NCBI GenBank assembly: GCA_019637805.1
Contig: JAHBVB010000001.1
Location: forward strand, 695,875 to 759,874
DNA: 64,000 bases
Direction of reading: 5' to 3'
DNA from: Anaerolineales bacterium
GTDB taxonomy: Bacteria > Chloroflexota > Anaerolineae > Anaerolineales > UBA11579
Part shown: one piece after another, positions 1-64,000 of the stretch
Layout of the letters: each line of letters starts with the position of its first letter
Numbering within the stretch: position 1 is the first letter of the stretch
Made by a program: the position numbers and the translations under genes
The notes under the pieces: generated by a model
The model's database searches: none
What the model saw: only the letters and a program-made list of their open reading frames with translations
What the model was told of the DNA's origin: nothing

Positions 1-1
1 T

Positions 2-256
2 TGGGCCAGCTGGGCCTACGCCTGGGCGCTGATCCCGGGCTTTGCCGGCGTGGGCAGCATGCTGATGAACTTCTTGCAGGGACGCTTTGGCGCGGGCTTG
101 CGTGAGGGCCTCAGCGCGGTGTTGTTCAGCCTGCTGATCTTTGCCGTCTTCGGCAGTTTTATGGGCGGGCCGCGCATTTTAGGCCAGTTCTGGCCGGTGC
201 TGCTCATCATCGGCGGCTTTTGGTTGCTGCTGGGCGGCCGGGTTAACTGGGACTAG
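2..256 (+). CDS. C-terminal part of a small membrane protein (5' end outside window)
   Basis: An open frame enters from the left edge and ends at TAG 254-256, giving 84 visible residues. It is dominated by two or three hydrophobic segments: a Trp-rich stretch at the edge, a helix around GLSAVLFSLLIFAVFG, and a last helix around FWPVLLIIGGFWLLLG. This pattern of short helices with a Phe-Trp-Pro entry resembles the membrane region of LiaF/DUF5668-type proteins. That resemblance is a pattern match only. The true start and any N-terminal domain are not visible. The next gene begins 9 bp downstream on the same strand, so the two may be co-transcribed. Confidence 0.6.
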   Translation, partial: WASWAYAWALIPGFAGVGSMLMNFLQGRFGAGLREGLSAVLFSLLIFAVFGSFMGGPRILGQFWPVLLIIGGFWLLLGGRVNWD

Positions 257-265
257 CCCTCAGCT

Positions 266-970
266 ATGGCTGACGAACGCACCTACCCCATGCTGCCCTG
301 CGTCGATATTGACGTATCCATCGCGTTTTATGAACATCTGGGCTTCAAAAGGACCTACCGCCAGCTGCGTCCCAACCCCTCCGCAGTGGTAGCTCTAGAG
401 GATATCCACATCCACCTCTTCGGCATGGACGGCTTCGACCCGGCCAACTCCTACGGCAGTGTGATCGTGACTGTGCCGGACGCCGACGCCCTGTACCAGG
501 CTTTTGCGGCCGGGCTGCGCCAGCACTACGGCAAGCTGCCCGTGCAGGGCATCCCGCGCCTGCTGCGGCCGCGCAAGAAATACGGCACCGTGAGCGGCTT
601 CAGCCTGGTGGACCCGGGCGGCAATTGGTTGCGGGTCTACCAGCAGGGCGCCGAGGAAGAAACTGAAGCTGGCGAAGAAGCCAGCGGGTTGGCCCAGATC
701 ATTCTGGTAGCCGCCCGTCTGGGAGACGCCCGCGGGGATGAGCTTCAAGCGCTCAAGACTTTGGAAACCGGTTTGGGGCGCTACCAGGACGCCGCCGCCC
801 CCGACCTGGCCCGGGCCTACTTGTACAGAGCCGAGCTAGCCGTGCGCACCGACAACGCCGAACTGGCGCGCAGCTCCCTGGCGGCCGCCGAGCTGCTGCC
901 GCTCAGCAAGGCAGAACGGGCAGCCCTGGCCGAAGAATTCGCCCACGCCAACGAACTGGTTCATCAATAG
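266..970 (+). CDS. VOC/glyoxalase-fold protein with helical C-terminal extension
   Basis: 234 residues. Residues 1-125 follow the bleomycin-resistance/glyoxalase (VOC) pattern: an opening strand PMLPCVDIDVSIAFYEHLGF and a closing DPGGNWLRVYQ. Such modules bind small molecules or metals. Residues 130-234 are a different, Ala/Leu/Glu-rich helical region with TPR-like spacing (ALKTLETGLGRYQDAAAPDL). VOC proteins are usually about 120-150 residues, so the tail is an added domain. No clear ribosome-binding site precedes the ATG, which lies 9 bp after the previous stop. Substrate unknown; an antibiotic-resistance role is possible for the family but not shown. Confidence 0.75.
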   Translation: MADERTYPMLPCVDIDVSIAFYEHLGFKRTYRQLRPNPSAVVALEDIHIHLFGMDGFDPANSYGSVIVTVPDADALYQAFAAGLRQHYGKLPVQGIPRLLRPRKKYGTVSGFSLVDPGGNWLRVYQQGAEEETEAGEEASGLAQIILVAARLGDARGDELQALKTLETGLGRYQDAAAPDLARAYLYRAELAVRTDNAELARSSLAAAELLPLSKAERAALAEEFAHANELVHQ

Positions 971-1002
971 CGCCGCGTTCGGCCGTCCAAATTCCGGCGC
1001 GA

Positions 1003-1054
1003 TATAATCATCCAAGTAGCTGGACTGGCGCAGTGAATAGCTGTGCCAGTTTTC
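1003..1054 (+). promoter_or_regulatory. -10 box and attenuator-like hairpin in the moaA leader
   Basis: A TATAAT box lies at 1003-1008 with no good -35. Downstream, ACTGGCGCAG (1024-1033) pairs with CTGTGCCAGT (1041-1050) through ten pairs including one G-U, with a 7-nt loop and a TTTT run at 1050-1053. The hairpin lies between the putative start of transcription and moaA (ATG 1071). It could be an intrinsic attenuator, or the terminator of the gene that ends at 970. Confidence 0.4.
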
Positions 1055-1070
1055 AAACCCAGCCGTTGCC

Positions 1071-2081
1071 ATGAACCTTCCGATCGACACCCTTGGCCGC
1101 CCACTGCACGACCTGCGCATTTCCGTTACGGACCGCTGCAATTTCCGCTGCACCTACTGCATGCCCAAAGAAGTCTTTGGGCGTGACTACCAGTTCCTGC
1201 CGCGTGAACAACTGCTCAGTTTCGAGGAGATCACGCGCCTGACAGGCATTTTCACCAGCCTGGGCGTGCGCAAGGTGCGCCTGACCGGCGGCGAACCGCT
1301 GATGCGCCGTGACCTGCCCGAACTGGTGCGCAGGCTGGGCGCCACGCCGGGGGTAGAGGACCTGGCCTTGACCACCAACGGTTCCTTCCCCCTGGGGAAT
1401 ATCGCCCGGCTCAAAGAAGCCGGGCTGAAGCGCATGACCGTCAGCCTGGACGCCCTGGACGACGCGGTCTTCAAAGCCATGAACGACGTGGACTTCCCCG
1501 TGGCTGCGGTGCTGGACTGGATCGCGGCCAGCGCCGCGGCCGGGCTGGGGCCGGTCAAGGTCAATATGGTGGTCAAGCGCGGCGTCAACGACCATCAAAT
1601 CCTGCCCATGGCGCGCTACATGCGCCAGCACGGCCACATTCTGCGCCTGATCGAATTCATGGATGTGGGCAGTACCAACGGCTGGCGCATGGATGACGTC
1701 GTCACCGCCAAGCAGATCTTCCAAACCATCCACGCCGAGCTGCCCCTGGAACCTTTGCAGCCCAACTATCGCGGCGAGGTGGCCGAGCGCTATCGCTACG
1801 CCGATGGCGCCGGCGAAGTCGGCATCATCGCCTCGGTCTCGCAGCCCTTCTGCGGCGACTGCACCCGGGCGCGTCTCTCCGCCGATGGCAAGCTGTTCAC
1901 CTGCCTGTTCGCCGTGCAGGGCGCCGACCTGCGCCAGCTGCTGCGTGAGGGGGCCAGCGATGAAGAGCTGCGCACTGCCATCGCCGGTGTGTGGAACCGC
2001 CGGGCGGACCGCTATTCCGAGCTGCGCTCAAGGCAGAGCAAAAATCCTGTAAAAGTGGAGATGTCTTATATTGGCGGCTAA
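1071..2081 (+). CDS. moaA: GTP 3',8-cyclase MoaA (molybdenum cofactor biosynthesis)
   Basis: 336 residues, the normal family length. MoaA is a radical-SAM enzyme that rearranges GTP to 3',8-cH2GTP, the first step of molybdopterin synthesis. The SAM cluster motif is seen as C23, C27 and C30 (RCNFRCTYC). A second cluster motif, [19 protein letters not shown], lies near residues 260-280, and the chain ends in the Gly-Gly tail (SYIGG) needed in this family. [12 protein letters not shown] is the usual radical-SAM GGE motif. The 3' end overlaps the next gene by 11 bp. No other moa gene is in the window, so the pathway genes must be elsewhere. Confidence 0.95.
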
Positions 2082-2829
2082 GTCCATCCCTGTCCTCGAC
2101 CCCGAACGGATCACTACCGTGATCTTTGACCTGGACGATACGCTGCGCGAATCCGAACCGCGCGCCAACGAGATGGTCGATCTGTTCCTGCGCAGCCAGG
2201 GACTGGAGCTGGACTGGCCCCGCCGGCGGGCGGCGCAATTGTGGGAGCACCAGTACTGGGCCAACTCGCCGGAACTGCTGGCCGATGAGGCCCGCCTGGG
2301 CGACGACACCCCGGCTTTCTGGAGCCATTACAGCAGACTGCACCTGCTGGCCCTGGGCTTGGGCGAAGCGCAGGCCGAGAGCCTCGGCCCCAAGCTGCGC
2401 AGCTATATGCAGGCCAACTACCGCCCGCGCAACCTGCTGCGCCCGCACACCCTGGAGACCCTGGCGCAGCTGCGCGCCAGCGGCCTGACCTTGGGCGTGC
2501 TGACCAACCGCAGCCGCACCGTCTACCACGAGATGCACACCCTCGGCCTAGACCTGTTCATGGATGCCTTTCTGACCGCCGGCCAGCTGGGCGCCTACAA
2601 ACCCGAGAAGCAGGCTTTCCTGAATATGCTCGAGTTCATCGGGCGCCGGCCAGAAGAAGTCCTCTACGTGGGCGACAATTACTATGCCGATGTGCTCGGC
2701 CCACACGCCGCCGGCATCCCCGCCGTGCTGGTCAATACCAAAGGGCTGTATGAGCCCAGCACCGAATACCCGGTGATCGACTACCTCAACGAACTCGTGC
2801 CGCTCTTGCAGCGCCAGCCCGCCCGCTAA
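2071..2829 (+). CDS. HAD-superfamily hydrolase (phosphatase)
   Basis: 252 residues from a TTG start at 2071, which overlaps moaA by 11 bp and has GGAG ten bases upstream; no ATG is available near the first motif. Haloacid dehalogenase motifs are in order: FDLDDTLRE with catalytic D20 and D22, LTNRS (motif II), YKPEKQAF (Lys of motif III) and [12 protein letters not shown] (motif IV). The helical cap lies between motifs I and II, as in subfamily I phosphatases such as Gph/YjjG. Substrate cannot be told. Translational coupling to moaA suggests shared expression but not necessarily shared function. Confidence 0.88.
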
Positions 2830-2831
2830 CC

Positions 2832-3425
2832 ATGGCCGCCCGTCTTGACCGAGATTTCTTCGCCCAGCCCACGCTGGATGTAGCCCGAGGGCTGCTGGGC
2901 TGCGTCCTGGTGCACCAGGACGCCGACAGCGGCCAGCGCTTGTCCGGCCTGATCACCGAGACCGAGGCTTACTGCGGCGAGGGCGACCTGGGCTGCCACG
3001 CCAAGGCCGGGCGCACCCGCCGCACCGATCCGCTCTACGGGCCGCCAGGGCACGCCTACGTCTACTTCACCTACGGCAACCACTGGCTGTTCAACTGTGT
3101 TACCCGGCCGGAAGGGCAGCCTGAAGCGGTTTTGGTGCGCGCCATCCAGCCGCTGGAGGGGTTAGAAGTGGTAGCCCAACGCCGTTCCGGCCAACCCGAA
3201 AAACGCTGGACCGACGGGCCGGGCAAACTGACCAAAGCGCTGGGGATCGACGGCCGCCACAACCGGACAGACCTGACCGCCAGCAAAGCTATAATATTTA
3301 TCGAAGCTGGGCCAGCCGTGCCGGAAGCCCAAGTGGCCCGCTCCGCCCGCATTGGCTTGTACAGCGTACCCGAACCCTGGAAGAGCATTCCCTGGCGCTT
3401 CCTGGCTGAGATTACGACATTCTGA
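2832..3425 (+). CDS. DNA-3-methyladenine glycosylase, AAG/MPG family
   Basis: 197 residues, the usual size. The enzyme excises alkylated purines to start base-excision repair. Family signatures: [17 protein letters not shown] at the start, [10 protein letters not shown] (the Glu that activates water), [20 protein letters not shown] (nucleotide-flipping Tyr region) and [12 protein letters not shown] near the end. The ATG follows the previous stop by 2 bp, so it belongs to the same transcript as the HAD gene. Called a homolog of human AAG and bacterial YxlJ, not of AlkA or TagA. Confidence 0.92.
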
Positions 3426-3435
3426 GGAGACGAAT

Positions 3436-4230
3436 ATGACCAAATTACTGGAAGGCAAGAAAGCCCTGGTCTTTGGCGTAGCCAACGACCGCTCCATCGC
3501 CTGGGGCGTGGTGAAGGCCCTGCACGAGCACGGCGCTGAGATCGGCATCAGCTACGCGGGCGAGGTGCTCAAGAAGCGTGCCGAACCGCTGGCCGAATCG
3601 ATCGGCTGCACCTTTGTTGAAGAGTGCGACGTGACCAAGGATGAAGACATTGCCAGCGTGGCCGAGAAAGCCAAAAAAGCCTTTGGCGAGATCGACATCC
3701 TGGTGCATGCCATCGCCTTCGCCAACCGTGAGGAGTTGGGCGGCTACTACTACGACACCTCGCGGGCCGGCTTCCACACCGCCATGGACATTTCGGTCTA
3801 CTCCTTCACCGCCCTGGCGGCGGCCTTCCAACCCATCATCCGCCCCGGCGGCTCGCTGATGACCATGACCTACTACGGCTCGCAAAAGGCCGTGCCCAGC
3901 TACAACGTGATGGGCGTAGCCAAGGCCGCTTTGGAGGCTTCGGTGCGCTACCTGGCGCGCGACTTCGGCCCGCAGAAGATCCGCGTCAACGCCATCTCGG
4001 CCGGCCCCATCCGCACCCTGGCCGCCTCCGGCGTGACCGGCTTCAAAAACCTGCACACCCGCTTCGCCGAAGTGGCCCCGCTGCGCGAAGGCGTGACGAT
4101 TGAAGACGTCGGCAATGCCGCCTTGTTCCTGGCCTCCGACCTTTCCGCCCGCACCACCGGCGACATCCTCTACGTCGACTCGGGCTTCAATATCATCGCC
4201 ATTGGCGACGACGAGGCCAAAAGCGCCTGA
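3436..4230 (+). CDS. fabI: Enoyl-[acyl-carrier-protein] reductase FabI
   Basis: 264 residues; ATG 3436 has GAGGAG 7 bases upstream, which decides the start over in-frame upstream codons. FabI performs the last reduction of each fatty-acid elongation cycle with NAD(P)H. Diagnostic features: the divergent nucleotide motif [23 protein letters not shown] carrying Tyr-x6-Lys (the FabI arrangement rather than the YxxxK of other SDRs), and the C-terminal [13 protein letters not shown]. The gene overlaps the following bactofilin start by one base (TGATG), implying coupled translation. Confidence 0.95.
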
Positions 4231-4784
4231 TGTTCCGCCGCAAGAACGCCTCGCCGGAAAAAGAAGCCGCGCCGCTGCCGCGCATCACCTCCGTGGTGGC
4301 GGACGGCGTCAGCCTGAGCGGCCGCCTGCACGGCGCCGGCGGCGTGCGCATTGAAGGCGCCTTTGACGGCGAGATCGAGCTGGACGGCTTGTTCGTCATC
4401 GGCCCCACCGGGCGGGTGACCTGCCCGCAGCTGCGCGCCCGGCACGTGATCATCGCCGGGGCGATGCGCGGCGACATCCTCGCCGAGCGGGTCGAGATCC
4501 GCGCCAACGGCCGCGTGTGGGGCAACGTCACCACCGCCTCCATGGCCACCGAAGAAGGCGCCTTCCTGCGCGGCCAGATCCAGATGGAAGAGAAAGTGGA
4601 GCTGCAGCTTCAACCGCCGGCCGCAGCGGACGCGATACCCGCCGAGGAAGCCGCGCCAACCCCGGCGAATGGCGAGGCCCCCCAGGCGGTGGCGCCAGCC
4701 GAACCGGCTGCGCCGGAGGCAGCAGAGCCACCGCCGCCCGCCCCAGAGGACAAACCGGCGGGCAAGTTCAAACGCAAGAAATAA
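4230..4784 (+). CDS. Bactofilin (polymer-forming cytoskeletal protein)
   Basis: 184 residues. Residues about 25-125 form the bactofilin core of short repeated strands built around Gly and hydrophobic residues, as in GAFDGEIELDGLFVIGPTGR and GAMRGDILAERVEIRANGRV. Such cores fold as a beta-helix and polymerise without nucleotide. The last 60 residues are a low-complexity Ala/Pro/Glu tail ending in basic FKRKK, likely a disordered linker or membrane-interaction segment. The ATG shares a base with the fabI stop. Bactofilins scaffold cell-shape or envelope enzymes; the partner here is not visible. Confidence 0.88.
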   Translation: MFRRKNASPEKEAAPLPRITSVVADGVSLSGRLHGAGGVRIEGAFDGEIELDGLFVIGPTGRVTCPQLRARHVIIAGAMRGDILAERVEIRANGRVWGNVTTASMATEEGAFLRGQIQMEEKVELQLQPPAAADAIPAEEAAPTPANGEAPQAVAPAEPAAPEAAEPPPPAPEDKPAGKFKRKK

Positions 4785-4819
4785 AAAAGAGACCGGCCAT
4801 AATGGCCGGTCTCTTTTTT
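4785..4819. terminator. Bidirectional intrinsic terminator
   Basis: GAGACCGGCCAT (4789-4800) and ATGGCCGGTCTC (4802-4813) form a perfect 12-bp stem flanked by A6 on the left and T6 on the right. It can stop transcription from the bactofilin gene and from the convergent stress-protein gene. Confidence 0.9.
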
Positions 4820-4836
4820 ATGATTGTGATCAGAGG

Positions 4837-5310
4837 CTATTCCTCTTTCTGCGCCCGGATCAACAGCAGCGGGCGGTCGACCTTGTGCAGCACGCCACTG
4901 GTCACAGAGCCGTAAAAGACGCGTTCCAGGCCAGTCCGGCCGTGGCTGCTCATCGCGATCAGATCCACGTTCTCTTCCTCGGAAGCCGAAACGATGGCGT
5001 TGACCGGGTCGCCGCGGCGCACCAGATTCTCCGTCTTGATCTTGTGCTTGGCCAGGCGCGCCGCCTGGGCCTGCAGATACTTGTCTGCATCCTGCTCGGC
5101 CTCCTGCAGGCTCTGCCAGTACAGTTCCAACTCTTGCGGCGCGGGAGCCATGCCCATACTCATGCCCGGGGTGAAGGGCACCAGGCCGGGGTCCACTACA
5201 TACAGCAGGATCACCGTGGCAGCTTCTTTCGCCGCCAGGTCCTCTACGTGCGGCAGAATGCGCTCAGCGCGCTTCGAACCGTCCAGGGGCACCAAAATTC
5301 GTTTGTACAT
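4837..5310 (-). CDS. Universal stress protein, UspA family
   Basis: 157 residues from ATG 5310, preceded by AAGGAGG; the longer frame upstream lacks a better start. Usp proteins are small alpha/beta cytoplasmic proteins induced by stress. The opening RILVPLDGSKRAERILPHV and the ATP-loop region SSHGRTGLERVFYGSVT followed by RPLLLIR are characteristic, so it probably belongs to the ATP-binding class. A Met/Pro/Gly-rich insert (TPGMSMGMAPAPQELELYW) lies around residues 40-60. Single gene, convergent with the bactofilin. Confidence 0.93.
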   Translation of the reverse strand: MYKRILVPLDGSKRAERILPHVEDLAAKEAATVILLYVVDPGLVPFTPGMSMGMAPAPQELELYWQSLQEAEQDADKYLQAQAARLAKHKIKTENLVRRGDPVNAIVSASEEENVDLIAMSSHGRTGLERVFYGSVTSGVLHKVDRPLLLIRAQKEE

Positions 5311-5346
5311 CGTCAGCCCTCCTTCTCTGGGTTGGGTCACTTAAGC

Positions 5347-5372
5347 TAACGCCGCACATCCAACCGGCGTTA
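5347..5372 (-). terminator. Short inverted repeat after the 561-residue gene
   Basis: TAACGCCG (5347-5354) and CGGCGTTA (5365-5372) form an 8-bp stem immediately after the stop codon at 5373. There is no clear U run, so a termination role is tentative. Confidence 0.35.
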
Positions 5373-7058
5373 TTAGTGCTTGCCGCGGCGGCCCTCATCT
5401 TCGTATATCGAGACCCAGGCCACGATCTCGCCGATCTCAAAGGCTTCACTGGCCTGCCAGCGGCGCAGGTCCGGATAGCCGCGGTCGGAGCGCGAGGAAC
5501 TCTCGCCCGCCAGCCCATCCTGCACCATGGCGCGGATACCCTCCAGGCGCGTATGCCAGCGGCCCATGTTGGCTGGGGTCAGGTCCACCCAGCCTTGCTC
5601 TGCGGTCTCCGACTTGACCACCGGCCCGCGCAGCATGCGTTTGCCGTCCGGCAGCACGATCGGCAGCCCGATGGAAATGATCTTCTGGCGCAGGGCCGCG
5701 TCCTGGTTGATCAGGGTCTCCAGTTTGGCCGCCATCGCCTGCGGCGTGTCGGCCAAGGCCGGCCCGAATGTGCCGTAAACCTGCTTGAGCAGGAAAGCTT
5801 CGTAGAGCAGCTTGGACATGCGCGGCGGGCCAAGTATCTCGAAGGCCACCGACTCGCCGTGCTCGGCGCTCAGCTGGCGCAAACGCTCCAGCGCGGCTTC
5901 GCGCAATATGCCCGCCCGAAAGGTCGGCCCCATCACGGCGCTGTCCAGCGCGCCGACGATGTCCTTGCCGGTGTTGCCGCCCAGGATCTCACGCACCACA
6001 TTGTGGGCGATCTCTTCCGGCGTGACGAATTCCATCTGGCCAAAGGCGGTGATCGCGGCGAAGTCGCCGGCGGCAAACAGGCCGTTCTCGCCGGTGTTGA
6101 TGTAGACCTCTTCCAACACGCCGCCGGTCTGGGTGCCAAACTGGCCCTGCGGGGCCAGGTTGGCCGGGTCGTCCAGGCTCACCGCCTGCTCGGGCGGGCA
6201 GTCATACAGCAGCACATCCTGCCCGCCGCGGCGGATGGGACCGTAGCCGATCTCTTTCCAGGCGATCAGCGCTGAGGGTTTGACCTCTTTGACCACTTGC
6301 GGGCCGCCGGGGGTGCGCGCCATCAGGAAGGTCAGCAGGGTTTGCGCGCCGGCCAGGGCTGCTTTGGACATCAGCACCCGCGAGGGTTTCTCCTCGCCGT
6401 GCGTGTAGGGAATGTTGAGGCCCATGCCGCCGGTGCCGCTGGTGCCCACTTTGATGTAGGCCTGGGTGCCGGCTTCCAGCATGGCGTCATGCAGGACCTG
6501 CACATGGCGCACCAACTGCGGAATGTACAAGGCGGAGAGCAGCTGCTCCACCTCGTCTGGCCAGTTGGTGGCCGCGTCTTGCGCAGCGATCAGCTTGTTC
6601 AGCCTGCCCGCCGCGGCGTAAATGTTTTGGTAGGCCACCGCCGTGGAGGTATTGATGCAGTCAGCAATGATCTGGCTGGGGGCGCCATCCAGGCCGGGCG
6701 ATTTGCCTAAAATGATCTGGTACAGCAGCGAGGCGGAGAGCACTTCAGGGGTCAGCTCGCCGACGATATCCGCCACCAGCTGTTTGCGTTTGCCTGGGTC
6801 GGCCATGATCGCCGCCCGGGAGGGGTTGTCCGTCAGCCACTCGGCCCGGACGAAAATGTCCCCCCACACGGCAAAGAATTTGGTCGGACTATTGGGAAAT
6901 TCAGCTTTCAGCTCTGCAACGGCTTGCTCGGCTTCTTCCTTGCGCAGCGAGGTCACCAGCAGGCGGGCTGGGTCGTGTGCCAGCAATTCCCGGCACACCG
7001 CCCTGCCAACCAAGCCGAAACCTCCCAGTACGAGGGCATTCTTTCCGCGTATATCCAT
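5373..7058 (-). CDS. Unrecognised 561-residue protein with N-terminal Rossmann (SDR-like) fold
   Basis: The first 30 residues (KNALVLGGFGLVGRAVCREL) form a typical beta-alpha-beta nucleotide-binding motif of NAD(P)-dependent dehydrogenases or epimerases. Residues 40-90 continue this domain (AVAELKAEFPNSPTKFFAVW). The remaining 450 residues match no family I recognise. Conserved-looking islands include KVGTSGTGGMGLNIPYTHGE, KPSALIAWKEIGYGPIRRGG and NTGENGLFAAGDFAAITAFG. No YxxxK is in the expected place and there is no signal peptide or obvious membrane helix, so it is probably a cytoplasmic enzyme. It stands alone, with a large gap upstream and the stress protein downstream. Confidence 0.7.
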   Translation of the reverse strand: MDIRGKNALVLGGFGLVGRAVCRELLAHDPARLLVTSLRKEEAEQAVAELKAEFPNSPTKFFAVWGDIFVRAEWLTDNPSRAAIMADPGKRKQLVADIVGELTPEVLSASLLYQIILGKSPGLDGAPSQIIADCINTSTAVAYQNIYAAAGRLNKLIAAQDAATNWPDEVEQLLSALYIPQLVRHVQVLHDAMLEAGTQAYIKVGTSGTGGMGLNIPYTHGEEKPSRVLMSKAALAGAQTLLTFLMARTPGGPQVVKEVKPSALIAWKEIGYGPIRRGGQDVLLYDCPPEQAVSLDDPANLAPQGQFGTQTGGVLEEVYINTGENGLFAAGDFAAITAFGQMEFVTPEEIAHNVVREILGGNTGKDIVGALDSAVMGPTFRAGILREAALERLRQLSAEHGESVAFEILGPPRMSKLLYEAFLLKQVYGTFGPALADTPQAMAAKLETLINQDAALRQKIISIGLPIVLPDGKRMLRGPVVKSETAEQGWVDLTPANMGRWHTRLEGIRAMVQDGLAGESSSRSDRGYPDLRRWQASEAFEIGEIVAWVSIYEDEGRRGKH

Positions 7059-7140
7059 TCACACTCTCCATTTTGGGGTTGGGGGCCACGACCGTGCGCC
7101 CAGCCCAAGCATACCGCGATTGAAACCCCGCGCAAAGACG

Positions 7141-7175
7141 AAAAAAGCGGCGCACCGAATATCGGTACGCCGCTT
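7141..7175 (-). terminator. Intrinsic terminator of the PadR-HAAS operon
   Basis: AAGCGGCG and CGCCGCTT form the outer stem and ACCGA/TCGGT the inner stem, with one mismatch between them (7145-7175). On the minus strand the hairpin is followed by six U (7146-7141). It lies 20 bp beyond the last gene of the operon. Confidence 0.8.
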
Positions 7176-7194
7176 GGCTTGAGGACTGCGCCTG

Positions 7195-8118
7195 CTAGCG
7201 CCTGGGCCGCGTCAGTCGATAGAGTTTGCCCGCAAACTCTATCAGGATGACGGCGAAGGCCACGCCGGCCGAGATTTGGAAGGCGCTGCTCATGCCGGGC
7301 GCATCACCGAAGGGGTGCAGCCGGAAAAGGGCGCCGGCTAACAGTACCCAGCCCAGGGCGATGGCCAGGTCTGCCCAACGCAGCCAGTCCGCCCAGCGGC
7401 CGCGCAGCAGTAGGAAGACCAGCACCGCCAATCGCGCGCTGGCCAGGGCCACTACCCAAGGCAAGAAGGGCAGCAGCGGCGCTACGAAGGCGGCCAGGGG
7501 CGCAGGCAGTGTCCAGTTGGGCAGCGTGGCCGCCACGCCGATCAGCGCCGCCCCGAAGACCATCTCCACCACCGCCTCCGCGACCACCTCAAACCAGCGG
7601 GGGCCGTCGCTGTCCCGGGTGATTTCGGGCAGGCTGTTGGGATCCCAGTCCTTCATCTTCATCTGCGACTTCACATCCGGCAGAAAGTAATCCAGCAGGC
7701 CAAAGACGATGGTGACAATGGCGAAACTGAACAGCAGTTGGTTGACGAAGCCGCCTACCGCGGCCCCGAAAGCCGCGCTCACCGCGGTCTCGGCATTGGC
7801 GGTCTGCACGAAGCGGATAAGCTGCACCACCGTGGTGGCAATGGCGTTGATGCGCAGTACCAGGCGGTACATGGGCTGCAGTTCCGGGCCAATCAAGAAG
7901 GTGCGTAGACCGTAGCCCTTGGCCATCTCTATGGGTGGGCCGAACTCGCGCAGCAGATCGGCCACGCCAGCCTGGTCGGATTTCTTGTCCGCCTCCAGGC
8001 CGCGCGCCTCCAAGCCGTCCTGCAGCGCGCTGCGCAGTTCCAGCTGCACGTCGTCGCGCTGCGCTTCGGGCAGCAGGCGTCCTACCTCCACGAGGTAACG
8101 GTCGATCAAATTGCTCAC
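7195..8118 (-). CDS. HAAS-domain membrane protein, third paralog of the PadR operon
   Basis: 307 residues from GTG 8118, whose GTGA overlaps the preceding stop (TGA 8117-8115). The first 75 residues are a HAAS-type helical domain (LIDRYLVEVGRLLPEAQRDD and DLLREFGPPIEMAKGYG). HAAS domains are known to occur beside PadR regulators. The rest contains about six hydrophobic segments, so it is an integral membrane protein of unknown activity. It is clearly homologous along its length to the two genes upstream in the operon. The family is often annotated as DUF1700-like. The GTG start is chosen because upstream in-frame sequence belongs to the neighbour. Confidence 0.8.
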   Translation of the reverse strand: MSNLIDRYLVEVGRLLPEAQRDDVQLELRSALQDGLEARGLEADKKSDQAGVADLLREFGPPIEMAKGYGLRTFLIGPELQPMYRLVLRINAIATTVVQLIRFVQTANAETAVSAAFGAAVGGFVNQLLFSFAIVTIVFGLLDYFLPDVKSQMKMKDWDPNSLPEITRDSDGPRWFEVVAEAVVEMVFGAALIGVAATLPNWTLPAPLAAFVAPLLPFLPWVVALASARLAVLVFLLLRGRWADWLRWADLAIALGWVLLAGALFRLHPFGDAPGMSSAFQISAGVAFAVILIEFAGKLYRLTRPRR

Positions 8119-9098
8119 TTCTTCTCTCCTTCTTTCAGCAGGCCGCTCAGCACCTGATTGGTTCGCAGCAGCCGGTACAGCCGCACCGAGGCGTCCACCA
8201 GCAGGATCAGGAAACTGATCACGAAGCTGATCATCACCGTCTGCTCCAGCACTCCCGCGCCGGCCCGGCTGGTAAGGTTGGCCGTGATGCGGCCCACCAG
8301 GGCCACAGAGCCGAAAGCAAAGATGACGTCTGCGATGCGCAGGGCCTTGTTCCAGCGCCGGCGTACCAGGGCGATCAGACCGACGATCAGTTCCCCGGAC
8401 CACACAAGGGTGAACCAGGCTTTGTGTGCGCCCAGCTGGCCCACAATGGCCGGGATGATGTCGAAGTCCGTCGGCACCGGGGCAAAGTCCAGTGCAGCTG
8501 GCGACCAATCCGGGAAGAAGTTCACCACCGCGATAAGGCCGGCCAGGAAAAGCAGCTCGAACCCCTTTTCGAAGAGATTGACGCGCTGCGGGTCTGGCTG
8601 CACCTCCGGCAGGCTTTGCGGGTCCCAGTCGTCCTCGGCCAGGTTGATGTTGAGCACGCGCCGCTCGATCAGCGCAAAGATCAGGGTGATGATGCCGAAA
8701 GCGGTGAAGAGTGTGCTGAAGAAATTGCTCAGCACGTTCCCTGCGCTGAAAGGTGTTTGCCCGCTGGTCACCAGCGCCGCGGCCAGGCCGATCAGGTGCA
8801 AAACGGCGATGATCGTGCCCGAAACGCGCAGCACCATGGTGTAGTAGGGCATGCTTTGCGGGCCGATCAGATAGCTGTGGCTGCCGTAGCTCAGAGCGAT
8901 CGCCTCCGGGCGGCCGAACTCGCGCAGCAGCGCGGTCACCGCGGGCTGGTCTTGCAGCTTGTCTGCGTCCAGCCCGCGCTCGTCCAAGGCATCCTGGATG
9001 GCGGTGCGTAGTTCGAGCTGCACATCGGCGCGGGTTTTGCCCGGCAGGTGCATGCCCACCGCGGCCAAATAGCGGTCGATCAACTGGGATGGTTTCAT
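8115..9098 (-). CDS. HAAS-domain membrane protein, second paralog
   Basis: 327 residues from ATG 9098, overlapping the previous gene by ATGA. The same plan as its neighbours: an N-terminal helical HAAS module (QLIDRYLAAVGMHLPGKTRA, ALLREFGRPEAIALSYG), then a hydrophobic region with about six helices. One loop has DWDPQSLPEVQPDPQRVNLF, which matches DWDPNSLPEI and DWDPHKLPAV in the two sister proteins and so is a paralog signature. Role unknown. Because PadR and all three paralogs overlap by four bases, they are almost certainly translated from one mRNA. Confidence 0.82.
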   Translation of the reverse strand: MKPSQLIDRYLAAVGMHLPGKTRADVQLELRTAIQDALDERGLDADKLQDQPAVTALLREFGRPEAIALSYGSHSYLIGPQSMPYYTMVLRVSGTIIAVLHLIGLAAALVTSGQTPFSAGNVLSNFFSTLFTAFGIITLIFALIERRVLNINLAEDDWDPQSLPEVQPDPQRVNLFEKGFELLFLAGLIAVVNFFPDWSPAALDFAPVPTDFDIIPAIVGQLGAHKAWFTLVWSGELIVGLIALVRRRWNKALRIADVIFAFGSVALVGRITANLTSRAGAGVLEQTVMISFVISFLILLVDASVRLYRLLRTNQVLSGLLKEGEKK

Positions 9099-10069
9099 TG
9101 GTTCTCCGTAGTGCTCGGAACCCCGAGAGGATTGTTCGCTTTGCCGGTCAGCAGGCGGTAGAGCTGCAGCGCAGCTTCCAGCACGCCAATGCCCAACACG
9201 ATCCACAAGGCGAATTTGACGATGGCATCCACAATGCCGATTTCAACGATGACCGCATTCTGCACGATGGTGTAAAGCACGAAGAGGCCGGCCAGAGACA
9301 GGGCCAATTCCAGCGCACGCAGGCGGCGCGTCCAACGCCCAGCCCGGTAGAGCAGGGCTTTTAGTCCCAGTTCCCCGGCCCACAGGGCGCTCAGCCAGGG
9401 CACATAGGCCAGAAAACTGGCTGACAGCATGGGCATCACGCCGAAACCGTCGTCGTGCCAGCCCACAATGCCGATCCAGTGCGGCACGAAGTTGAAGACC
9501 AGCAGCGCCGCGATCATAAAGAAGATGCCCACCAGCAGTTCCGTGCGGTTGATGCGGTCAGGGTCTTTGACCGCCGGCAGCTTGTGCGGGTCCCAGTCGG
9601 CCCCGGTTTTGGCGGGCTTGATCCACCCCAGGCCTTCCAGCAGGTAAAAGACGAAAGCCACAAGGCCGAAGTTGAGCAGCATGGTCTCCACATAAGACCC
9701 CAGGAACCCAGCCAGTTCGGTGAGGCCGAGGCCGCCCTGGTTGAGGCGCAGGCCCAGCCCGACCAGATAGACCAGCGTAACCACCACCGCCGCGATCCCG
9801 TAACTGAGCCGGAAGGCGGGGAAGGCCGGCGGGCTGATCAGGAACTGCTCGGTGTGGTAGCGGGCGGCCAGTTCCTCGGGGTGGCCGTATTCTTTCAGCA
9901 GCTCGGCCACGCGGCCGGTATCGGCCGGGTTATCTGCTTCCAGGCCGCGGGCGGCCAGCTCGTCCAACAGCAGGCTGCGCAGTTCCAGCTGCACATCCGT
10001 CCGGCTGCGCCGCGGCAGGTGGGCGCCCACTTCGTGGACATAGCGTTCAATCAGGTTGTGTTCGTTCAT
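9095..10069 (-). CDS. HAAS-domain membrane protein, first paralog
   Basis: 324 residues from ATG 10069, which overlaps the PadR stop by ATGA. The N-terminal HAAS module (NLIERYVHEVGAHLPRRSRT, ELLKEYGHPEELAARYH) is followed by a multi-helix membrane region with the shared DWDPHKLPAVKDPDRIN loop. HAAS modules are thought to pass signals to linked membrane domains; no ligand is known. The three tandem copies have diverged strongly in the membrane part while keeping the loop and the first 75 residues, which points to an old local triplication. Confidence 0.82.
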   Translation of the reverse strand: MNEHNLIERYVHEVGAHLPRRSRTDVQLELRSLLLDELAARGLEADNPADTGRVAELLKEYGHPEELAARYHTEQFLISPPAFPAFRLSYGIAAVVVTLVYLVGLGLRLNQGGLGLTELAGFLGSYVETMLLNFGLVAFVFYLLEGLGWIKPAKTGADWDPHKLPAVKDPDRINRTELLVGIFFMIAALLVFNFVPHWIGIVGWHDDGFGVMPMLSASFLAYVPWLSALWAGELGLKALLYRAGRWTRRLRALELALSLAGLFVLYTIVQNAVIVEIGIVDAIVKFALWIVLGIGVLEAALQLYRLLTGKANNPLGVPSTTENQ

Positions 10070-10422
10070 TTCTTGCCTTCTCGCAGCAGGCCGCCCAGGG
10101 CGGCGCTCAGCGCCTGCCATTCTTGTTTAAGGTCTTGGAGCGCCTGCCGGCCCTGTGCGCTCAGGCGATAGTAGCGCCGCGGGCGCGCCTCGTCGGCCAG
10201 CTCCCACTCGCTTTCCAGCAGGCCCTGCGCCTCCAGACGGCGCAGCAACGGGTACAAGGTGCCCTCGGGGATCTCCAAAGCCTGGCTGGCCAGCTGCTGT
10301 TTGAGCGAATAGCCGTATTGCTTTTCGCTCAATTGGCTGAGCACGGCCAGCACCAGCGCGCCGCGGCGCAGCTCCAGGCTGAGGTTCTCCAGTAAAGCGG
10401 GGTACTCCTCTTGTGTTACCAT
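10066..10422 (-). CDS. PadR-family transcriptional regulator
   Basis: 118 residues. The winged-helix PadR pattern is complete: RGALVLAVLSQLSEKQYGYS, then LEIPEGTLYPLLRRLEAQGL (recognition helix region), SEWELADEARPRRYYRLSAQ (wing), and a short C-terminal dimerisation helix. PadR proteins usually repress their own operon and are released by small ligands. It is the first gene of a four-gene operon with three HAAS membrane proteins. A 19-bp operator-like palindrome lies between its -35 and -10 elements, so autoregulation is likely. The ATG at 10422 is only 7 bases past the -10 box, implying a leaderless or nearly leaderless mRNA. Confidence 0.93.
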   Translation of the reverse strand: MVTQEEYPALLENLSLELRRGALVLAVLSQLSEKQYGYSLKQQLASQALEIPEGTLYPLLRRLEAQGLLESEWELADEARPRRYYRLSAQGRQALQDLKQEWQALSAALGGLLREGKK

Positions 10423-10429
10423 GTGATGA

Positions 10430-10459
10430 ATATTACTGTATTACACACAGTATTGTCAA
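10430..10459 (-). promoter_or_regulatory. padR promoter with embedded operator palindrome
   Basis: On the minus strand TTGACA (10459-10454), an 18-bp spacer and TAATAT (10435-10430) make a near-consensus promoter. TACTGT (10434-10439) and ACAGTA (10447-10452) form an inverted repeat with a 7-bp spacer lying between the two promoter elements. A repressor bound there would block polymerase. The ATG starts at 10422. Confidence 0.8.
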
Positions 10460-10470
10460 CAGCAAACATC

Positions 10471-10500
10471 AAAAGAGCGCAGGCGATTTGCCTGCGCTCT
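10471..10500 (-). terminator. Intrinsic terminator of the SDR gene
   Basis: AGAGCGCAGGC (10474-10484) pairs perfectly with GCCTGCGCTCT (10490-10500) over a 5-nt loop. On the minus strand a short U4 run follows. It lies 22 bp after the SDR stop codon. Confidence 0.7.
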
Positions 10501-10522
10501 GGATACCGGTGGAACTCTTTGC

Positions 10523-11326
10523 TTATTGCAGCAGTTTCTTCATCTGTTTCTGGATGAAGCGCGTGGCTGCTCCGGGGTTCAGCCGGTAGAACAGGTTCAT
10601 CATCTTGGAGTCATTGCCCACGAAGGCCTGGAACTTGTTCTTCTCCATGGCGGCGATGATCTGCTGCGCGGCGGAAGCCGCGCTGGTCATCGACATGCCC
10701 GAGGACTCGGCGCTGTCCGCCCCGGCCATGCGCACGCCAGAGTTCTTGGCGATGTCGGTGGCGATGGCGCCAGGGAAGATGACTGTCACGCCCACCTGGG
10801 TCTCCAACAGCTCGGCGTACAGCCCTTCGGTGAGCAGCTTGACCGCCGCCTTGGTGGCGCCGTACAGCGTCTGCCCGGGGAAGGGGAAGAAGCCGCCCAT
10901 GCTGGAGACATTGACCACATGCGCCTCGGGCCGCTTGAGCAACTCCGGCAGGAAGCTTTTGACCATGTAGATCTGGCTGTAGAGGTTGACGTGCAGCACG
11001 CGCTCGATGTCTTTGTAGTCCAGGTCGTTGAAGGGCACGAAGGGCTGGATGATGCCGGCGTTGTTGATGATGGCGTCCACCGCGCCGTGGGCGGCGATGA
11101 CTTGGGCGGGCAGCGCTTCGACCTTGGCCTTATCGCTCAGGTCTAGCACATGCGTCGAGATGCGCTCCTCGGCCGCGCCGGCCTGGGCCAGCGTCTCTTG
11201 CAGGCCGCTCTGGCTCACATCCACCGCCGCCACGCGGGCGCCTTGGTCCAGCAGGGCCAGCACCAGCGCCCGGCCGATGCCGCTGCCGGCGCCGGTGACC
11301 ACAATCACTTTGTCTTGTACTTTCAT
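10523..11326 (-). CDS. Short-chain dehydrogenase/reductase, classical type
   Basis: 267 residues from ATG 11326 with AAAGGAA upstream. Classical SDR hallmarks: VTGAGSGIGRALVLALLDQG (cofactor loop), IINNAGI, and SSMGGFF with YGATK, the catalytic Ser-Tyr-Lys set. A C-terminal helical stretch (FYRLNPGAATRFIQKQMKKL) is typical of fatty acyl or sterol-type reductases that touch membranes. Substrate unknown. It forms a single-gene unit closed by its own terminator, with a small membrane protein upstream. Confidence 0.88.
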   Translation of the reverse strand: MKVQDKVIVVTGAGSGIGRALVLALLDQGARVAAVDVSQSGLQETLAQAGAAEERISTHVLDLSDKAKVEALPAQVIAAHGAVDAIINNAGIIQPFVPFNDLDYKDIERVLHVNLYSQIYMVKSFLPELLKRPEAHVVNVSSMGGFFPFPGQTLYGATKAAVKLLTEGLYAELLETQVGVTVIFPGAIATDIAKNSGVRMAGADSAESSGMSMTSAASAAQQIIAAMEKNKFQAFVGNDSKMMNLFYRLNPGAATRFIQKQMKKLLQ

Positions 11327-11396
11327 TGCTGTTCCTTTGATAGAGGCTGTTTCTATTGCCTCCATTGTAGAGCGGCGGCCGTCGCCTGGGATGGGT

Positions 11397-11684
11397 CTAT
11401 TGTCCTGTGATCAGCGCCTTCCGGCCGTGACCTCGCGCCATGGCCCGCAGGAAGCTGCCGAAGGCCGGCCACCAGACCAGGTCGTTGAACACGATCACCC
11501 AGCCGAAGGCGGGCGCGTAGACCAGCACGAACATGCCCACCACCTGCCAGATCGCCGTGTCCGCCGGCGGCGGCATGCCGATCCAACTGAACAGTGCGGC
11601 GGGGAAGAAGATATTCAGCGCGCCCCAGAACAGGTTGTACAGCGCGGCCGCGTAGAACCAGGGGCGGTATTTGTCCATCTGCAT
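11397..11684 (-). CDS. Small membrane protein, unknown function
   Basis: 95 residues from ATG 11684, chosen because GAAGGAG lies 7 bases upstream. Three hydrophobic segments: YAAALYNLFWGALNIFF, AIWQVVGMFVLVYAPAFGWV and a shorter one around NDLVWWPAFGSFL. The last 15 residues are basic and hydrophilic. No known family assigned. It lies 70 bp upstream of the SDR on the same strand and could be co-transcribed. It is the last high-GC gene before the A+T-rich DUF262 island. Confidence 0.65.
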   Translation of the reverse strand: MQMDKYRPWFYAAALYNLFWGALNIFFPAALFSWIGMPPPADTAIWQVVGMFVLVYAPAFGWVIVFNDLVWWPAFGSFLRAMARGHGRKALITGQ

Positions 11685-11856
11685 CGTGCGGCTCCTTCGG
11701 GTAGCGTACTGCTTCGAAGCTGCCCCCGGCAAAGCTCGACAGGTGAATTCTTGGGCACGGCAACCACATGTGAATTATATCACTATCGAAGTGTTATCTA
11801 GCTCTCTTTTTATGCGTAAAATTGACAAACACGCCTAAATTCAAAGGGAGACACTA

Positions 11857-13527
11857 GTGGAAGCTCGCAACCGACAATTACCTGACTGGTTAACAAGAGT
11901 AAGGACCGGCCAAATTCAGCTGCCTAGGTTTCAAAGATTAGAAGCTTGGGGCTACAGAGAAATTACAGACTTACTCAATGCAATGCTTCGTGGTTTACCT
12001 GTTGGCTCTTTCCTCATCCTGGGGGTTGGTAACGAGATACCCTTTCAGTCGAGAACTATTTCTGGAGTAACAAAAGTTTCAGAAAGCACAACAGAACTGC
12101 TTTTAGATGGGCAACAGAGAATTACAGCTATCTGGAGAGCGCTAACCGATGACTATAGCGACAGAAAATATTTTGTCTCTGTTATCCCAAACCAGGAAGA
12201 TGATACAGAAATAATGTCAGTTAATCGTTGGGAGCGTGACGGTAAAAGATTTCCAGCATGGGCAGATGAACCACGTGCGAGTTGGGAAAGGGGGTTTATA
12301 CCCATAAGTCTTTTGTTGCCAGGTGATGTGGGAGAAAAGAACATGGATGATTGGGTGGATGCGGCAATCGGCAATGATTCCACCGAAAACAAAAATCTCA
12401 CAAATTTGATTTTAAAGTTACGTCAAAAAATTGCTACATATAACCTTCCCTTCTTATCCCTACCTATAGAGACACCGCGAGAAGTAGCACTTGAAGTCTT
12501 TATCAAGATGAATACTCGCACAGTTAGATTAACAACATTTGATATTATCGTCGCTCAAGTCGAGGATGCAGTTGGAGAATCCTTGCATGATCTAGTAGAG
12601 AGTTTAGCAAGTACGGTTCCAGGTTTATCTTCTTACGATACACCCGAAGATATTGTGCTGGGAAGCATGGCTTTGTTTCAAGACCGGGTCCCAAATCAGA
12701 CCGGCTATTTAGGAATGGATTTCAGAAAAGTAGTAAACGACTGGCCAAAGATGGTTTCTGCTGCTCAAAAGGCTGTAGACTTCCTTGAGCAGGAACGCGT
12801 TTTTGACAACTCCCGCTTACCAACCGAGAGTATTCTTGCTCCGCTTATAGTTGCTTGGTCACATGTTTCCAATGATCCCGACGAGATTGGGAATGCTCAA
12901 ATCTTATTGCGAAAATATCTGTGGCGGTCTTTCTTTACAGACCGATATGAGCGTGCTGCTGCAACAGCTAGCTTACAGGATTATAGGGCTATTCGTGATT
13001 ACCTTACCGGGTCGGCACCAGAAGAAAACATACCATGTCTAAATGAAGCACAACACCCGCTTCCCACTATCGAATCCATTGAACAAGCTGGCTGGCCAAA
13101 GAAGAGAGATAGACTTGCAAGAGCAGTTTTGATGGTTTCGCTAATTCGGGGAGCTCTTGATATAGCCGATGGGTCACAAGTGACTAGAAGTAACGTAATT
13201 AAGCGCGAGTACCATCATCTATTCCCTATCGGCTTTTTACGTCAAAAGGGATACGATGAACAGCTTGCAAACAGGGCGTTAAATTGCGCATTAATCAGCT
13301 GGAAAACTAATAGAAAGGTGGCCGCAAAAGACCCAATAGATTATTTACGGGAGCGGGCGGACGCCAGCAACTTAGGAGAAAAAGAAATAGAGCGACGCCT
13401 TAAGTCCCACTCTATTGACTTTAAGGATCTCTCAAGCTCTGAATATAAGGATTTCCTGCACAATAGGGCAACGGGTATGAAACAAATCATAGATGCTCTG
13501 TGCAATGGGACAAATGCAAATGCATAG
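11857..13527 (+). CDS. DUF262/HNH protein, GmrSD-like type IV restriction factor
   Basis: 556 residues from GTG 11857 with AAAGGGAG 6 bases upstream. The N-terminal half is DUF262 (GmrS-like): LPRFQRLEAWGYREITDLLN and the nucleotide-motif DGQQR at residues 84-88. About residues 450-500 carry YHHLFPIGFLRQKGY, with a later Asn-Arg-Lys segment (SWKTNRKVAAKDP), resembling the DUF1524 HNH nuclease of GmrD. In the known GmrSD system the two parts cut modified (glucosylated) phage DNA using NTP. The gene is visibly richer in A+T than all neighbours and has different codon use, implying recent acquisition. A solo defence gene is the best reading. Confidence 0.82.
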   Translation: MEARNRQLPDWLTRVRTGQIQLPRFQRLEAWGYREITDLLNAMLRGLPVGSFLILGVGNEIPFQSRTISGVTKVSESTTELLLDGQQRITAIWRALTDDYSDRKYFVSVIPNQEDDTEIMSVNRWERDGKRFPAWADEPRASWERGFIPISLLLPGDVGEKNMDDWVDAAIGNDSTENKNLTNLILKLRQKIATYNLPFLSLPIETPREVALEVFIKMNTRTVRLTTFDIIVAQVEDAVGESLHDLVESLASTVPGLSSYDTPEDIVLGSMALFQDRVPNQTGYLGMDFRKVVNDWPKMVSAAQKAVDFLEQERVFDNSRLPTESILAPLIVAWSHVSNDPDEIGNAQILLRKYLWRSFFTDRYERAAATASLQDYRAIRDYLTGSAPEENIPCLNEAQHPLPTIESIEQAGWPKKRDRLARAVLMVSLIRGALDIADGSQVTRSNVIKREYHHLFPIGFLRQKGYDEQLANRALNCALISWKTNRKVAAKDPIDYLRERADASNLGEKEIERRLKSHSIDFKDLSSSEYKDFLHNRATGMKQIIDALCNGTNANA

Positions 13528-13620
13528 GATTCACTAGGGTTTTACTTTTTTGTGCATGTGGCTAATATCCAAAATCAAAGCAAGGAAAGCAAACGACTCC
13601 CTGCTTTTCTAACACGATTC

Positions 13621-13652
13621 TTGTATACCCTTGCAACCCACTCCTATATAAT
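13621..13652 (+). promoter_or_regulatory. Probable clpC promoter
   Basis: TTGTAT at 13621-13626 and overlapping TATATA/TATAAT at 13645-13652 (18-20 bp spacer) lie about 45 bp before the clpC start. A weak hairpin (AAAGCA/TGCTTT near 13585-13610) upstream may end the DUF262 transcript. Confidence 0.45.
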
Positions 13653-13696
13653 CCTGCCAACGCCCCAATGCGTTTCTTTAAAGGTAGGTACTGATT

Positions 13697-16167
<2,471 letters not shown>

Positions 16168-16171
<4 letters not shown>

Positions 16172-16200
16172 CTAGCGGTGGGCAACTAGCCGCTAGCTAG
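16168..16200. repeat. Inverted repeat overlapping the clpC stop codon
   Basis: CTAGCTAGCGG (16168-16178) is repeated inverted and perfectly at 16190-16200, separated by 11 bases. The clpC stop TAG lies in the left arm. Each arm contains the self-complementary core CTAGCTAG, so alternative pairings are possible. Confidence 0.75.
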
Positions 16201-16230
16201 TAGCAAAGATGGGGGATGCTTGAAGCGACT

Positions 16231-16264
16231 AAAAAGCCGCCCCGTTTCGGGGCGGCTTTTATTT
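16231..16264 (+). terminator. clpC terminator
   Basis: AAAAGCCGCCCCG and CGGGGCGGCTTTT (16232-16260) form a perfect 13-bp stem with a 3-nt TTT loop, followed by a T-rich stretch. Confidence 0.92.
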
Positions 16265-16293
16265 TAGGCACAGTAGCCCATCAAAAAAGGCTG

Positions 16294-16302
16294 TGCTAAA
16301 AT
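16294..16302 (+). promoter_or_regulatory. Extended -10 promoter of the propeller-sortase gene
   Basis: TGCTAAAAT (16294-16302) matches an extended -10 box. It is 18 bases before ATG 16320, giving a leader of about ten nucleotides and arguing against a GTG start at 16293. Confidence 0.5.
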
Positions 16303-16319
16303 TTACACTTCTTACAAAT

Positions 16320-17966
16320 ATGCAAAGGCGTCTGGCGACCCTCTTTGTGCTTCTGCTCAGCCTGATTAACATCGGCGTTGTTAAGGCTGCCACTAGCGCC
16401 CAGATCGTGGACAACGCCGCTGATGTGGGGTATTACACCGCGCTGGATGTCGATTCAAACGGCAATGCGGTTATTGCTTATTACGACAGGAGCAACTCCT
16501 CACTAAAGATTGCTTTCTGCAATGACAAAGCCTGCAGCAGCCCAACCACAAAGACCCTGGTGGCCGGTGTGGGTGGACAAGGCACATTTACCAGCATGAA
16601 GCTGGACGCCAGCAACCAGCCCGTCATCAGCTACTACACATTCCCAGTTGAAACACTGCACCTGCTGCGCTGCACCGACCCGGCCTGCAACGGCTTCAGC
16701 GACGTGACCGTAGACAGCGGCGGGGTGGGTTCGTACACTTCGCTTGCGCTGGCGGGCAACAATCCCGTGATCAGCTACTATGATGGCGGAAACGGTGAAT
16801 TGAAGGTGGCAATTTGCACCAACGCTGACTGCAGCGCCAGCAACATCCATTCACTTACCGCTTCGGCCAGCGATGTAGGTATGTTCAGTTCACTTCAGTT
16901 GGATTCAAGTGGTTTTCCCGTGATCAGCTACTACGATGCCACTGCAGACAGCGTGCGCTTGCTGCGCTGTACTGCGGCCAACTGCTCTGTGATCACCGAC
17001 TTCCTAGTAGATGCCAGCAGCCATGTAGGCTTCAATGGCATCTCGTTGCAGTTGAACGCGGCCGGGTATCCGCTGATGAGTTATTACGATTTGACCAACC
17101 AGCGTCTCAAACTGGCCCATTGCATTGATGTGTCCTGCAGCGGGTCCCCTACTGTGAGGGTAGTGGATGATGCGGCCAATGTGGGGCAGTACTCCTCCAT
17201 GAAGCTGGATGGCAGCCTGCCGGTGATCAGCTATTACGATGAAACCAACGGGGACCTCAAACTGGCCCGCTGCGCCGACGCCAACTGCGTCTCGGCAACC
17301 ATCAGCGTAGTGGACAGCACCGGCGATGTGGGCTGGGATACCTCCCTGCAGTTGGGCAGCGCCTACATCAGCTACTATGATGTGACCAACAGCGCGCTGA
17401 AGATGGCCTTCGTCCCAGACGTCTCAACGGCAGCAGCGCAGGCCAGCCCGCGTAGCCCGCAAGCGCTGCCGGCCACCGGCTTCGCTCCGGGTGGCATGGC
17501 CGCTTTGCCACCGCAACGCGCCGAGTATGCCTCAACCGCCATCGGGTTGGCCATCCCCGCGCTGGATGTGCAGACCACCGTGGTTGGCGTGCCGCTGGTC
17601 GACGGCCAATGGGATGTGAGCTGGCTGGGCGACCAAGCCGGCTACCTGCAAGGCACCACCTGGCCTACCTGGGTCGGCAACAGCGTGCTCACCGGTCACG
17701 TCTGGGACAGTGACAACACGCCGGGCGTGTTTGCTGAGCTGCACAACTTGAAATACGGCGACCGGGTGGAGATACGCGCCGATGGGCGCACATACGTCTA
17801 CGAAGTGCGCAGTTCCCAGCTGGTCTCGCAGAAGAACCTGAACATCCTCAAACGCAATGACGGCTACGCCTGGCTGACCCTGCTCACCTGTGAAGGTTTT
17901 GATCCGGGAACAGGCAACTACAACTATCGGCGGGCGGTATCCGCAGTTCTAGTAGAGGTCCACTAA
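16320..17966 (+). CDS. Secreted seven-repeat (propeller-like) protein fused to a sortase domain through an LPATG linker
   Basis: 548 residues. A signal peptide (RRLATLFVLLLSLINIGVV) is followed by seven repeats of about 50 residues centred on PVISYYD, six with a C-x4-C pair, resembling a seven-bladed beta-propeller. Residues 383-387 read LPATG in a linker (ALPATGFAPGGMAALPPQ). The C-terminal 140 residues are a sortase domain with SVLTGHVWD (H460), LLTCEGFD (C524) and YNYRRAV (R537), the His-Cys-Arg set of class D/E-like enzymes. It is thus an extracellular transpeptidase carrying its own sorting-like motif. ATG 16320 was chosen because a -10 box overlaps the earlier GTG. Confidence 0.85.
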   Translation: MQRRLATLFVLLLSLINIGVVKAATSAQIVDNAADVGYYTALDVDSNGNAVIAYYDRSNSSLKIAFCNDKACSSPTTKTLVAGVGGQGTFTSMKLDASNQPVISYYTFPVETLHLLRCTDPACNGFSDVTVDSGGVGSYTSLALAGNNPVISYYDGGNGELKVAICTNADCSASNIHSLTASASDVGMFSSLQLDSSGFPVISYYDATADSVRLLRCTAANCSVITDFLVDASSHVGFNGISLQLNAAGYPLMSYYDLTNQRLKLAHCIDVSCSGSPTVRVVDDAANVGQYSSMKLDGSLPVISYYDETNGDLKLARCADANCVSATISVVDSTGDVGWDTSLQLGSAYISYYDVTNSALKMAFVPDVSTAAAQASPRSPQALPATGFAPGGMAALPPQRAEYASTAIGLAIPALDVQTTVVGVPLVDGQWDVSWLGDQAGYLQGTTWPTWVGNSVLTGHVWDSDNTPGVFAELHNLKYGDRVEIRADGRTYVYEVRSSQLVSQKNLNILKRNDGYAWLTLLTCEGFDPGTGNYNYRRAVSAVLVEVH

Positions 17967-17991
17967 AAAACGCCCCGAAAGGGGCGTTTTT
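17964..17991. terminator. Bidirectional terminator
   Basis: AAAACGCCCC (17967-17976), loop GAAA, GGGGCGTTTT (17981-17990). It serves the sortase gene and the convergent lipoprotein gene. Confidence 0.9.
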
Positions 17992-18011
17992 ATGAGCAAG
18001 CTTGGCCGCGC

Positions 18012-18686
18012 CTAAGGCACGATGGCCACCAGCGCTTTCCAGGTGTCGGGACCAGCCACGCCGTCAGCGGTCAGGCCATAGTTACCTTGGAAGGATACCA
18101 AGGCGGTGCGGGTGGCGGGGCCAAAGGTGGCGTCCACATTGACGTTGTAGCCAAACTTGACCAGCAAGCGCTGCAGGGCGCGCACGCCCTGTCCGGTATC
18201 GCCCTGGCTGAGGGTACGGCCCTGAATCAGAGCGGCCCAGGTCTGCGGGCCAACGATACCGTCGGCGCCCAAGTTTTTGTCGTTCTGGAAAGCAATCACA
18301 CGCAGTCGGGTCTGTGGGCCGAACTGGCCATCCACGGTGACATCGTAGCCATGGGAACGCAGCAGGTGTTGGACGGCGAAGACCTCCGGTCCGCTATCCC
18401 CATTGCGCAACAACGGCCAGTCGGGGACTGGGTAAGCTGTAACGGTATAAGTAGCTGTGGGCGGGTTGGTTGCGGTGGGTTCCGGGGTGCTGCTGGCCGT
18501 TTCGACGGGCGTTTCAGTTGCGATCTCTACCGGCGTCTCGGTCGGCTGAGCCGTAAGCGTCTCGCGATGGGCGGCCTGCAAGGTCAATTCGACGGCCATC
18601 GCCATCGTGGTGGCCTGCGCCTCCGCAGAAACCCCCGTGCAGGCAACCAGCAATAGGGGGATGAGCAACAACCCGCAATATTTCAT
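18012..18686 (-). CDS. Lipoprotein with two peptidoglycan-binding (PGB_1) domains
   Basis: 224 residues from ATG 18686 (a TTG three codons upstream is less likely). The signal peptide ends in the lipobox LLVAC, so Cys is lipidated and the protein is anchored outside the membrane. A Thr/Pro/Glu-rich stalk covers about residues 50-90. Two PGB_1 repeats follow: SGPEVFAVQHLLRSHGYDV ... FGPQTRLRVIAFQ, and GQGVRALQRLLVKFGYNV ... FGPATRTALVSFQ. No catalytic domain is present, so it probably links the membrane to the cell wall or guides a partner hydrolase. It faces the sortase gene. Confidence 0.92.
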   Translation of the reverse strand: MKYCGLLLIPLLLVACTGVSAEAQATTMAMAVELTLQAAHRETLTAQPTETPVEIATETPVETASSTPEPTATNPPTATYTVTAYPVPDWPLLRNGDSGPEVFAVQHLLRSHGYDVTVDGQFGPQTRLRVIAFQNDKNLGADGIVGPQTWAALIQGRTLSQGDTGQGVRALQRLLVKFGYNVNVDATFGPATRTALVSFQGNYGLTADGVAGPDTWKALVAIVP

Positions 18687-18728
18687 GGTTTCCAATAAAA
18701 CGCTGATGGAAACCGACCTGTTACAGGG

Positions 18729-19424
18729 TTAACTGGTGATGGCCTGCTTGACCTCGGCGATGGCCTGGGTGACATGGATCTCACGCGGGCAGGCCTCGGT
18801 GCAGTTGAAAGCCGTGCGGCAGCGGAAGACGCCGCCGTGATCCGAGAGGATCTTGAGGCGGTCGTCGCCGGCCTGGTCTCGGCTGTCGAAAATGAAACGG
18901 TGCGCCGCCACCACGGCCGCCGGGCCGACATACTGGTCATCCGCCCAGAAGACCGGGCAGGACGTGGTGCAGGCGGCGCACATGATGCACTTGGTGGTGT
19001 CGTCAAAGCGCTCGCGCTGCTCCGGGCTTTGGCGGCGTTCCTTGCCGTCAGCCGGGATTTCGTCGTTGACCAGGAAAGGCATGACCGCCTTGTAGCTGTC
19101 AAAGAACGGCTCCATGTCCACGATCATGTCCTTGAGCACCGGCAAACCCAGGATCGGCTCCACGGTGATCTCACTGCCCACGTCTTTGACCAGCGCTTTG
19201 CAGGCCAGCATGTTGCGGCCGTTAATGCGCATGGCGTCGGAGCCGCAGACGCCGTGAGCACAGGAACGGCGATAGGACAAGGTGCCGTCGATGTGGCCCT
19301 TCACCTCTTCCAGCAGGTCGAGCACGCGGTCAGTCGGTTCAGCCTCTATGTTGTAGGTGTCGTAGGAGGGGACATTGCGTCCGGCCTCCGGGTTGTAGCG
19401 ATAGATTTTGAGATAAACCAGCAT
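18729..19424 (-). CDS. sdhB: Succinate dehydrogenase iron-sulfur subunit SdhB
   Basis: 231 residues. The N-terminal ferredoxin domain has SCAHGVCGSDAMRINGRNML followed by AC (2Fe-2S ligands). The C-terminal domain has CIMCAACTTSCP and FRCRTAFNCTEACPR (4Fe-4S and 3Fe-4S ligands). SdhB carries electrons from the flavin in SdhA to quinone at the membrane subunits. It is the last gene of sdhC-D-A-B and begins 9 bp after sdhA. The N-terminus is of the non-classical short type without targeting sequence. Confidence 0.96.
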   Translation of the reverse strand: MLVYLKIYRYNPEAGRNVPSYDTYNIEAEPTDRVLDLLEEVKGHIDGTLSYRRSCAHGVCGSDAMRINGRNMLACKALVKDVGSEITVEPILGLPVLKDMIVDMEPFFDSYKAVMPFLVNDEIPADGKERRQSPEQRERFDDTTKCIMCAACTTSCPVFWADDQYVGPAAVVAAHRFIFDSRDQAGDDRLKILSDHGGVFRCRTAFNCTEACPREIHVTQAIAEVKQAITS

Positions 19425-19433
19425 GGCGGCTCC

Positions 19434-21227
19434 TTAATACACGCGTTCCATGGGTTGGTGCTTGGTAATCGTCACCGGCTTGTAGTCCAGTTTGACCTGG
19501 TCGCCGTCTAACCAAGCCAGGGTGTGTTTCAGCCAGTCGACATCGTCGCGCTTGGGGAAATCTTCACGGGAGTGGGCGCCGCGGCTCTCCGGCCGAGCTT
19601 CGGCGGAGACAGCGGTGACCAGGGCTACATCCAGCAGGCAGCCTAGTTCCCAGGCATTGAGCAGATCGGTGTTGAAGCGGCGGCCATGGTCGTCCACGCT
19701 GATATTGGGGTAGCGGCCGCGCAGCTCACGCATTTTCTCGGCGGCGCTTTGCATGCCCTCGGCGGTGCGGAACACACCCACATCGTCCATCATCTTCATC
19801 TTCATTTCTTCGCCGAGCGTGACGATTTTTTCCCCGCCTTGGTTGGAGAGGATGCGGTCGAGCTGCTGGCGGGTGAAGGCAGTGGGGTCGTCCTCCAACG
19901 GCTTGTAGTCAGCGCCCTTGGCGTATTCGGCGGCTTGCTTGCCGGCTTCCTTGCCGAAGACCACCAGGTCCAGCAGCGAGTTGGTGCCCAGGCGGTTGGC
20001 GCCGTGCACGGAGACGCAGGCGACTTCGCCGGCGGCGAAGAAGCCGGGGACCACGGTGCCTTGGGCGTCTGCCAGCACCTGGGTGTAGTAGTTGGTGGGA
20101 ATGCCGCCCATGGCGTAGTGCGCGGTGGGCTGGATGGGCATAGGTTCTTTGATCGGGTCGACGCCCAGGTAAGTGCGGGCAAAGTCGACAATGTCAGGCA
20201 CCTTGGCCAGCAGTTGGTCGCCGGTGACCACCAGCGGCTTGCCATCCGGCCCGGTGCGGCCGTCCAGAGCCAGATATTTGTTGACCGTCTCCGGGCGCAT
20301 GTCCAGGTAGACGTAGCGGCCGCCGTTGATGCCGCGGCCTTCTTTGACTTCAAGATAGATGGAGCGGCTGACCACGTCGCGCGAGGCCAGGTCTTTGACC
20401 GTGGGGGCGTAGCGCTCCATGAAGCGCTCGCCCTGGTGGTTGATCAGGATGCCGCCCTCACCGCGCACACCTTCGGTGATGAGGATGCCCATTTTAAAGA
20501 TACCGGTGGGGTGGAACTGAAAGAATTCCATGTCCTGAGCGGGCAGACCGCGGCGCATGGCGATCGCCACCCCGTCGCCGGTGTAGGCGTAAGCGTTGGA
20601 GGTGACCTCCCAGACGCGGCCGTGGCCGCCGGTGGCGAAGACCACCGACTTGGCGTGGAAGACGTGCAGGTCGCCGGTGGCGAGCTCCACGGCGACCACC
20701 CCGTTGACCACGCCATCGCGCATCAACAGGTCGAGCACGTGGAATTCATCATAGAAGTGCACCTTGTTCTTTATGCACTGCTGGTAGAGGGTCTGCAAGA
20801 TCATGTGGCCGGTGCGGTCCGCGGCATAGCAGGCGCGCTGCACCGGTTTCTTGGTTTCATTATTGGTGTGCCCGCCAAAGCGGCGTTGGGCGATGGTGCC
20901 GTCCGGATTGCGGGAGAAAGGCAGGCCCATATGCTCGAGCTCGTAGACCACGGGCACGGCCTGCTGGCACATGTATTCGATGGCATCCTGGTCACCGAGG
21001 TAGTCACTGCCTTTGACGGTGTCGAAGGTGTGCCAGTCGGCGTGGTCCTCTTCCAGGTTGCCCAGCGCGGCGCCAATGCCGCCCTGGGCAGCACCGGTGT
21101 GCGAACGGGTGGGGTAGAGCTTGCTGAGCACGGCAGTGTCGGCGCCGCGTGAAGCGTACAGGGCGGCCATCAGGCCGGCGCCGCCGGCGCCCACGATGAC
21201 TACTTCATGTTGATGATGTTGCACCAT
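19434..21227 (-). CDS. sdhA: Succinate dehydrogenase flavoprotein subunit SdhA
   Basis: 597 residues, full length. FAD dinucleotide motif [17 protein letters not shown] at residues 9-25, and [17 protein letters not shown] with H43 expected to bind FAD covalently. [26 protein letters not shown] and [18 protein letters not shown] are SdhA/FrdA signatures, and the active-site Arg lies in the later part. It oxidises succinate to fumarate in the TCA cycle. Membership with two separate membrane anchors supports SDH rather than a soluble fumarate reductase, though direction cannot be told from sequence. Confidence 0.96.
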
Positions 21228-21245
21228 GAGGGTTCCTTGAGTTCC

Positions 21246-21626
21246 TTAGTGGGAGATCAGTTCCGGCCGGGCGCCGCCGATCAAAGCGACGGCGCCAATC
21301 AGGCTGACAACCAGCCACAGGCCCAGAATGAGCAGGCTGACGTTGCGGCGGGCGCGTTCCCCGTGAATAAATTCAAAGCTGACCTGGCGCAAGCCATACA
21401 TGCCGTGGGCGAAGGCAAAGGCCAGCAAGGCCATGTCGTATACCACCCAGGCAACCATGTCCAAGCGCAGGGCCACGTAGTCAATGTCGATGGCGTGCAC
21501 GCCAACAATCACATCTTGCAAATAGACATGGAACCAGGCCAAGGGGATCAGCAGAATGCCACTGTAGCGCATGGCGCGCCAGGCAATCGCCTCGAAACTG
21601 GGTTTAACTTTGGCTTGTGTAGTCAT
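21246..21626 (-). CDS. sdhD: Succinate dehydrogenase membrane anchor SdhD
   Basis: 126 residues with three hydrophobic helices (YSGILLIPLAWFHVYLQDVI, MVAWVVYDMALLAFAFAHGM, VSLLILGLWLVVSLIGAVAL). His in LAFAFAHGMYGLRQV is a likely heme ligand by analogy with HG(L/M)xGLR in SdhD. It lies between sdhC and sdhA, 3 bp after sdhC. With SdhC it anchors SdhAB to the membrane and holds the quinone site. Confidence 0.88.
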   Translation of the reverse strand: MTTQAKVKPSFEAIAWRAMRYSGILLIPLAWFHVYLQDVIVGVHAIDIDYVALRLDMVAWVVYDMALLAFAFAHGMYGLRQVSFEFIHGERARRNVSLLILGLWLVVSLIGAVALIGGARPELISH

Positions 21627-21629
21627 GGC

Positions 21630-22079
21630 TTAGTGCGTTCCGATGAAGGGCAGGATGTTGATGCCGTGGTTGTGCAGCAGCATGTTGTACAGCATCCACA
21701 GCGCGGCAGGCGCCCAGAGGATGACGCTGATCAGCAGGGTCATGCGCACGGCATTGCGCTGGGTGTTGATCGCCCAACGTTTGGGCATCCACAGGTCGGT
21801 GACGGCGATGCGCAGACCGTTAACACCGTGATAGACCACGGCGAAGACCAAGCCGATCTCACCCAACATGAAGGGCGTGCTGCGGTAGAGCGCAATGGCG
21901 TGCTCGTAGAGGGCGGGGAAGAAATAGACGGTGGAGGTGTCGAGAATATGGATGAGCAGGAAGAGCAAGGTGCCCAACCCGGTCAGGCGATGGAGCAGGA
22001 AAGCGTAATGCCCTTCCCTACCCTGGTAGCCCACATATCCAGCAGCGGTGGTTTTGATGGGTGAAACGGAACTAGCCAA
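21630..22079 (-). CDS. sdhC: Succinate dehydrogenase cytochrome b subunit SdhC
   Basis: 149 residues. Start chosen at TTG 22079 because an intact AGGAGG lies 5 bases upstream inside the longer frame; a TTG at 22094 would place the ribosome-binding site within the coding sequence. Three membrane helices. HRLTGLGTLLFLLIHILD and VVYHGVNGLRIAVTDLW carry the His residues expected to bind heme b and the HG-x-NGLR quinone-site signature. It is the first gene of sdhCDAB; transcription probably begins about 43 bases upstream from an extended -10 promoter. Confidence 0.9.
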   Translation of the reverse strand: MASSVSPIKTTAAGYVGYQGREGHYAFLLHRLTGLGTLLFLLIHILDTSTVYFFPALYEHAIALYRSTPFMLGEIGLVFAVVYHGVNGLRIAVTDLWMPKRWAINTQRNAVRMTLLISVILWAPAALWMLYNMLLHNHGINILPFIGTH

Positions 22080-22129
22080 GAAGGCCTCCTGCAAAGTTGT
22101 GGAAAGCTATGGTTTAGAAAGCCTTTTTG

Positions 22130-22138
22130 ATTATAGCA
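22130..22138 (-). promoter_or_regulatory. Extended -10 promoter of sdhCDAB
   Basis: On the minus strand TGCTATAAT (22138-22130) is a perfect extended -10 element. No convincing -35 is seen. It gives a leader of roughly 43 nt before the sdhC TTG start. Confidence 0.65.
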
Positions 22139-22234
22139 CTGGTGTTATAGCTGTAAGCTCTAACCCGTAAGCTATCAGCGCTCAGCAATGACAATTTGGG
22201 GCTCACGGCCGTGCACCCCAAGCGAGGCCCAAAC

Positions 22235-22834
22235 CTATTCAAAGTCTACACGCATGATGATGCGCCGTTTGCTGGGTTGGCTGACCTTCTTGAAGCCCGC
22301 CTCTTCAAAGATGTTGTAGCTGCCCACATGCAGTTCGCCCCAGGTGATGATTTTGCCGGGGTAGGTGATCATCGAATAGGCTTCCAGGGCGCGGGCGCCG
22401 CGCTGGCGGGCGAAGTTCACTGCGGCCAGCGCCAGGGCGTAGGTGAGGCCGCGGCGGCGGTAGCCGTTGCGGATGATGAAGCAGGTCACCGCCCAAACGC
22501 CTTCCTCCGCTTCGTCGCGGCCCGCCCAGATCCAATTCCTGCGCATCAGTTCAATATAAGCCTCACGTGGCTCCACCGCGCACCAGCCCACCGGCTCGCC
22601 ATCCAGCCAGGCAACCAGGCCGCTGGTCTGCGACGCGGCCGGGTCGCCACACTGAGTCTGGGCACGCAGGCGCTCAGCGCGCTGCTGGTCGCTGACCACG
22701 CTCCAGTCGCGCCCATAGATCTTGAAGCGTTGGCAGTAGCAGGGATTGCCGTGGCAGCGCGCCGGGCCGAGCACGGCCAGCAGGTCATCCCAGGAAGCTT
22801 GATTGGCCGGGAGGATGGTGAGGTTGTTGTCCAT
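22235..22834 (-). CDS. GNAT-family N-acetyltransferase with Cys-rich insert
   Basis: 199 residues. The acetyl-CoA-binding region is VWAVTCFIIRNGYRRRGLTY, where the R/Q-x-x-G-x-G/A pyrophosphate loop appears as YRRRGLT, followed by ALALAAVNFARQRGARALEA. The N-terminal half has HGNPCYCQRFKI, a C-x-C cluster also present in the GNAT at 39288 (APGYCWCMAW), so the two are subfamily relatives. Target unknown. Single gene flanked by sdhC upstream and the MITE-like repeat at its 5' side. Confidence 0.85.
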   Translation of the reverse strand: MDNNLTILPANQASWDDLLAVLGPARCHGNPCYCQRFKIYGRDWSVVSDQQRAERLRAQTQCGDPAASQTSGLVAWLDGEPVGWCAVEPREAYIELMRRNWIWAGRDEAEEGVWAVTCFIIRNGYRRRGLTYALALAAVNFARQRGARALEAYSMITYPGKIITWGELHVGSYNIFEEAGFKKVSQPSKRRIIMRVDFE

Positions 22835-22849
22835 TGGCCATACCTTCCC

Positions 22850-22972
22850 TCATTGCGAGGAGGCCCGGCGTTAGCCAGGGCCGACAAAGCAATCTTGAGG
22901 TTATTTACAATAGAGCACCGAGATTGCTTCGTCCGCTACCCAGCCTTCGGCTGGGCGTGCTCCTCGCAATGA
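22850..22972. repeat. MITE-like palindromic intergenic repeat (123 bp)
   Basis: Terminal inverted repeats TCATTGCGAGGAG (22850-22862) and CTCCTCGCAATGA (22960-22972) are perfect over 13 bp. A second nested pair, GACAAAGCAATCT and AGATTGCTTCGTC, matches 12 of 13. There is no coding frame. Similar CATTGCGAGGAG...AAGCAATCT elements are widespread in environmental bacteria, from general knowledge. Confidence 0.75.
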
Positions 22973-22986
22973 CGAGGCTGGCTGCA

Positions 22987-23036
22987 GTAGGGGTGTAACA
23001 TTCCTCGCTTCGCTCAGGGCAAGGCTGCGCCCCTAC
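22987..23036. repeat. GTAGGGG...CCCCTAC inverted repeat
   Basis: GTAGGGG (22987-22993) and CCCCTAC (23030-23036) bracket a 50-bp element next to the MITE and just downstream of icd. It resembles another common intergenic palindrome family. Confidence 0.5.
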
Positions 23037-23046
23037 GCGATATGGG

Positions 23047-24342
<1,296 letters not shown>

Positions 24343-24431
24343 GCATATCTCCACGGCTTTTTGCCGGAATTATACTAGCCCCTCCAAGCGGCTTTCTTCC
24401 GGTGATTTTTCACACAAACCAAAGCGGGTTT

Positions 24432-24440
24432 TGTTATAAT
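24432..24440 (+). promoter_or_regulatory. Extended -10 promoter of the P-type ATPase gene
   Basis: TGTTATAAT (24432-24440) is a perfect extended -10. The resulting leader of about 120 nt contains a 6-bp hairpin TGCGGC/GCCGCA (24463-24481). No riboswitch class is recognised. Confidence 0.65.
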
Positions 24441-24566
24441 GATTTCCGTCTATGCAGTTGGATGCGGCGTGCTGTGCCGCAATTTCCCTCGGGGCGCAAG
24501 CCCAGACCAAAAGCCTGCTTAATATCATTCATACATTCCGCAAGTTGTCCCTGAAGGAGGACGCTA

Positions 24567-27395
24567 GTGGCACGTACGCCTTTACCTATTAACCGAGAAG
24601 CACAAATTGATCAGCCTTGGCACCAACTGGGCCGCCAAGAAGTTGCCGAAAAACTCGGCAGCTCCGGTGAGCGCGGCTTAAGTGAAGCCGAGGCGCAACA
24701 ACGTCTGCAAAAATATGGCCCCAATCGCCTGGAGGAAGCTCCGCCCAAGGGCTTTTTGGCAATGCTGTGGGAGCAGTTAAACAACTTTGTGGTTTACCTG
24801 CTCTTCGCCGCAGCCGGCATTTCAATGGTGTTGGGCGAGTGGGTGGAAGCCAGCGCGGTGCTGGCCATCGTGGTGTTGAACGCCGGCTTCGGCATCATCC
24901 AAGAGCGCCGGGCTGAGCAAGCCCTGGCGGCTCTGCGCCAGCTGGCCTCGCCCGACGCGCAAGTGCTGCGCGACGGCCGCCGCCTGACGATCCCTTCGCA
25001 CGAGGTGGTGCCCGGCGACATCGTCTTTGTCGAAGCGGGCAACTATATCCCCGCTGACCTGCGCCTGCTGGAGTCGGTCAATCTACGGATTGAAGAAGCC
25101 GCTCTGACCGGCGAATCGGTGCCAGTGGAGAAATCCGCCGCCCGCCTGGAGCAGGCGGATGTCTCGCTGGGCGACCGGGTCAATACCGCCTTTATGGGCA
25201 CGCTGGTGGCCTACGGCCGCGGCCGCGGCATTGTGATCGGCACCGGCATGCGCACTCAGGTGGGCCTGATCGCCGAGATGCTGCAAGCTGTGCACCAGGA
25301 ACAAACCCCGCTGCAACGCCGCCTGGAGGAACTGGGCCGCTGGCTGGGCTGGGCGGCCCTGGTGATCTGCGGCGTGGTCTTTCTGGTGGGCTGGCTGCGC
25401 GGCCAGGATGCGCTGCACATGTTTGAGGTCGCTGTGACCCTGGCGATCGCGGCGGTGCCAGAAGGCCTGCCGGCGGTGGTGACCATCGCCCTGGCGCTGG
25501 GCATGCGCGAGATGATCCAGCGCAATGCGCTCATCCGCCGCCTGTCGTCTGTAGAGACGCTCGGCTCCGCCACCGTGATCGGCTCAGACAAGACCGGCAC
25601 GCTGACCCAAAACGCCATGACCGTCACCGACGTATGGGTGGACGGGCGGCGCGTTTCCATCTCCGGCACAGGTTACGTGCCGCGCGGCGAATTCAGCCTG
25701 GACGGCAAACCCCTGGACCTGAGCAAGAACGACGGCCTGGGCACGGCCCTGTGGTTGGCGGCCCTGAACAACGACGCCATCCTGGAACCCAGTGGCGAGA
25801 GCGAAAGCCAACAAACCCTGCGGGTGATCGGTGACCCTACCGAAGCCGCCATGCTGGTGGCTGCAGCCAAGGCCTACGCCGCTTACGAAGAATTAAAACA
25901 CACCTTCCCGCGGGTGCAGGAGATCCCCTTCGACTCGACCCGCAAACGTATGTCCACCATCCACCATGTGGCCCAACCGGCCAATAGCGATCTATCACCC
26001 TTCGCTTCCGATGATCAGAAACAAGGTTGGCATGTGGTGGCCGTCAAGGGCGCCCCGGATGTGGTGCTGGGCCTCTGCCAGCAATACGCCACAATGGACG
26101 ACAAAGTCGTGGACCTGACCGACGATATGCGCAACCGCGTGTTGGAGGCCAACGACCACATGGCACAGGATGCGCTGCGCGTCATCGCCGTGGCTTACCG
26201 CCTGGTGAAGGACGTGCCCGACAAGCTGACCCCCGAACATGTGGAGAAGGACCTGGTGTTTGTGGGCCTGCTGGGTATGATCGACCCGCCGCGACCCGAA
26301 GTGCAGGGCGCGTTGCAAAAGGCGCGCAAAGCGGGCATCCGCACTGTAATGATCACCGGCGACTATCCGCAAACCGCCCGGGCCATCGCGCTGCAGATCG
26401 GCCTGGTGAATGAGGAGAACAGCCAAGTCATCTCCGGCACAGAGCTGAACGAGATGAGCGACGAGCAGCTGCAGCAAGAGCTGCACCGCACCAGCGTCTT
26501 CGCCCGCGTCTCGCCGGAGCACAAGGTGCGCATTGTCAGCGCCCTGCGCGCCAACGGCAACGTGGTGGCGATGACCGGCGACGGCGTCAATGACGCTCCC
26601 GCCCTGAAGCAGGCCGATATCGGCGTGGCGATGGGCATCACCGGCACAGACGTCGCCAAGGAAACCGCCGACATGGTGCTGACCGACGACAACTACGCCA
26701 GCATCGTCTCGGCGGTGGAGCAGGGCCGGGTGATCTACAGCAACATCCGCAAGTTCGTCTTCTTCCTGCTCTCCTGCAATACTGCGGAGATCATGATCAT
26801 CTTCACCGCGATCATGATGGGCCTGCCGGCGCCGCTGGCGCCGATCCAGCTGCTGTGGCTGAACCTGCTCACCGACGGCGCCCCGGCGCTGGCGCTGGGC
26901 ACCGAGAAGGGCGACCCAGATGTGATGGAAGCCCAACCGCGCGGCAAGGACGAGCCGATCATTGACGGCGAGATGCGCTTGGGCATCATCATCCAGACCA
27001 TCGTCAAGACCGTCGCGGTACTGGGCGCTTACATCGCCGGCCTGCAGCTTTTCCCGGTCAGCGAAGGCATCAACCTGACCGCCGAGACAATGGCTTTCCT
27101 GACCCTGGGCTTCTGCGAGCTGGCACGCGCCTACACCGCTCGTTCGGAGCACTACTCCATGTTCCACGGCGGCGTGTTCAGCAATAAGAACATGAACTGG
27201 GCGGTGCTGCTCTCCAGCGTCCTGCTGTTGATCGTGGTTTATGTCCCTGGCCTGCAGGGCATCTTTGAAACCACCCCGATGGGGTTGGAGCACTGGATCT
27301 ACATTCTGCCGCTGGCCTTGGTGCCTGCTATTGCAGCTGAGATCACCAAGTGGTTCCTGCTGCGCAACCTGCGCCGCAAACAAGTGACTGCCTAG
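24567..27395 (+). CDS. Calcium-type P-type ATPase (P2 cation pump)
   Basis: 942 residues from GTG 24567 with AAGGAGG upstream. Order: N-terminal cation-ATPase domain (HQLGRQEVAEKLG...), actuator with TGES near 181, phosphorylation motif DKTGTLT with D341, nucleotide-binding domain, hinge TGDGVNDAPALKQADIGVAM near 671, and about ten membrane helices. PEGLPAVVT in M4 and NLLTDGAPALALG in M6 resemble Ca2+ pumps of the SERCA/PMCA type; Na+ or Mg2+ cannot be excluded. It sits in the cytoplasmic membrane. Monocistronic, with a long leader and strong terminator. Confidence 0.93.
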   Translation: MARTPLPINREAQIDQPWHQLGRQEVAEKLGSSGERGLSEAEAQQRLQKYGPNRLEEAPPKGFLAMLWEQLNNFVVYLLFAAAGISMVLGEWVEASAVLAIVVLNAGFGIIQERRAEQALAALRQLASPDAQVLRDGRRLTIPSHEVVPGDIVFVEAGNYIPADLRLLESVNLRIEEAALTGESVPVEKSAARLEQADVSLGDRVNTAFMGTLVAYGRGRGIVIGTGMRTQVGLIAEMLQAVHQEQTPLQRRLEELGRWLGWAALVICGVVFLVGWLRGQDALHMFEVAVTLAIAAVPEGLPAVVTIALALGMREMIQRNALIRRLSSVETLGSATVIGSDKTGTLTQNAMTVTDVWVDGRRVSISGTGYVPRGEFSLDGKPLDLSKNDGLGTALWLAALNNDAILEPSGESESQQTLRVIGDPTEAAMLVAAAKAYAAYEELKHTFPRVQEIPFDSTRKRMSTIHHVAQPANSDLSPFASDDQKQGWHVVAVKGAPDVVLGLCQQYATMDDKVVDLTDDMRNRVLEANDHMAQDALRVIAVAYRLVKDVPDKLTPEHVEKDLVFVGLLGMIDPPRPEVQGALQKARKAGIRTVMITGDYPQTARAIALQIGLVNEENSQVISGTELNEMSDEQLQQELHRTSVFARVSPEHKVRIVSALRANGNVVAMTGDGVNDAPALKQADIGVAMGITGTDVAKETADMVLTDDNYASIVSAVEQGRVIYSNIRKFVFFLLSCNTAEIMIIFTAIMMGLPAPLAPIQLLWLNLLTDGAPALALGTEKGDPDVMEAQPRGKDEPIIDGEMRLGIIIQTIVKTVAVLGAYIAGLQLFPVSEGINLTAETMAFLTLGFCELARAYTARSEHYSMFHGGVFSNKNMNWAVLLSSVLLLIVVYVPGLQGIFETTPMGLEHWIYILPLALVPAIAAEITKWFLLRNLRRKQVTA

Positions 27396-27415
27396 CCAAC
27401 AAGCATCTCTTAAAA

Positions 27416-27448
27416 TAAAAACTGGCGTCCGATGGACGCCAGTTTTTT
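27416..27448. terminator. Bidirectional terminator
   Basis: ACTGGCGTCC (27421-27430) pairs with GGACGCCAGT (27434-27443) over loop GAT; A5 precedes and T6 follows. Shared by the P-ATPase and the convergent rhomboid gene. Confidence 0.92.
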
Positions 27449-27449
27449 G

Positions 27450-28235
27450 TTAGCTCAAGAGCCTGACTGCCGTCAAACCAGCAAACAAAATTAGCACCAC
27501 CAAACTCGCCAGCCAGACGTAGCCAGCCGAGGTTTGGTTGGCGAGGAAATAGCCGTTCTCGTCTTTTTCGATCTTGTACTGGGGGGCAGCCAGGCCGGCA
27601 AACAAACCGCCGCCAATGGCGCCGCCCAGGTGGCCCCATCCGTCCACTCCAGGGGTCAGGCTGATCAGCAGATTGATCAGGGCCACGTTGAGGATGCTGC
27701 GCATCACGGCCTGGCCCTGTACGCCAAAGATGTTCCGGTTGCGGAAGACGAAGACGGCATGGGCGGCCAGCATGCCGAAGATGGAGGATGAGGCGCCAAG
27801 GGAGGGCTGCACGGTGAACATGAAGGAGAGCACCACGCCCGAAAAACCGCTAAGCAGATACAAGACTAGGAAAGTCAGATGCCCGTAGTGGTGTTCCACC
27901 TCAGGTCCCAATACATACAAGGCATACATATTGAAGCCCAGGTGCAGCAAGCTGCCATGCAGCAAAATCGGCGTGATCAACCGCCACCATTGACCTTCCA
28001 AGATGAGTTGGTTGATTTTCACACCGATGCAGGTGGGCAGGTTGCCGCAGGCCATGCCGTTGATCGCCAGGCGAGGGTCTTGGGTGCCGAGCTGCAGGAG
28101 AAACACCGAAATTGTGGTGGCCAGCAGGGCATACACCACCCAAGGCCGCTGGCCCTGGCGGTTGCGCACTTCTACCTGGACGGACTGGGGCTCTTCGGGA
28201 GGCCGGGCATCGCTGCCGGGGGCCGGCTGGGTCAC
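27450..28235 (-). CDS. Rhomboid-family intramembrane serine protease
   Basis: 261 residues from GTG 28235, overlapping the gmk stop (GTGA). After a 30-residue polar N-terminus there are six to seven membrane helices. Signature residues: HGSLLHLGFNMYAL with N102, GASSSIFG with catalytic S149, and GWGHLGGAIGGGL with H202. It cleaves within membrane-spanning segments. The last gene of an ABC-tmk-gmk-rhomboid run, probably one transcript. Confidence 0.93.
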   Translation of the reverse strand: MTQPAPGSDARPPEEPQSVQVEVRNRQGQRPWVVYALLATTISVFLLQLGTQDPRLAINGMACGNLPTCIGVKINQLILEGQWWRLITPILLHGSLLHLGFNMYALYVLGPEVEHHYGHLTFLVLYLLSGFSGVVLSFMFTVQPSLGASSSIFGMLAAHAVFVFRNRNIFGVQGQAVMRSILNVALINLLISLTPGVDGWGHLGGAIGGGLFAGLAAPQYKIEKDENGYFLANQTSAGYVWLASLVVLILFAGLTAVRLLS

Positions 28236-28855
28236 AGATTGACCCGTCTGGGCTGGACGCGGTGGTGTTCGGCATCGATGATGGCTTTGATCACGTCCAC
28301 CGTCTCGTCGAGGGCATTGTCACGGTTGACCACGATGTAGTCGAACTCGGCGATGCGCTTGAATTCCTGACGGGCCGTGGCGATGCGCAGCTTGAGGTCC
28401 TCAGAGCTCTCGGTATTGCGATTCTCTAAGCGCTGTACCAGTTCTTCTTCGCTGGCCGTGGTGAGAAAAATCAGAATGGCCTCGGGCGAGATCTTGCGCA
28501 CGGTGGCGGCGCCTTGCACGTCCACGCGCATCACCACATCTTTGCCACTCTGCAGGGCTTTACGCACTTGCGCCTTGGGAATGCCTTTGTAGTCCCCGTA
28601 GACCAAGGCGTATTCAAGCAATTCATTCTGATCGATCATGTGGGCAAATTCTTCACGGCCCACAAAAATATAATCCACACCCTCCTGCTCTTCCGGGCGC
28701 TGCGGCCGGGTGGTGGCCGTGACCACAAAATGGAAGGGCAGGCCTTTGTCTTTCATGCGTTGCAGCACGCTGTCCTTGCCAACGCCAGATGGGCCGGAGA
28801 TGATGATCAGCAAAGGGGCCTGCGGGGGGCCGAATTCGAGGGTGTGGTCGGTCAT
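28232..28855 (-). CDS. gmk: Guanylate kinase
   Basis: 207 residues from ATG 28855 (AAGGAAG upstream). P-loop SGPSGVGKDSVLQRM with the unusual Asp after the Lys (usually Ser or Thr), then TATTRPQRPEEQEGVDYIFV, the GMP-binding region. VMRVDVQGAATVRK and FLTTASEEELVQRLENR match the family core. It phosphorylates GMP to GDP. The Asp at the P-loop position is seen in a minority of GMK-like sequences; kinase activity is still likely. Confidence 0.92.
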   Translation of the reverse strand: MTDHTLEFGPPQAPLLIIISGPSGVGKDSVLQRMKDKGLPFHFVVTATTRPQRPEEQEGVDYIFVGREEFAHMIDQNELLEYALVYGDYKGIPKAQVRKALQSGKDVVMRVDVQGAATVRKISPEAILIFLTTASEEELVQRLENRNTESSEDLKLRIATARQEFKRIAEFDYIVVNRDNALDETVDVIKAIIDAEHHRVQPRRVNL

Positions 28856-28884
28856 ACTGGCTTCCTTATTATAAGAGCTGGCTG

Positions 28885-29505
28885 CTAGCCCAACAACGGC
28901 AGCCTTTGCTGCAAAACGTCTTGCAGGGCGGCGGCCACGGCATCCAGCGGCTGGGCGGCGTTGACCACCAGCCAACGGTCCGGCTCGGCGTCGATCAGCT
29001 CTAGATAGCCGGCGCGCACGCGACGGTGGAAGTCCAGCTGGTAATCGTCCAGACGGTTCCAGTCGCCGCCACGGTCACGGCGGCGCAGGCCTTCTTCTAC
29101 TTCAATGTCGAGAAAGATGGTCAGGTCGGGCTGCAAGCCGCCAGTGGCAAAGTGGATGATCTCGCGCAGGGCGCCCAAATCCACGCCGTGCCCATAGCCT
29201 TGGTAGGCCAGAGTGCTGTCGGCGTAACGGTCACACAACACCAACTGGCCCTCGGCCAGGGCGGGACGAATGACCGTCTCGACCAGTTGGGCCCGCGAAG
29301 CCTGAAAGAGCAGGATCTCGCTGCGCGGGTGCATGGCTTTGTTGTCCAGGCTGAAAAGCACCTGGCGGATCTGGTCGCCGATCGGCGTGCCGCCCGGCTC
29401 ACGCGTGGTCAGAACCCGGTGACCCCGGCCGCGCAGAAAATCTGCCAGCAAGGGTACCTGGGTGGTTTTGCCGCTGCCCTCCGGGCCTTCCAGGGTGATG
29501 AACAT
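28885..29505 (-). CDS. tmk: Thymidylate kinase
   Basis: 206 residues. P-loop EGPEGSGKTTQVPLLADFLR, the Arg-Glu-Pro-Gly-Gly loop TTREPGGTPIGDQIRQVLF, and DRYADSTLAYQGYGHG of the TMP site are all complete. LID region RRDRGGDWNRLDDYQLDFHR. Converts dTMP to dTDP for DNA synthesis. It lies 29 bp upstream of gmk; a long inverted repeat sits between it and the ABC gene. No strong ribosome-binding site precedes ATG 29505. Confidence 0.95.
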   Translation of the reverse strand: MFITLEGPEGSGKTTQVPLLADFLRGRGHRVLTTREPGGTPIGDQIRQVLFSLDNKAMHPRSEILLFQASRAQLVETVIRPALAEGQLVLCDRYADSTLAYQGYGHGVDLGALREIIHFATGGLQPDLTIFLDIEVEEGLRRRDRGGDWNRLDDYQLDFHRRVRAGYLELIDAEPDRWLVVNAAQPLDAVAAALQDVLQQRLPLLG

Positions 29506-29526
29506 GCCGTGAAGTGTACCGCAAGG

Positions 29527-29555
29527 CAGACGCCTGCCTAAACGGCAGGCGTCTG
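29527..29555. repeat. 12-bp perfect inverted repeat at ABC gene end
   Basis: CAGACGCCTGCC (29527-29538) and GGCAGGCGTCTG (29544-29555) flank the ABC stop (29540-29538). No U run follows on the minus strand, so it is more likely an mRNA processing or stability hairpin than a terminator. It precedes tmk by 22 bp. Confidence 0.6.
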
Positions 29556-31415
29556 TTCTGTTTGGGTATGGCGGAACTGGGTCTCGTAGAGATCAGCGTA
29601 CAGGCCATCCAGAGCCAGCAGCTCGGCGTGGGTGCCCTGCTCCACCAGGCGGCCGTCCTTGAGCACCAGGATGACATCCGCCGCCAGGATGGTGGACAAG
29701 CGGTGGGCGATGACCAGACTGGTGCGGCCGCGCATCAGCGGTTCCAGCGCGGCCTGGATCAGCGCCTCGGACTGCGAGTCGAGGTGCGAGGTGGCCTCGT
29801 CCAGAATGAGGATGCGCGGGTCCTTGAGAATCACGCGGGCAATGGAGAGGCGTTGCTTTTCGCCGCCACTCATGCGGTAGCCGCGCTCACCCACGATGGT
29901 GTCGTAGCCGTTGGGCAGGCCGGCGATCATGTCGTGAATGTTGGCAGCCCTGGCAGCGGTTTCCAGATCGGCCTGGGTCGCCTCCGGGCGGGCGTAAAGC
30001 AGGTTAGCACGTACTGTGTCGTGGAACAGGTAGCTCTCCTGCGTGACCACGCCGATCTGGTGCGCCAGCCATTCCTGCTTCAGATCGCGCAGGTCATTGC
30101 CGTCCAGCAGAATACGGCCCTGGTTTGGGTCATAGAGGCGCGGCAGCAGATAAGTGGCCGTGGTTTTGCCCGCGCCACTGGGGCCAACCAGAGCGGCCAA
30201 CTGCCCGGGCCGGATGTGAAAGCTGATATCGCGAAGCGCCTGGCTGCGGGTAGGCACCACGACTTGATTGTCGTCTTGACCACGCTCGTCCAGTTTGGCG
30301 ATTTCTTTCTCGTCCAGATAGCTGAAAGAGACATTCTCAAAACGAATATCGCCCTTCACACTGGCCGGCGTGATCGCGTTGGGCTTGTCTTGGATCTCGA
30401 TCGGCATATCCAAAAATTCAAAGACGCGCTCAAAGCTGACCATCGAGGTGGCGAATTCCACCTGCAGGTTGGAAAGCGAGGCGATCGGCCCGTACAAGCT
30501 GAAAATGTAGGCGACGAAGGCAACAATGCTGCCGGAGCTGATGGTGCCCTGCAGCACGAAATAGCCGCCGCCCCAGAAGATGAGCACCATGCCGATCGTG
30601 CCGGCCAGTTCCAACCACATGGAGAACAAGCGGCCGATCAAGGCGCGGCGCAGACCGGTGCTGCGCACATTCTCATTGTTCTGGCGATAGCGCTCGCGCT
30701 CCTCCGGTTGGCGGCCAAAGGTCTTGGAAAGCAGCGCGCCGCTGATGCTGAGTGTCTCGCCCACGATGGTGGACATTTGGGCGTTGTAGTCCATCGCCTG
30801 GCGGCGAATGTCGCGCAAAATGCGGCTTACCCGGCGGGCGGGCAGCAGAAAGAGCGGCACGGCCACAATCGCCATCAAGGTCAGGCGCCACTCGATGGCC
30901 AGCATGACCGCCAGGGTACTGAGCAAGGTGACGCCGTTGGTCAGCAGGCTGGGCAGCGTGCCTGTAATGGCATTTTGCGCGCCGACTACGTCTTCTTCAA
31001 AGCGCGAGATGATCACACCAGATTTGGTATTGGTAAAAAAGCGCAGACCCATGCGTTGCAGGTGGTCGTACATGCCCTGGCGCAGGTCGAAGATGACACC
31101 CTCGCCGATCTGGGCGCTGAGGTAGCGCTGGCCGAGACCGATCACGCTGCTCAGCAAAGGCACAGCCAGCATGAGCAAGCCCAGGAGGGTCAGGCGGTTG
31201 TAATCCTGGTTGGGCAATACCGTATCGAACAAGTCCCGGTACAGCAGCGGCGGCACCAGCTCGATCAGCGAGACCAGCACGATCGCCACCAGCATCCAGG
31301 ACAGGCGTCCCAGGTATGGTTTGGCGTAACCCCAGACGCGGCGCAACAGTTCCCGGTCCAGCTTGGTGCCGCCGGGCACATCCTCGTAGCGCAGCATGCG
31401 GCGCATGCCGTACAT
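29538..31415 (-). CDS. ABC exporter, fused membrane and ATPase domains
   Basis: 625 residues from ATG 31415. Six membrane helices in residues 1-310, with the exporter core SLLTNGVTLLSTLAVMLAIEW, then the nucleotide-binding domain: LVGPSGAGKTTATYLLPRLY (Walker A), RMSGGEKQRLSIARVILK (signature) and ILILDEATSHLDSQSE (Walker B and D-loop). An unusual 25-residue insert (DEKEIAKLDERGQDDNQVVV) interrupts the start of the ATPase domain before QALRDISF. Half-transporters of this MsbA/LmrA type dimerise; substrate unknown. A short leader reading frame ends at this ATG (see 31415-31462). Confidence 0.92.
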   Translation of the reverse strand: MYGMRRMLRYEDVPGGTKLDRELLRRVWGYAKPYLGRLSWMLVAIVLVSLIELVPPLLYRDLFDTVLPNQDYNRLTLLGLLMLAVPLLSSVIGLGQRYLSAQIGEGVIFDLRQGMYDHLQRMGLRFFTNTKSGVIISRFEEDVVGAQNAITGTLPSLLTNGVTLLSTLAVMLAIEWRLTLMAIVAVPLFLLPARRVSRILRDIRRQAMDYNAQMSTIVGETLSISGALLSKTFGRQPEERERYRQNNENVRSTGLRRALIGRLFSMWLELAGTIGMVLIFWGGGYFVLQGTISSGSIVAFVAYIFSLYGPIASLSNLQVEFATSMVSFERVFEFLDMPIEIQDKPNAITPASVKGDIRFENVSFSYLDEKEIAKLDERGQDDNQVVVPTRSQALRDISFHIRPGQLAALVGPSGAGKTTATYLLPRLYDPNQGRILLDGNDLRDLKQEWLAHQIGVVTQESYLFHDTVRANLLYARPEATQADLETAARAANIHDMIAGLPNGYDTIVGERGYRMSGGEKQRLSIARVILKDPRILILDEATSHLDSQSEALIQAALEPLMRGRTSLVIAHRLSTILAADVILVLKDGRLVEQGTHAELLALDGLYADLYETQFRHTQTEQTPAV

Positions 31416-31462
31416 TAGTAAGCCCCCATGCGACAATGATTAAGGTTCGTTTTTATATTCAA
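31415..31462 (-). CDS. Candidate 15-codon leader peptide coupled to the ABC exporter
   Basis: On the minus strand AGGAGG (31475-31470) is followed after 7 bases by TTG 31462. The frame MNIKTNLNHCRMGAY ends in TAA, which overlaps the exporter ATG as TAATG. The exporter's own frame is closed by a stop shortly upstream, leaving the AGGAGG too far away to serve the exporter directly. Translational coupling through this peptide is inferred. Confidence 0.4.
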   Translation of the reverse strand: MNIKTNLNHCRMGAY

Positions 31463-31532
31463 ATGTATTCCTCCTATGGATAAACCAACAATGCACAACA
31501 AACACTCAGCGGAGCGCACGCGACAGAACGCG

Positions 31533-31880
31533 CTAGTCCAAACCCCAGGCATGCTTGCGCAAAGGCTTCAGACGCAGGTATTCCTTCTCGCCAACATAGC
31601 CGCTGCGCTGCACAAAGTCTACTGAGGCGAACAGCTTGATGCCGCGCGGCTTCCAGGGCCGCTCACTGGCCAGATCGTCGATAACCAGCGAAGCGCGCGG
31701 GTTGGCCTTGGTGTTGCGGTACTTGTGCGTGCGTTGGTTAACGTAACCGCTGATGTAAAAGTATTCCCCATCGAAGTCGAAGGCCACTGCCGCCACGTCC
31801 GGGCGGCCTTCCGCAGAGGCGGTGCCAATGCGGGCCAGCTTCTGCGAACGAATGTACTCCAGTTCGGTTTGGGTAAACAT
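31533..31880 (-). CDS. PPOX-class F420-dependent oxidoreductase-like protein (Rv2061 family)
   Basis: 115 residues. The opening FTQTELEYIRSQKLARIGTA, the middle THKYRNTKANPRASLVIDDL and the ending WGLD follow the Rv2061-type PPOX subfamily. Those proteins fold as split beta-barrels and use F420 or flavin. The chain is a little shorter than usual (about 125-140), lacking part of the last strand. Substrate unknown. It lies 9 bp downstream of the LuxR gene on the same strand. Confidence 0.85.
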   Translation of the reverse strand: MFTQTELEYIRSQKLARIGTASAEGRPDVAAVAFDFDGEYFYISGYVNQRTHKYRNTKANPRASLVIDDLASERPWKPRGIKLFASVDFVQRSGYVGEKEYLRLKPLRKHAWGLD

Positions 31881-31889
31881 GCCTGCTCC

Positions 31890-32525
31890 TTAGAGAGTGA
31901 TCAAGCCCAGGCGCGCTCCGCGCCGCAGCGCCTCTGTCCGGTTGGTGACGCCCAGCTTGGCATAGATCGCCGAGACGTGGAACTTGGCGGTGTGTTCGCT
32001 GATGCCCAGTTCCAGCGCAATTTGCTTGTTAGGCAAGCCTTCAGCGAGAAGCTGCAGCACCTGACCCTCACGTTCGCTCAGCTCCTCGATCAGGTCTTCG
32101 TCCGCCTCGGGCGGCGTCCCCAGCAGCGGCTGCAGGAATTGCGGCGCACCGGCCAGCAGACCGTGATGCACGGCCTGCACGGCGGCCAGCAATTCCTCTT
32201 CGCTGGCTTCGGCGGAGAGTATGCCCCAGGCCCGGAGCGGCAGGCTTGCCAGGCTGCGGGCCGCGCGGGGCTCCTCGCTGAGCATTACCAGACCAGCAGG
32301 CGTCTCCAACTCTTCCAGCCAGGGCCGCAGGTCTGGCAGGGCGTTCTCACCGCCAGACAGCACCAGCACATCCACATCGTCTACCAGCGACAGTTGCTCG
32401 GCCACGGCCGCCTCGGCGAAGATATCCATCTCTTCGCCGGCGGCCAGCAGGGCGCGCAAACCGCTGCGCAGCGCCGGGGTGGGCGCCAGAATGGCGACCC
32501 GGATGGCGGCTGACGCCTCAGCCAT
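31890..32525 (-). CDS. LuxR/NarL-type regulator with degenerate receiver domain
   Basis: 211 residues. C-terminal HTH: LSEREGQVLQLLAEGLPNKQ, then IALELGISEHTAKFHVSAIY and KLGVTNRTEALRRGARLGLI, a complete LuxR DNA-binding domain. The N-terminal 120 residues have receiver-like spacing, but the strand that normally ends in the phospho-accepting Asp reads VDVLVLSGGENALP, with no Asp at the expected place. It is therefore likely phosphorylation-independent. No histidine kinase is nearby. The gene lies between the HtrA-like protease and the PPOX gene. Its start codon is inside a hairpin (32516-32560). Confidence 0.88.
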   Translation of the reverse strand: MAEASAAIRVAILAPTPALRSGLRALLAAGEEMDIFAEAAVAEQLSLVDDVDVLVLSGGENALPDLRPWLEELETPAGLVMLSEEPRAARSLASLPLRAWGILSAEASEEELLAAVQAVHHGLLAGAPQFLQPLLGTPPEADEDLIEELSEREGQVLQLLAEGLPNKQIALELGISEHTAKFHVSAIYAKLGVTNRTEALRRGARLGLITL

Positions 32526-32560
32526 CAGAGGACAGGGCCTCCTGCCCCTGATGGCTGAGG
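32516..32560 (-). promoter_or_regulatory. Start-codon hairpin of the LuxR-type gene
   Basis: CCTCAGCCATCAG (32516-32528) and CTGATGGCTGAGG (32548-32560) form a perfect 13-bp inverted repeat. On the minus-strand mRNA the ATG (32525-32523) lies in one arm and AGGAGG lies in the loop. Folding would hide the start codon, suggesting translational control. Confidence 0.6.
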
Positions 32561-32600
32561 GATAGGGTCAAAGTGGGGAAGCGCCGGCCAAGGGAGCGCA

Positions 32601-33587
32601 TTAGCGCTTGCGCCCCCGGCCATGCTTATTCTCGTGATGCCCGTGACGATGCTCGCCGAAGCCAAAGCGGCGGCCGCGACGGCGATGCTTGCCTTCCCAG
32701 ACCTGCTCACCCACGGTGACGGGCAGGGATTGCGGCTGGCCGCCGCGCAGCACATCCAGTGCGCTGGCCTGTCCGGCGGTCTGGTTGAGATGCAGCATCA
32801 GGTCGTCGTGGTCCTCCACGGGTTGGCCGCCCAGACCAGTGAGCACGTCGCCCACGATCAGGCCGGCGGCCGCCGCCGGGCTCTCATCCTCGACATTGAT
32901 GACCAGCAAACCAGCCGCTTGTTCACGGCCCAGCGCCTTGCGCGCCTCAGTGGAAAGCTCCACCAGTTGGCTGCGCAAACCCAGGAAACCGCGCTTGATG
33001 CCGCCGTGCTCCTCAATGGAGGCGGCGATTTGCCAGGCCTGTTCGGCCGGGATGGTCAGACCGGCGCCCCAACCCAAGCCTGAGGTGTTGATGCCCAGGA
33101 CGCGGCCTTCGACGTCCACCAACGGGCCGCCGGAGAAACCGGGGTAAGGTACTGCATCTGTGCGCAGGTAGGCCTGCAGCACGCCGCCGCGGCGCAACGG
33201 CACCGGGCCGCCTGCCGCGCTGACGATGCCCAGGCTGGCTTGTACGCTGCTGCCCGGCCGGCCCAGCGCCAAGGCCAGCTGGCCCACCTGGGCGGCGGCA
33301 GTTTGCGCCGGTTGGCCGGTTTCTTCGGCCAGCTTCAGCACGGCCAGGTCACTGCCTGGGTCGCGGCCCAGCAGCTCGGCGGCCAGTTCCTGGCCGCCGG
33401 GCAGGGTCACGCGGATTTCGTCTTCCTGCACCACATGGCTGGCGGTCAGGACGATCCCGGGGCGAATGACCACGCCGCTGGCGGGGATACGCCGGCGGGC
33501 AGCCACGCTGACCACGGAAGCCCCGGCCGCTTCTACTGCGGCGCTCAGGGCATTGGACAAGGTGTGTAACTCAGTATTCTTTGACAT
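32601..33587 (-). CDS. HtrA-like trypsin-fold protease with PDZ domain, no signal peptide
   Basis: 328 residues. Catalytic triad: LTASHVV (His), GSDLAVLKL (Asp) and PGFSGGPLV (Ser) in the order of DegQ/HtrA proteases. A PDZ domain spans about residues 195-290 (GLLVINVEDESPAAAAGLIV). No signal peptide or membrane helix is visible at the N-terminus, unlike most HtrA proteins, so it may work in the cytoplasm or leave by another route. The last 30 residues are rich in His, Arg and Lys, perhaps metal- or nucleic acid-binding. It is the first gene of a possible htrA-luxR-PPOX unit. Confidence 0.88.
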   Translation of the reverse strand: MSKNTELHTLSNALSAAVEAAGASVVSVAARRRIPASGVVIRPGIVLTASHVVQEDEIRVTLPGGQELAAELLGRDPGSDLAVLKLAEETGQPAQTAAAQVGQLALALGRPGSSVQASLGIVSAAGGPVPLRRGGVLQAYLRTDAVPYPGFSGGPLVDVEGRVLGINTSGLGWGAGLTIPAEQAWQIAASIEEHGGIKRGFLGLRSQLVELSTEARKALGREQAAGLLVINVEDESPAAAAGLIVGDVLTGLGGQPVEDHDDLMLHLNQTAGQASALDVLRGGQPQSLPVTVGEQVWEGKHRRRGRRFGFGEHRHGHHENKHGRGRKR

Positions 33588-33744
33588 AGTCCTCCTTAAG
33601 ACTAACAGATGGGGTTGCGTTTCAATATCAGTTTATAGCTTTCGATAATTTGAGGCATCCGCCATTCGGGTAGGTGGCCTTGGACAAATGGCTAGCGTAG
33701 AATGTCAGCATCCAAATCACTGCGATGGCCAGTGGACGAAGGGC

Positions 33745-33753
33745 TGATAGAAT
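33745..33753 (+). promoter_or_regulatory. Extended -10 promoter of slyD
   Basis: TGATAGAAT (33745-33753) lies 39 bp before the slyD ATG, giving a leader of about 30 nt. The 205-bp gap between htrA and slyD otherwise shows no gene. Confidence 0.45.
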
Positions 33754-33791
33754 CGCCCTCTTGGCGCTTCAGGCGCACGAAAGGATTGACA

Positions 33792-34286
33792 ATGGCAGAC
33801 AATATTGTGGCGAAAGACACCGTGGTCAAACTGGCTTACACCCTGACCGTGGACGGCGAAATCATTGATATGGCCGACGAGCAGGATGCGATCGAATTCC
33901 TGCAGGGCCACCGCAACATTATCAGCGGGCTGGAGAGCCAGCTGGACGGCATGAAAGTCGGCGAGAGCAAGACAGTCAGCGTCTCGGCCGAGGAAGGCTA
34001 TGGCGCAGTCGATGAGGACGCCTTTGACGAAGTGCCGCTGAGCGAGTTCCCGGAAGACGTCACCCCGGAAATGGATATGGAACTGGAGCTCAAAGACGCG
34101 GAAGGCAATGACCTGTATGGGCGCATCGTCGCCATTGGCGACGAGAGCGTGACCATGGACTTCAACCACCCGCTGGCGGGCAAGGAACTGCACTTCGAGA
34201 TCAAGGTCGTCGACGTGCGCCCCGCCACCGCTGAAGAGATCGCCCACGGACACGTGCACTCCCACGGCGACCATCACCACCACTAA
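33792..34286 (+). CDS. slyD: SlyD-like FKBP-type peptidyl-prolyl isomerase with His-rich tail
   Basis: 164 residues from ATG 33792 with AAAGGA upstream. The FKBP core (VKLAYTLTVDGEIIDM, FLQGHRNIISGLESQLDGMK and MDFNHPLAGKELHFEIKVVD) is split by an insert-in-flap chaperone domain (YGAVDEDAFDEVPLSEFPED), the SlyD arrangement. The tail HGHVHSHGDHHHH can bind Ni2+ or Zn2+, as in E. coli SlyD. It isomerises proline bonds, chaperones proteins and may help nickel enzymes. Monocistronic, with promoter and terminator visible. Confidence 0.94.
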   Translation: MADNIVAKDTVVKLAYTLTVDGEIIDMADEQDAIEFLQGHRNIISGLESQLDGMKVGESKTVSVSAEEGYGAVDEDAFDEVPLSEFPEDVTPEMDMELELKDAEGNDLYGRIVAIGDESVTMDFNHPLAGKELHFEIKVVDVRPATAEEIAHGHVHSHGDHHHH

Positions 34287-34315
34287 GCACACACACTGCG
34301 TGCCGGGAATGCCTA

Positions 34316-34342
34316 GGGCGGGTCTAACGACCCGCCCTTTTT
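34316..34342 (+). terminator. slyD terminator
   Basis: GGGCGGGTC (34316-34324), loop TAAC, GACCCGCCC (34329-34337), then T5. The opposing racemase gene ends 9 bp downstream. Confidence 0.9.
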
Positions 34343-34350
34343 ATATCCTG

Positions 34351-35037
34351 TCAGAGCGCGGCTTGCAGGGCGGCCCGCGCCAGCAGGCGGGTCGAATCGA
34401 GCGTGGGCAGTACCGAATCTTCGGGGTTGATCAGCAGCGGGATCTCGGTGCAGCCCAGCACCACGGCATCACAACCCGCCTCGGCGAATTCTTGAATCAA
34501 GCCCTGGAAGTAGGCTCGCGTCTCCGGCAGCACGGTGCCGTAGATCAGCTCTTCGACAATGTATTGATGGACGCTCTGGCGGGCCGGGAGGTCCGGCGTG
34601 CGCCACTGCAAACCCACCGGCTCCAGCCGGCTGGGGTACACCGGGCCTTCCATCAGCGGCTGAGTGCCGAGGATGCCGAGCCGGCGATAGCCCGCCAGAG
34701 CGGCTGCAGCGGCCACCTCTTCGGCGATGTGCAGCCAGGGCAGCGGGGAACGCGCCAAGAGCGGATCGAGCGAGACATGCACGGTATTGTCCGGGCAAAT
34801 CACAAAGTCTGCCCCGGCATTGGCCAGGATCTGGGCAGAGGCCAGCAGCAATTCGCCCACTTGAGCCCAGTTCTCAGCGTCCGAGGGCTTCTTGTAATCA
34901 TTCATGTTGAAGGTGTGCATCGTCACTTGGGGGTGTTCGTACATCCCCAGCCAGTCCTTGCCCTCCTGGCAGATGGTGCGATAACACAAGGCAGCGCCTT
35001 CATAGGAGACGCCGACAATGCCAATGTGTTTGCTCAT
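34351..35037 (-). CDS. Aspartate/glutamate racemase family protein
   Basis: 228 residues. Two catalytic Cys regions are expected in this family: VICPDNTVHVSLD near residues 80-90 (the first usually reads C-N-T, here C-P-D-N-T) and VLGCTEIPLLI near 195. The first site is thus slightly modified. The fold core IGIVGVSYEGAALCYR and RRLGILGTQPLMEG match YgeA-type racemases. These act on Asp, Glu or broad amino acids without cofactor. It is the last gene of GNAT-like, R3H ATPase, racemase, starting 2 bp after the ATPase stop. Confidence 0.88.
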   Translation of the reverse strand: MSKHIGIVGVSYEGAALCYRTICQEGKDWLGMYEHPQVTMHTFNMNDYKKPSDAENWAQVGELLLASAQILANAGADFVICPDNTVHVSLDPLLARSPLPWLHIAEEVAAAAALAGYRRLGILGTQPLMEGPVYPSRLEPVGLQWRTPDLPARQSVHQYIVEELIYGTVLPETRAYFQGLIQEFAEAGCDAVVLGCTEIPLLINPEDSVLPTLDSTRLLARAALQAAL

Positions 35038-35039
35038 GG

Positions 35040-36686
35040 TTATTCGCGGAAGATGCGCACGCGCCGGTTGGGCTCTTTGCCGTAGGAGTGCGAGACCAGA
35101 TTGGACTGCTGCGCCAGGGCGTGTTGCAGCCTGCGTACATACGAACTGGCCGGGGCCAATTCCACCCAGCGTTCACCGTTAAGGACCGCATTGATCGCCT
35201 GCTGCGTGGATTGCATCTGGTCCTCCACGCTGGCCTCTTCTTCTGCCGCGCCGGGCAGGTCGAACAGGCCGCTCAGGAAGCGCTCCATTTGGGTGATGGT
35301 GTTGGCGCGCAGCACATACACCGGCGTGCCGCGCTGCTCGGCATCCACGATGGCGCGCTGGCGCTTACGGTAATACGAGCGCAGCGTGACCAGCACGTCT
35401 GCCTCGCCCGCTTCGTTGACCGGCACCACCGGCAAACCCAGGCGCTTGGCGGCGTTCGCCAGGCGGTTGCGGGCCACGCCATAAGGATAAATGCGCACGG
35501 GTTTAAGGTTGGTGGCTGAACTGCGCCGCGGCGGCAATTCCATGTCCAGCTCGGCCTGTTCGCCTGCCGGGCGGCGGGCATAGGCCTGCTCCGACGCTAT
35601 AGGCGCCGCTTCGCTGCGCCGCGGGCCGGAGGAGCCGCCATTGCTGTTGCCGCGCGCCGGTTGGCGCGGCGGGGCCATGCCGGCCTGGATGTGGACTTCG
35701 CCATTTTCGCCGCGGGTGCGCAGCTCCGGCGAAAGCGGATAGCCGCGCAGCAAGGCATCCACCGCGGCGGCCACATCGCGGTGCACCGCCAGGGTGTTGC
35801 GGTGTTGGATCTCCACCAGCACGTCAAACGTGGGCGGCGAGCGGCGTTCCAGCACGGTCTTCTGGGTGCCGCGGCGGCGGGCTTCTTCGTCGGAAAGGGT
35901 GACGGATTCGATACCGCCGACCAGGTCGGACAAGGTCGGGTTGAGCATCAGATTTTCGAGTGAATTGCCATGGGCTGTACCGATCAACTGCACACCGCGC
36001 TCGGCGATGGTTCGGGCGGCCATAGCTTCCAGCTCACGGCCGATCTCGTCGATGACGATCACCTCCGGGTTGTGGTTTTCCACGGCTTCAATCATGACTT
36101 CGTGCTGGCGTGAGGGCGTGGCCACCTGCATGCGGCGGGCGCGGCCCACCGCCGGGTGCGGCACGTCGCCGTCGCCGCCGATCTCGTTGGACGTGTCGAC
36201 GATCACCACGCGCTTGCCCTCAGCCAAATAGCGCGCCGCTTCACGCAGCAGGGTGGTCTTGCCCACACCGGGGCGGCCCAGCAGCAGCAGGCTTTTTCCA
36301 TCTTCGATCAGATCTTTGATGATGTCAAAGGTGCCGAAGACGGCGCGGCCAACGCGCAGCGTCAGGCCGACGACGTCGCCGCGGCGGTTGCGAATGCCGG
36401 AGATGCGGTGCAGGGTGCGCTCGATGCCGGCGCGGTTGTCCTCGTCAAAATCGCCCAGACCTTGAACCACATGAGCGATGTCCTCATGGGTGATCTCGCG
36501 CTCCAGCACCACAGCTTCTTCGCTGGACGTGCGCACGGTGGGCATGCGCCCCAGGTCCAGGATCACTTCCAGTAGATCGGCGGTGTGATTGCGCTCGCGC
36601 ACCGCCCGCTCAATATCTTTAGGCAGGGCGGAAAGCAGGGCGTCCAGATCGTCTGTGATTTCTCGTCGTGTCATAAAAACGTCCAT
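35040..36686 (-). CDS. AAA ATPase with R3H domain (Ycf45/SpoIIIAA-like)
   Basis: 548 residues from ATG 36686, which shares a base with the upstream stop (TAATG); an ATG four codons later is possible. A RecA-type ATPase core: LGRPGVGKTTLLREAARYL (Walker A), VVIVDTSNEIGGDGDVPHPA, VIVIDEIGRELEAMAARTIA (Walker B) and GTAHGNSLENLM. A low-complexity region (about 370-400) precedes a second domain, and the C-terminus holds an R3H single-strand nucleic-acid motif (RRLQHALAQQSNLVSHSYGK). The architecture matches chloroplast Ycf45-like proteins; the exact role is unknown. Coupled to a GNAT-like gene upstream. Confidence 0.9.
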   Translation of the reverse strand: MDVFMTRREITDDLDALLSALPKDIERAVRERNHTADLLEVILDLGRMPTVRTSSEEAVVLEREITHEDIAHVVQGLGDFDEDNRAGIERTLHRISGIRNRRGDVVGLTLRVGRAVFGTFDIIKDLIEDGKSLLLLGRPGVGKTTLLREAARYLAEGKRVVIVDTSNEIGGDGDVPHPAVGRARRMQVATPSRQHEVMIEAVENHNPEVIVIDEIGRELEAMAARTIAERGVQLIGTAHGNSLENLMLNPTLSDLVGGIESVTLSDEEARRRGTQKTVLERRSPPTFDVLVEIQHRNTLAVHRDVAAAVDALLRGYPLSPELRTRGENGEVHIQAGMAPPRQPARGNSNGGSSGPRRSEAAPIASEQAYARRPAGEQAELDMELPPRRSSATNLKPVRIYPYGVARNRLANAAKRLGLPVVPVNEAGEADVLVTLRSYYRKRQRAIVDAEQRGTPVYVLRANTITQMERFLSGLFDLPGAAEEEASVEDQMQSTQQAINAVLNGERWVELAPASSYVRRLQHALAQQSNLVSHSYGKEPNRRVRIFRE

Positions 36687-37624
36687 TAGTTCTCGTAAAA
36701 CGTTTGCCGGGCCCGGATTGGTGCGCTGGGGTCTGGCCGGCCGGACAGGGCCAGGCGCAGCAAGGGGTCTTCTACAGGCAGCGGCAAGCTGGTGCGGCGC
36801 ACCATAACCACCTGCCGCGGCCCGGGGCGGCCGCCTAAATCTTGCAGAGCGCTCTGCAGCCAGTCCTGGTAGGCGCGCAAGACCACATAGACGGGTTTGC
36901 GCGGCGCCGGGCCCAGGTGGGAAAGCAGCTCCGCCAGAGGCTGTTCAAAGGGCACCGCATCCGGGTGCACGAAAGGCTGCACCCACAGGCCTCTGGAGCC
37001 AGGTTCGACTTCTGCGAAGGCCAGCATTTCGCCCTGGCGGTAATAAGCAAAGCTCTCGCGCTGGTGGCGCGGCTGCAGTTCCATCTGCAGCACCTGGCCG
37101 GGAACCACGGCCTTGTGCAGGAGGTCGGCGGTCAGATGGTCGCGCGCTTCCATTGGCCGCCAGCTGGCCTGCGCCCGCGGGGCCGGGTCCTGGGTGACGC
37201 GCCACACCTGCTGGCGGGTATAGATGCTGAAGCCATTCTTGCGCAGCAGGGTCACCACCTGGTGCTGCTCATCCACCTCGGCCACCAGGTGGTGCACACC
37301 CTGATTGCCCAGGTCGGCGATGATGTCATCCAGCAGCTGCGCCACGCCTGCGGCGTTGATGGCCCTGGCCGGCGCCAGGAACAGGCAGTAAGCCGCTCCC
37401 GATCCTTCGGGATGGTAGACCTGGGCGAACAGAGAGGAACCCTGGCCGGCTCTTTCGCAAGCATAGGTATAAATGCCGGTAAGCGGAGACAATGGGGAGA
37501 ACAGCGCGCCCAGGGACAGAGAGCGGGTGCCGCGTGTATGTAAAACTTGACTGTTGAGGAACACGGCCCGCCGGGTCGCCTGGCGGAACTGGACATACTT
37601 TGTAATTGTAAAAGCGCTTACCAC
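36686..37624 (-). CDS. GNAT-like protein, first gene of the R3H ATPase operon
   Basis: 312 residues from GTG 37624. The N-terminal half has GNAT spacing: LLDDIIADLGNQGVHHLVAE, then VVTLLRKNGFSIYTRQQVWR, the usual last-helix/strand pattern of acetyltransferases. The canonical R/Q-x-x-G-x-G loop is not clear, so catalysis is doubtful. The C-terminal half ends in RRTSLPLPVEDPLLRLA and a basic FYEN tail. Function unknown. Its stop overlaps the R3H ATPase start, so the two proteins are probably made in fixed ratio. Confidence 0.7.
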   Translation of the reverse strand: MVSAFTITKYVQFRQATRRAVFLNSQVLHTRGTRSLSLGALFSPLSPLTGIYTYACERAGQGSSLFAQVYHPEGSGAAYCLFLAPARAINAAGVAQLLDDIIADLGNQGVHHLVAEVDEQHQVVTLLRKNGFSIYTRQQVWRVTQDPAPRAQASWRPMEARDHLTADLLHKAVVPGQVLQMELQPRHQRESFAYYRQGEMLAFAEVEPGSRGLWVQPFVHPDAVPFEQPLAELLSHLGPAPRKPVYVVLRAYQDWLQSALQDLGGRPGPRQVVMVRRTSLPLPVEDPLLRLALSGRPDPSAPIRARQTFYEN

Positions 37625-37687
37625 GCAACTATTCTACAACAGCGCCTTGGCGGCCGCGTGGGCGCATTTGTAAAGATTATGTAATTC

Positions 37688-38272
37688 TTATGCGCGTTCG
37701 GCCAGCCGCAGGAAGTATTTATGGAAGCGGTCGTCGCCACTGATCTCCGGATGGAACGAGGTGGCCAACAGGCGGCCCTGTTTGGCTGCCACAATGCGCC
37801 CGTCAGCCAGAGCGCACAGCACCTCGGCGTCACCTGAGATCTGCTCAATGAGCGGGGCGCGGATGAAAACCACATGCAGGGGCGCATCGCTGGGGTCGAC
37901 TTCCTTGAGGGCCGGGATGTGCAGGTCAGCCTCAAAGCTTTGCACCTGGCGGCCAAAGGCGTTGCGCTCCACAGTGATGTCCATCAGACTCAGCAGGGGT
38001 TGCTGTCGGCGAGCATCCTTGGAAAGGAAGATGGCTCCGGCGCAGGTGCCCCAGATGGCCTTCTCGCGGCCGAAAGCCCGCAACGGCTCAACCAGACCGA
38101 AGTCCACCGCCAGCTTGCCGATGGTGGTCGACTCGCCGCCGGGGATGATCAGCCCATCCAGGCCGTCGAGCTCAGCCGGCAGGCGCACCTCGCGGGTGGC
38201 CACACCCAGACGGGCCAGGGCGGCCAAATGCTCAGCAAAGTCGCCCTGCAGGGCGAGGACACCGATGTGCAT
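37688..38272 (-). CDS. pdxT: Pyridoxal 5'-phosphate synthase glutaminase subunit PdxT
   Basis: 194 residues from ATG 38272 (AAGG 8 bases upstream; a TTG start five codons earlier is possible). Class I-like glutaminase: LIIPGGESTTIGKL, WGTCAGAIFLSKD with the nucleophile Cys, and SFHPEIS with His and Glu of the triad. Releases ammonia and passes it to PdxS. Adjacent to pdxS (50 bp gap) in the order pdxS-pdxT on the minus strand. Confidence 0.96.
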   Translation of the reverse strand: MHIGVLALQGDFAEHLAALARLGVATREVRLPAELDGLDGLIIPGGESTTIGKLAVDFGLVEPLRAFGREKAIWGTCAGAIFLSKDARRQQPLLSLMDITVERNAFGRQVQSFEADLHIPALKEVDPSDAPLHVVFIRAPLIEQISGDAEVLCALADGRIVAAKQGRLLATSFHPEISGDDRFHKYFLRLAERA

Positions 38273-38322
38273 AGAAGGAGCCTTCAAAATTCCCAGTTAC
38301 ATCAACTGGTGATTGGTTGGAC

Positions 38323-39210
38323 TTACCAGCCGCGCTTGGCGAGCAACTCTTCTTGTGGAATATCGGTCACCTGGCGGCCGACCATCGGCTCGCCCAGGTT
38401 GCGGCTGACTTCCGCCAGGATCTCAGGATTCTTGTAGTGGGTGGTGGCTTTGACGATCGCCTCGGCGCGCTTGGCCGGGTCGCCGGACTTGAAGATGCCG
38501 GAGCCAACGAACACGCCGTCCACGCCCAGCTGCATCATCAGCGCCGCGTCGGCCGGGGTGGCGAGGCCGCCGGCGGCGAAGTTGACCACCGGCAGGCGGC
38601 CCAGTTCCTGGGTCTGCTTGACCAGGGTATAGGGCGCTTGGATGTCTTTGGCATAGGTGTACAACTCTTCATCCGCCATGGTCTGCAGGCGGCGAATCTC
38701 GCCCAACACGGTGCGCGCATGGCGCACGGCTTCGACCACATCCCCGGTGCCGGCTTCGCCTTTGGTGCGGATCATCGCCGCGCCTTCACCGATACGGCGC
38801 AGGGCTTCGCCCAAGTTGCGGCAGCCGCACACGAAGGGAATCTTGAAGTCATGTTTGTTGATGTGATGGGCCTCGTCGGCCGGGGTGAGCACCTCGGATT
38901 CATCCACGTAGTCCACGCCCAGATATTCCAGGATCTGCGCCTCGACGAAGTGGCCGATGCGCACCTTGGCCATCACCGGGATGCTGACCGCGGCCATGAT
39001 GTCTTCGATCAGGCCGGGGTCGCTCATGCGCGCCACACCACCGTGGGCGCGAATGTCGGCGGGGACGCGCTCCAAAGCCATCACGGCGCAGGCGCCGGCG
39101 TTCTCAGCGATCTTGGCTTGCTCAGCGGTGACCACATCCATGATCACGCCGCCTTTCAACATCTGGGCCAGTCCGGCCTTGACTTCAAAAGTGGCTACTT
39201 GGGTTTCCAT
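38323..39210 (-). CDS. pdxS: Pyridoxal 5'-phosphate synthase subunit PdxS
   Basis: 295 residues from ATG 39210 (GGAG upstream), normal length. Builds PLP from ribose 5-phosphate, glyceraldehyde 3-phosphate and ammonia. [20 protein letters not shown] (Asp and phosphate site), [20 protein letters not shown] (Lys forming the first Schiff base) and [20 protein letters not shown] (second Lys region) are nearly invariant family blocks. With PdxT it forms the 12+12 complex of the DXP-independent route. Confidence 0.98.
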
Positions 39211-39287
39211 CACAGCTCCGGGAGGGGACGTATTTCGCAAAAAAAATTCTACCATGCGGGGTTATCGAACTGTGCGCGCTGCGGCTA

Positions 39288-39845
39288 CTAGCTCAGACGC
39301 AAATGCATCACATGCCGGCGGCTGCCCGCCCGGCCGGTTTCGATGAAGCCCGCCTGTTCAAAAGTGGGCACAAAGCCCATGAAACGATAGCTGGGCGAAT
39401 CCGGGTCCACCGGGTAGGCCTCCACGATACGCGCCCCGCGCCGGCGCGCTGTCTCGGTGGCCTGCTGCAGTAGTTGTTTCATTAGGCCCTCGCCGCGCAA
39501 GGCGCGCGGCACATAGAAGCAGGTCAGCGACCAGACCTGGTCCGCGGCTACGCCCGCATAGTCCGGGCCGCCCAGCGCGTTGTGGCTGGGGCGCGGAGCG
39601 ATCGAGCACCAGGCCACCGCTTTGTCTCCATGGTAAGCCAGGATCCCTACCGGCGTCCCCGCCTGCACCATGCTCTGCAAGGCTTGCTTGCGCTGCGCAT
39701 TGCTGGCCTTGTTGCGGTCACCGGCCAGCGGCCGCCAAGCCATGCACCAGCAGTAGCCAGGTGCGCCCTTGCTTTCGAACAGAGCGGCCATATCCGCCCA
39801 ATTGGCCTGGGTTACTTCGCGAAAAGTGAGTGAGGGCTGCTGCAT
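39288..39845 (-). CDS. GNAT-family N-acetyltransferase with CWC motif
   Basis: 185 residues. GNAT core: VWSLTCFYVPRALRGEGLMK with R-x-x-R-G-E-G as the acetyl-CoA loop, and QLLQQATETARRRGARIVEA. N-terminal GAPGYCWCMAWRPLAGDRNK parallels CYCQRF in the GNAT at 22235; both also share AWCSIAPRP/GWCAVEPRE. They are a distinct Cys-rich subfamily. Target unknown. Located just upstream of pdxS on the same strand, probably as its own unit. Confidence 0.87.
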   Translation of the reverse strand: MQQPSLTFREVTQANWADMAALFESKGAPGYCWCMAWRPLAGDRNKASNAQRKQALQSMVQAGTPVGILAYHGDKAVAWCSIAPRPSHNALGGPDYAGVAADQVWSLTCFYVPRALRGEGLMKQLLQQATETARRRGARIVEAYPVDPDSPSYRFMGFVPTFEQAGFIETGRAGSRRHVMHLRLS

Positions 39846-39923
39846 GCTAGCTCCTTCCTGGAGTGGAGGACGCTGATTCTACTCTTTGGGCCGGCCTCAC
39901 AATAGTCGCCGGAATCGGGCAGA

Positions 39924-40769
39924 TCAACCCAATGGGACGAAGCGCGTATCCCCATCCAGGTCATAGGCCTCTCGATAGGCCTGGCGCCGCTGGATGTATT
40001 GGCGGGGCGTCAACCCGGCAAAGCGCTGGAATTCTCGATTGAAATGCGCCTGGTCATGGTATCCCGCCATCTGCGCCAAGGCGGCCCAGTCGGGTGTGCC
40101 CTGCATGCCTAAGCTGGGCAGCAATGCGGCAAAACGCAGCACACGGGCGAACTGCTTGGGCCGCAGGCCGACCAAGACAGTGAACTGCTGGATAAGGTGT
40201 TTGTGACTGACGTTCAAATCGGCGCTGAGCGCGGCCAGGTTAATGTTGCCGCCGGCCGCCTGCATGCGGGCGACTGCGGCCAAGACCAGAGCCAGGCCGC
40301 GGCGCCGCGGGTCGAGTTGGGCACGCAGGAAGTCTTCCAGAAGGGTAAAGCGCAGCGGGCCGGCAGCTGACAAGCTGGCGTGCAGTTGGGAGGTTTTCTG
40401 GACGCCGATGATCTCGGCCAGGGGCACGACGCGGTCGGCGAAGCTGCTTACCGCCTGCGGGAAGAGGGCCGCCGCGCCGCCCGGCTTCAGCCGCGCCCCG
40501 ACCATGTGGCTGGTTTGCGATTCAATCGTGATGTAGCGGCTCTGCGGTCCGGCCAGCCAAGCGACGGAATGCTCTTCATGGGCCTGCAGGTCCGCTCCTT
40601 CATACACTCGGTGAGGCCGGCCAAAGTTGAAGATTAGTTCGATATAGGGGCTGGGCAGAATGATCTCGCGCGCCTGGTAGATGGGGATATTTTGATACCA
40701 CAGCGTCTCGACATAGGCGTCCAGCGGCGGGCCAGGAGCTTTTGCGCCACCCAGGTGAGCGATGGTCAT
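39924..40769 (-). CDS. AraC-family transcriptional regulator
   Basis: 281 residues from ATG 40769, whose ATGA overlaps the upstream membrane-protein stop. The C-terminal 100 residues have two HTH motifs: NINLAALSADLNVSHKHLIQ and WAALAQMAGYHDQAHFNREF, followed by the AraC signature FAGLTPRQYIQRRQAYR. The N-terminal 170 residues contain a DUF6597-like region (ILPSPYIELIFNFGRPHRVY and HMVGARLKPGGAAALFPQAV), often found in AraC regulators. It is the last gene of an ECF sigma operon and may feed back on it. Confidence 0.9.
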   Translation of the reverse strand: MTIAHLGGAKAPGPPLDAYVETLWYQNIPIYQAREIILPSPYIELIFNFGRPHRVYEGADLQAHEEHSVAWLAGPQSRYITIESQTSHMVGARLKPGGAAALFPQAVSSFADRVVPLAEIIGVQKTSQLHASLSAAGPLRFTLLEDFLRAQLDPRRRGLALVLAAVARMQAAGGNINLAALSADLNVSHKHLIQQFTVLVGLRPKQFARVLRFAALLPSLGMQGTPDWAALAQMAGYHDQAHFNREFQRFAGLTPRQYIQRRQAYREAYDLDGDTRFVPLG

Positions 40770-41269
40770 GGCGTTTGGGTTGGGCGACCCAGCCAATTGC
40801 GCAGTGGTGGATACAGCAGGGCAAACAACAAGGCGAGGATTGACAGGCCGCAGACGCTCAGGGCCCACACGCCGAAGACGGCCAAACCACCAACGCCCAG
40901 TTCCACCAGGTCGGCAGCCAAGGCAAACGGCCGGTGGCCTTCAGTCAGTGGGTCCAGCCCTGCGGTGGGTATGGCCGCGGCCTGGGCTGGGTTGATGAAG
41001 CTGCCCAGCAACACCTGGCCCAGCATAAGGCTGCTGACCAACCCCGCGCCAGCCAGAGGCTGCAGCAAGGCCCCCAACGCCATCTCACGGCCCAACTGGC
41101 CGCGCCCCAAGGATTGGATGCGGCGTTGCACCCAGTAAAAGAAGGCCGTCAGGCCAAGGCCGGCGGCAAGGGCCAGCAACCAGCCAGCCGCGTCGTGGGG
41201 AGCAAAGCCAAGCAGGGTGGGCGGTACCACCAGTACCGTTGCCACAATGAAGGCCCGGTCAAATTGCAT
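40766..41269 (-). CDS. Membrane protein of unknown function in the ECF sigma operon
   Basis: 167 residues. Four hydrophobic segments: FIVATVLVVPPTLLGFA, GWLLALAAGLGLTAFFYWV, ALLQPLAGAGLVSSLMLGQV and VFGVWALSVCGLSILALLFA. A short basic loop (QRRIQSLGRGQLG) probably faces the cytoplasm. No family recognised; the Ala/Leu/Gly-rich helices resemble Yip1-like domains but too weakly to name. Sits between the large sensor-like protein (25 bp gap) and AraC (4-bp overlap). Confidence 0.7.
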   Translation of the reverse strand: MQFDRAFIVATVLVVPPTLLGFAPHDAAGWLLALAAGLGLTAFFYWVQRRIQSLGRGQLGREMALGALLQPLAGAGLVSSLMLGQVLLGSFINPAQAAAIPTAGLDPLTEGHRPFALAADLVELGVGGLAVFGVWALSVCGLSILALLFALLYPPLRNWLGRPTQTP

Positions 41270-41294
41270 GCCCAAAATTATAGGCTGGTTTGCC

Positions 41295-43550
41295 TCAAGG
41301 CGCCCAGCCCATCACCTGCAGGCTTGGCAGCGGCAGCGTGTAGGCCTTGCAGTCATTTACATTCAGTAGCAGAGGCGGCTGCCAGGTGGAGAGGTTTGCG
41401 TCCAGCACGTTGATCAGCAGCCAGTCAGCATCCATCCAAGCCCCGGCAGAGAATTGAACCTCCGCGTCGGATTCGGCCAGCACGCGTGGGGCTCCCTTGG
41501 GCAGCTCGACCAGATGCAGGCTGTAATTGAAGCCGCCGAAGAGCTGTTCGCCATAAGTAGCATAGCGCCCATCTGAGGACAGGGCAGGAAACCCGCCCTT
41601 CACATTATTGAAGACGTGCAAGCTCTGCGCAGCGCCGCTGGTCAATTCCAGCGACTGCAATTCTGTGCCATTGGCGGTCAGGCGGCTGACCACGATCTGC
41701 TGGCCCTCAGGCCAGCCAGCCACCGCCACAACATATTGCGTATCGCCGGGCACAGTCCGCAAGTCGCTGCCATCCGCGTTAAGCACAGCCAAACCATCGC
41801 CGCCCAGCAGCAGTTGCGCTCCATCCGGCGACCAGGCCAGCGGGCGATAGGTTTGGCCGGCCGGCAACAGGCGGTCCTGCCCGCTGGCGATATCAAACAG
41901 GCGCAGGCCGTCGCGGGCATAAGCCACCTGGCTGCCATCCGGAGAGAGGAAGGCCGAGCTGCCCGTGGCGATGGTTCGGCGTTGACCATCCGGCAGCGAA
42001 ATCAGGACCAACTGGGGCAGGGGGCCGCCGGCCGAGAAATCCTGGACCAGCACCGTACCGGTCAGCCACTCAGCCGGAACTTGCTGGGCGCGTTGCTGGT
42101 AGCTCAAGCGGCTAAAACAAGCGCCAGAGGTTTCGGGCTGGCTCGTTGTGGTTTGTGGCGCCGCATGGGGCAGATCCACCTGGGTCTCCCAGGGGCCTTC
42201 AACCACCACTTCCATATGAGACAGCTCAATCCGGCGCAGGCCGCGCGGCACATAGTCATAGCCAATCATCTGGGTCATGGACCCATCCGCTCCACCGCCA
42301 CCCCCGCCAAACAACATCTGACTCTGGTTGTCTGGGTCGATAAAGCTGACGGAGGCCAGCTGTTCATCAAGTTGTATCGTCAGCTGCAGTCCAAAGTTGC
42401 CATCCGCGGCGGCCACAAAGCGCACTGTCAACACCTCAACCCGGTAGCCGTCGACGGTAAGGGTCTGGTTGAGCGGCCAGACCTGCTGATCTTGAGGGTT
42501 CTCCCCCAGGTCAATCTCCACCACCGGCCTCTGCTCTGTGCTGAGCTGGCGCGGGGTGGTTACCGCTTGCAGGCGAAACGTCAGCGGTGAAGCGATCTGC
42601 GTCGTCTGGGTGCGAATGCTCCAGGTTTCTGATTTATTCTCCCAGTCACTGGAATTGTTGGGATAGTCCACTTCGAAGAGCACGCGACTGCCTTTGGCAT
42701 CCAGCAGTTCAAGCTCAGAAATTGATACGAACTCATACGGCGTGTCTGCCCAGGAAAAGGACACGGGGAACAGGTAGCCGCCTTCGACCTCCACCAATTG
42801 ATTGACGGAAAGACGGATTCCGTCCGCGGGCGGAGGCGTCTCTTGCGGATTGTGCGGCAAATGCACAATCGGGAGCACCTCAAAGCCTTCCGGGGCCGGG
42901 ATGAAGTTCAGGGAGGCCTGCCAGTCCTGAGGGGTATTGTCCTCCCGGGTGCCGGGCAGACAAGGGGCCACCAATGTGACCGGCCCCACGCCTGCCGGCA
43001 GGCTGGCTGCTTCCAGGCTGATCTCTCGCCAATTGAGCCCGCCGCCCCCACTGGCATGGTGGCTATCAAACCGCTCGCCCTCGGGCGTAAGCAGATACGG
43101 GTTCAGCAGGCAGCCCGTATCGGCTTCGTCGTTAGGCCACTGATCGGGGCGGATGCCTTCGAAAAAGATCGTCAGCCGGGTGCGCTCGTCATCAATCACA
43201 CCCTGCTCCACGTGCAGGGTGATGCCGTCGCGCTCAACCGTCACGGGACTCTCCAAGACGCGCAGGCCGCCTTCAGTCTGCACGAAACCAATACCGGGGA
43301 TATATCCGCCCAACCAGTCCAGCACCTGCTGGGCCAGCACACGCCCCGGGCCGAGGGCCAGGACCACTGCCAGCAAGAGCGCCGCGGCGCCCAGTGCCAG
43401 CCCGCGCCGCGCAGCATGGCGGCGCGGCGCGTGGGCCGCCTGGTCCAGCAACTGCTGGCGCAGGCGGTGCACAAAGGCGGCCTCCGCCCCCGGTGCTGCC
43501 AGGGCGGCGCGCACTTGCTCTTCAAAATAGGCAGCAGGCTGGTCACTCAT
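41295..43550 (-). CDS. Single-pass membrane protein with large extracellular beta-rich and propeller domains, likely partner of the ECF sigma
   Basis: 751 residues from ATG 43550, overlapping the sigma gene by 8 bp. Cytoplasmic residues 1-48 are followed by one membrane helix (GLALGAAALLLAVVLALGPG), then about 700 exported residues. The first part (70-440) is beta-rich and may contain a DUF4179-like module; the second (from about 490) has WD/PD40-like repeats (FLSPDGSQVAYARDG, PLAWSPDGAQLLLGG, PALSSDGRYATYGEQ). The position behind a sigma factor suggests an anti-sigma-like sensor, but the short N-terminus lacks a recognisable zinc anti-sigma motif. Function inferred from context. Confidence 0.78.
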   Translation of the reverse strand: MSDQPAAYFEEQVRAALAAPGAEAAFVHRLRQQLLDQAAHAPRRHAARRGLALGAAALLLAVVLALGPGRVLAQQVLDWLGGYIPGIGFVQTEGGLRVLESPVTVERDGITLHVEQGVIDDERTRLTIFFEGIRPDQWPNDEADTGCLLNPYLLTPEGERFDSHHASGGGGLNWREISLEAASLPAGVGPVTLVAPCLPGTREDNTPQDWQASLNFIPAPEGFEVLPIVHLPHNPQETPPPADGIRLSVNQLVEVEGGYLFPVSFSWADTPYEFVSISELELLDAKGSRVLFEVDYPNNSSDWENKSETWSIRTQTTQIASPLTFRLQAVTTPRQLSTEQRPVVEIDLGENPQDQQVWPLNQTLTVDGYRVEVLTVRFVAAADGNFGLQLTIQLDEQLASVSFIDPDNQSQMLFGGGGGGADGSMTQMIGYDYVPRGLRRIELSHMEVVVEGPWETQVDLPHAAPQTTTSQPETSGACFSRLSYQQRAQQVPAEWLTGTVLVQDFSAGGPLPQLVLISLPDGQRRTIATGSSAFLSPDGSQVAYARDGLRLFDIASGQDRLLPAGQTYRPLAWSPDGAQLLLGGDGLAVLNADGSDLRTVPGDTQYVVAVAGWPEGQQIVVSRLTANGTELQSLELTSGAAQSLHVFNNVKGGFPALSSDGRYATYGEQLFGGFNYSLHLVELPKGAPRVLAESDAEVQFSAGAWMDADWLLINVLDANLSTWQPPLLLNVNDCKAYTLPLPSLQVMGWAP

Positions 43551-44061
43551 TGGGGGACTCCATTTCAGCTTGTAAACGCGCCAGCAAGCGATAGACGCTC
43601 TTCTTGACTGTGTCCGGCTTGCGCTCCAGCAGCGCGCCGATCTCAACGAAGCTCAAGTCGGCCACGTAGCGCAACTGCAGCAATTCGCGTTCAGCCGCGG
43701 GCAACCCGGCGATCAGGGCGGCGAGTTCAAGCTGTCCTTGAGCGGAAACCGCCGCCAGTTGCTCGACCTCGTCCGGCGAAGCGGGGTGGCCGGCGCGGCT
43801 TTGGCGGCGGAAGTGATCGGCGGCTTTGCGCCGGGCAATCGAGAACAACCAGGCGCTGAAGGCGCCGCTGTGTCGATAACCCGGCAAACTCTCCAGCGCC
43901 GCCAGAAAGGTCTGGGCGGTGAGCTCTTCGGCATCTTGGCGGTTGCTCACCCGGCTGAACAGGTAGCGGAACACGGGCTGGACGTAATACTCATAGATCG
44001 CCGCGAACTGGGCGCGGTCGCGTTGAGCGCTGCGGATCATGGCGGGGTCTGGTGGCGGCAT
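43543..44061 (-). CDS. ECF-type RNA polymerase sigma factor
   Basis: 172 residues. Region 2: YEYYVQPVFRYLFSRVSNRQ, DAEELTAQTFLAALESLPGY and AWLFSIARRKAADHFRR. Region 4: LPAAERELLQLRYVADLSFV and GALLERKPDTVKKSVYRLLA, the -35-recognising HTH. Regions 1.1 and 3 are absent, as in extracytoplasmic-function sigmas. First gene of a four-gene minus-strand operon with a membrane/extracellular protein that probably controls it. Divergent from the GntR promoter at 44122. Confidence 0.93.
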   Translation of the reverse strand: MPPPDPAMIRSAQRDRAQFAAIYEYYVQPVFRYLFSRVSNRQDAEELTAQTFLAALESLPGYRHSGAFSAWLFSIARRKAADHFRRQSRAGHPASPDEVEQLAAVSAQGQLELAALIAGLPAAERELLQLRYVADLSFVEIGALLERKPDTVKKSVYRLLARLQAEMESPNE

Positions 44062-44121
44062 GGGTGGGTTGGCCTCTATCTATTAAATCGTCAAACAGGC
44101 TACAAAAGGGACAACCAATGC

Positions 44122-44175
44122 TTGACAAAATCCCCCGGCGTATATACAATAATACAAATATACAATGATACAAAC
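44122..44175 (+). promoter_or_regulatory. gntR promoter with tandem operator repeats
   Basis: TTGACA (44122-44127), 17-bp spacer, TACAAT (44145-44150). From 44144 to 44175 four tandem 8-bp units follow the pattern ATACAA(A/T)N; seen at larger scale they are two 16-bp direct repeats (44143-44158 and 44159-44174) with one mismatch. They overlap the -10 box and the transcription start, as expected of an autorepressor site. Confidence 0.85.
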
Positions 44176-44589
44176 ATGAAGATACACGTTGATCTGACCA
44201 CCCACCATCCCGTCTACCTGCAGATCGTAGAGCAGGTGCGCGCCGCTTTGGACGCCGGCCAGCTGCAGGCTGGGGACAAACTGCCAACAGTACGCCAGTT
44301 GGCCAACGAACTGGAGGTCAACTTCAACACCGTGGCGCGAGCCTACCGCCTGCTGGACAAAAAGGGCATCATCTCCACCCAACGCGGACGCGGCACCTTC
44401 ATCTCCGGCCAGGCCAAGCGCGACCCAGAAAGCCTGCGCCGCCAGCAACTGAGCGTGCTGGCCGAGCATTTTCTGCACGAAGCCGAACGCCTGGGGTTTG
44501 CTCCCACCCAGGCCCAGGCCATCTTCAACAAACAGTTTGAAGGTTGGAAGCGCGACCTGCGCCGCTTCAACCGCAAGGAAGCGCCATGA
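44176..44589 (+). CDS. GntR-family regulator, YtrA subtype
   Basis: 137 residues. Winged-helix GntR domain at residues 10-78: PVYLQIVEQVRAALDAGQLQ, GDKLPTVRQLANELEVNFNT, VARAYRLLDKKGIISTQRGR, GTFISG. The short C-terminal helical tail (60 residues) is that of YtrA-type regulators, which control ABC transporters. The gene begins about 19 nt after the transcription start and lies under the operator repeats described at 44122. Its stop overlaps the next ATG (ATGA). The downstream genes encode an ABC system, in line with the subtype. Confidence 0.93.
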   Translation: MKIHVDLTTHHPVYLQIVEQVRAALDAGQLQAGDKLPTVRQLANELEVNFNTVARAYRLLDKKGIISTQRGRGTFISGQAKRDPESLRRQQLSVLAEHFLHEAERLGFAPTQAQAIFNKQFEGWKRDLRRFNRKEAP

Positions 44590-44990
44590 GCTCTGCAGCT
44601 GTTGCCGCCGCGGCGGCCCAAGCCGCCCGCATCCGCCAACAAGAGGAGGAAGATATGACCCGCTACGACCCACAAGACTTGAGCCAATGGGAGTTCAAGA
44701 TCCTGCGTTCGCACATCAACCAGTTCCGCAATCCCCAGGCCCTGCAGCGCGCCATCGCCGAAGAGCGCCAGGGAGACTGGGAACTGCTCGAGAAGTTCGA
44801 CGAGTCGCGCGTGCGTTTCCGCCGCCCAGTAGGCGCCCGCCGGCAGGATGCCAGTCGCCCGCAGGGGTACGACCCTTACCGCACCACCTACGGCATATCC
44901 GAAGCCGGGATCGCCCTGTGGGTGGTCGGCGCCATCCTGGCCTTCTTCATCCTGTTCTTCGTCGTGCTCAACCTGCTGAGGCTGGTCTGA
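44586..44990 (+). CDS. Small single-pass membrane protein of the GntR-ABC operon
   Basis: 134 residues if translation starts at ATG 44586 (ATGA overlap with gntR). A second possible start, ATG 44655, has a strong GAGGAGGAAG just upstream. The Ala-rich N-terminus and the acidic QQEEED stretch precede a polar region (KILRSHINQFRNPQALQRAI) that looks like a helical pair. One hydrophobic helix lies at the end (GIALWVVGAILAFFILFFVV). No family recognised. Probably a transporter accessory in the same operon. Confidence 0.7.
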   Translation: MSSAAVAAAAAQAARIRQQEEEDMTRYDPQDLSQWEFKILRSHINQFRNPQALQRAIAEERQGDWELLEKFDESRVRFRRPVGARRQDASRPQGYDPYRTTYGISEAGIALWVVGAILAFFILFFVVLNLLRLV

Positions 44991-45033
44991 CACCGGCGTA
45001 TCGAAACACACTCCCGGGTGTAGACTGGGAGTA

Positions 45034-45049
45034 TGTTTCACGTGAAACC
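45034..45049. promoter_or_regulatory. parS-like ParB binding site 1
   Basis: TGTTTCACGTGAAACC matches the Bacillus parS consensus (TGTTNCACGTGAAACA) at 15 of 16 positions, and its GTTTCACGTGAAAC core is a perfect 14-bp palindrome. It lies 12 bp before the next start codon. The identical 16-mer recurs at 45987. Confidence 0.85.
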
Positions 45050-45060
45050 TTAGGAGTCGC

Positions 45061-46956
45061 ATGAAATCCACACTAGACACCCGCCGCATCACCCTGTTTT
45101 TATTTATTGCCTTCGGCTTGGCCTGGCTGACCGCCCTGGCCGTCCACCTGACCGGCGGCATCGTCAACAGCCCGGAACTGATCCCCAACACGGGCATCAG
45201 CCTGGCGCTGGTGCTGATCGCCACCCTGTACATGTGGTCGCCCGCCATCGCCCATATCCTGACTCGGGTGATCACCAAAGAAGGCTGGAAGAACAGCGGT
45301 CTCAACCTCAACCTGGGCGAGGGCCGCTGGAAGGCCCCGGCACTGGCTTGGCTGCTGCCGACCATCCTGACCCTGCTGGGCGCCGTGGCCTACTTCTTGG
45401 TCTTCCCACATCACTACGATCCCGAACTGGGAATGCTCTCCGAGCTGCTCAACAACGCGGTCCAGGTCACCGGCCAAGCCATTCCGTTTGATGTCTGGAC
45501 CATTATGCTGATCCAGTTGGGGCAGGCGGTGGTGTTGGCCCCGTTGATCAACAGCCTGTTCACTTTTGGTGAGGAGTTTGGCTGGCGCGCCTACCTGCAA
45601 GACAAGCTGATGCCGCTGGGTTTCCGTAAAGCTATGCTGCTGCTGGGCGTCATCTGGGGGGTCTGGCACGCCCCGGTGATCGCCATGGGGCACAACTACG
45701 GCTTCGGCTATTTCGGCGCCCCCTGGACTGGCATCCTGATGATGACTTGGTTCTGCATCACAGTCGGCGTCGTGTTTGGCTGGCTGACCCTGCGCGGGCG
45801 CAGTGTGTGGCCGGCGGTCATCGCCCATGCCGGGCTCAACGGCATCGCCAGCATCAACGCACTTTTTCTTGGCGTGGATGCACAGCCCAACCCGCTGATT
45901 GGCCCGCTGCCTGTGGGCTTGATCGGCGGCCTGCCCTGGGTGCTGCTGGCCGCTTATCTGCTGTGGCGCGGCGACGACACCGCCGTTGTTTCACGTGAAA
46001 CCAACCCGCCGCCCACGCGCACGCCCAAACGCGGCACGATGATCGCCACGGAAAACCTGGGCAAGCAGTTCAGCACAGTCACGGCAGTGGACGAGCTCAA
46101 CGTGGAGATCCCCGCCGGTCAGGTGTTTGGCTTGTTGGGTCCCAACGGCGCCGGCAAAACCACCACCATCCGCATGCTCAGCGCGCTGATCGCTCCGACC
46201 CGCGGCCACGCCTGGGTGGCCGGCCACCGCATCGGCGAGGAAGACAACCTGATCCGCAAAGAAGTCGGCATTCTGACCGAGACGCCGGGCATGTACGAGC
46301 AGCTCAGCGCCCAGCGCAACCTGAGCTTCTTCGCCCAACTCTACGAGGTGCCCAAGGTAGACAAGCAGGTAGAGCGCTACCTGCGCATGCTGGGCTTGTG
46401 GGGGCGGCGCAATGACCCGGTAGGCACCTTCTCCAAGGGCATGCGCCAAAAGCTGGCCATTGCCCGGGCGCTGCTGCACGAGCCCAAGGTGCTTTTTCTG
46501 GACGAGCCTACCAGCGGGCTGGACCCCGAGGCCTCCCGCCTGGTGCGCGAATTCATCTCGGAGCTCAAGGCAGAAGGCCGCACCATCATCCTCAGCACGC
46601 ACAACCTGGACGAAGCCGACCGCCTGTGCGACCGGATCGGCGTGCTGCGCGGCCGCTTGCTGGCCCTGGACACGCCTACCAACCTGCGCCGCCAGCTGTT
46701 CGGGCGCTCGGTGGTCTTTCACCTGGGCAAGGCCAAGGCGGTCTTCGCCAAAGCGCTGGCGGCCCTGCCTTTTGTGCAGAGCGTGGAAACCCTGGAGAAC
46801 AAGCTGGTGGTGAAACTGGATGACCCAGAGAAGCGCAACCCTCAATTGGTGGCTGAACTGGTCAATTTAGGCGCCCAAGTGCAGTTCGTGGGCGAAATGC
46901 GCCAAAGTTTGGAAGATGTCTATCTGCAGCTCATGGAAAATGGAAGCGCAGCATGA
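45061..46956 (+). CDS. Fusion of CPBP intramembrane protease with ABC transporter ATPase
   Basis: 631 residues from ATG 45061 (AGGAG upstream). Residues 1-305 form a multi-helix CPBP (Abi/CAAX protease-like) domain with FGEEFGWRAYLQ (E171, E172), VIWGVWHAPVIAMGH (H203) and IAHAGLN (H256, N260), the three motifs of the family. After a linker encoded in part by parS site 2, residues 327-631 form an ABC ATPase: LLGPNGAGKTTTIRML, FSKGMRQKLAIARALLH (a variant signature) and VLFLDEPTSGLDPEASRLV. An internal ATG at 46039 could restart the ATPase alone, but no ribosome site is seen. CPBP-permease fusions are known; CPBP-ATPase is unusual to my knowledge. The next gene is its permease. Confidence 0.88.
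   Translation: MKSTLDTRRITLFLFIAFGLAWLTALAVHLTGGIVNSPELIPNTGISLALVLIATLYMWSPAIAHILTRVITKEGWKNSGLNLNLGEGRWKAPALAWLLPTILTLLGAVAYFLVFPHHYDPELGMLSELLNNAVQVTGQAIPFDVWTIMLIQLGQAVVLAPLINSLFTFGEEFGWRAYLQDKLMPLGFRKAMLLLGVIWGVWHAPVIAMGHNYGFGYFGAPWTGILMMTWFCITVGVVFGWLTLRGRSVWPAVIAHAGLNGIASINALFLGVDAQPNPLIGPLPVGLIGGLPWVLLAAYLLWRGDDTAVVSRETNPPPTRTPKRGTMIATENLGKQFSTVTAVDELNVEIPAGQVFGLLGPNGAGKTTTIRMLSALIAPTRGHAWVAGHRIGEEDNLIRKEVGILTETPGMYEQLSAQRNLSFFAQLYEVPKVDKQVERYLRMLGLWGRRNDPVGTFSKGMRQKLAIARALLHEPKVLFLDEPTSGLDPEASRLVREFISELKAEGRTIILSTHNLDEADRLCDRIGVLRGRLLALDTPTNLRRQLFGRSVVFHLGKAKAVFAKALAALPFVQSVETLENKLVVKLDDPEKRNPQLVAELVNLGAQVQFVGEMRQSLEDVYLQLMENGSAA
45987..46002. promoter_or_regulatory. parS-like ParB binding site 2, inside the fusion gene
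   Basis: Exact second copy of TGTTTCACGTGAAACC, 953 bp from the first. It lies in the linker between the protease and ATPase domains (codons 309-314), 37 bp before the internal ATG 46039. Confidence 0.85.
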
Positions 46957-47753
46957 AAAAGATCTGGATCATTATTCGCAAGGAATGGGACGAAGTTTTT
47001 CGCAACCGTATTGTGCTGTACACCACCATCGGCGTGCCGCTGCTCTTTAGCGCCATTCCCATCGGCATCCTCAGCGGTCTGCAAGGGGCCACGGACATGA
47101 GCAGCCTGGAAAGCGAGCTGGGTATGGGCATGGGCGCTGAGATGATGGCCCAGCTGTGCGGTACGCTGCAGGGCGTGGATTGCGGGCAGTATTTGCTGCT
47201 GCAGCAGTTCATGATCCTGTTTTTGATGATGCCGGCCATTATCCCGGTGACCATCGCCGCCTACAGCATCGTAGGCGAGAAGAATACGCGCACTCTGGAA
47301 CCGCTGCTGGCCACACCGATCAGCACAGAAGAATTGCTGGCCGGCAAGGCCTTGGCGGCGGTCATCCCGGCCGTGGTGGGCTCATTTTCCAGCTTTTTCA
47401 TCTTCGTCGCCGGCGCAAACTTCCTGGCCAGCCCAGCAGTGGCTGCCCAACTGTTCAGCCCGCTGTGGTTGCTGGGCATCTTTACCGTCGGCCCGCTGCT
47501 CTCTCTGGCCGGGGTCAGCCTGGCAGTGATGATCTCCTCGCGGGTCAGTGAGCCGCGCGCCGCCGAACAGCTCACCGCTCTGCTGGTCTTGCCGATCACG
47601 GCGCTGTTCATGGGCCAACTGTTCGGTCTGTTGGTGGTCGACCAGACCTTTATGCTGTGGGTGGCCGCCGGCCTGGTGCTGGTGGATGCGGCCTTGCTCT
47701 TCTTTGCGGTGCAGTTGTTTCAGCGTGAAAACATCCTGACGCGTTGGAAGTGA
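46953..47753 (+). CDS. ABC-2 type permease (NatB-like)
   Basis: 266 residues, ATGA overlap with the fusion gene. Six hydrophobic segments. IWIIIRKEWDEVFRNRIVLY at the start and GEKNTRTLEPLLATPISTEE after the second helix are hallmark ABC-2 permease motifs (NatB, CcmB-like). It pairs with the ATPase domain of the upstream fusion to make an exporter; the substrate of NatAB is Na+, but here it is unknown. Ends in a polar tail RENILTRWK. Confidence 0.9.
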   Translation: MKKIWIIIRKEWDEVFRNRIVLYTTIGVPLLFSAIPIGILSGLQGATDMSSLESELGMGMGAEMMAQLCGTLQGVDCGQYLLLQQFMILFLMMPAIIPVTIAAYSIVGEKNTRTLEPLLATPISTEELLAGKALAAVIPAVVGSFSSFFIFVAGANFLASPAVAAQLFSPLWLLGIFTVGPLLSLAGVSLAVMISSRVSEPRAAEQLTALLVLPITALFMGQLFGLLVVDQTFMLWVAAGLVLVDAALLFFAVQLFQRENILTRWK

Positions 47754-47755
47754 AG

Positions 47756-48499
47756 ATGAAAATTCGATCGATAATCTTTTGGGCGGCCCTGGCCCTGGCG
47801 TTGTGGCTGCCCAGCCCGGCCGCGGCCCAGGCACAAAGCGAGGCGCTGACACTGCGTATGAGCCGCGATTTTGGCTATGGCGGTTTCGACAATCAAATCG
47901 AGGGTTTGTTCAGCCTGCGCGCCGAAGGGCCGCAGACGCTGACCCGGGTGGAGTTCTACATCGACAACCAGTTAATGGCGACGGTGAACGAGCCGCCTTT
48001 CCGCTACCAGTTCAACACCAATCAATACCCGGCGGGTGAGCATGTCTTCTCAGCGCGTGGCTTCACCACCTCTGGCGAGCAATTGCAGTCCAACCAGCTA
48101 AAGCGTGTATTGCTGAGCGCAGAAGAATCGCGCCAGATGCTGGTGCGCACCGTTGGGCCTATCCTGGGCGTTACTCTGCTGATCAGTTTGCTAATAGGTG
48201 CCTTGAGCCTGCGGGTCAGCAGCAAGCCCTTTGACGGCAGCTACGGCCTGTTGGGCGGGGCGGTTTGCCCGCAATGCCAGCTGCCGTATGCGCTGCACTG
48301 GCTGGCGCCGCGGCTGATCACCCGCCGGTTGCAGCGCTGCCCGCACTGCGGCAAATGGGCCTGGGTGGGGCGCGCCAAGCCGGCAGACCTGGCCACCGCC
48401 GAGGCGCGCTGGCGCGGTCAGGACCAGCAAGCCGCCCGTGGCGATGAGGCCGCTGAGCGCAGCCGCCGCCAAATAGACGACAGCCGTTTCGACACATAA
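47756..48499 (+). CDS. Exported Ig-like protein with one membrane helix and zinc-ribbon tail
   Basis: 247 residues from ATG 47756 (a TTG four codons upstream is possible). Signal peptide SIIFWAALALALWLPSPAAA, then a domain of about 100 residues like bacterial Ig (LTRVEFYIDNQLMATVNEPP, NQYPAGEHVFSARGFT). A membrane helix follows (GPILGVTLLISLLIGALS). The cytoplasmic tail has two Cys pairs, CPQC and CPHCGKW, resembling a zinc ribbon. Last gene of the GntR-CPBP/ABC operon; it may be a sensor or adaptor. Role inferred only from context. Confidence 0.72.
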   Translation: MKIRSIIFWAALALALWLPSPAAAQAQSEALTLRMSRDFGYGGFDNQIEGLFSLRAEGPQTLTRVEFYIDNQLMATVNEPPFRYQFNTNQYPAGEHVFSARGFTTSGEQLQSNQLKRVLLSAEESRQMLVRTVGPILGVTLLISLLIGALSLRVSSKPFDGSYGLLGGAVCPQCQLPYALHWLAPRLITRRLQRCPHCGKWAWVGRAKPADLATAEARWRGQDQQAARGDEAAERSRRQIDDSRFDT

Positions 48500-48537
48500 A
48501 CAAAAAGCGCCGCTGATACCAGCGGCGCTTTTTGTTT
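48498..48537. terminator. Bidirectional terminator
   Basis: An 18-bp perfect stem (48498-48515 with 48520-48537) over loop ATAC. The left arm starts with AAACAAAAAGCGCC, and the mirror side ends in TTTTTGTTT. Serves the transporter operon and the convergent dNK gene. Confidence 0.92.
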
Positions 48538-49171
48538 ACGTGAGCGGCAGCTCGGTCTGGCGAGGCGCCTCAGCCAACCATTGCTGGATCAGGCCGATGA
48601 CCCTTTCCAAATCCTCGCGCTGGCTGATGATGTTGAGCTCATTGGTATCCACGCGCAGCACGGGCACGCCCTGGAAATAGTTGTCGAAGAAGTCTTCGTA
48701 GGCGTCATTGAGTGTGGCGATGTAGGCTTCTTCCATGTTGCGCTCGTAGGGCCGGTCACGCAGGGTGATGCGCTGCATCAGCACCGGCGTGCGCGCGCTG
48801 AGGTAGACCACCAAGTCGGGGCGCGGGATCTTCTCCGCCAGGGCATCGTGCACCTTGTAATACATATCCAGCTCGTTGCCCTGCAGGTTGATGCGCGCGA
48901 AGAGGGCATCTTTGGCGAAGGTATAGTCGGCGATCAGGTTCTTGCCGCGCTTGAGCGCGTCGGGCACGGCGCGGTTTTGCTGCTGGTAGCGGCTGAGCAA
49001 AAAGAAGATCTGGGTCTGGAAGGCGTAGCGCGCCCGGTCCGAATAAAACTGGCTGAGGAAAGGATTTTCTTCAAAGACTTCCAACTGCAGTTCCGCCTGA
49101 AATTCATCCTGCAGCAGCCGCGCCAGAGTGGTCTTGCCCACTCCGATAACACCTTCTATGGCAATATACAT
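48536..49171 (-). CDS. Deoxynucleoside kinase (dAK/dGK-like)
   Basis: 211 residues from ATG 49171; ATG 49186 is an alternative, and a TAAAAT box overlaps it. P-loop IAIEGVIGVGKTTLARLLQD; substrate-site ENPFLSQFYSDRARYAFQTQ; ADYTFAKDALFARINLQGNE where other members have DRS; LID region RDRPYERNMEEAYIATLNDA. Salvages purine deoxynucleosides or deoxycytidine; the sequence resembles Bacillus dAK/dGK. Monocistronic; the stop lies in the shared terminator. Confidence 0.92.
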   Translation of the reverse strand: MYIAIEGVIGVGKTTLARLLQDEFQAELQLEVFEENPFLSQFYSDRARYAFQTQIFFLLSRYQQQNRAVPDALKRGKNLIADYTFAKDALFARINLQGNELDMYYKVHDALAEKIPRPDLVVYLSARTPVLMQRITLRDRPYERNMEEAYIATLNDAYEDFFDNYFQGVPVLRVDTNELNIISQREDLERVIGLIQQWLAEAPRQTELPLT

Positions 49172-49249
49172 GGTGATTTTTAGCATACCACGATGACCCT
49201 CTCACAGTCGGGTTTAAGGCCGCTTTGGCCTGCAGGAAAGCCGCCAAAA

Positions 49250-49258
49250 TGCTATAGT
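49250..49258 (+). promoter_or_regulatory. Extended -10 promoter of the 49276 lipoprotein
   Basis: TGCTATAGT (49250-49258) lies 17 bases before ATG 49276, with GAGG between. No -35 is clear. Confidence 0.5.
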
Positions 49259-49275
49259 GTGCTCAACGAGGACCA

Positions 49276-50136
49276 ATGAAACGACTGATCCCCTTTGTAC
49301 TCATCCTGAGCCTGGCCCAGGCCGCCTGCTCCATGCCGCTGCCCTTCTTCGTGGAGCCGACCGCCACTGCCACTGAGATCGTGCTGCCCAGCAGCACGCC
49401 CACTCTGGCCGCCAGCCCCACCGATACGCCGACCGCGCCGCCCAGCGAGACCCCAACCGAAACGCCGCCGCCCAGCGAAACCCCAGAGCCGAGCGAGACC
49501 CCCACGATCACGCCGACGGCCACACCGCTGCCCTTTGACCCCTCCGCCAGCTACGGCACGCCCAGCCTGCGAGACAACATGGACGACAACCGCAACTGGG
49601 CCAGCGGCAGCGGGCTGCCAGACGACCAGTACCTGCGCCTGGCCCTGGGCAATGGCCGCTTGAACGTGACCGGCAAGCAAGTGGGTTGGGACACCTGGTG
49701 GTTCACTGCCACCGCGCCTAGCGACTTCTTCATCGAGATGCATGTCAACAGCGGCAACTGCAGCGGCCAGCAGGCCTATGGCTTGATCCTGCGCGGCCCG
49801 CAGAGCGCCGGCGACTCGGGCCGCGGCTACATCTACAGCTTCGCCTGCGACGGCAGCTACCGCCTAGACCGCCTGGACAGCACCGCCCCCTACACCAAGG
49901 TGGAACTGATCCCCTGGACGCAGACCGACTACATCAACGACGGCGCCAACCAGGACAACGTGCTGGGTGTGGAGATGGTGGGGAGTGAGATCGTGCTGTA
50001 TGCCAACGGCTTCGAGCTCGACTCGATCGAGGACAGTCGCTACAGCGCCGGCCGCTTTGGCCTGTTCGTCAATGCCGGCGCGGCTGGCAACTACACCTAT
50101 AGCATTGACCAGCTGTCATATTGGAACTTACGCTAA
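49276..50136 (+). CDS. Stalked lipoprotein with lectin/laminin-G-like domain
   Basis: 286 residues. Signal peptide with lipobox LAQAAC, then a 65-residue Thr/Pro/Ser/Glu stalk (TPTAPPSETPTETPPP), common in this group. The globular part (about 90-286) shows jelly-roll-like features: WDTWWFTATAPSDFFIEMHV, SGQQAYGLILRGPQ and YSAGRFGLFVNAGAAGNYTY. The last strand motif resembles DUF1080/concanavalin-like folds. It is probably a surface-anchored sugar- or surface-binding protein; no catalytic residues are recognised. Confidence 0.82.
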   Translation: MKRLIPFVLILSLAQAACSMPLPFFVEPTATATEIVLPSSTPTLAASPTDTPTAPPSETPTETPPPSETPEPSETPTITPTATPLPFDPSASYGTPSLRDNMDDNRNWASGSGLPDDQYLRLALGNGRLNVTGKQVGWDTWWFTATAPSDFFIEMHVNSGNCSGQQAYGLILRGPQSAGDSGRGYIYSFACDGSYRLDRLDSTAPYTKVELIPWTQTDYINDGANQDNVLGVEMVGSEIVLYANGFELDSIEDSRYSAGRFGLFVNAGAAGNYTYSIDQLSYWNLR

Positions 50137-50166
50137 TACTCTAGCGATAGAATATAAACGGGAACA

Positions 50167-50196
50167 AAAAGAGCGCACCGACTGGTGCGCTCTTTT
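50167..50196. terminator. Bidirectional terminator
   Basis: GAGCGCACC (50171-50179), loop GACT partly, GGTGCGCTC (50184-50192), with A4 before and T4 after. Serves the lipoprotein and the convergent pepF. Confidence 0.9.
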
Positions 50197-50210
50197 ATTG
50201 CCTTGAGCTT

Positions 50211-51992
50211 TTACTTGGCGGTCAACTTCTCCAGCTCGTCCACCATGCCGTTGACCACATCAAAACCGCCCTGCCAGAAGGCTGCATCGCGGATGTTGAT
50301 GCCGGCGCCGGTCAGGATGTCCTCCGGCGAGCGCGAGCCGCCGGCCGAGAGCAGTTCCAGGTAACGCGGCACGAAGGCTTTGCCTTCGGCCTTGTACTGC
50401 TGGTATAAGGCGAAGACCAACAGCTGGCCGAAGGCGTAGGCATACACATAGAACGGATAGTAGAAGATGTGCGGAATGGAGACCCATTCCCACTTGAATT
50501 CCTCGCCCACGTCCATCGAGTCGCCGAACTGTTCTTTCAGGCTCTCCATATAGCCGCCGGACAGATCGTCCACCGAAGCGCCGCCCTTGACCAGGTCGTG
50601 CGCCTTGCGCTCGAAGAGCGCGAAGTACACCTGGCGCATGATGGTGGCGTAAGAGTCGTCCACTTTGGCGAAGAGGATATCGCGACGCACGGCCTCATCC
50701 GTCTCCTGCTCCAGCAGCTTGTCCACCAGCAGCATCTCACCGAAAGTGGAGGCCGTCTCGGCCAATGGCAGCGAGGAGTGGAAGTTGAAGACGTTGTGGT
50801 GTGAGGCCAGCATGGCGTGCACCGCATGGCCGAACTCATGCGCCAGGGTCGAGACATCGCGGGCGCTGCCGTTGTAGCTCATCAGCACCCAGGGCGAGAG
50901 CGCCGGGTCGCCGGAGGAGCAGAAGGCCCCGCCGCGCTTGCCCTTGCGCGTCTCGCTGTCCACGTGCTTCTCATCGAAGACCCGCTTGGACAGTTCAGCC
51001 AACTTAGGATCGAATTCGCCAAAGGAATCCAAGGTCAGGCGCACGGCCTGGTCGTAGCTGTATTTCTTGTCCGAGCTGGCCACGGGGGCATAAATATCGT
51101 AGCGGCGCAGCTTGTCCATGCCCAGCAGCTTGGCCTTGAGCTTGAAGAAGCGCTGGAAGATGCGCGTATTCTCTTCCGAGACGCCCAGCAGCGTGTCGAC
51201 CACTTCGTCGGGCACATCATTGCTCAAGTTGCGCACGGCGATCGGGCTGCTGAACTTGCGCATCTCAATGTTCTCGTTGTGCCAATCGCGGCTCAGGGTC
51301 TGGTAGATCTGGCCGAGGATCGGGCCGTCATGGCCGTATACCCGGTACATCTCCTGGTAGGCCTTGGCGCGGTGTTCTGCGTTGGGGGAGTAGACCAGCT
51401 GCATCAACTCAGAGCGGTTGAACTCCTTGGTTTCGCCGTCCACATCCACTTTGAAGGTGTAGCGGTCGGTGATCGAGCTGTACAGGGTCTGCAGCGCCTT
51501 GGCCCCGGTGACGTCTTTGATATTGACGATCTTTTCTTCGGCTTCCTTCAGCGTATAGGGCTTGAAATTGCGGATCTGGCGCAGCCAGTACTCAAAATCC
51601 GGCCCGCTGGCCTTGAGCAGGCGATCAGCATTGGCATCATCCAGGGCTTTCCACCACAGGCTGAAGAACAGCGTGCGGTTCTGCAGTTCCGCCATGCGCT
51701 GTTCCACCTGAGACTGGAAGGTCTGGGCGTCCTGGTTCTGAGTGTCTTCAGAGAACCACAGGCCGGCGAACTGGTCGATGCGCACCGCCAGGCGGGTGTT
51801 CTTCTCCATGGCTTGCACCAATTTGAGGAAGTCCGCTTCGCTGATATTCTCATTGAGCTTGTCGCGCCATTTTTCGAATTCGGCCACATGGCTTTCCAGC
51901 TCCTTGATGGTCGCTTTCATTTCCTTGCTGTCGTGGCCGGGGAACAGGTCCGCCAGGCTCCAGCGTTGCGGGGTGTATTCCGAAGTTGTCAT
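50211..51992 (-). CDS. pepF: Oligoendopeptidase F (M3B metallopeptidase)
   Basis: 593 residues. STLAHEFGHAVHAMLASHHN contains the HExxH zinc motif, followed by LPLAETASTFGEMLLVDKLL with the third ligand Glu. GGAFCSSGDPALSPWVLMSY is typical of PepF just before the active site. Cuts peptides of roughly 7-17 residues in the cytoplasm. The ATG overlaps the CcrM-like stop (ATGA), an unusual pairing; a shared transcript is likely. Confidence 0.95.
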   Translation of the reverse strand: MTTSEYTPQRWSLADLFPGHDSKEMKATIKELESHVAEFEKWRDKLNENISEADFLKLVQAMEKNTRLAVRIDQFAGLWFSEDTQNQDAQTFQSQVEQRMAELQNRTLFFSLWWKALDDANADRLLKASGPDFEYWLRQIRNFKPYTLKEAEEKIVNIKDVTGAKALQTLYSSITDRYTFKVDVDGETKEFNRSELMQLVYSPNAEHRAKAYQEMYRVYGHDGPILGQIYQTLSRDWHNENIEMRKFSSPIAVRNLSNDVPDEVVDTLLGVSEENTRIFQRFFKLKAKLLGMDKLRRYDIYAPVASSDKKYSYDQAVRLTLDSFGEFDPKLAELSKRVFDEKHVDSETRKGKRGGAFCSSGDPALSPWVLMSYNGSARDVSTLAHEFGHAVHAMLASHHNVFNFHSSLPLAETASTFGEMLLVDKLLEQETDEAVRRDILFAKVDDSYATIMRQVYFALFERKAHDLVKGGASVDDLSGGYMESLKEQFGDSMDVGEEFKWEWVSIPHIFYYPFYVYAYAFGQLLVFALYQQYKAEGKAFVPRYLELLSAGGSRSPEDILTGAGINIRDAAFWQGGFDVVNGMVDELEKLTAK

Positions 51993-53080
51993 CGTTCTCG
52001 TATTCCTTCACGCAAAATTTGCCGCAGGGTATCGATGGAGCGGCGCTGGCCGCTCTCGGCGTCCACATAATACCAGTGCTGCCAGCCATTGGCCGGGGCG
52101 TCCAGCAGCTGTTTGGCCAGCTGGTGGATGGAGCCGCGCTCCGCACCGGCTTTCAATGAGCCGTCCGCCAGGATGCGGGCGCTGATGCGGCTGCGCTCGC
52201 CCAGATACAGGCGCTGGCCGGCTTCAAGCAGGCCCGCCTCCAATAGATTGCCGAAGGGGATGCGCGGCTCGCGGCGCGGTTCAGCCGGCTCGAAGAGCTC
52301 GGCTTCATAGGCGACCGGCTCGATCTGGGCAATGCGCTTGAAAGCTACCTGGGCGTAGCTCTCCTCGCGTTCGATCCCGATCCAGTGGCGGTGCATGCGC
52401 TTGGCTACCGCTCCGGTGGTGCCGGAACCGAAGAACGGGTCCAGCACCACGTCGCCCGGGCGGCTGCTGGAGAGCAGCACCCGGTACAGCAGCGCTTCCG
52501 GCTTCTGCGTGGGGTGGGCCGCTTGGCCGTCTGGCAGGCGGATGCGCTCACCGCCGGAGCTGACCGGCAGCCACCAGTCGCTGCGCATCTGCAAGCCTTC
52601 GTTGAGGGCTTTCATGGCATGGTGGTTGAAGGTGTAAGGCGCGCCCTTCTCCTTCTGCGCCCACAGCAGCGTCTCGTGGGCGTTGGTGAAACGCACACCG
52701 CGGAAATTGGGCGTGGGGTTGGCTTTGACCCAGACCACCGAGTTGAGCAGCCAATAACCCAGGTCTTGCAGAGCGTTGCCCACGCGGTGGATGTTGTGAT
52801 AGCTGCCGATCACCCACAGCGTGCCGCTGGGCTTCAGCACCCGGCGGCAGGCCGCCAGCCAAGCGCGGGTGAACTCATCGTAGGCGGCGAAGTCGGCGAA
52901 CTGGTCCCAGCTCTCGCGCACGCCGCGCACTGTGCTGTCGTTGGGGCGGCGCAGCTCGTTTTGCAGCTGCAGGTTGTAGGGCGGGTCGGCGAAGACCAGA
53001 TCCACCGACTCGGCAGGCAGGCGCGCCAGTTCTTGCAGGCAGTCGCCCACCAGGATTTGGTTGAGGGGCAATGTAAGCAT
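51989..53080 (-). CDS. CcrM-like adenine-N6 DNA methyltransferase (GANTC type)
   Basis: 363 residues from ATG 53080 (ATG 53089 possible). A beta-class methyltransferase: VFADPPYNLQLQNELRRP (DPPY at 32-35), WVIGSYHNIHRVGNALQDLG, AHPTQKPEALLYRVLLSSSR and DPFFGSGTTGAVAKR. The C-terminal 80 residues match the RAMA-type domain of Caulobacter CcrM and HinfI methylase: ADGSLKAGAERGSIHQLAKQ and DAPANGWQHWYY. CcrM methylates GANTC and works without a restriction partner; none is nearby here. Site specificity is inferred from similarity. Both candidate start codons lie in a hairpin (53079-53108). Confidence 0.9.
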   Translation of the reverse strand: MLTLPLNQILVGDCLQELARLPAESVDLVFADPPYNLQLQNELRRPNDSTVRGVRESWDQFADFAAYDEFTRAWLAACRRVLKPSGTLWVIGSYHNIHRVGNALQDLGYWLLNSVVWVKANPTPNFRGVRFTNAHETLLWAQKEKGAPYTFNHHAMKALNEGLQMRSDWWLPVSSGGERIRLPDGQAAHPTQKPEALLYRVLLSSSRPGDVVLDPFFGSGTTGAVAKRMHRHWIGIEREESYAQVAFKRIAQIEPVAYEAELFEPAEPRREPRIPFGNLLEAGLLEAGQRLYLGERSRISARILADGSLKAGAERGSIHQLAKQLLDAPANGWQHWYYVDAESGQRRSIDTLRQILREGIRER

Positions 53081-53108
53081 CGGCCCCATTATGGACAATG
53101 GGGCCGAT
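53079..53108. promoter_or_regulatory. Hairpin over the methyltransferase start codon
   Basis: ATCGGCCCCATT (53079-53090) and AATGGGGCCGAT (53097-53108) form a perfect 12-bp stem with a 6-base loop. Read on the minus strand it can terminate the upstream lipoprotein transcript or hide the methyltransferase start. Confidence 0.65.
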
Positions 53109-53145
53109 TTGCGCTGGGGATGAGGCGGTGTACTTGTGGCTGTCG

Positions 53146-53745
53146 CTACTCCACGATGCCCTCGAAGATCCAGGAGCCGTCGACCCGGTCCACGAACGCC
53201 TGGTAGATCCACGCGTTGGCCTCTTCGTCAGGCAGATTATCCGGCTTGGCTTCGATGCGATAGCCACCCATCCCGCCATTTTCGAGGACTTCCGAATAGC
53301 AGGAAATTTCAATGCCGCTATGGGCCTCGTCCAAGCGAGCCTGCGCCGTAGCGCAGTCATGTGTTGGGTAGCTTGTCTGCAGGAAAGGGATGACCAGTTG
53401 GAATTCGATTATTTCGTCTGTTCCAACCGGGAACCGCACAGCATCACAGCGAGTCGGCGAATCGATCTCAGTGGTGGGATCGAGCAGGCCCATCTCACGC
53501 ACCCGCACGCTCTCCGTGCCGTAGGTTAACAGGGTCTGGTCTCCCAACAGCCAGTCCGCAACGCTTGGGCGCTCAAAGCAAATGTCGGCCACAAAATGCA
53601 GGCGTTCCACGCGGAAGTTGCCGGCAGTGACAGTGATGCCGTTGGCTTCGGCTCGCAGTTCGCCGGGCGGCAGACCAGCCTCGAAGGCCGCCGGGCCACA
53701 GGCGGCCAGCAGCAATAATAGGGCTGTCAATGGGAGTTTGGACAT
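53146..53745 (-). CDS. Lipoprotein of unknown function
   Basis: 199 residues from ATG 53745 with AGGAGG upstream. Signal peptide LTALLLLLAAC ends in a lipobox. The mature part is acidic and beta-rich, with four Cys (DICFERPSV, TRCDAVRF, HDCATAQ, ISCYSEVL) that could form two disulfides. No family recognised. It lies 65 bp upstream of the CcrM-like gene, separated by the hairpin. Confidence 0.75.
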   Translation of the reverse strand: MSKLPLTALLLLLAACGPAAFEAGLPPGELRAEANGITVTAGNFRVERLHFVADICFERPSVADWLLGDQTLLTYGTESVRVREMGLLDPTTEIDSPTRCDAVRFPVGTDEIIEFQLVIPFLQTSYPTHDCATAQARLDEAHSGIEISCYSEVLENGGMGGYRIEAKPDNLPDEEANAWIYQAFVDRVDGSWIFEGIVE

Positions 53746-53815
53746 CTTCGCCTCCTCTCCAGCAGTTGAGGCTAGATAGTACCCAAGTCAAATGCCCATT
53801 TTCATTAAAACCAGA

Positions 53816-53839
53816 GGGGCCAGGTTTAAACCTGGCCCC
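53816..53839. repeat. 24-bp perfect palindrome downstream of ychF
   Basis: Half-site GGGGCCAGGTTT is followed immediately by its inverse complement, so all 24 bp are self-complementary. It sits 27 bp after the ychF stop and could end that transcript; an intergenic palindrome family is also possible. Confidence 0.6.
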
Positions 53840-53865
53840 ACACTGCTTCTCGAATTGGATATACC

Positions 53866-54927
53866 CTACACATTAAAGCGCACGTTGATGATGTCCCCAT
53901 CCTGCATCACGTACTCCTTGCCCTCCAGGCGCAGCTTGCCCGCCTCGCGGGCGGCGGCCATGCCGCCCAGCGCCAGCAGGTCGGCGGCGGCGATGATCTC
54001 GGCGCGGATGAAGCCGCGGGCGATATCACTGTGTATCGTGCCAGCCGCCTCCAGAGCGCTTTCGCCGCGCCGCAGCATCCAGGCGTGCGCTTCCGGCTCG
54101 CCGACCGTGTAGAAGGTCTGCGTGTCCAGCAGGTCGTAGGCGGCGCGGATCACGCGCTGCGCCCCGCTCTCGCTAAGGCCGTACTCGGCCAAAAAGGTGG
54201 CGGCGTCTTCGGCGGGCAGCTGGGTCAGTTCCATCTCCAGCTTGCCTTGCAGGGCCAGCACCGGCACACCGGCTTCTGGCAGCGCTGGAGCGCTCTGGCC
54301 CTCGCCCAGGTTCAGCACCACCAGCAACGGCTTGAGGGTCAGCAGGCCGGCGCCGCCCACCTGGGCGATCTCCTCGGCGCTCAGCCCCAGAGCGCGCAGC
54401 GGCTGGTTGGCGGCCAGCGCTTCCTGCAGGCGGCCGTACAGGGCCTGCTCGCGCTCGATCGCCGCCATATCGCGGCCGCCCTTGCCGCGCTCCTCACTCA
54501 GTTTGCCCAGGCGGCGCTCGACGATCACCAGATCGTTGAGCAGCAGCTCATCCTGGGTGTAGGCGAAATCACGGGCAGCATCCACGGTCTCGTGGGGGTG
54601 CGCCACGCTGTCGTTCTCGAAGGCGCGCAGCACCAGCAGCAAGCCGTCCATGCCCGTCAGGGCATTAAGCAGCTGCGGCGATAGGTCTTTGCCGGCTTCG
54701 CCGGAGCCCATGCCGGCCACATCCGCAAAAGAGATCTGGGCGTGCACGATCTTCTTGGAAGAGAACAGATCAGCCAGCTGCTGCAGGCGCTCGTCCGGCA
54801 CGTCCACCACCGCGGTGGTGGTCTCGATGCGACCGGCGCTCATCGCCAGCGGGCGGTCGCTGCGCGTCAGCGCGTTAAAGATGGTGGTTTTGCCCGCCTG
54901 CGGCAGGCCAATAATTCCTAAGCGCAT
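53866..54927 (-). CDS. ychF: YchF/OLA1-family ATPase/GTPase
   Basis: 353 residues from ATG 54927. N-terminal G domain with GLPQAGKTTIFNALTRSD (usual form GLPNVGKST, here with Q-A-G-K-T), FADVAGMGSGEAG (G3 region) and a coiled-coil insert (EERGKGGRDMAAIEREQALY). The C-terminal TGS domain, TFYTVGEPEAHAWMLRRGES to LRLEGKEYVMQDGDIINVRF, is complete. OLA1/YchF proteins prefer ATP and associate with ribosomes. Position next to the tRNA-Leu is incidental. Confidence 0.93.
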   Translation of the reverse strand: MRLGIIGLPQAGKTTIFNALTRSDRPLAMSAGRIETTTAVVDVPDERLQQLADLFSSKKIVHAQISFADVAGMGSGEAGKDLSPQLLNALTGMDGLLLVLRAFENDSVAHPHETVDAARDFAYTQDELLLNDLVIVERRLGKLSEERGKGGRDMAAIEREQALYGRLQEALAANQPLRALGLSAEEIAQVGGAGLLTLKPLLVVLNLGEGQSAPALPEAGVPVLALQGKLEMELTQLPAEDAATFLAEYGLSESGAQRVIRAAYDLLDTQTFYTVGEPEAHAWMLRRGESALEAAGTIHSDIARGFIRAEIIAAADLLALGGMAAAREAGKLRLEGKEYVMQDGDIINVRFNV

Positions 54928-55011
54928 AGATCCTGCGCCTCGAGAGTGGCTAACCCGCCGTGCGGGCGGCCGCTCCAAACTTGAATTTTTGTTTGCAATT
55001 TAGTGGGGTGC

Positions 55012-55040
55012 TTGACCTTGGACATTCGAATGATTATACT
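55012..55040 (+). promoter_or_regulatory. tRNA-Leu promoter
   Basis: TTGACC (55012-55017), 17-bp spacer, TATACT (55035-55040); transcription would start near 55047, 7 bases before the tRNA. Confidence 0.85.
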
Positions 55041-55053
55041 TTCGCTCTGCCTT

Positions 55054-55139
<86 letters not shown>

Positions 55140-55141
55140 AG

Positions 55142-55166
55142 ACCGCTCGCAGCGAGCGGTTTTTTG
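55142..55166 (+). terminator. tRNA-Leu terminator
   Basis: ACCGCTCG (55142-55149), loop CAG, CGAGCGGT (55153-55160), then T6. Confidence 0.9.
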
Positions 55167-55202
55167 TTTAACCTATTCTTAGATTAGAGAAAGCCCTTTA
55201 CC

Positions 55203-55230
55203 TTGACACGCAATTCGCAATCGGTATAAT
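55203..55230 (+). promoter_or_regulatory. Strong promoter of the small-RNA candidate
   Basis: TTGACA (55203-55208), 16-bp spacer, TATAAT (55225-55230): both boxes are perfect consensus. No protein gene follows on this strand before the terminator at 55301. Confidence 0.88.
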
Positions 55231-55236
55231 CACCTT

Positions 55237-55328
55237 GACGAGCGTCTGGGTGCCCCCCTCACCTAGGCGCTTGTCGCTTTAATCGCCTCATGCAAAACAA
55301 AAAACGGGCGCCTCTCGGCGCCCGTTTT
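55237..55328 (+). ncRNA. Candidate small RNA with a C-rich apical loop
   Basis: About 92 nt from the predicted start to the terminator. GACGAGCG (55237-55244) pairs with CGCTTGTC (55268-55275) through eight pairs including one G-U; inside, CTGGGTG (55246-55252) pairs with CACCTAG (55260-55266). The apical loop is CCCCCCT (55253-55259). An unpaired A/U-rich stretch (55276-55300) leads to the terminator hairpin. C-rich loops in known bacterial sRNAs bind G-rich ribosome-binding sites. It is not tRNA, 6S, SRP or tmRNA by any motif I can see. Confidence 0.6.
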
Positions 55329-55332
55329 GCAT
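55301..55332. terminator. Terminator shared by the small RNA and the 55345 gene
   Basis: AAAACGGGCGCC (55301-55312), loop TCTC, GGCGCCCGTTTT (55317-55328): a perfect 12-bp stem with U runs on both strands. Confidence 0.9.
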
Positions 55333-55344
55333 TTCTGTGTCGGT

Positions 55345-55998
55345 CTACTTTTTGTTTAGGTTGGACATCAGCATCTTGAGCGCCGCATTGGCGATCAGCT
55401 GCCCGGACTGAGAGCGGTGTTCACTCTTGCCCATCTCCGTACCGGAGACCAGCGTCTGGGCCAGTTGGCCAATATCAATCCCCGCGTCCTGTGAAGACTG
55501 CAGCAGATCCAGGCCCAGGCTCAACCAGTCGGTGCCGCCGCTTTGTTGGCTGCTGGCCGTGCTCTTCTGGCTGCCAGCCAGGCCAGACACCAGGCTGCCC
55601 AGCAGACTGCCAGCCAAATCCTGGCCGGAGCTGGCGCTGCTCTTCTGACCACCGTTGAGGATGGTCATCAATAGGTTAAGCGCCAGGTCAATTGGCAGCC
55701 CATCCGCCTTTTCGCCCAAGGCCTGCTTGGCCGCCTGGGCCAAACCGCCAGCCAGCACATTGGCGGAGCCGCTCTGGCTCTTCTGGCGCACCAGGTCAGC
55801 CGCATACTCCAGTTGGCTGGGCAGGTCGGCGGTCTTCTTTTCGCGCATGGCCTGCTGCACGACTTCCATGATCTGCACCATGTTGTCGCCGTGGTTGCCA
55901 TTGTAGCTATCGGCCTTGTTCAGCTGCGAACGATTTTGCTGCAGCGCGTCCGTGGCTGCGCTGAACAGGTCGATGAAATTAACAGTTTGTTGTGCCAT
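55345..55998 (-). CDS. Unrecognised 217-residue cytoplasmic protein
   Basis: No signal peptide or membrane helix. The N-terminal third (FIDLFSAATDALQQNRSQLN, DNMVQIMEVVQQAMREKKTA) is helical with an SYNGNHGDNMV turn. The rest is rich in Gly, Ser, Gln and Ala with recurring Leu heptads (AGSLLGSLVSGLAGSQKSTA). The composition is that of a self-assembling or flexible protein. I know no family for it. Its transcript ends in the terminator shared with the small RNA. The bioY gene lies 20 bp upstream on the same strand, so it may be cotranscribed with bioY. Confidence 0.65.
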   Translation of the reverse strand: MAQQTVNFIDLFSAATDALQQNRSQLNKADSYNGNHGDNMVQIMEVVQQAMREKKTADLPSQLEYAADLVRQKSQSGSANVLAGGLAQAAKQALGEKADGLPIDLALNLLMTILNGGQKSSASSGQDLAGSLLGSLVSGLAGSQKSTASSQQSGGTDWLSLGLDLLQSSQDAGIDIGQLAQTLVSGTEMGKSEHRSQSGQLIANAALKMLMSNLNKK

Positions 55999-56018
55999 TC
56001 TTTTCCTCGTACTTTAGA

Positions 56019-56588
56019 TTAGTTCTTTACCAACTTCCAGGCTGCTGGCAACAGCAGGGCGGCCAGTAAGGCCTTGATGGTATCACCTATTAGGAAAGGA
56101 TACAGGCCGGCCGCCAAAGCTTGCGACCAGCCGCCCATCAGGGTTTGCAGCCAGGCAATGCCAAAGACGTAGATCACCAAGTTGCCCAGCCCCATCGCCG
56201 CCAGGGTGGTCCATAAGCTGCGGTCCCACCCGCGTTCGGCGAGCCAGCCCACCAACCAGGCGGCAGGGATGAACCCCAGCAGATAACCGCCCGTGGGGCC
56301 GGCCATATAGGCCAGGCCGGCTTGCGCGCCAGTGAAGAAGGGCAGGCCTGCGCCGGCCATGCCCAGGTAGCCTAGCACGGCCACCGGGCCGCGCCGGCTG
56401 CCCAGGGCCATGCCCACCAGCAGCACAGCCAGGGTTTGGCCGGTGATCGGCACTGGCTGTAGTGGGATACGCACCTGGGCCAGGGCGGCGATGAACAGCC
56501 CGCCCAGCAGGATCAGCAAGCCATCCGCCAGGGCGCCGGGTTTGGCGCCGGAGCGGGTCAGTACTTTTTCAGCCAAGACTTGTTGCAT
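56019..56588 (-). CDS. bioY: Biotin transporter substrate-binding subunit BioY
   Basis: 189 residues from ATG 56588 with GGAGGAG upstream. Six membrane helices. VRIPLQPVPITGQTLAVLLV and GPTGGYLLGFIPAAWLVGWL are signature BioY (S-component) blocks. It binds biotin and works alone or with an ECF energy module; no bioM/bioN is in the window. A 30-bp inverted-repeat operator candidate lies 21 bp upstream (56609-56638). The first gene of a possible bioY-55345 unit. Confidence 0.95.
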   Translation of the reverse strand: MQQVLAEKVLTRSGAKPGALADGLLILLGGLFIAALAQVRIPLQPVPITGQTLAVLLVGMALGSRRGPVAVLGYLGMAGAGLPFFTGAQAGLAYMAGPTGGYLLGFIPAAWLVGWLAERGWDRSLWTTLAAMGLGNLVIYVFGIAWLQTLMGGWSQALAAGLYPFLIGDTIKALLAALLLPAAWKLVKN

Positions 56589-56608
56589 AGCAGTCTCCTC
56601 CAAAGAAA

Positions 56609-56638
56609 AACCACGGTGAAAATAATAACACCGTGGTT
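56609..56638 (-). promoter_or_regulatory. Operator-like inverted repeat upstream of bioY
   Basis: AACCACGGTG (56609-56618) and CACCGTGGTT (56629-56638) are perfect 10-bp arms separated by an A/T-only spacer. On the minus strand the spacer holds TGTTATTAT, an extended -10-like element. The arms do not match the BirA consensus orientation. Confidence 0.6.
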
Positions 56639-56699
56639 CCCTATAAGAGGCGGCAGCCCTGGTCACGAAACAGGTTTTCAGTCAGCCCAGCGCTATGGG

Positions 56700-57371
56700 C
56701 TAGGTTGCGTCCGCGTTTTCGCTCTCGTCCTTCAAGAAGGCCAGCGTGCGCTGCCAGGCCAGCTCGGCGGCTTCGGCGTTATACGCATCTGGGCGGTTGT
56801 GCTCGAAGAACCAATGGCCCGTGCCGGGGTAAATGTGCACTTCCAGGTTGGGCGCCTGCATGGCGCGAGCTGCTTCGGTGGACTCGAACGGATCGTTTTC
56901 GGCATAGTGGGCCAGGATATGCGCTTTGCTCTTACTCACATCGGCGCCGGCCATGCCGTAGAACAACACCACGCGCTCAAAAGCGTCTGGCATGCCCTCA
57001 TCCAGCACCAGCGCGTAAGCCGCGCCGAAGGAGAAGCCCACTGACGCCAGCTTCTCGCGGGTCACCGCCGGGTGAGCTGCCAAGTAGGCAGCCGCCGCGG
57101 CGGCCAAGGCTGCCATGGCGGGGAAATCCTCTTCGGCGGCGGTCACCAGCTTTTCCGCCTCGGCGACGTCGGCGGTTTGCGCGCCGGCGAAGAAGTCCGG
57201 GGCGAAGACCACGAAGCCTTCGGCAGCGAGCTTGTCGGCCAGCTTGGTGAAAAGGTCGGTCAGCCCCCACCAAGCATGCAAAAGCAGCAGCCCCGGGCCG
57301 CGGCCCTCAGGCGGCAGGGCCAAATACCCTCGGCCTTGCTCCTCTGCTAACGAATAGGTTTCCATGGGCAT
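56700..57371 (-). CDS. Dienelactone hydrolase family protein
   Basis: 223 residues from ATG 57371 (AGGAGG 5-6 bases upstream). Alpha/beta hydrolase: GLLLLHAWWGLTDLFTKLAD (oxyanion region), SVGFSFGAAYALVLDEGMPD with nucleophile motif G-F-S-F-G, HYAENDPF (Asp) and GTGHWFFEH (His). Classical dienelactone hydrolases use Cys at this nucleophile position; here it is Ser. Substrate therefore may be a different ester or lactone. Independent gene. Confidence 0.9.
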   Translation of the reverse strand: MPMETYSLAEEQGRGYLALPPEGRGPGLLLLHAWWGLTDLFTKLADKLAAEGFVVFAPDFFAGAQTADVAEAEKLVTAAEEDFPAMAALAAAAAAYLAAHPAVTREKLASVGFSFGAAYALVLDEGMPDAFERVVLFYGMAGADVSKSKAHILAHYAENDPFESTEAARAMQAPNLEVHIYPGTGHWFFEHNRPDAYNAEAAELAWQRTLAFLKDESENADAT

Positions 57372-57442
57372 CGCATTGCCCTCCTCGGGATTAAGATGCT
57401 CCAATATAGAACAAATAATCTATGAAGTCAAGGGGGATAACC

Positions 57443-57492
57443 CAAACGCCTTTGCGCGCCAGCATTTTCAGCCGGTCGCGCAAAGGCGTTTG
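57443..57492. repeat. Long inverted repeat after the M29 aminopeptidase
   Basis: CAAACGCCTTTGCGCG (57443-57458) and CGCGCAAAGGCGTTTG (57477-57492) are perfect 16-bp arms around an 18-base centre that can pair further (CCAGC/GCCGG). It lies 23 bp after the aminopeptidase stop and may be its terminator, though no U run follows. Confidence 0.6.
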
Positions 57493-57514
57493 TCTCGCTC
57501 CTTGGAATGACGAG

Positions 57515-58777
57515 CTAACTCTTATACGCCCATTCGCCCTGGCGCATCAGCGGCTCGCGGCTGCCGTCCTTGGCGATGCCATCGATATCCATCTTCTCTG
57601 AACCGATCATGAAGTCCACATGCACCAGGCTGTCGTTGCCGCCGGCGGCGGCGAACTGCTCATCACTCATCGTCTCGCCGCCGTCCAGCGTGAAGCGGTA
57701 GGCGCGGCCGATGGCGATGTGGCTGGCGGCGTTCTCGTCGAACAGCGTGTTGTAGAACAGCACGCCGGACTGGGCGATGGGCGAGCTGTGCGGCACCAGG
57801 GCGATCTCGCCTACCCGGCCGGCGCCATCGTCGCTTGCCAGGATGTCGCGCAGCACCTCCTCGCCCTTCTTGGCCTTCACATCGGTCACGCGGCCGTCTT
57901 TGAAGGTCAGGCTGAAGTCCTCCACTAAGCGCCCGCCGTAGCTGAGCGGCATACTGGCCGCCAGTTGGCCCTCGGCGCGGTCCTTATGTCCCAGGGTGAA
58001 GACCTCCTCAGTGGGCAGGTTGGGCGTAAAGGTGATGCCGCCCAGCGTGTCGGATTGGGCGCTGTTCCACACATGTCCGGCGGGCAGGCCGGCGGTGAAG
58101 TCGGTGCCCGGGCCGGTATAGTGCAGGGCGTCGTATTGCTTCTCGTTCAAATAGGTGCTGGCTTCGTTGAGCTGTTGGATGTGTGCCTGCCAGGCAGCCA
58201 ACGGGTCGGGCTGGTCCAGCCGGCAGAGGGTGAAGATCTGCTCCCAGAGGGCGTCTTCCTGCTGGTCGGCCGGCAGGTCCGGAAAGACCTTGGCCGCCCA
58301 GGTCGGGTGCGGCACAGCGGCCAGCAGCCAGGCATAGGCGTTCTTCATCAGCAGTTCCATTTGGGACTGCATGTGCTGCTCCATGGTGCGCTGGGCCTGG
58401 GTCACCAGCTTAGGGTCCTGACCACTGAGTAGGTCGGGGTCTTCCCCATAAAACGAAACGATCGCCGCGCCGCTGTTGGCGTAATCAAACAAGGCTTGGG
58501 TGCGCCAGCTGGGGAATTCGCCAAAGGCGTCGCGGGGAGCGTTTTGGAAGCGCATCAGCTGCGTCTGGTCATCGTCCCACATCACGTCCACCAGCGGCGA
58601 GCCCATCTGGTAGGCCTGGGCGGCGATGCGGCGCACCAGCGGGGCAGAGCGCAGCGGCGCGCCGCGGAACAGGTTTTTGCCGCTGATCACCAGCTTCTGG
58701 CCGGGCTGCAGGTTCAAACCCACTTTGAGGATAAGTTCGGCGTACAGGTCAAGCTTTTTGTCGAAATCAGGGATCAT
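57515..58777 (-). CDS. Aminopeptidase, M29 family
   Basis: 420 residues from ATG 58777 (AAGGTGA upstream). M29 enzymes (AmpS/PepS, aminopeptidase T) are dimetal exopeptidases of thermophiles and Gram-positives. Blocks: KLDLYAELILKVGLNLQPGQ, FTAGLPAGHVWNSAQ (metal-binding His region), NLPTEEVFTLGHKDRAEGQL (Glu ligands), and HIAIGRAYRFTLDGG ... SLVHVDFMIGSEKMDIDGI near the end. Cytoplasmic. Single gene divergent from the dus gene. Confidence 0.94.
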   Translation of the reverse strand: MIPDFDKKLDLYAELILKVGLNLQPGQKLVISGKNLFRGAPLRSAPLVRRIAAQAYQMGSPLVDVMWDDDQTQLMRFQNAPRDAFGEFPSWRTQALFDYANSGAAIVSFYGEDPDLLSGQDPKLVTQAQRTMEQHMQSQMELLMKNAYAWLLAAVPHPTWAAKVFPDLPADQQEDALWEQIFTLCRLDQPDPLAAWQAHIQQLNEASTYLNEKQYDALHYTGPGTDFTAGLPAGHVWNSAQSDTLGGITFTPNLPTEEVFTLGHKDRAEGQLAASMPLSYGGRLVEDFSLTFKDGRVTDVKAKKGEEVLRDILASDDGAGRVGEIALVPHSSPIAQSGVLFYNTLFDENAASHIAIGRAYRFTLDGGETMSDEQFAAAGGNDSLVHVDFMIGSEKMDIDGIAKDGSREPLMRQGEWAYKS

Positions 58778-58833
58778 TAGGTCACCTTGGGGGAAAAGAA
58801 GGTTGTCGAGTGCGCACAGTATACTAGCTGGTG

Positions 58834-59805
58834 ATGAGCGTTCCCGGCACCCCTTCCTTCTATATAGGCGACCTGCCCATCCATGGCGAGGCGATCCTTT
58901 CGCCCATGGACGGCTTCTCCGACCTGCCATTTCGCGCCATGGCCCGCCGCTTGGGCTCGGCGATGAGCTATTCGGAGTTCATCAACGCCATCGATGTCAT
59001 GCAGGGCCATCCCTCCGTGCAGCAGAAGATCGCCTACACCGCCGCTGAGCGTCCGATGGTCTTCCAGCTTTTCGACGACGACCCGGCCCGCCTGCTGGAA
59101 GCGGCCCTGCGCCTGCGCCAATACGACCCGGACATTATTGACGTCAACATGGGCTGCTCGGCCAAGACCGTCGCCGGCCGCGGCGCCGGCGCCGGACTGC
59201 TGCGCCAGCCGGCCAAGGTCGCCCAGATCTTCAGCGCCCTCAGCCGAGCGTTGGATATCCCGGTCACCGGCAAGATGCGCCTGGGCTGGGACGATGACAG
59301 CCTCAACTACTTGGAGATCGCCCGCATCGTGCAGGACAACGGCGGCCAGCTGCTGGCCGTGCACGGCCGCACCAAAAAGCAGGCCTACGGCGGCGAGGCC
59401 AATTGGGAAGCCATCGCCGAGGTCAAGACCGCGCTGCGCATCCCGGTCATCGGCAACGGCGATGTGTGCACAGTGGCCGACATCGCCCGCATGCGCCGCT
59501 TCACCGGCTGCGATGCGGTCATGATCGGCCGCGGCGCCATCGGCAATCCCTGGATCTTCGCCGGGCTGGACCGCCAGCAAGTGTCGCCGCAGCAGGTGCG
59601 CGCCACCATGCTGGCCCACCTGGAGAGCATGCTGGACTTTTACGGCGCGGAGCGCGGCCTGGTGCTCTTCCGCAAACACGCCAGCCGCTACATCAGCCCT
59701 TTCCGGCTCAGCACAGAACAGCGCCAACTGCTGCTCACCAGCCAAACCGCAGACGATTTCACCCGGCTGGTGGACGAGTTCGCCGGCGAGCCTGTGTTGG
59801 CGTAG
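58834..59805 (+). CDS. tRNA-dihydrouridine synthase (Dus family)
   Basis: 323 residues from ATG 58834; a GTG one codon earlier is possible. TIM-barrel flavoprotein that reduces uridine in the tRNA D-loop. LSPMDGFSDLPFRAMARRLG, DVNMGCSAKTVAGRGAGAGL with catalytic C108 (usual form N-x-GCPxxK; here Ser replaces Pro), VHGRTKKQAYGG and IGRGAIGNPWIF are family marks. It resembles DusB in layout. A TATACT box at 58820-58825 suggests a nearly leaderless transcript. Confidence 0.93.
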   Translation: MSVPGTPSFYIGDLPIHGEAILSPMDGFSDLPFRAMARRLGSAMSYSEFINAIDVMQGHPSVQQKIAYTAAERPMVFQLFDDDPARLLEAALRLRQYDPDIIDVNMGCSAKTVAGRGAGAGLLRQPAKVAQIFSALSRALDIPVTGKMRLGWDDDSLNYLEIARIVQDNGGQLLAVHGRTKKQAYGGEANWEAIAEVKTALRIPVIGNGDVCTVADIARMRRFTGCDAVMIGRGAIGNPWIFAGLDRQQVSPQQVRATMLAHLESMLDFYGAERGLVLFRKHASRYISPFRLSTEQRQLLLTSQTADDFTRLVDEFAGEPVLA

Positions 59806-59840
59806 CAAGTGCGACGGGTAGCCAACCTACAAAACCTACA

Positions 59841-59870
59841 TTGATGCTGGCTTGGTCTCCTTGATAGAAT
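59841..59870 (+). promoter_or_regulatory. Promoter of the HTH regulator at 59894
   Basis: TTGATG (59841-59846), 18-bp spacer, TAGAAT (59865-59870), with TGA just before the -10 (extended). Start of transcription about 17 nt before the ATG. Confidence 0.65.
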
Positions 59871-59893
59871 TTCAGGGTTTGGTACCCACTTAA

Positions 59894-60550
59894 ATGGATT
59901 CCCTTTTAACCCACCCCAAAGGCGGCCCGGCAGACTGGCTGACCCTTAGCGAAGTCGCCGACTGGCTGGGCGTACACCCCAGTACCATCCGCAATTGGGC
60001 CGACCGCGGCCACCTGCCCAGCCACCGCACCCAGGGCGGCCACCGCCGTTTCCGCCGCCAGGAGCTGGACCTGTGGGCCAAGTCGCAGCGCGCCAACGCC
60101 TCCAAGGCCGAAGCCGCCCAGCTGGTGCAGAGCGCCCTGGGCTACACGCGTGTGCAGATCAGCGAAGGCGCCCTGGCCCAGCAGGATTGGTACCAAAAAC
60201 TGGACGAGGCGGCCCGCGGGGAATACGCCCGCAGCGGCCGCAAGCTGATGCAGGGCCTCAACACCTTCCTGGCCTCAGACGACGAAGTCGGCCAGGCCGA
60301 AGCGCGCGCCATGGGCTACGACTACGCCACCTTGGGCCGTCGCCACGGTCTGGACTCAGTGCAGGCCACCCGCGCTTTCCTCTTCTTCCGCAATGCGCTG
60401 CAAGAGGCGTTGCTGGGTTCCTACGAGGAAGCCGCCATCCGCTCGGCAGAAGCCTGGGCCGACATGGCCCGCCGCATGGACGCCTTCACCAACCAAGTGC
60501 TGCTGTCTCTGCTGGAGACTTACCAAGCCTTTTCCTCTGCCCGTAAATAA
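59894..60550 (+). CDS. BldC/excisionase-type HTH regulator with helical C-terminal domain
   Basis: 218 residues. N-terminal HTH of MerR/BldC type: WLTLSEVADWLGVHPSTIRN, then RGHLPSHRTQGGHRRFRRQE, the characteristic wing. The remaining 150 residues are helical (QKLDEAARGEYARSGRKLMQ, FLFFRNALQEALLGSYEEAA) and resemble RsbR-type or globin-like sensor helices, without a firm family. It stands alone, so it is a chromosomal regulator and not part of a phage. Ligand unknown. Confidence 0.83.
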   Translation: MDSLLTHPKGGPADWLTLSEVADWLGVHPSTIRNWADRGHLPSHRTQGGHRRFRRQELDLWAKSQRANASKAEAAQLVQSALGYTRVQISEGALAQQDWYQKLDEAARGEYARSGRKLMQGLNTFLASDDEVGQAEARAMGYDYATLGRRHGLDSVQATRAFLFFRNALQEALLGSYEEAAIRSAEAWADMARRMDAFTNQVLLSLLETYQAFSSARK

Positions 60551-60610
60551 CCTTTGCCTCTTATAATTAAGGTCACGCTCTTTTTTTGATTCTTGATTGG
60601 AGGCATATTC

Positions 60611-60970
60611 ATGCAACTTCGTAACCTGTTTATTGGCCTGGGCAAAGCCGTCTTCTTCTGGGGCTTTGTCCAAATCGCCCTGATCGGCGCGGCTTACTTT
60701 AATGTGTTGCCCAGCAGTTACCATGCCATGGGAGGCAACCTGATGCTCTTGGCGCTGCTGCTGATGCTGATCCTGTCGATCGTCGGCAAAATGGGGGGCC
60801 GTATCATCGGTCTCAGCCTGCTGGCCTTTGCCATGCTGGCCGCCCAGAGCTTCCTGCTGCGCGGCCCAGGCATGCCGGACATTGTCAAAGCCCTGCACCC
60901 CATCTTCGGCATCGGCGTTATGTTCCTGGGCCAGTCGCTGGCCAAGCGGGCTTCGCAGTTGCCCAAGTAG
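60611..60970 (+). CDS. Small four-helix membrane protein, DUF6220-like
   Basis: 119 residues from ATG 60611 with GGAGG upstream. Four hydrophobic helices: AVFFWGFVQIALIGAAYFNV, GNLMLLALLLMLILSIVG, IIGLSLLAFAMLAAQSFLL and LHPIFGIGVMFLGQSLAKRA. His in SYHAMGG and in ALHPIFG are spaced as in DUF6220 membrane proteins, which may bind heme or quinone. This assignment is tentative. A TATAAT box lies near 60562 and a strong terminator follows. Confidence 0.7.
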   Translation: MQLRNLFIGLGKAVFFWGFVQIALIGAAYFNVLPSSYHAMGGNLMLLALLLMLILSIVGKMGGRIIGLSLLAFAMLAAQSFLLRGPGMPDIVKALHPIFGIGVMFLGQSLAKRASQLPK

Positions 60971-60980
60971 TTTTTTTGAT

Positions 60981-61023
60981 AAATAAACAAAAGCCCCGCC
61001 AGTGGCGGGGCTTTTGTTTATTT
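60981..61023. terminator. Bidirectional terminator, 20-bp stem
   Basis: Arms 60981-61000 and 61004-61023 are perfectly complementary with an AGT loop; the centre is GCCCCGCC/GGCGGGGC, flanked by AAATAAACAAAA and its mirror. It overlaps the stop codon of the convergent enoyl-CoA hydratase gene. Confidence 0.92.
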
Positions 61024-61794
61024 CATGTACTTGGGTTCGCGCTTCTCCAAGAAGGCGGCCAGGCCTTCCTGGTGGTCGGCGCCCTGCGCGGCGATCTCCT
61101 GAGTGTGCGCCTCGTAATCCAACACTTCTTCCAGATTGGCCAGATTGGCCTTGTTGAAGTCGCGCTTGGCGTAACCCATCGCCCCCACCGGGCCTTGCGC
61201 CAGGCGAGCGGCCCAGTCCCAGGCGGTCTGCTCCAGCTCTTCTTCCGCCACCACGGCGTTCAATAGGCCCCAAGCCAGCGCCTGTTCGGCGTTGATCGGC
61301 TCATTAAAGAAGGTCGCCTGCGCCGCCCGCCCCAACCCGATGATGCTGGGCAGCATCAGCGAGACGGCCGAATCCGGCGCCAGACCGATGCCGCCAAAGC
61401 CGACCACGAACTTGGCGGCCGGCGTGCCGATGCGCAGGTCGCAGGCCAGGGCAATGCCCAGCGAAGCGCCGGCTGTCGGCCCTTGGATGGCCGCCAGGAT
61501 CGGTTTCTCCAGCTGGCGCATTTGCAGCACCAGCGGGTTGTAGTTCTTCTGCAAGTGCTGGCGGAAGGAAAGGTGCTCGCCCTCACCAAACTCAGTCACA
61601 TCCTGGCCGGCGCTGAACAGCTTGCCATTGGCCTTGAATAGCACGCTGCGCACCGCCGCATCTTTGGCGGCGTCCTTCAGGAAGCCCTGCAGCCTGGCCA
61701 CCATGGGCGAGTCAAAGGCATTGGCTTTGGGCCGGTTCAGCGTCAGGGTCAACACACCGTCTTTGACATCGCGCAAAATTGTCTCTTCGCTCAT
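61018..61794 (-). CDS. Enoyl-CoA hydratase/isomerase family protein
   Basis: 258 residues. Crotonase fold: LTLNRPKANAFDSPMVARLQ, FSAGQDVTEFG (oxyanion hole part), GPTAGASLGIALACDLRIGT and FGGIGLAPDSAVSLMLPSII. In classic hydratases two Glu lie in the GxxAGxGxxL and later EVxLG blocks; here Ala-Ser and Pro-Asp-Ser replace them, the pattern of PaaG-type isomerases. It likely moves a double bond or opens a ring-derived CoA ester. Independent gene. Confidence 0.87.
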   Translation of the reverse strand: MSEETILRDVKDGVLTLTLNRPKANAFDSPMVARLQGFLKDAAKDAAVRSVLFKANGKLFSAGQDVTEFGEGEHLSFRQHLQKNYNPLVLQMRQLEKPILAAIQGPTAGASLGIALACDLRIGTPAAKFVVGFGGIGLAPDSAVSLMLPSIIGLGRAAQATFFNEPINAEQALAWGLLNAVVAEEELEQTAWDWAARLAQGPVGAMGYAKRDFNKANLANLEEVLDYEAHTQEIAAQGADHQEGLAAFLEKREPKYMK

Positions 61795-61856
61795 GGCTGC
61801 TCCATTTGTACAGGGGATCGGGTTGCAAGTATTCTAACGGCATCCAGCAGGGCAAC

Positions 61857-61889
61857 AAAAAAGCGCAATGCGAACTGCATTGCGCTTTT
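61857..61889 (-). terminator. Terminator of the 61907 gene
   Basis: AAAAGCGCAATGC (61859-61871), 5-nt loop, GCATTGCGCTTTT (61877-61889); a U run follows on the minus strand. Confidence 0.88.
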
Positions 61890-61906
61890 GTCTTCACGGT
61901 AGGGTT

Positions 61907-62287
61907 CTAGACCAGCGGGTCCATCTCGTCGAGGTCGCTTTCGTCCATATCATCGTCCTCGTAGCCGATGGCCAGTTCGATCTCTTCGTCGGGCAGGCGC
62001 ACCCACAGCATCAGCATTTCGCCCTCGGCCGTCTCTGCCGCCCGGGCGGCCACGATGGGCGCTTCTTTGGTCAGGCCGTCTTCATCGCGATATTCGAGCT
62101 GAATGCTGTCCTGTTTGTTCCAGGCCCGGTGGCAGCGCTCCACCAGCTCGCGGCCGTTGAAGGTGCGCAAATGGGTCAGGGCCACCCCGTACAGCGTCGG
62201 GCCTTCCAGCACTCCGGTAGACCAGCCTTCATCCACAATTTCAAATGTGGGTGAAGGACCTTCAATAATGGTGATTTTCTCTTGCAT
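61907..62287 (-). CDS. Acidic conserved hypothetical protein
   Basis: 126 residues from ATG 62287. A small alpha/beta protein (KITIIEGPSPTFEIVDEGWS, GPTLYGVALTHLRTFNGREL, HRAWNKQDSIQLEYRDEDGL) with a strongly acidic tail (GYEDDDMDESDLDEMDPLV). No family is known to me. The tail suggests binding to a basic partner or cation. It is transcribed alone and divergently from the EthD-like gene at 62392. Confidence 0.7.
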   Translation of the reverse strand: MQEKITIIEGPSPTFEIVDEGWSTGVLEGPTLYGVALTHLRTFNGRELVERCHRAWNKQDSIQLEYRDEDGLTKEAPIVAARAAETAEGEMLMLWVRLPDEEIELAIGYEDDDMDESDLDEMDPLV

Positions 62288-62391
62288 CAGATAGTCAGAC
62301 TGCCTTACAGTGGCGAATATTACCATACGCGGGGTGGCGCTGGTGTCAAGCGCGGGCCTCAATTTTTGCCAAGGTTATAATCGTGAACTCC

Positions 62392-62748
62392 ATGTACAAA
62401 TTGGTCATTCTGATCGAACCGCAAGACCACCCGGCTGAATTCGACAGCCAGTGGCCGCTGTTCCTGGCGGCGGCCGAGCGCATGCCCGGCCTGCGCCGTG
62501 AGGTCACCAGCCGCGTCGACCGCGCCCTGCACGGCGCTTTCCAGGCTCACCTGATCCACGAACTTCATTTCGACTCGCTGACCGCCGCCGGCCAGGCAAT
62601 GGGCTCCCCTGAGGGGGAACACGCTGGCCAGGTCCTACAGCAGATCAGCGGCGGCAAGGTCACCCTGCTGCTGGCTGACCACTTGGAAGATGAAGTGGCT
62701 GCTTTCCTGGGAGATGCGCCCGCCGCACCTCCCACTGACCGGGCATGA
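62392..62748 (+). CDS. EthD-like dimeric alpha/beta barrel protein
   Basis: 118 residues from ATG 62392 (GTG 62383 possible). EthD proteins are about 100 residues; here KLVILIEPQDHPAEFDSQWP, MPGLRREVTSRVDRALHG and HLIHELHFDSLTAAGQAMGS follow the pattern, with AGQVLQQISGGKVTLLLADH near the end. Some EthD family members take part in degradation of ethers or polyketides; the role here is unknown. A TATAAT at 62376-62381 implies a leader of only about five bases. Its stop overlaps the next start (ATGA). Confidence 0.78.
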   Translation: MYKLVILIEPQDHPAEFDSQWPLFLAAAERMPGLRREVTSRVDRALHGAFQAHLIHELHFDSLTAAGQAMGSPEGEHAGQVLQQISGGKVTLLLADHLEDEVAAFLGDAPAAPPTDRA

Positions 62749-63506
62749 AGCGGCGCAAAGCCTGGCGTATGCCGACCCTATTGGTCATTCTTGCGCTGCT
62801 TGTCCTGGTTGGTGCGGCCGGCCTTTACATCTATCGCAATTACTTCCGCCCCATCGGCCGTTGGGCGTATTTCTCGGAGATTCACACCAGCCCCCAGATC
62901 TTTGAGCGCTATGCCTTGCAGCCCGGCTTGCGCTGTGGGGATGCGCCTTTTGCCTTCCCCACCACGGGCGTCATCCTCGGTCTGTGGGATGAGTCTTATC
63001 GCATCGGCCATCGCCATTCGGGCGTGGACATTTTTTCCGGCACTCAGCCGGGAGTCACGCCTATCTACGCCGCCTACCCAGGCTACCTGACCCGTCAGCC
63101 GGATTGGAAATCCACCGTCATCATCCGCATCCCCAGCGACCCACTGCAGCCCGGCCGGCAGATCTGGACCTACTACACCCATCTGGCGGACCAGCAGGGC
63201 CAGAGCTTTATCTCAGAGGCTTTCCCGCCGGACAGCCATGAGGTTTATGTAGAGGCCGGCACCTTCCTGGGCTACATGGGCAATTATTCCGGCGACCCGG
63301 CCGCCCCCACCGGCCTGCATCTGCATTTTTCGGTCGTCAAAGATGAAGAGGACGAGTTCCTCAATGAACTGGATATTCGCAACACCTATGACCCCAGTCC
63401 GTATTTTGGCCTGGTCCTGAACCATCGCCAGAACGCCGAGGAGATTCCGGTATGCGCCGGCGAGGCGACTTTTGAACCCTGGGAGCTGCACCATGACGGA
63501 CCCTAA
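62745..63506 (+). CDS. Membrane-anchored M23-like (LytM) peptidase
   Basis: 253 residues. One N-terminal membrane helix (TLLVILALLVLVGAAGLYIY), so the rest is outside the cell. The LytM signature is present as RIGHRHSGVDIF (H-x-x-x-D, the first two zinc ligands) and TGLHLHFSV (H-x-H, catalytic and third ligand). The family cuts peptidoglycan cross-links. The N-terminal 60 residues of the mature part are unrelated. Coupled to the EthD gene (ATGA) and overlapping the next start by 14 bp. Confidence 0.88.
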   Translation: MKRRKAWRMPTLLVILALLVLVGAAGLYIYRNYFRPIGRWAYFSEIHTSPQIFERYALQPGLRCGDAPFAFPTTGVILGLWDESYRIGHRHSGVDIFSGTQPGVTPIYAAYPGYLTRQPDWKSTVIIRIPSDPLQPGRQIWTYYTHLADQQGQSFISEAFPPDSHEVYVEAGTFLGYMGNYSGDPAAPTGLHLHFSVVKDEEDEFLNELDIRNTYDPSPYFGLVLNHRQNAEEIPVCAGEATFEPWELHHDGP

Positions 63507-64000
63507 ACGCGTGGCGCTGATCGTGGGCGCCAGTTCGCCCGCCGGTGAGGCCGTGGCCCGCGGCCTGGCCGCCGCCGGGCTGCGCCTGGCGCTCAACGAC
63601 CTGATGCCCGGCCGCATCGAAAGCCTGGCTAAGGAGCTGAACGCCGGCGGCGCGCAAGCCATCGCCCACGCCGCCGATGTCTCACGCAAGCTGGCCCTGC
63701 AGACCATGCTGCAGGCCGTGCTGGAGCCCTGGGAGCGCATTGACCTGTTGGTCTTCCTGCCTGTCGCCCAGCCGGCCGGGAATCTGCTGGACCTGGATGA
63801 GTGGGACTGGCACCGCACTCTGGACCTCAACCTAAGCGCCGCCTTCCTGTGTATGCAGTCAGTCGGGCGCGTGATGCGCGAGCTGGGCGGCGGACGCATG
63901 GTGTTAGCGCAAAGCCTGCAGCCTGGGGCGCCGCCCGCCTGGCAGGCCGCCAGCGGCGGGCTGGGGGCCCTGGCCGCCGCGGCTGGCGTAGAATTGGGGA
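63493..64000 (+). CDS. SDR-fold protein, C-terminus outside window
   Basis: 169 visible codons from ATG 63493, overlapping the M23-like stop by 14 bp. The start VALIVGASSPAGEAVARGLA is an altered cofactor loop (usual G-x-x-x-G-x-G; here G-A-S-S-P-A-G). The helix DLNLSAAFLCMQSVGRVM is typical SDR. The expected Ser-x12-YxxxK segment reads LAQSLQPGAPPAWQAASGGL, with Trp in place of Tyr and no Lys, so it is probably not a classical dehydrogenase. May be a binding or structural SDR; the full gene is needed. Confidence 0.8.
   Translation, partial: MTDPKRVALIVGASSPAGEAVARGLAAAGLRLALNDLMPGRIESLAKELNAGGAQAIAHAADVSRKLALQTMLQAVLEPWERIDLLVFLPVAQPAGNLLDLDEWDWHRTLDLNLSAAFLCMQSVGRVMRELGGGRMVLAQSLQPGAPPAWQAASGGLGALAAAAGVELG

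Follow-up and report, generated by a model that had tools for sequence, protein, structure and literature searches.

The closest described systems are small RNAs with C-rich loops. Those of mycobacterial B11/6C act on G-rich mRNA sites (PMC10470900), and those of Xanthomonas sX13 act, independently of Hfq, on motifs rich in G close to the start of translation (PMC3771888). In Pxr, from a host without hfq, the loop of the first stem-loop is essential for function (PMC5684412). The subject of the present analysis is a hairpin RNA encoded in a 64,000-nucleotide stretch of DNA from an Anaerolineales bacterium, here called the window; it belongs to a previously uncatalogued family present in most Anaerolineales genomes. 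To our knowledge, the small RNAs of the Chloroflexota are almost undescribed, and no paper on them was found in the literature searched. C/U-rich sRNAs of the RsaE, LhrC and CcsR types also carry C-rich seeds, and some are multi-copy; their architecture differs from that of the Anaerolineales hairpin, and their models were covered by the whole-Rfam scans.

The Anaerolineales RNA resembles 6C (RF01066; B11 in mycobacteria, Actinobacteria) in the run of six C in a hairpin loop, in having hosts without a known sRNA chaperone, and in its broad conservation within its group. The two differ in that 6C has two C-rich hairpins and comes from another phylum, whereas the Anaerolineales RNA has one. In the members read, each promoter unit carried a single C-loop hairpin, and a two-hairpin array was seen only at locus L240. 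There (about 620–760, genome G002, contig C1), two long C-loop hairpins stand in close tandem with no clear promoter each, and one of the loops has seven C. Membership in 6C, which calls for two hairpins with at least six C in each loop, was rejected on this architecture; it was also rejected on score, the Rfam model falling below its gathering score, with nothing above the cut-off in 21 relatives. The best Rfam match, itself sub-threshold, was Pxr (RF01812, myxobacteria), which scored 23.6 bits where the cut-off is 80. Pxr is alike in that its first-stem loop is C-rich in the Rfam consensus, and differs in its three stem-loops, its linkage to the pxrR/pxrK two-component genes and its phylum. 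The neighbours in the window are tRNA-Leu, an ORF and bioY, and pxrR/pxrK were found neither there nor among the family's neighbours. Membership in Pxr was rejected on the score, none of the 21 relatives exceeding the cut-off. sX13 differs in having three stems and a length of 115 nt, and no sequence relation to it was seen. With Rfam 15, the window and twelve related loci gave no match at gathering score except tRNAs. The family is treated here as analogous to 6C, Pxr and sX13 by working analogy only, with no homology implied.

The features of the window locus, in window coordinates, are these:

55054–55136, plus strand: tRNA-Leu(CAA), the upstream neighbour, with its own terminator-like site at 55139–55163
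55203–55208, plus strand: −35 hexamer TTGACA (promoter scan); the family keeps the −35 as TTG(A/C)
55225–55230, plus strand: −10 hexamer TATAAT (promoter scan)
55237–55252, plus strand: 5′ arm of the 16-bp hairpin (folding); 55237 is the putative transcription start, from promoter spacing
55253–55259, plus strand: loop CCCCCCU, with near-invariant UG/CA closing pairs (family alignment)
55260–55275, plus strand: 3′ arm of the hairpin (folding and covariation)
55276–55282, plus strand: conserved single-stranded tail GCUUUAA (family consensus NUUUAA), where conservation stops
55283–55300, plus strand: variable linker, unconserved in the family (member comparison)
55301–55328, no strand assigned: terminator-like hairpin, bidirectional, common to the convergent gene and locus-specific (terminator scan)
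55345–55998, minus strand: 217-aa convergent ORF beside bioY, with its end at the shared terminator
56019–56666, minus strand: bioY

The promoter scan matched TTGACA, a 16-nt spacer and TATAAT (55203–55230) to the consensus at 12 of 12 positions, the chance expectation being 0.4 promoter-like sites in the 3-kb region. The perfect promoter reported by a first-pass annotation of this DNA was therefore borne out, as were its CCCCCCT apical loop (55253–55259) and its placement of the unit between tRNA-Leu and the bioY-linked gene. It had drawn a two-part stem of 8 and 7 pairs, which is a small error. The hairpin starts at 55237, 7 nt past the −10, and reads GACGAGCGUCUGGGUG-CCCCCCU-CACCUAGGCGCUUGUC, followed by GCUUUAA; 55237–55252 pairs with 55260–55275 as a single continuous 16-bp helix, G-U pairs included. 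Folding gave −28.2 kcal/mol (z −6.2) for the 46-nt unit and −52.7 kcal/mol (z −8.6) for the 97-nt transcript through the terminator. Promoter, hairpin and tail of this copy together span 55203–55282. The same annotation had made the terminator an integral part of the RNA unit. The hairpin at 55301–55328 is real, but it is bidirectional, and its U-run is longer on the minus strand, the strand of the bioY-side gene, which ends there. It is absent from the syntenic copy in genome G003 (L031), which also follows tRNA-Leu. The terminator thus serves the convergent bioY-side gene as well and does not belong to the family, and the mature RNA may therefore be about 46 nt long. The 217-aa ORF had no Pfam match.

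Matching copies in relatives were recovered by blastn, and the 31 members so collected were used to build a covariance model, R1. R1 matched in 37 of 41 close relatives and in 240 of 301 sampled Anaerolineales (Chloroflexota) genomes; among good genomes of the order the count was 153 of 174, and 97 of 112 genera had the RNA. In samples of the class and of the phylum, searched under strict filters by which weak members could be lost, R1 was positive in 19 of 20 and 24 of 25 genomes of the order, and in none of about 278 and about 276 others, respectively. A broader model, R2, extended the set with paralogs and, from another family of the same class, one plausible member that is not of the order (L270, in genome G778). 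With 32.6 bits, a 16-bp hairpin, the loop CCCCCCG and a TATAAT a few nt upstream, it is probably a genuine member. Four weak matches in other classes, hairpins without a C6 loop, were discarded. As a near-universal RNA, absent from Rfam, of a whole and environmentally abundant order, the family is a candidate global post-transcriptional regulator.

Genomes carry 1–10 copies, often in tandem, and each copy, tandem ones included, usually has a promoter to itself. The description of the RNA as an orphan was wrong, as the window genome has two copies (C1:751108 and C2:747456) and the order has hundreds. The second copy (L175/L081, G000:C2:747456–747506) is followed after 62 nt by a PDH/oxoisovalerate-dehydrogenase-E1-like gene, and the relatives G010, G005 and G012 preserve this arrangement.

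Among 140 members, the conserved block begins at the first base of the stem and ends with UUUAA. In 118 of 138 members, the stem starts 6–7 nt after the last base of the −10. Promoters matching at least 9 of 12 positions, at a fixed distance to the stem, were present in 88 of 138 members versus 2 of 135 control positions, and the family alignment has an A/T-rich stretch upstream of the −35. Of 138 distinct cores, 135 have exactly the loop CCCCCCU; in the remaining three the motif is shifted in register or has one C more, seven in all. Both closing pairs, U-A and G-C, were constant in a divergent set of 37 members, and UG-CCCCCCU-CA is essentially invariant across the family. The lower stem is free in sequence and retains its pairing, which was kept in about 98.5% of stem cells (98.6% over the 138 distinct cores). 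In paralogs L242, L254 and L258, all that is retained of the lower stem is pairing and a length of about 16 bp; it can be replaced wholesale with loop, pairing and helix length unchanged. Because evolution has largely randomised the lower stem in so large a family, which letters matter is directly testable.

Compensatory changes in the stem among relatives were the check proposed in the first-pass annotation, and it was passed strongly. In the 37 divergent members such changes occurred at 13 of 16 pairs, with a covariation score of 0.83 versus 0.24 for shuffled alignments; that set was gathered by a model that rewards pairing, but the 31 members collected by blastn already had compensatory change at 10 of 16. 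What the analysis supports of the original proposal is a small RNA gene whose C-rich loop is functional; it does not support the orphan status, the two-part stem or the integral terminator. The multiple, partly tandem copies might suggest a repeat at the DNA level, or a hairpin arisen by chance, without any role as RNA; compensatory substitutions and a promoter at fixed distance speak so clearly against it that we find it scarcely credible.

The surroundings of family members bear on whether the RNA is an independent unit. tRNA-Arg(CCU) lies upstream on the same strand in 72 of 140 members, with a median gap of 86 nt (L054, L065 and L111 are examples of this order), and tRNA-Leu(CAA) lies upstream in three of the 140, the window included. 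Downstream neighbours, named from sequence and not from a family search, vary: class-V aminotransferase/cysteine-desulfurase-like genes in either orientation, RecN on the opposite strand, and TrmH/SpoU-like methyltransferase, PDH-E1-like, RNase-Z-like and PPOX-like genes. A sizeable fraction of the loci have a gene on the same strand that starts within about 120 nt and is not separated from the RNA by any terminator found; such copies would double as 5′ leaders. The hairpin might then be a cis-acting leader, stabilising or regulating the downstream gene, and in several lineages no terminator separates it from an aminotransferase-V-like, TrmH/SpoU-like methyltransferase, PDH-E1-like or PPOX-like gene. 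Yet the downstream genes have no function in common, and no consistent same-strand downstream gene or pathway, as for a riboswitch or cis-leader class, was found among the family loci. Moreover, the csd-like neighbour shares the strand of the RNA in one set of genomes and converges on it in another, an inconstancy that speaks for an independent RNA; sequence conservation ends at UUUAA; and many copies terminate before a convergent gene, a strict pattern finding a terminator within 150 nt downstream in 42 of 140 members versus 5 of 140 controls. A leader of one gene class was rejected, given neighbours that vary in function and orientation, and a role as cis-acting leader of the downstream gene appears unlikely.

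With a terminator in only 42 of the 140, most copies have no obvious separate one. The start-proximal hairpin might itself be a transcriptional device, its own terminator or a promoter insulator, the released RNA being functionless. The stem is GC-rich and followed by a U-run of mostly 3–4, and in the G003 copy a pattern scan scored the hairpin itself as terminator-like. Such a device would not, however, require the invariant CCCCCCU loop, and the AA of UUUAA is conserved yet unneeded for termination; we regard this explanation as quite improbable.

On balance, and by analogy with the described RNAs, we lean towards a trans-acting, Hfq-independent C-rich-loop sRNA produced from an autonomous noncoding RNA gene of an order-wide family. 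Like C-rich-loop trans-acting sRNAs, it has an exposed, conserved C-run in its apical loop, and promoter statistics, which are derived from sequence only, point to an autonomous transcription unit with its own promoter. RNA polymerase would start at the first stem base, so that the RNA would begin with a rigid 16-bp hairpin displaying the 7-nt CCCCCCU loop, with UUUAA after it. The 3′ end might be set by the nearby terminator, giving about 95 nt at the window locus, or directly past UUUAA by the hairpin itself or a nuclease, giving about 46 nt. The stem would serve as a stabilising scaffold, and the loop, acting in trans, would pair with G-rich mRNA stretches without Hfq, like known C-rich-loop sRNAs. 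The family probably regulates genes by base pairing. Hfq was found in none of 31 relatives, in a search whose controls worked, a result that is consistent with Hfq-independence and no more than that. Among bacteria lacking Hfq, the RNA would add one more independent instance of the C-rich-loop solution. A more specific version, which we offer tentatively as a possibility, is that the regulatory RNA is minimal, about 46 nt long and nothing beyond the start-site hairpin, with transcription starting at the first pair and stopping right behind the hairpin. The stem would be a ruler of about 16 bp whose sequence is free, the invariant UG-CCCCCCU-CA cap would be the whole active part, and in Anaerolineales, which would lack Hfq, the RNA would act as a core regulator across the order.

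We hypothesize that the loop pairs with G-rich ribosome-binding sites. No G-run enrichment was found at 143 gene starts, the start calls being crude and ORF-based. The loop complement AGGGGGG is depleted in the window genome (9 versus about 25 expected); RNA-linked avoidance was rejected, however, as depletion differed little between RNA-bearing and RNA-free genomes (0.46 versus 0.58). These two outcomes weigh against mRNA pairing and count in favour of the main rival, a protein-binding element in which a loop-recognising RNA-binding protein would use the RNAs as decoys or cofactors with no mRNA pairing. So do the constant length of a helix that is free in sequence and an invariance that reaches beyond the C-run to the two closing pairs and the last loop U; recognition by a protein would account just as well for the conserved sequence of those pairs. 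On the other hand, no protein is known as a candidate for this role, the C-run lies exposed, and loops of this type in other bacteria do pair with mRNA (PMC10470900, PMC3771888). Protein recognition is judged a rather doubtful alternative to an RNA that acts by pairing.

Two further observations concern possible partners of the RNA. The 16S 3′ end of the window genome is the usual GGATCACCTCCTTTCT, and the UCACCU of the RNA is part of the 16S anti-Shine-Dalgarno stretch, which we note as a lead only. At L182 (18717–18767, minus strand), CCCCCC-AATACTGTT-AGGGGGG stands just before the ribosome-binding site of a Rep-like gene that adjoins an integrase gene; the AGGGGGG site in this leader is possibly a target or a mimic of the loop.
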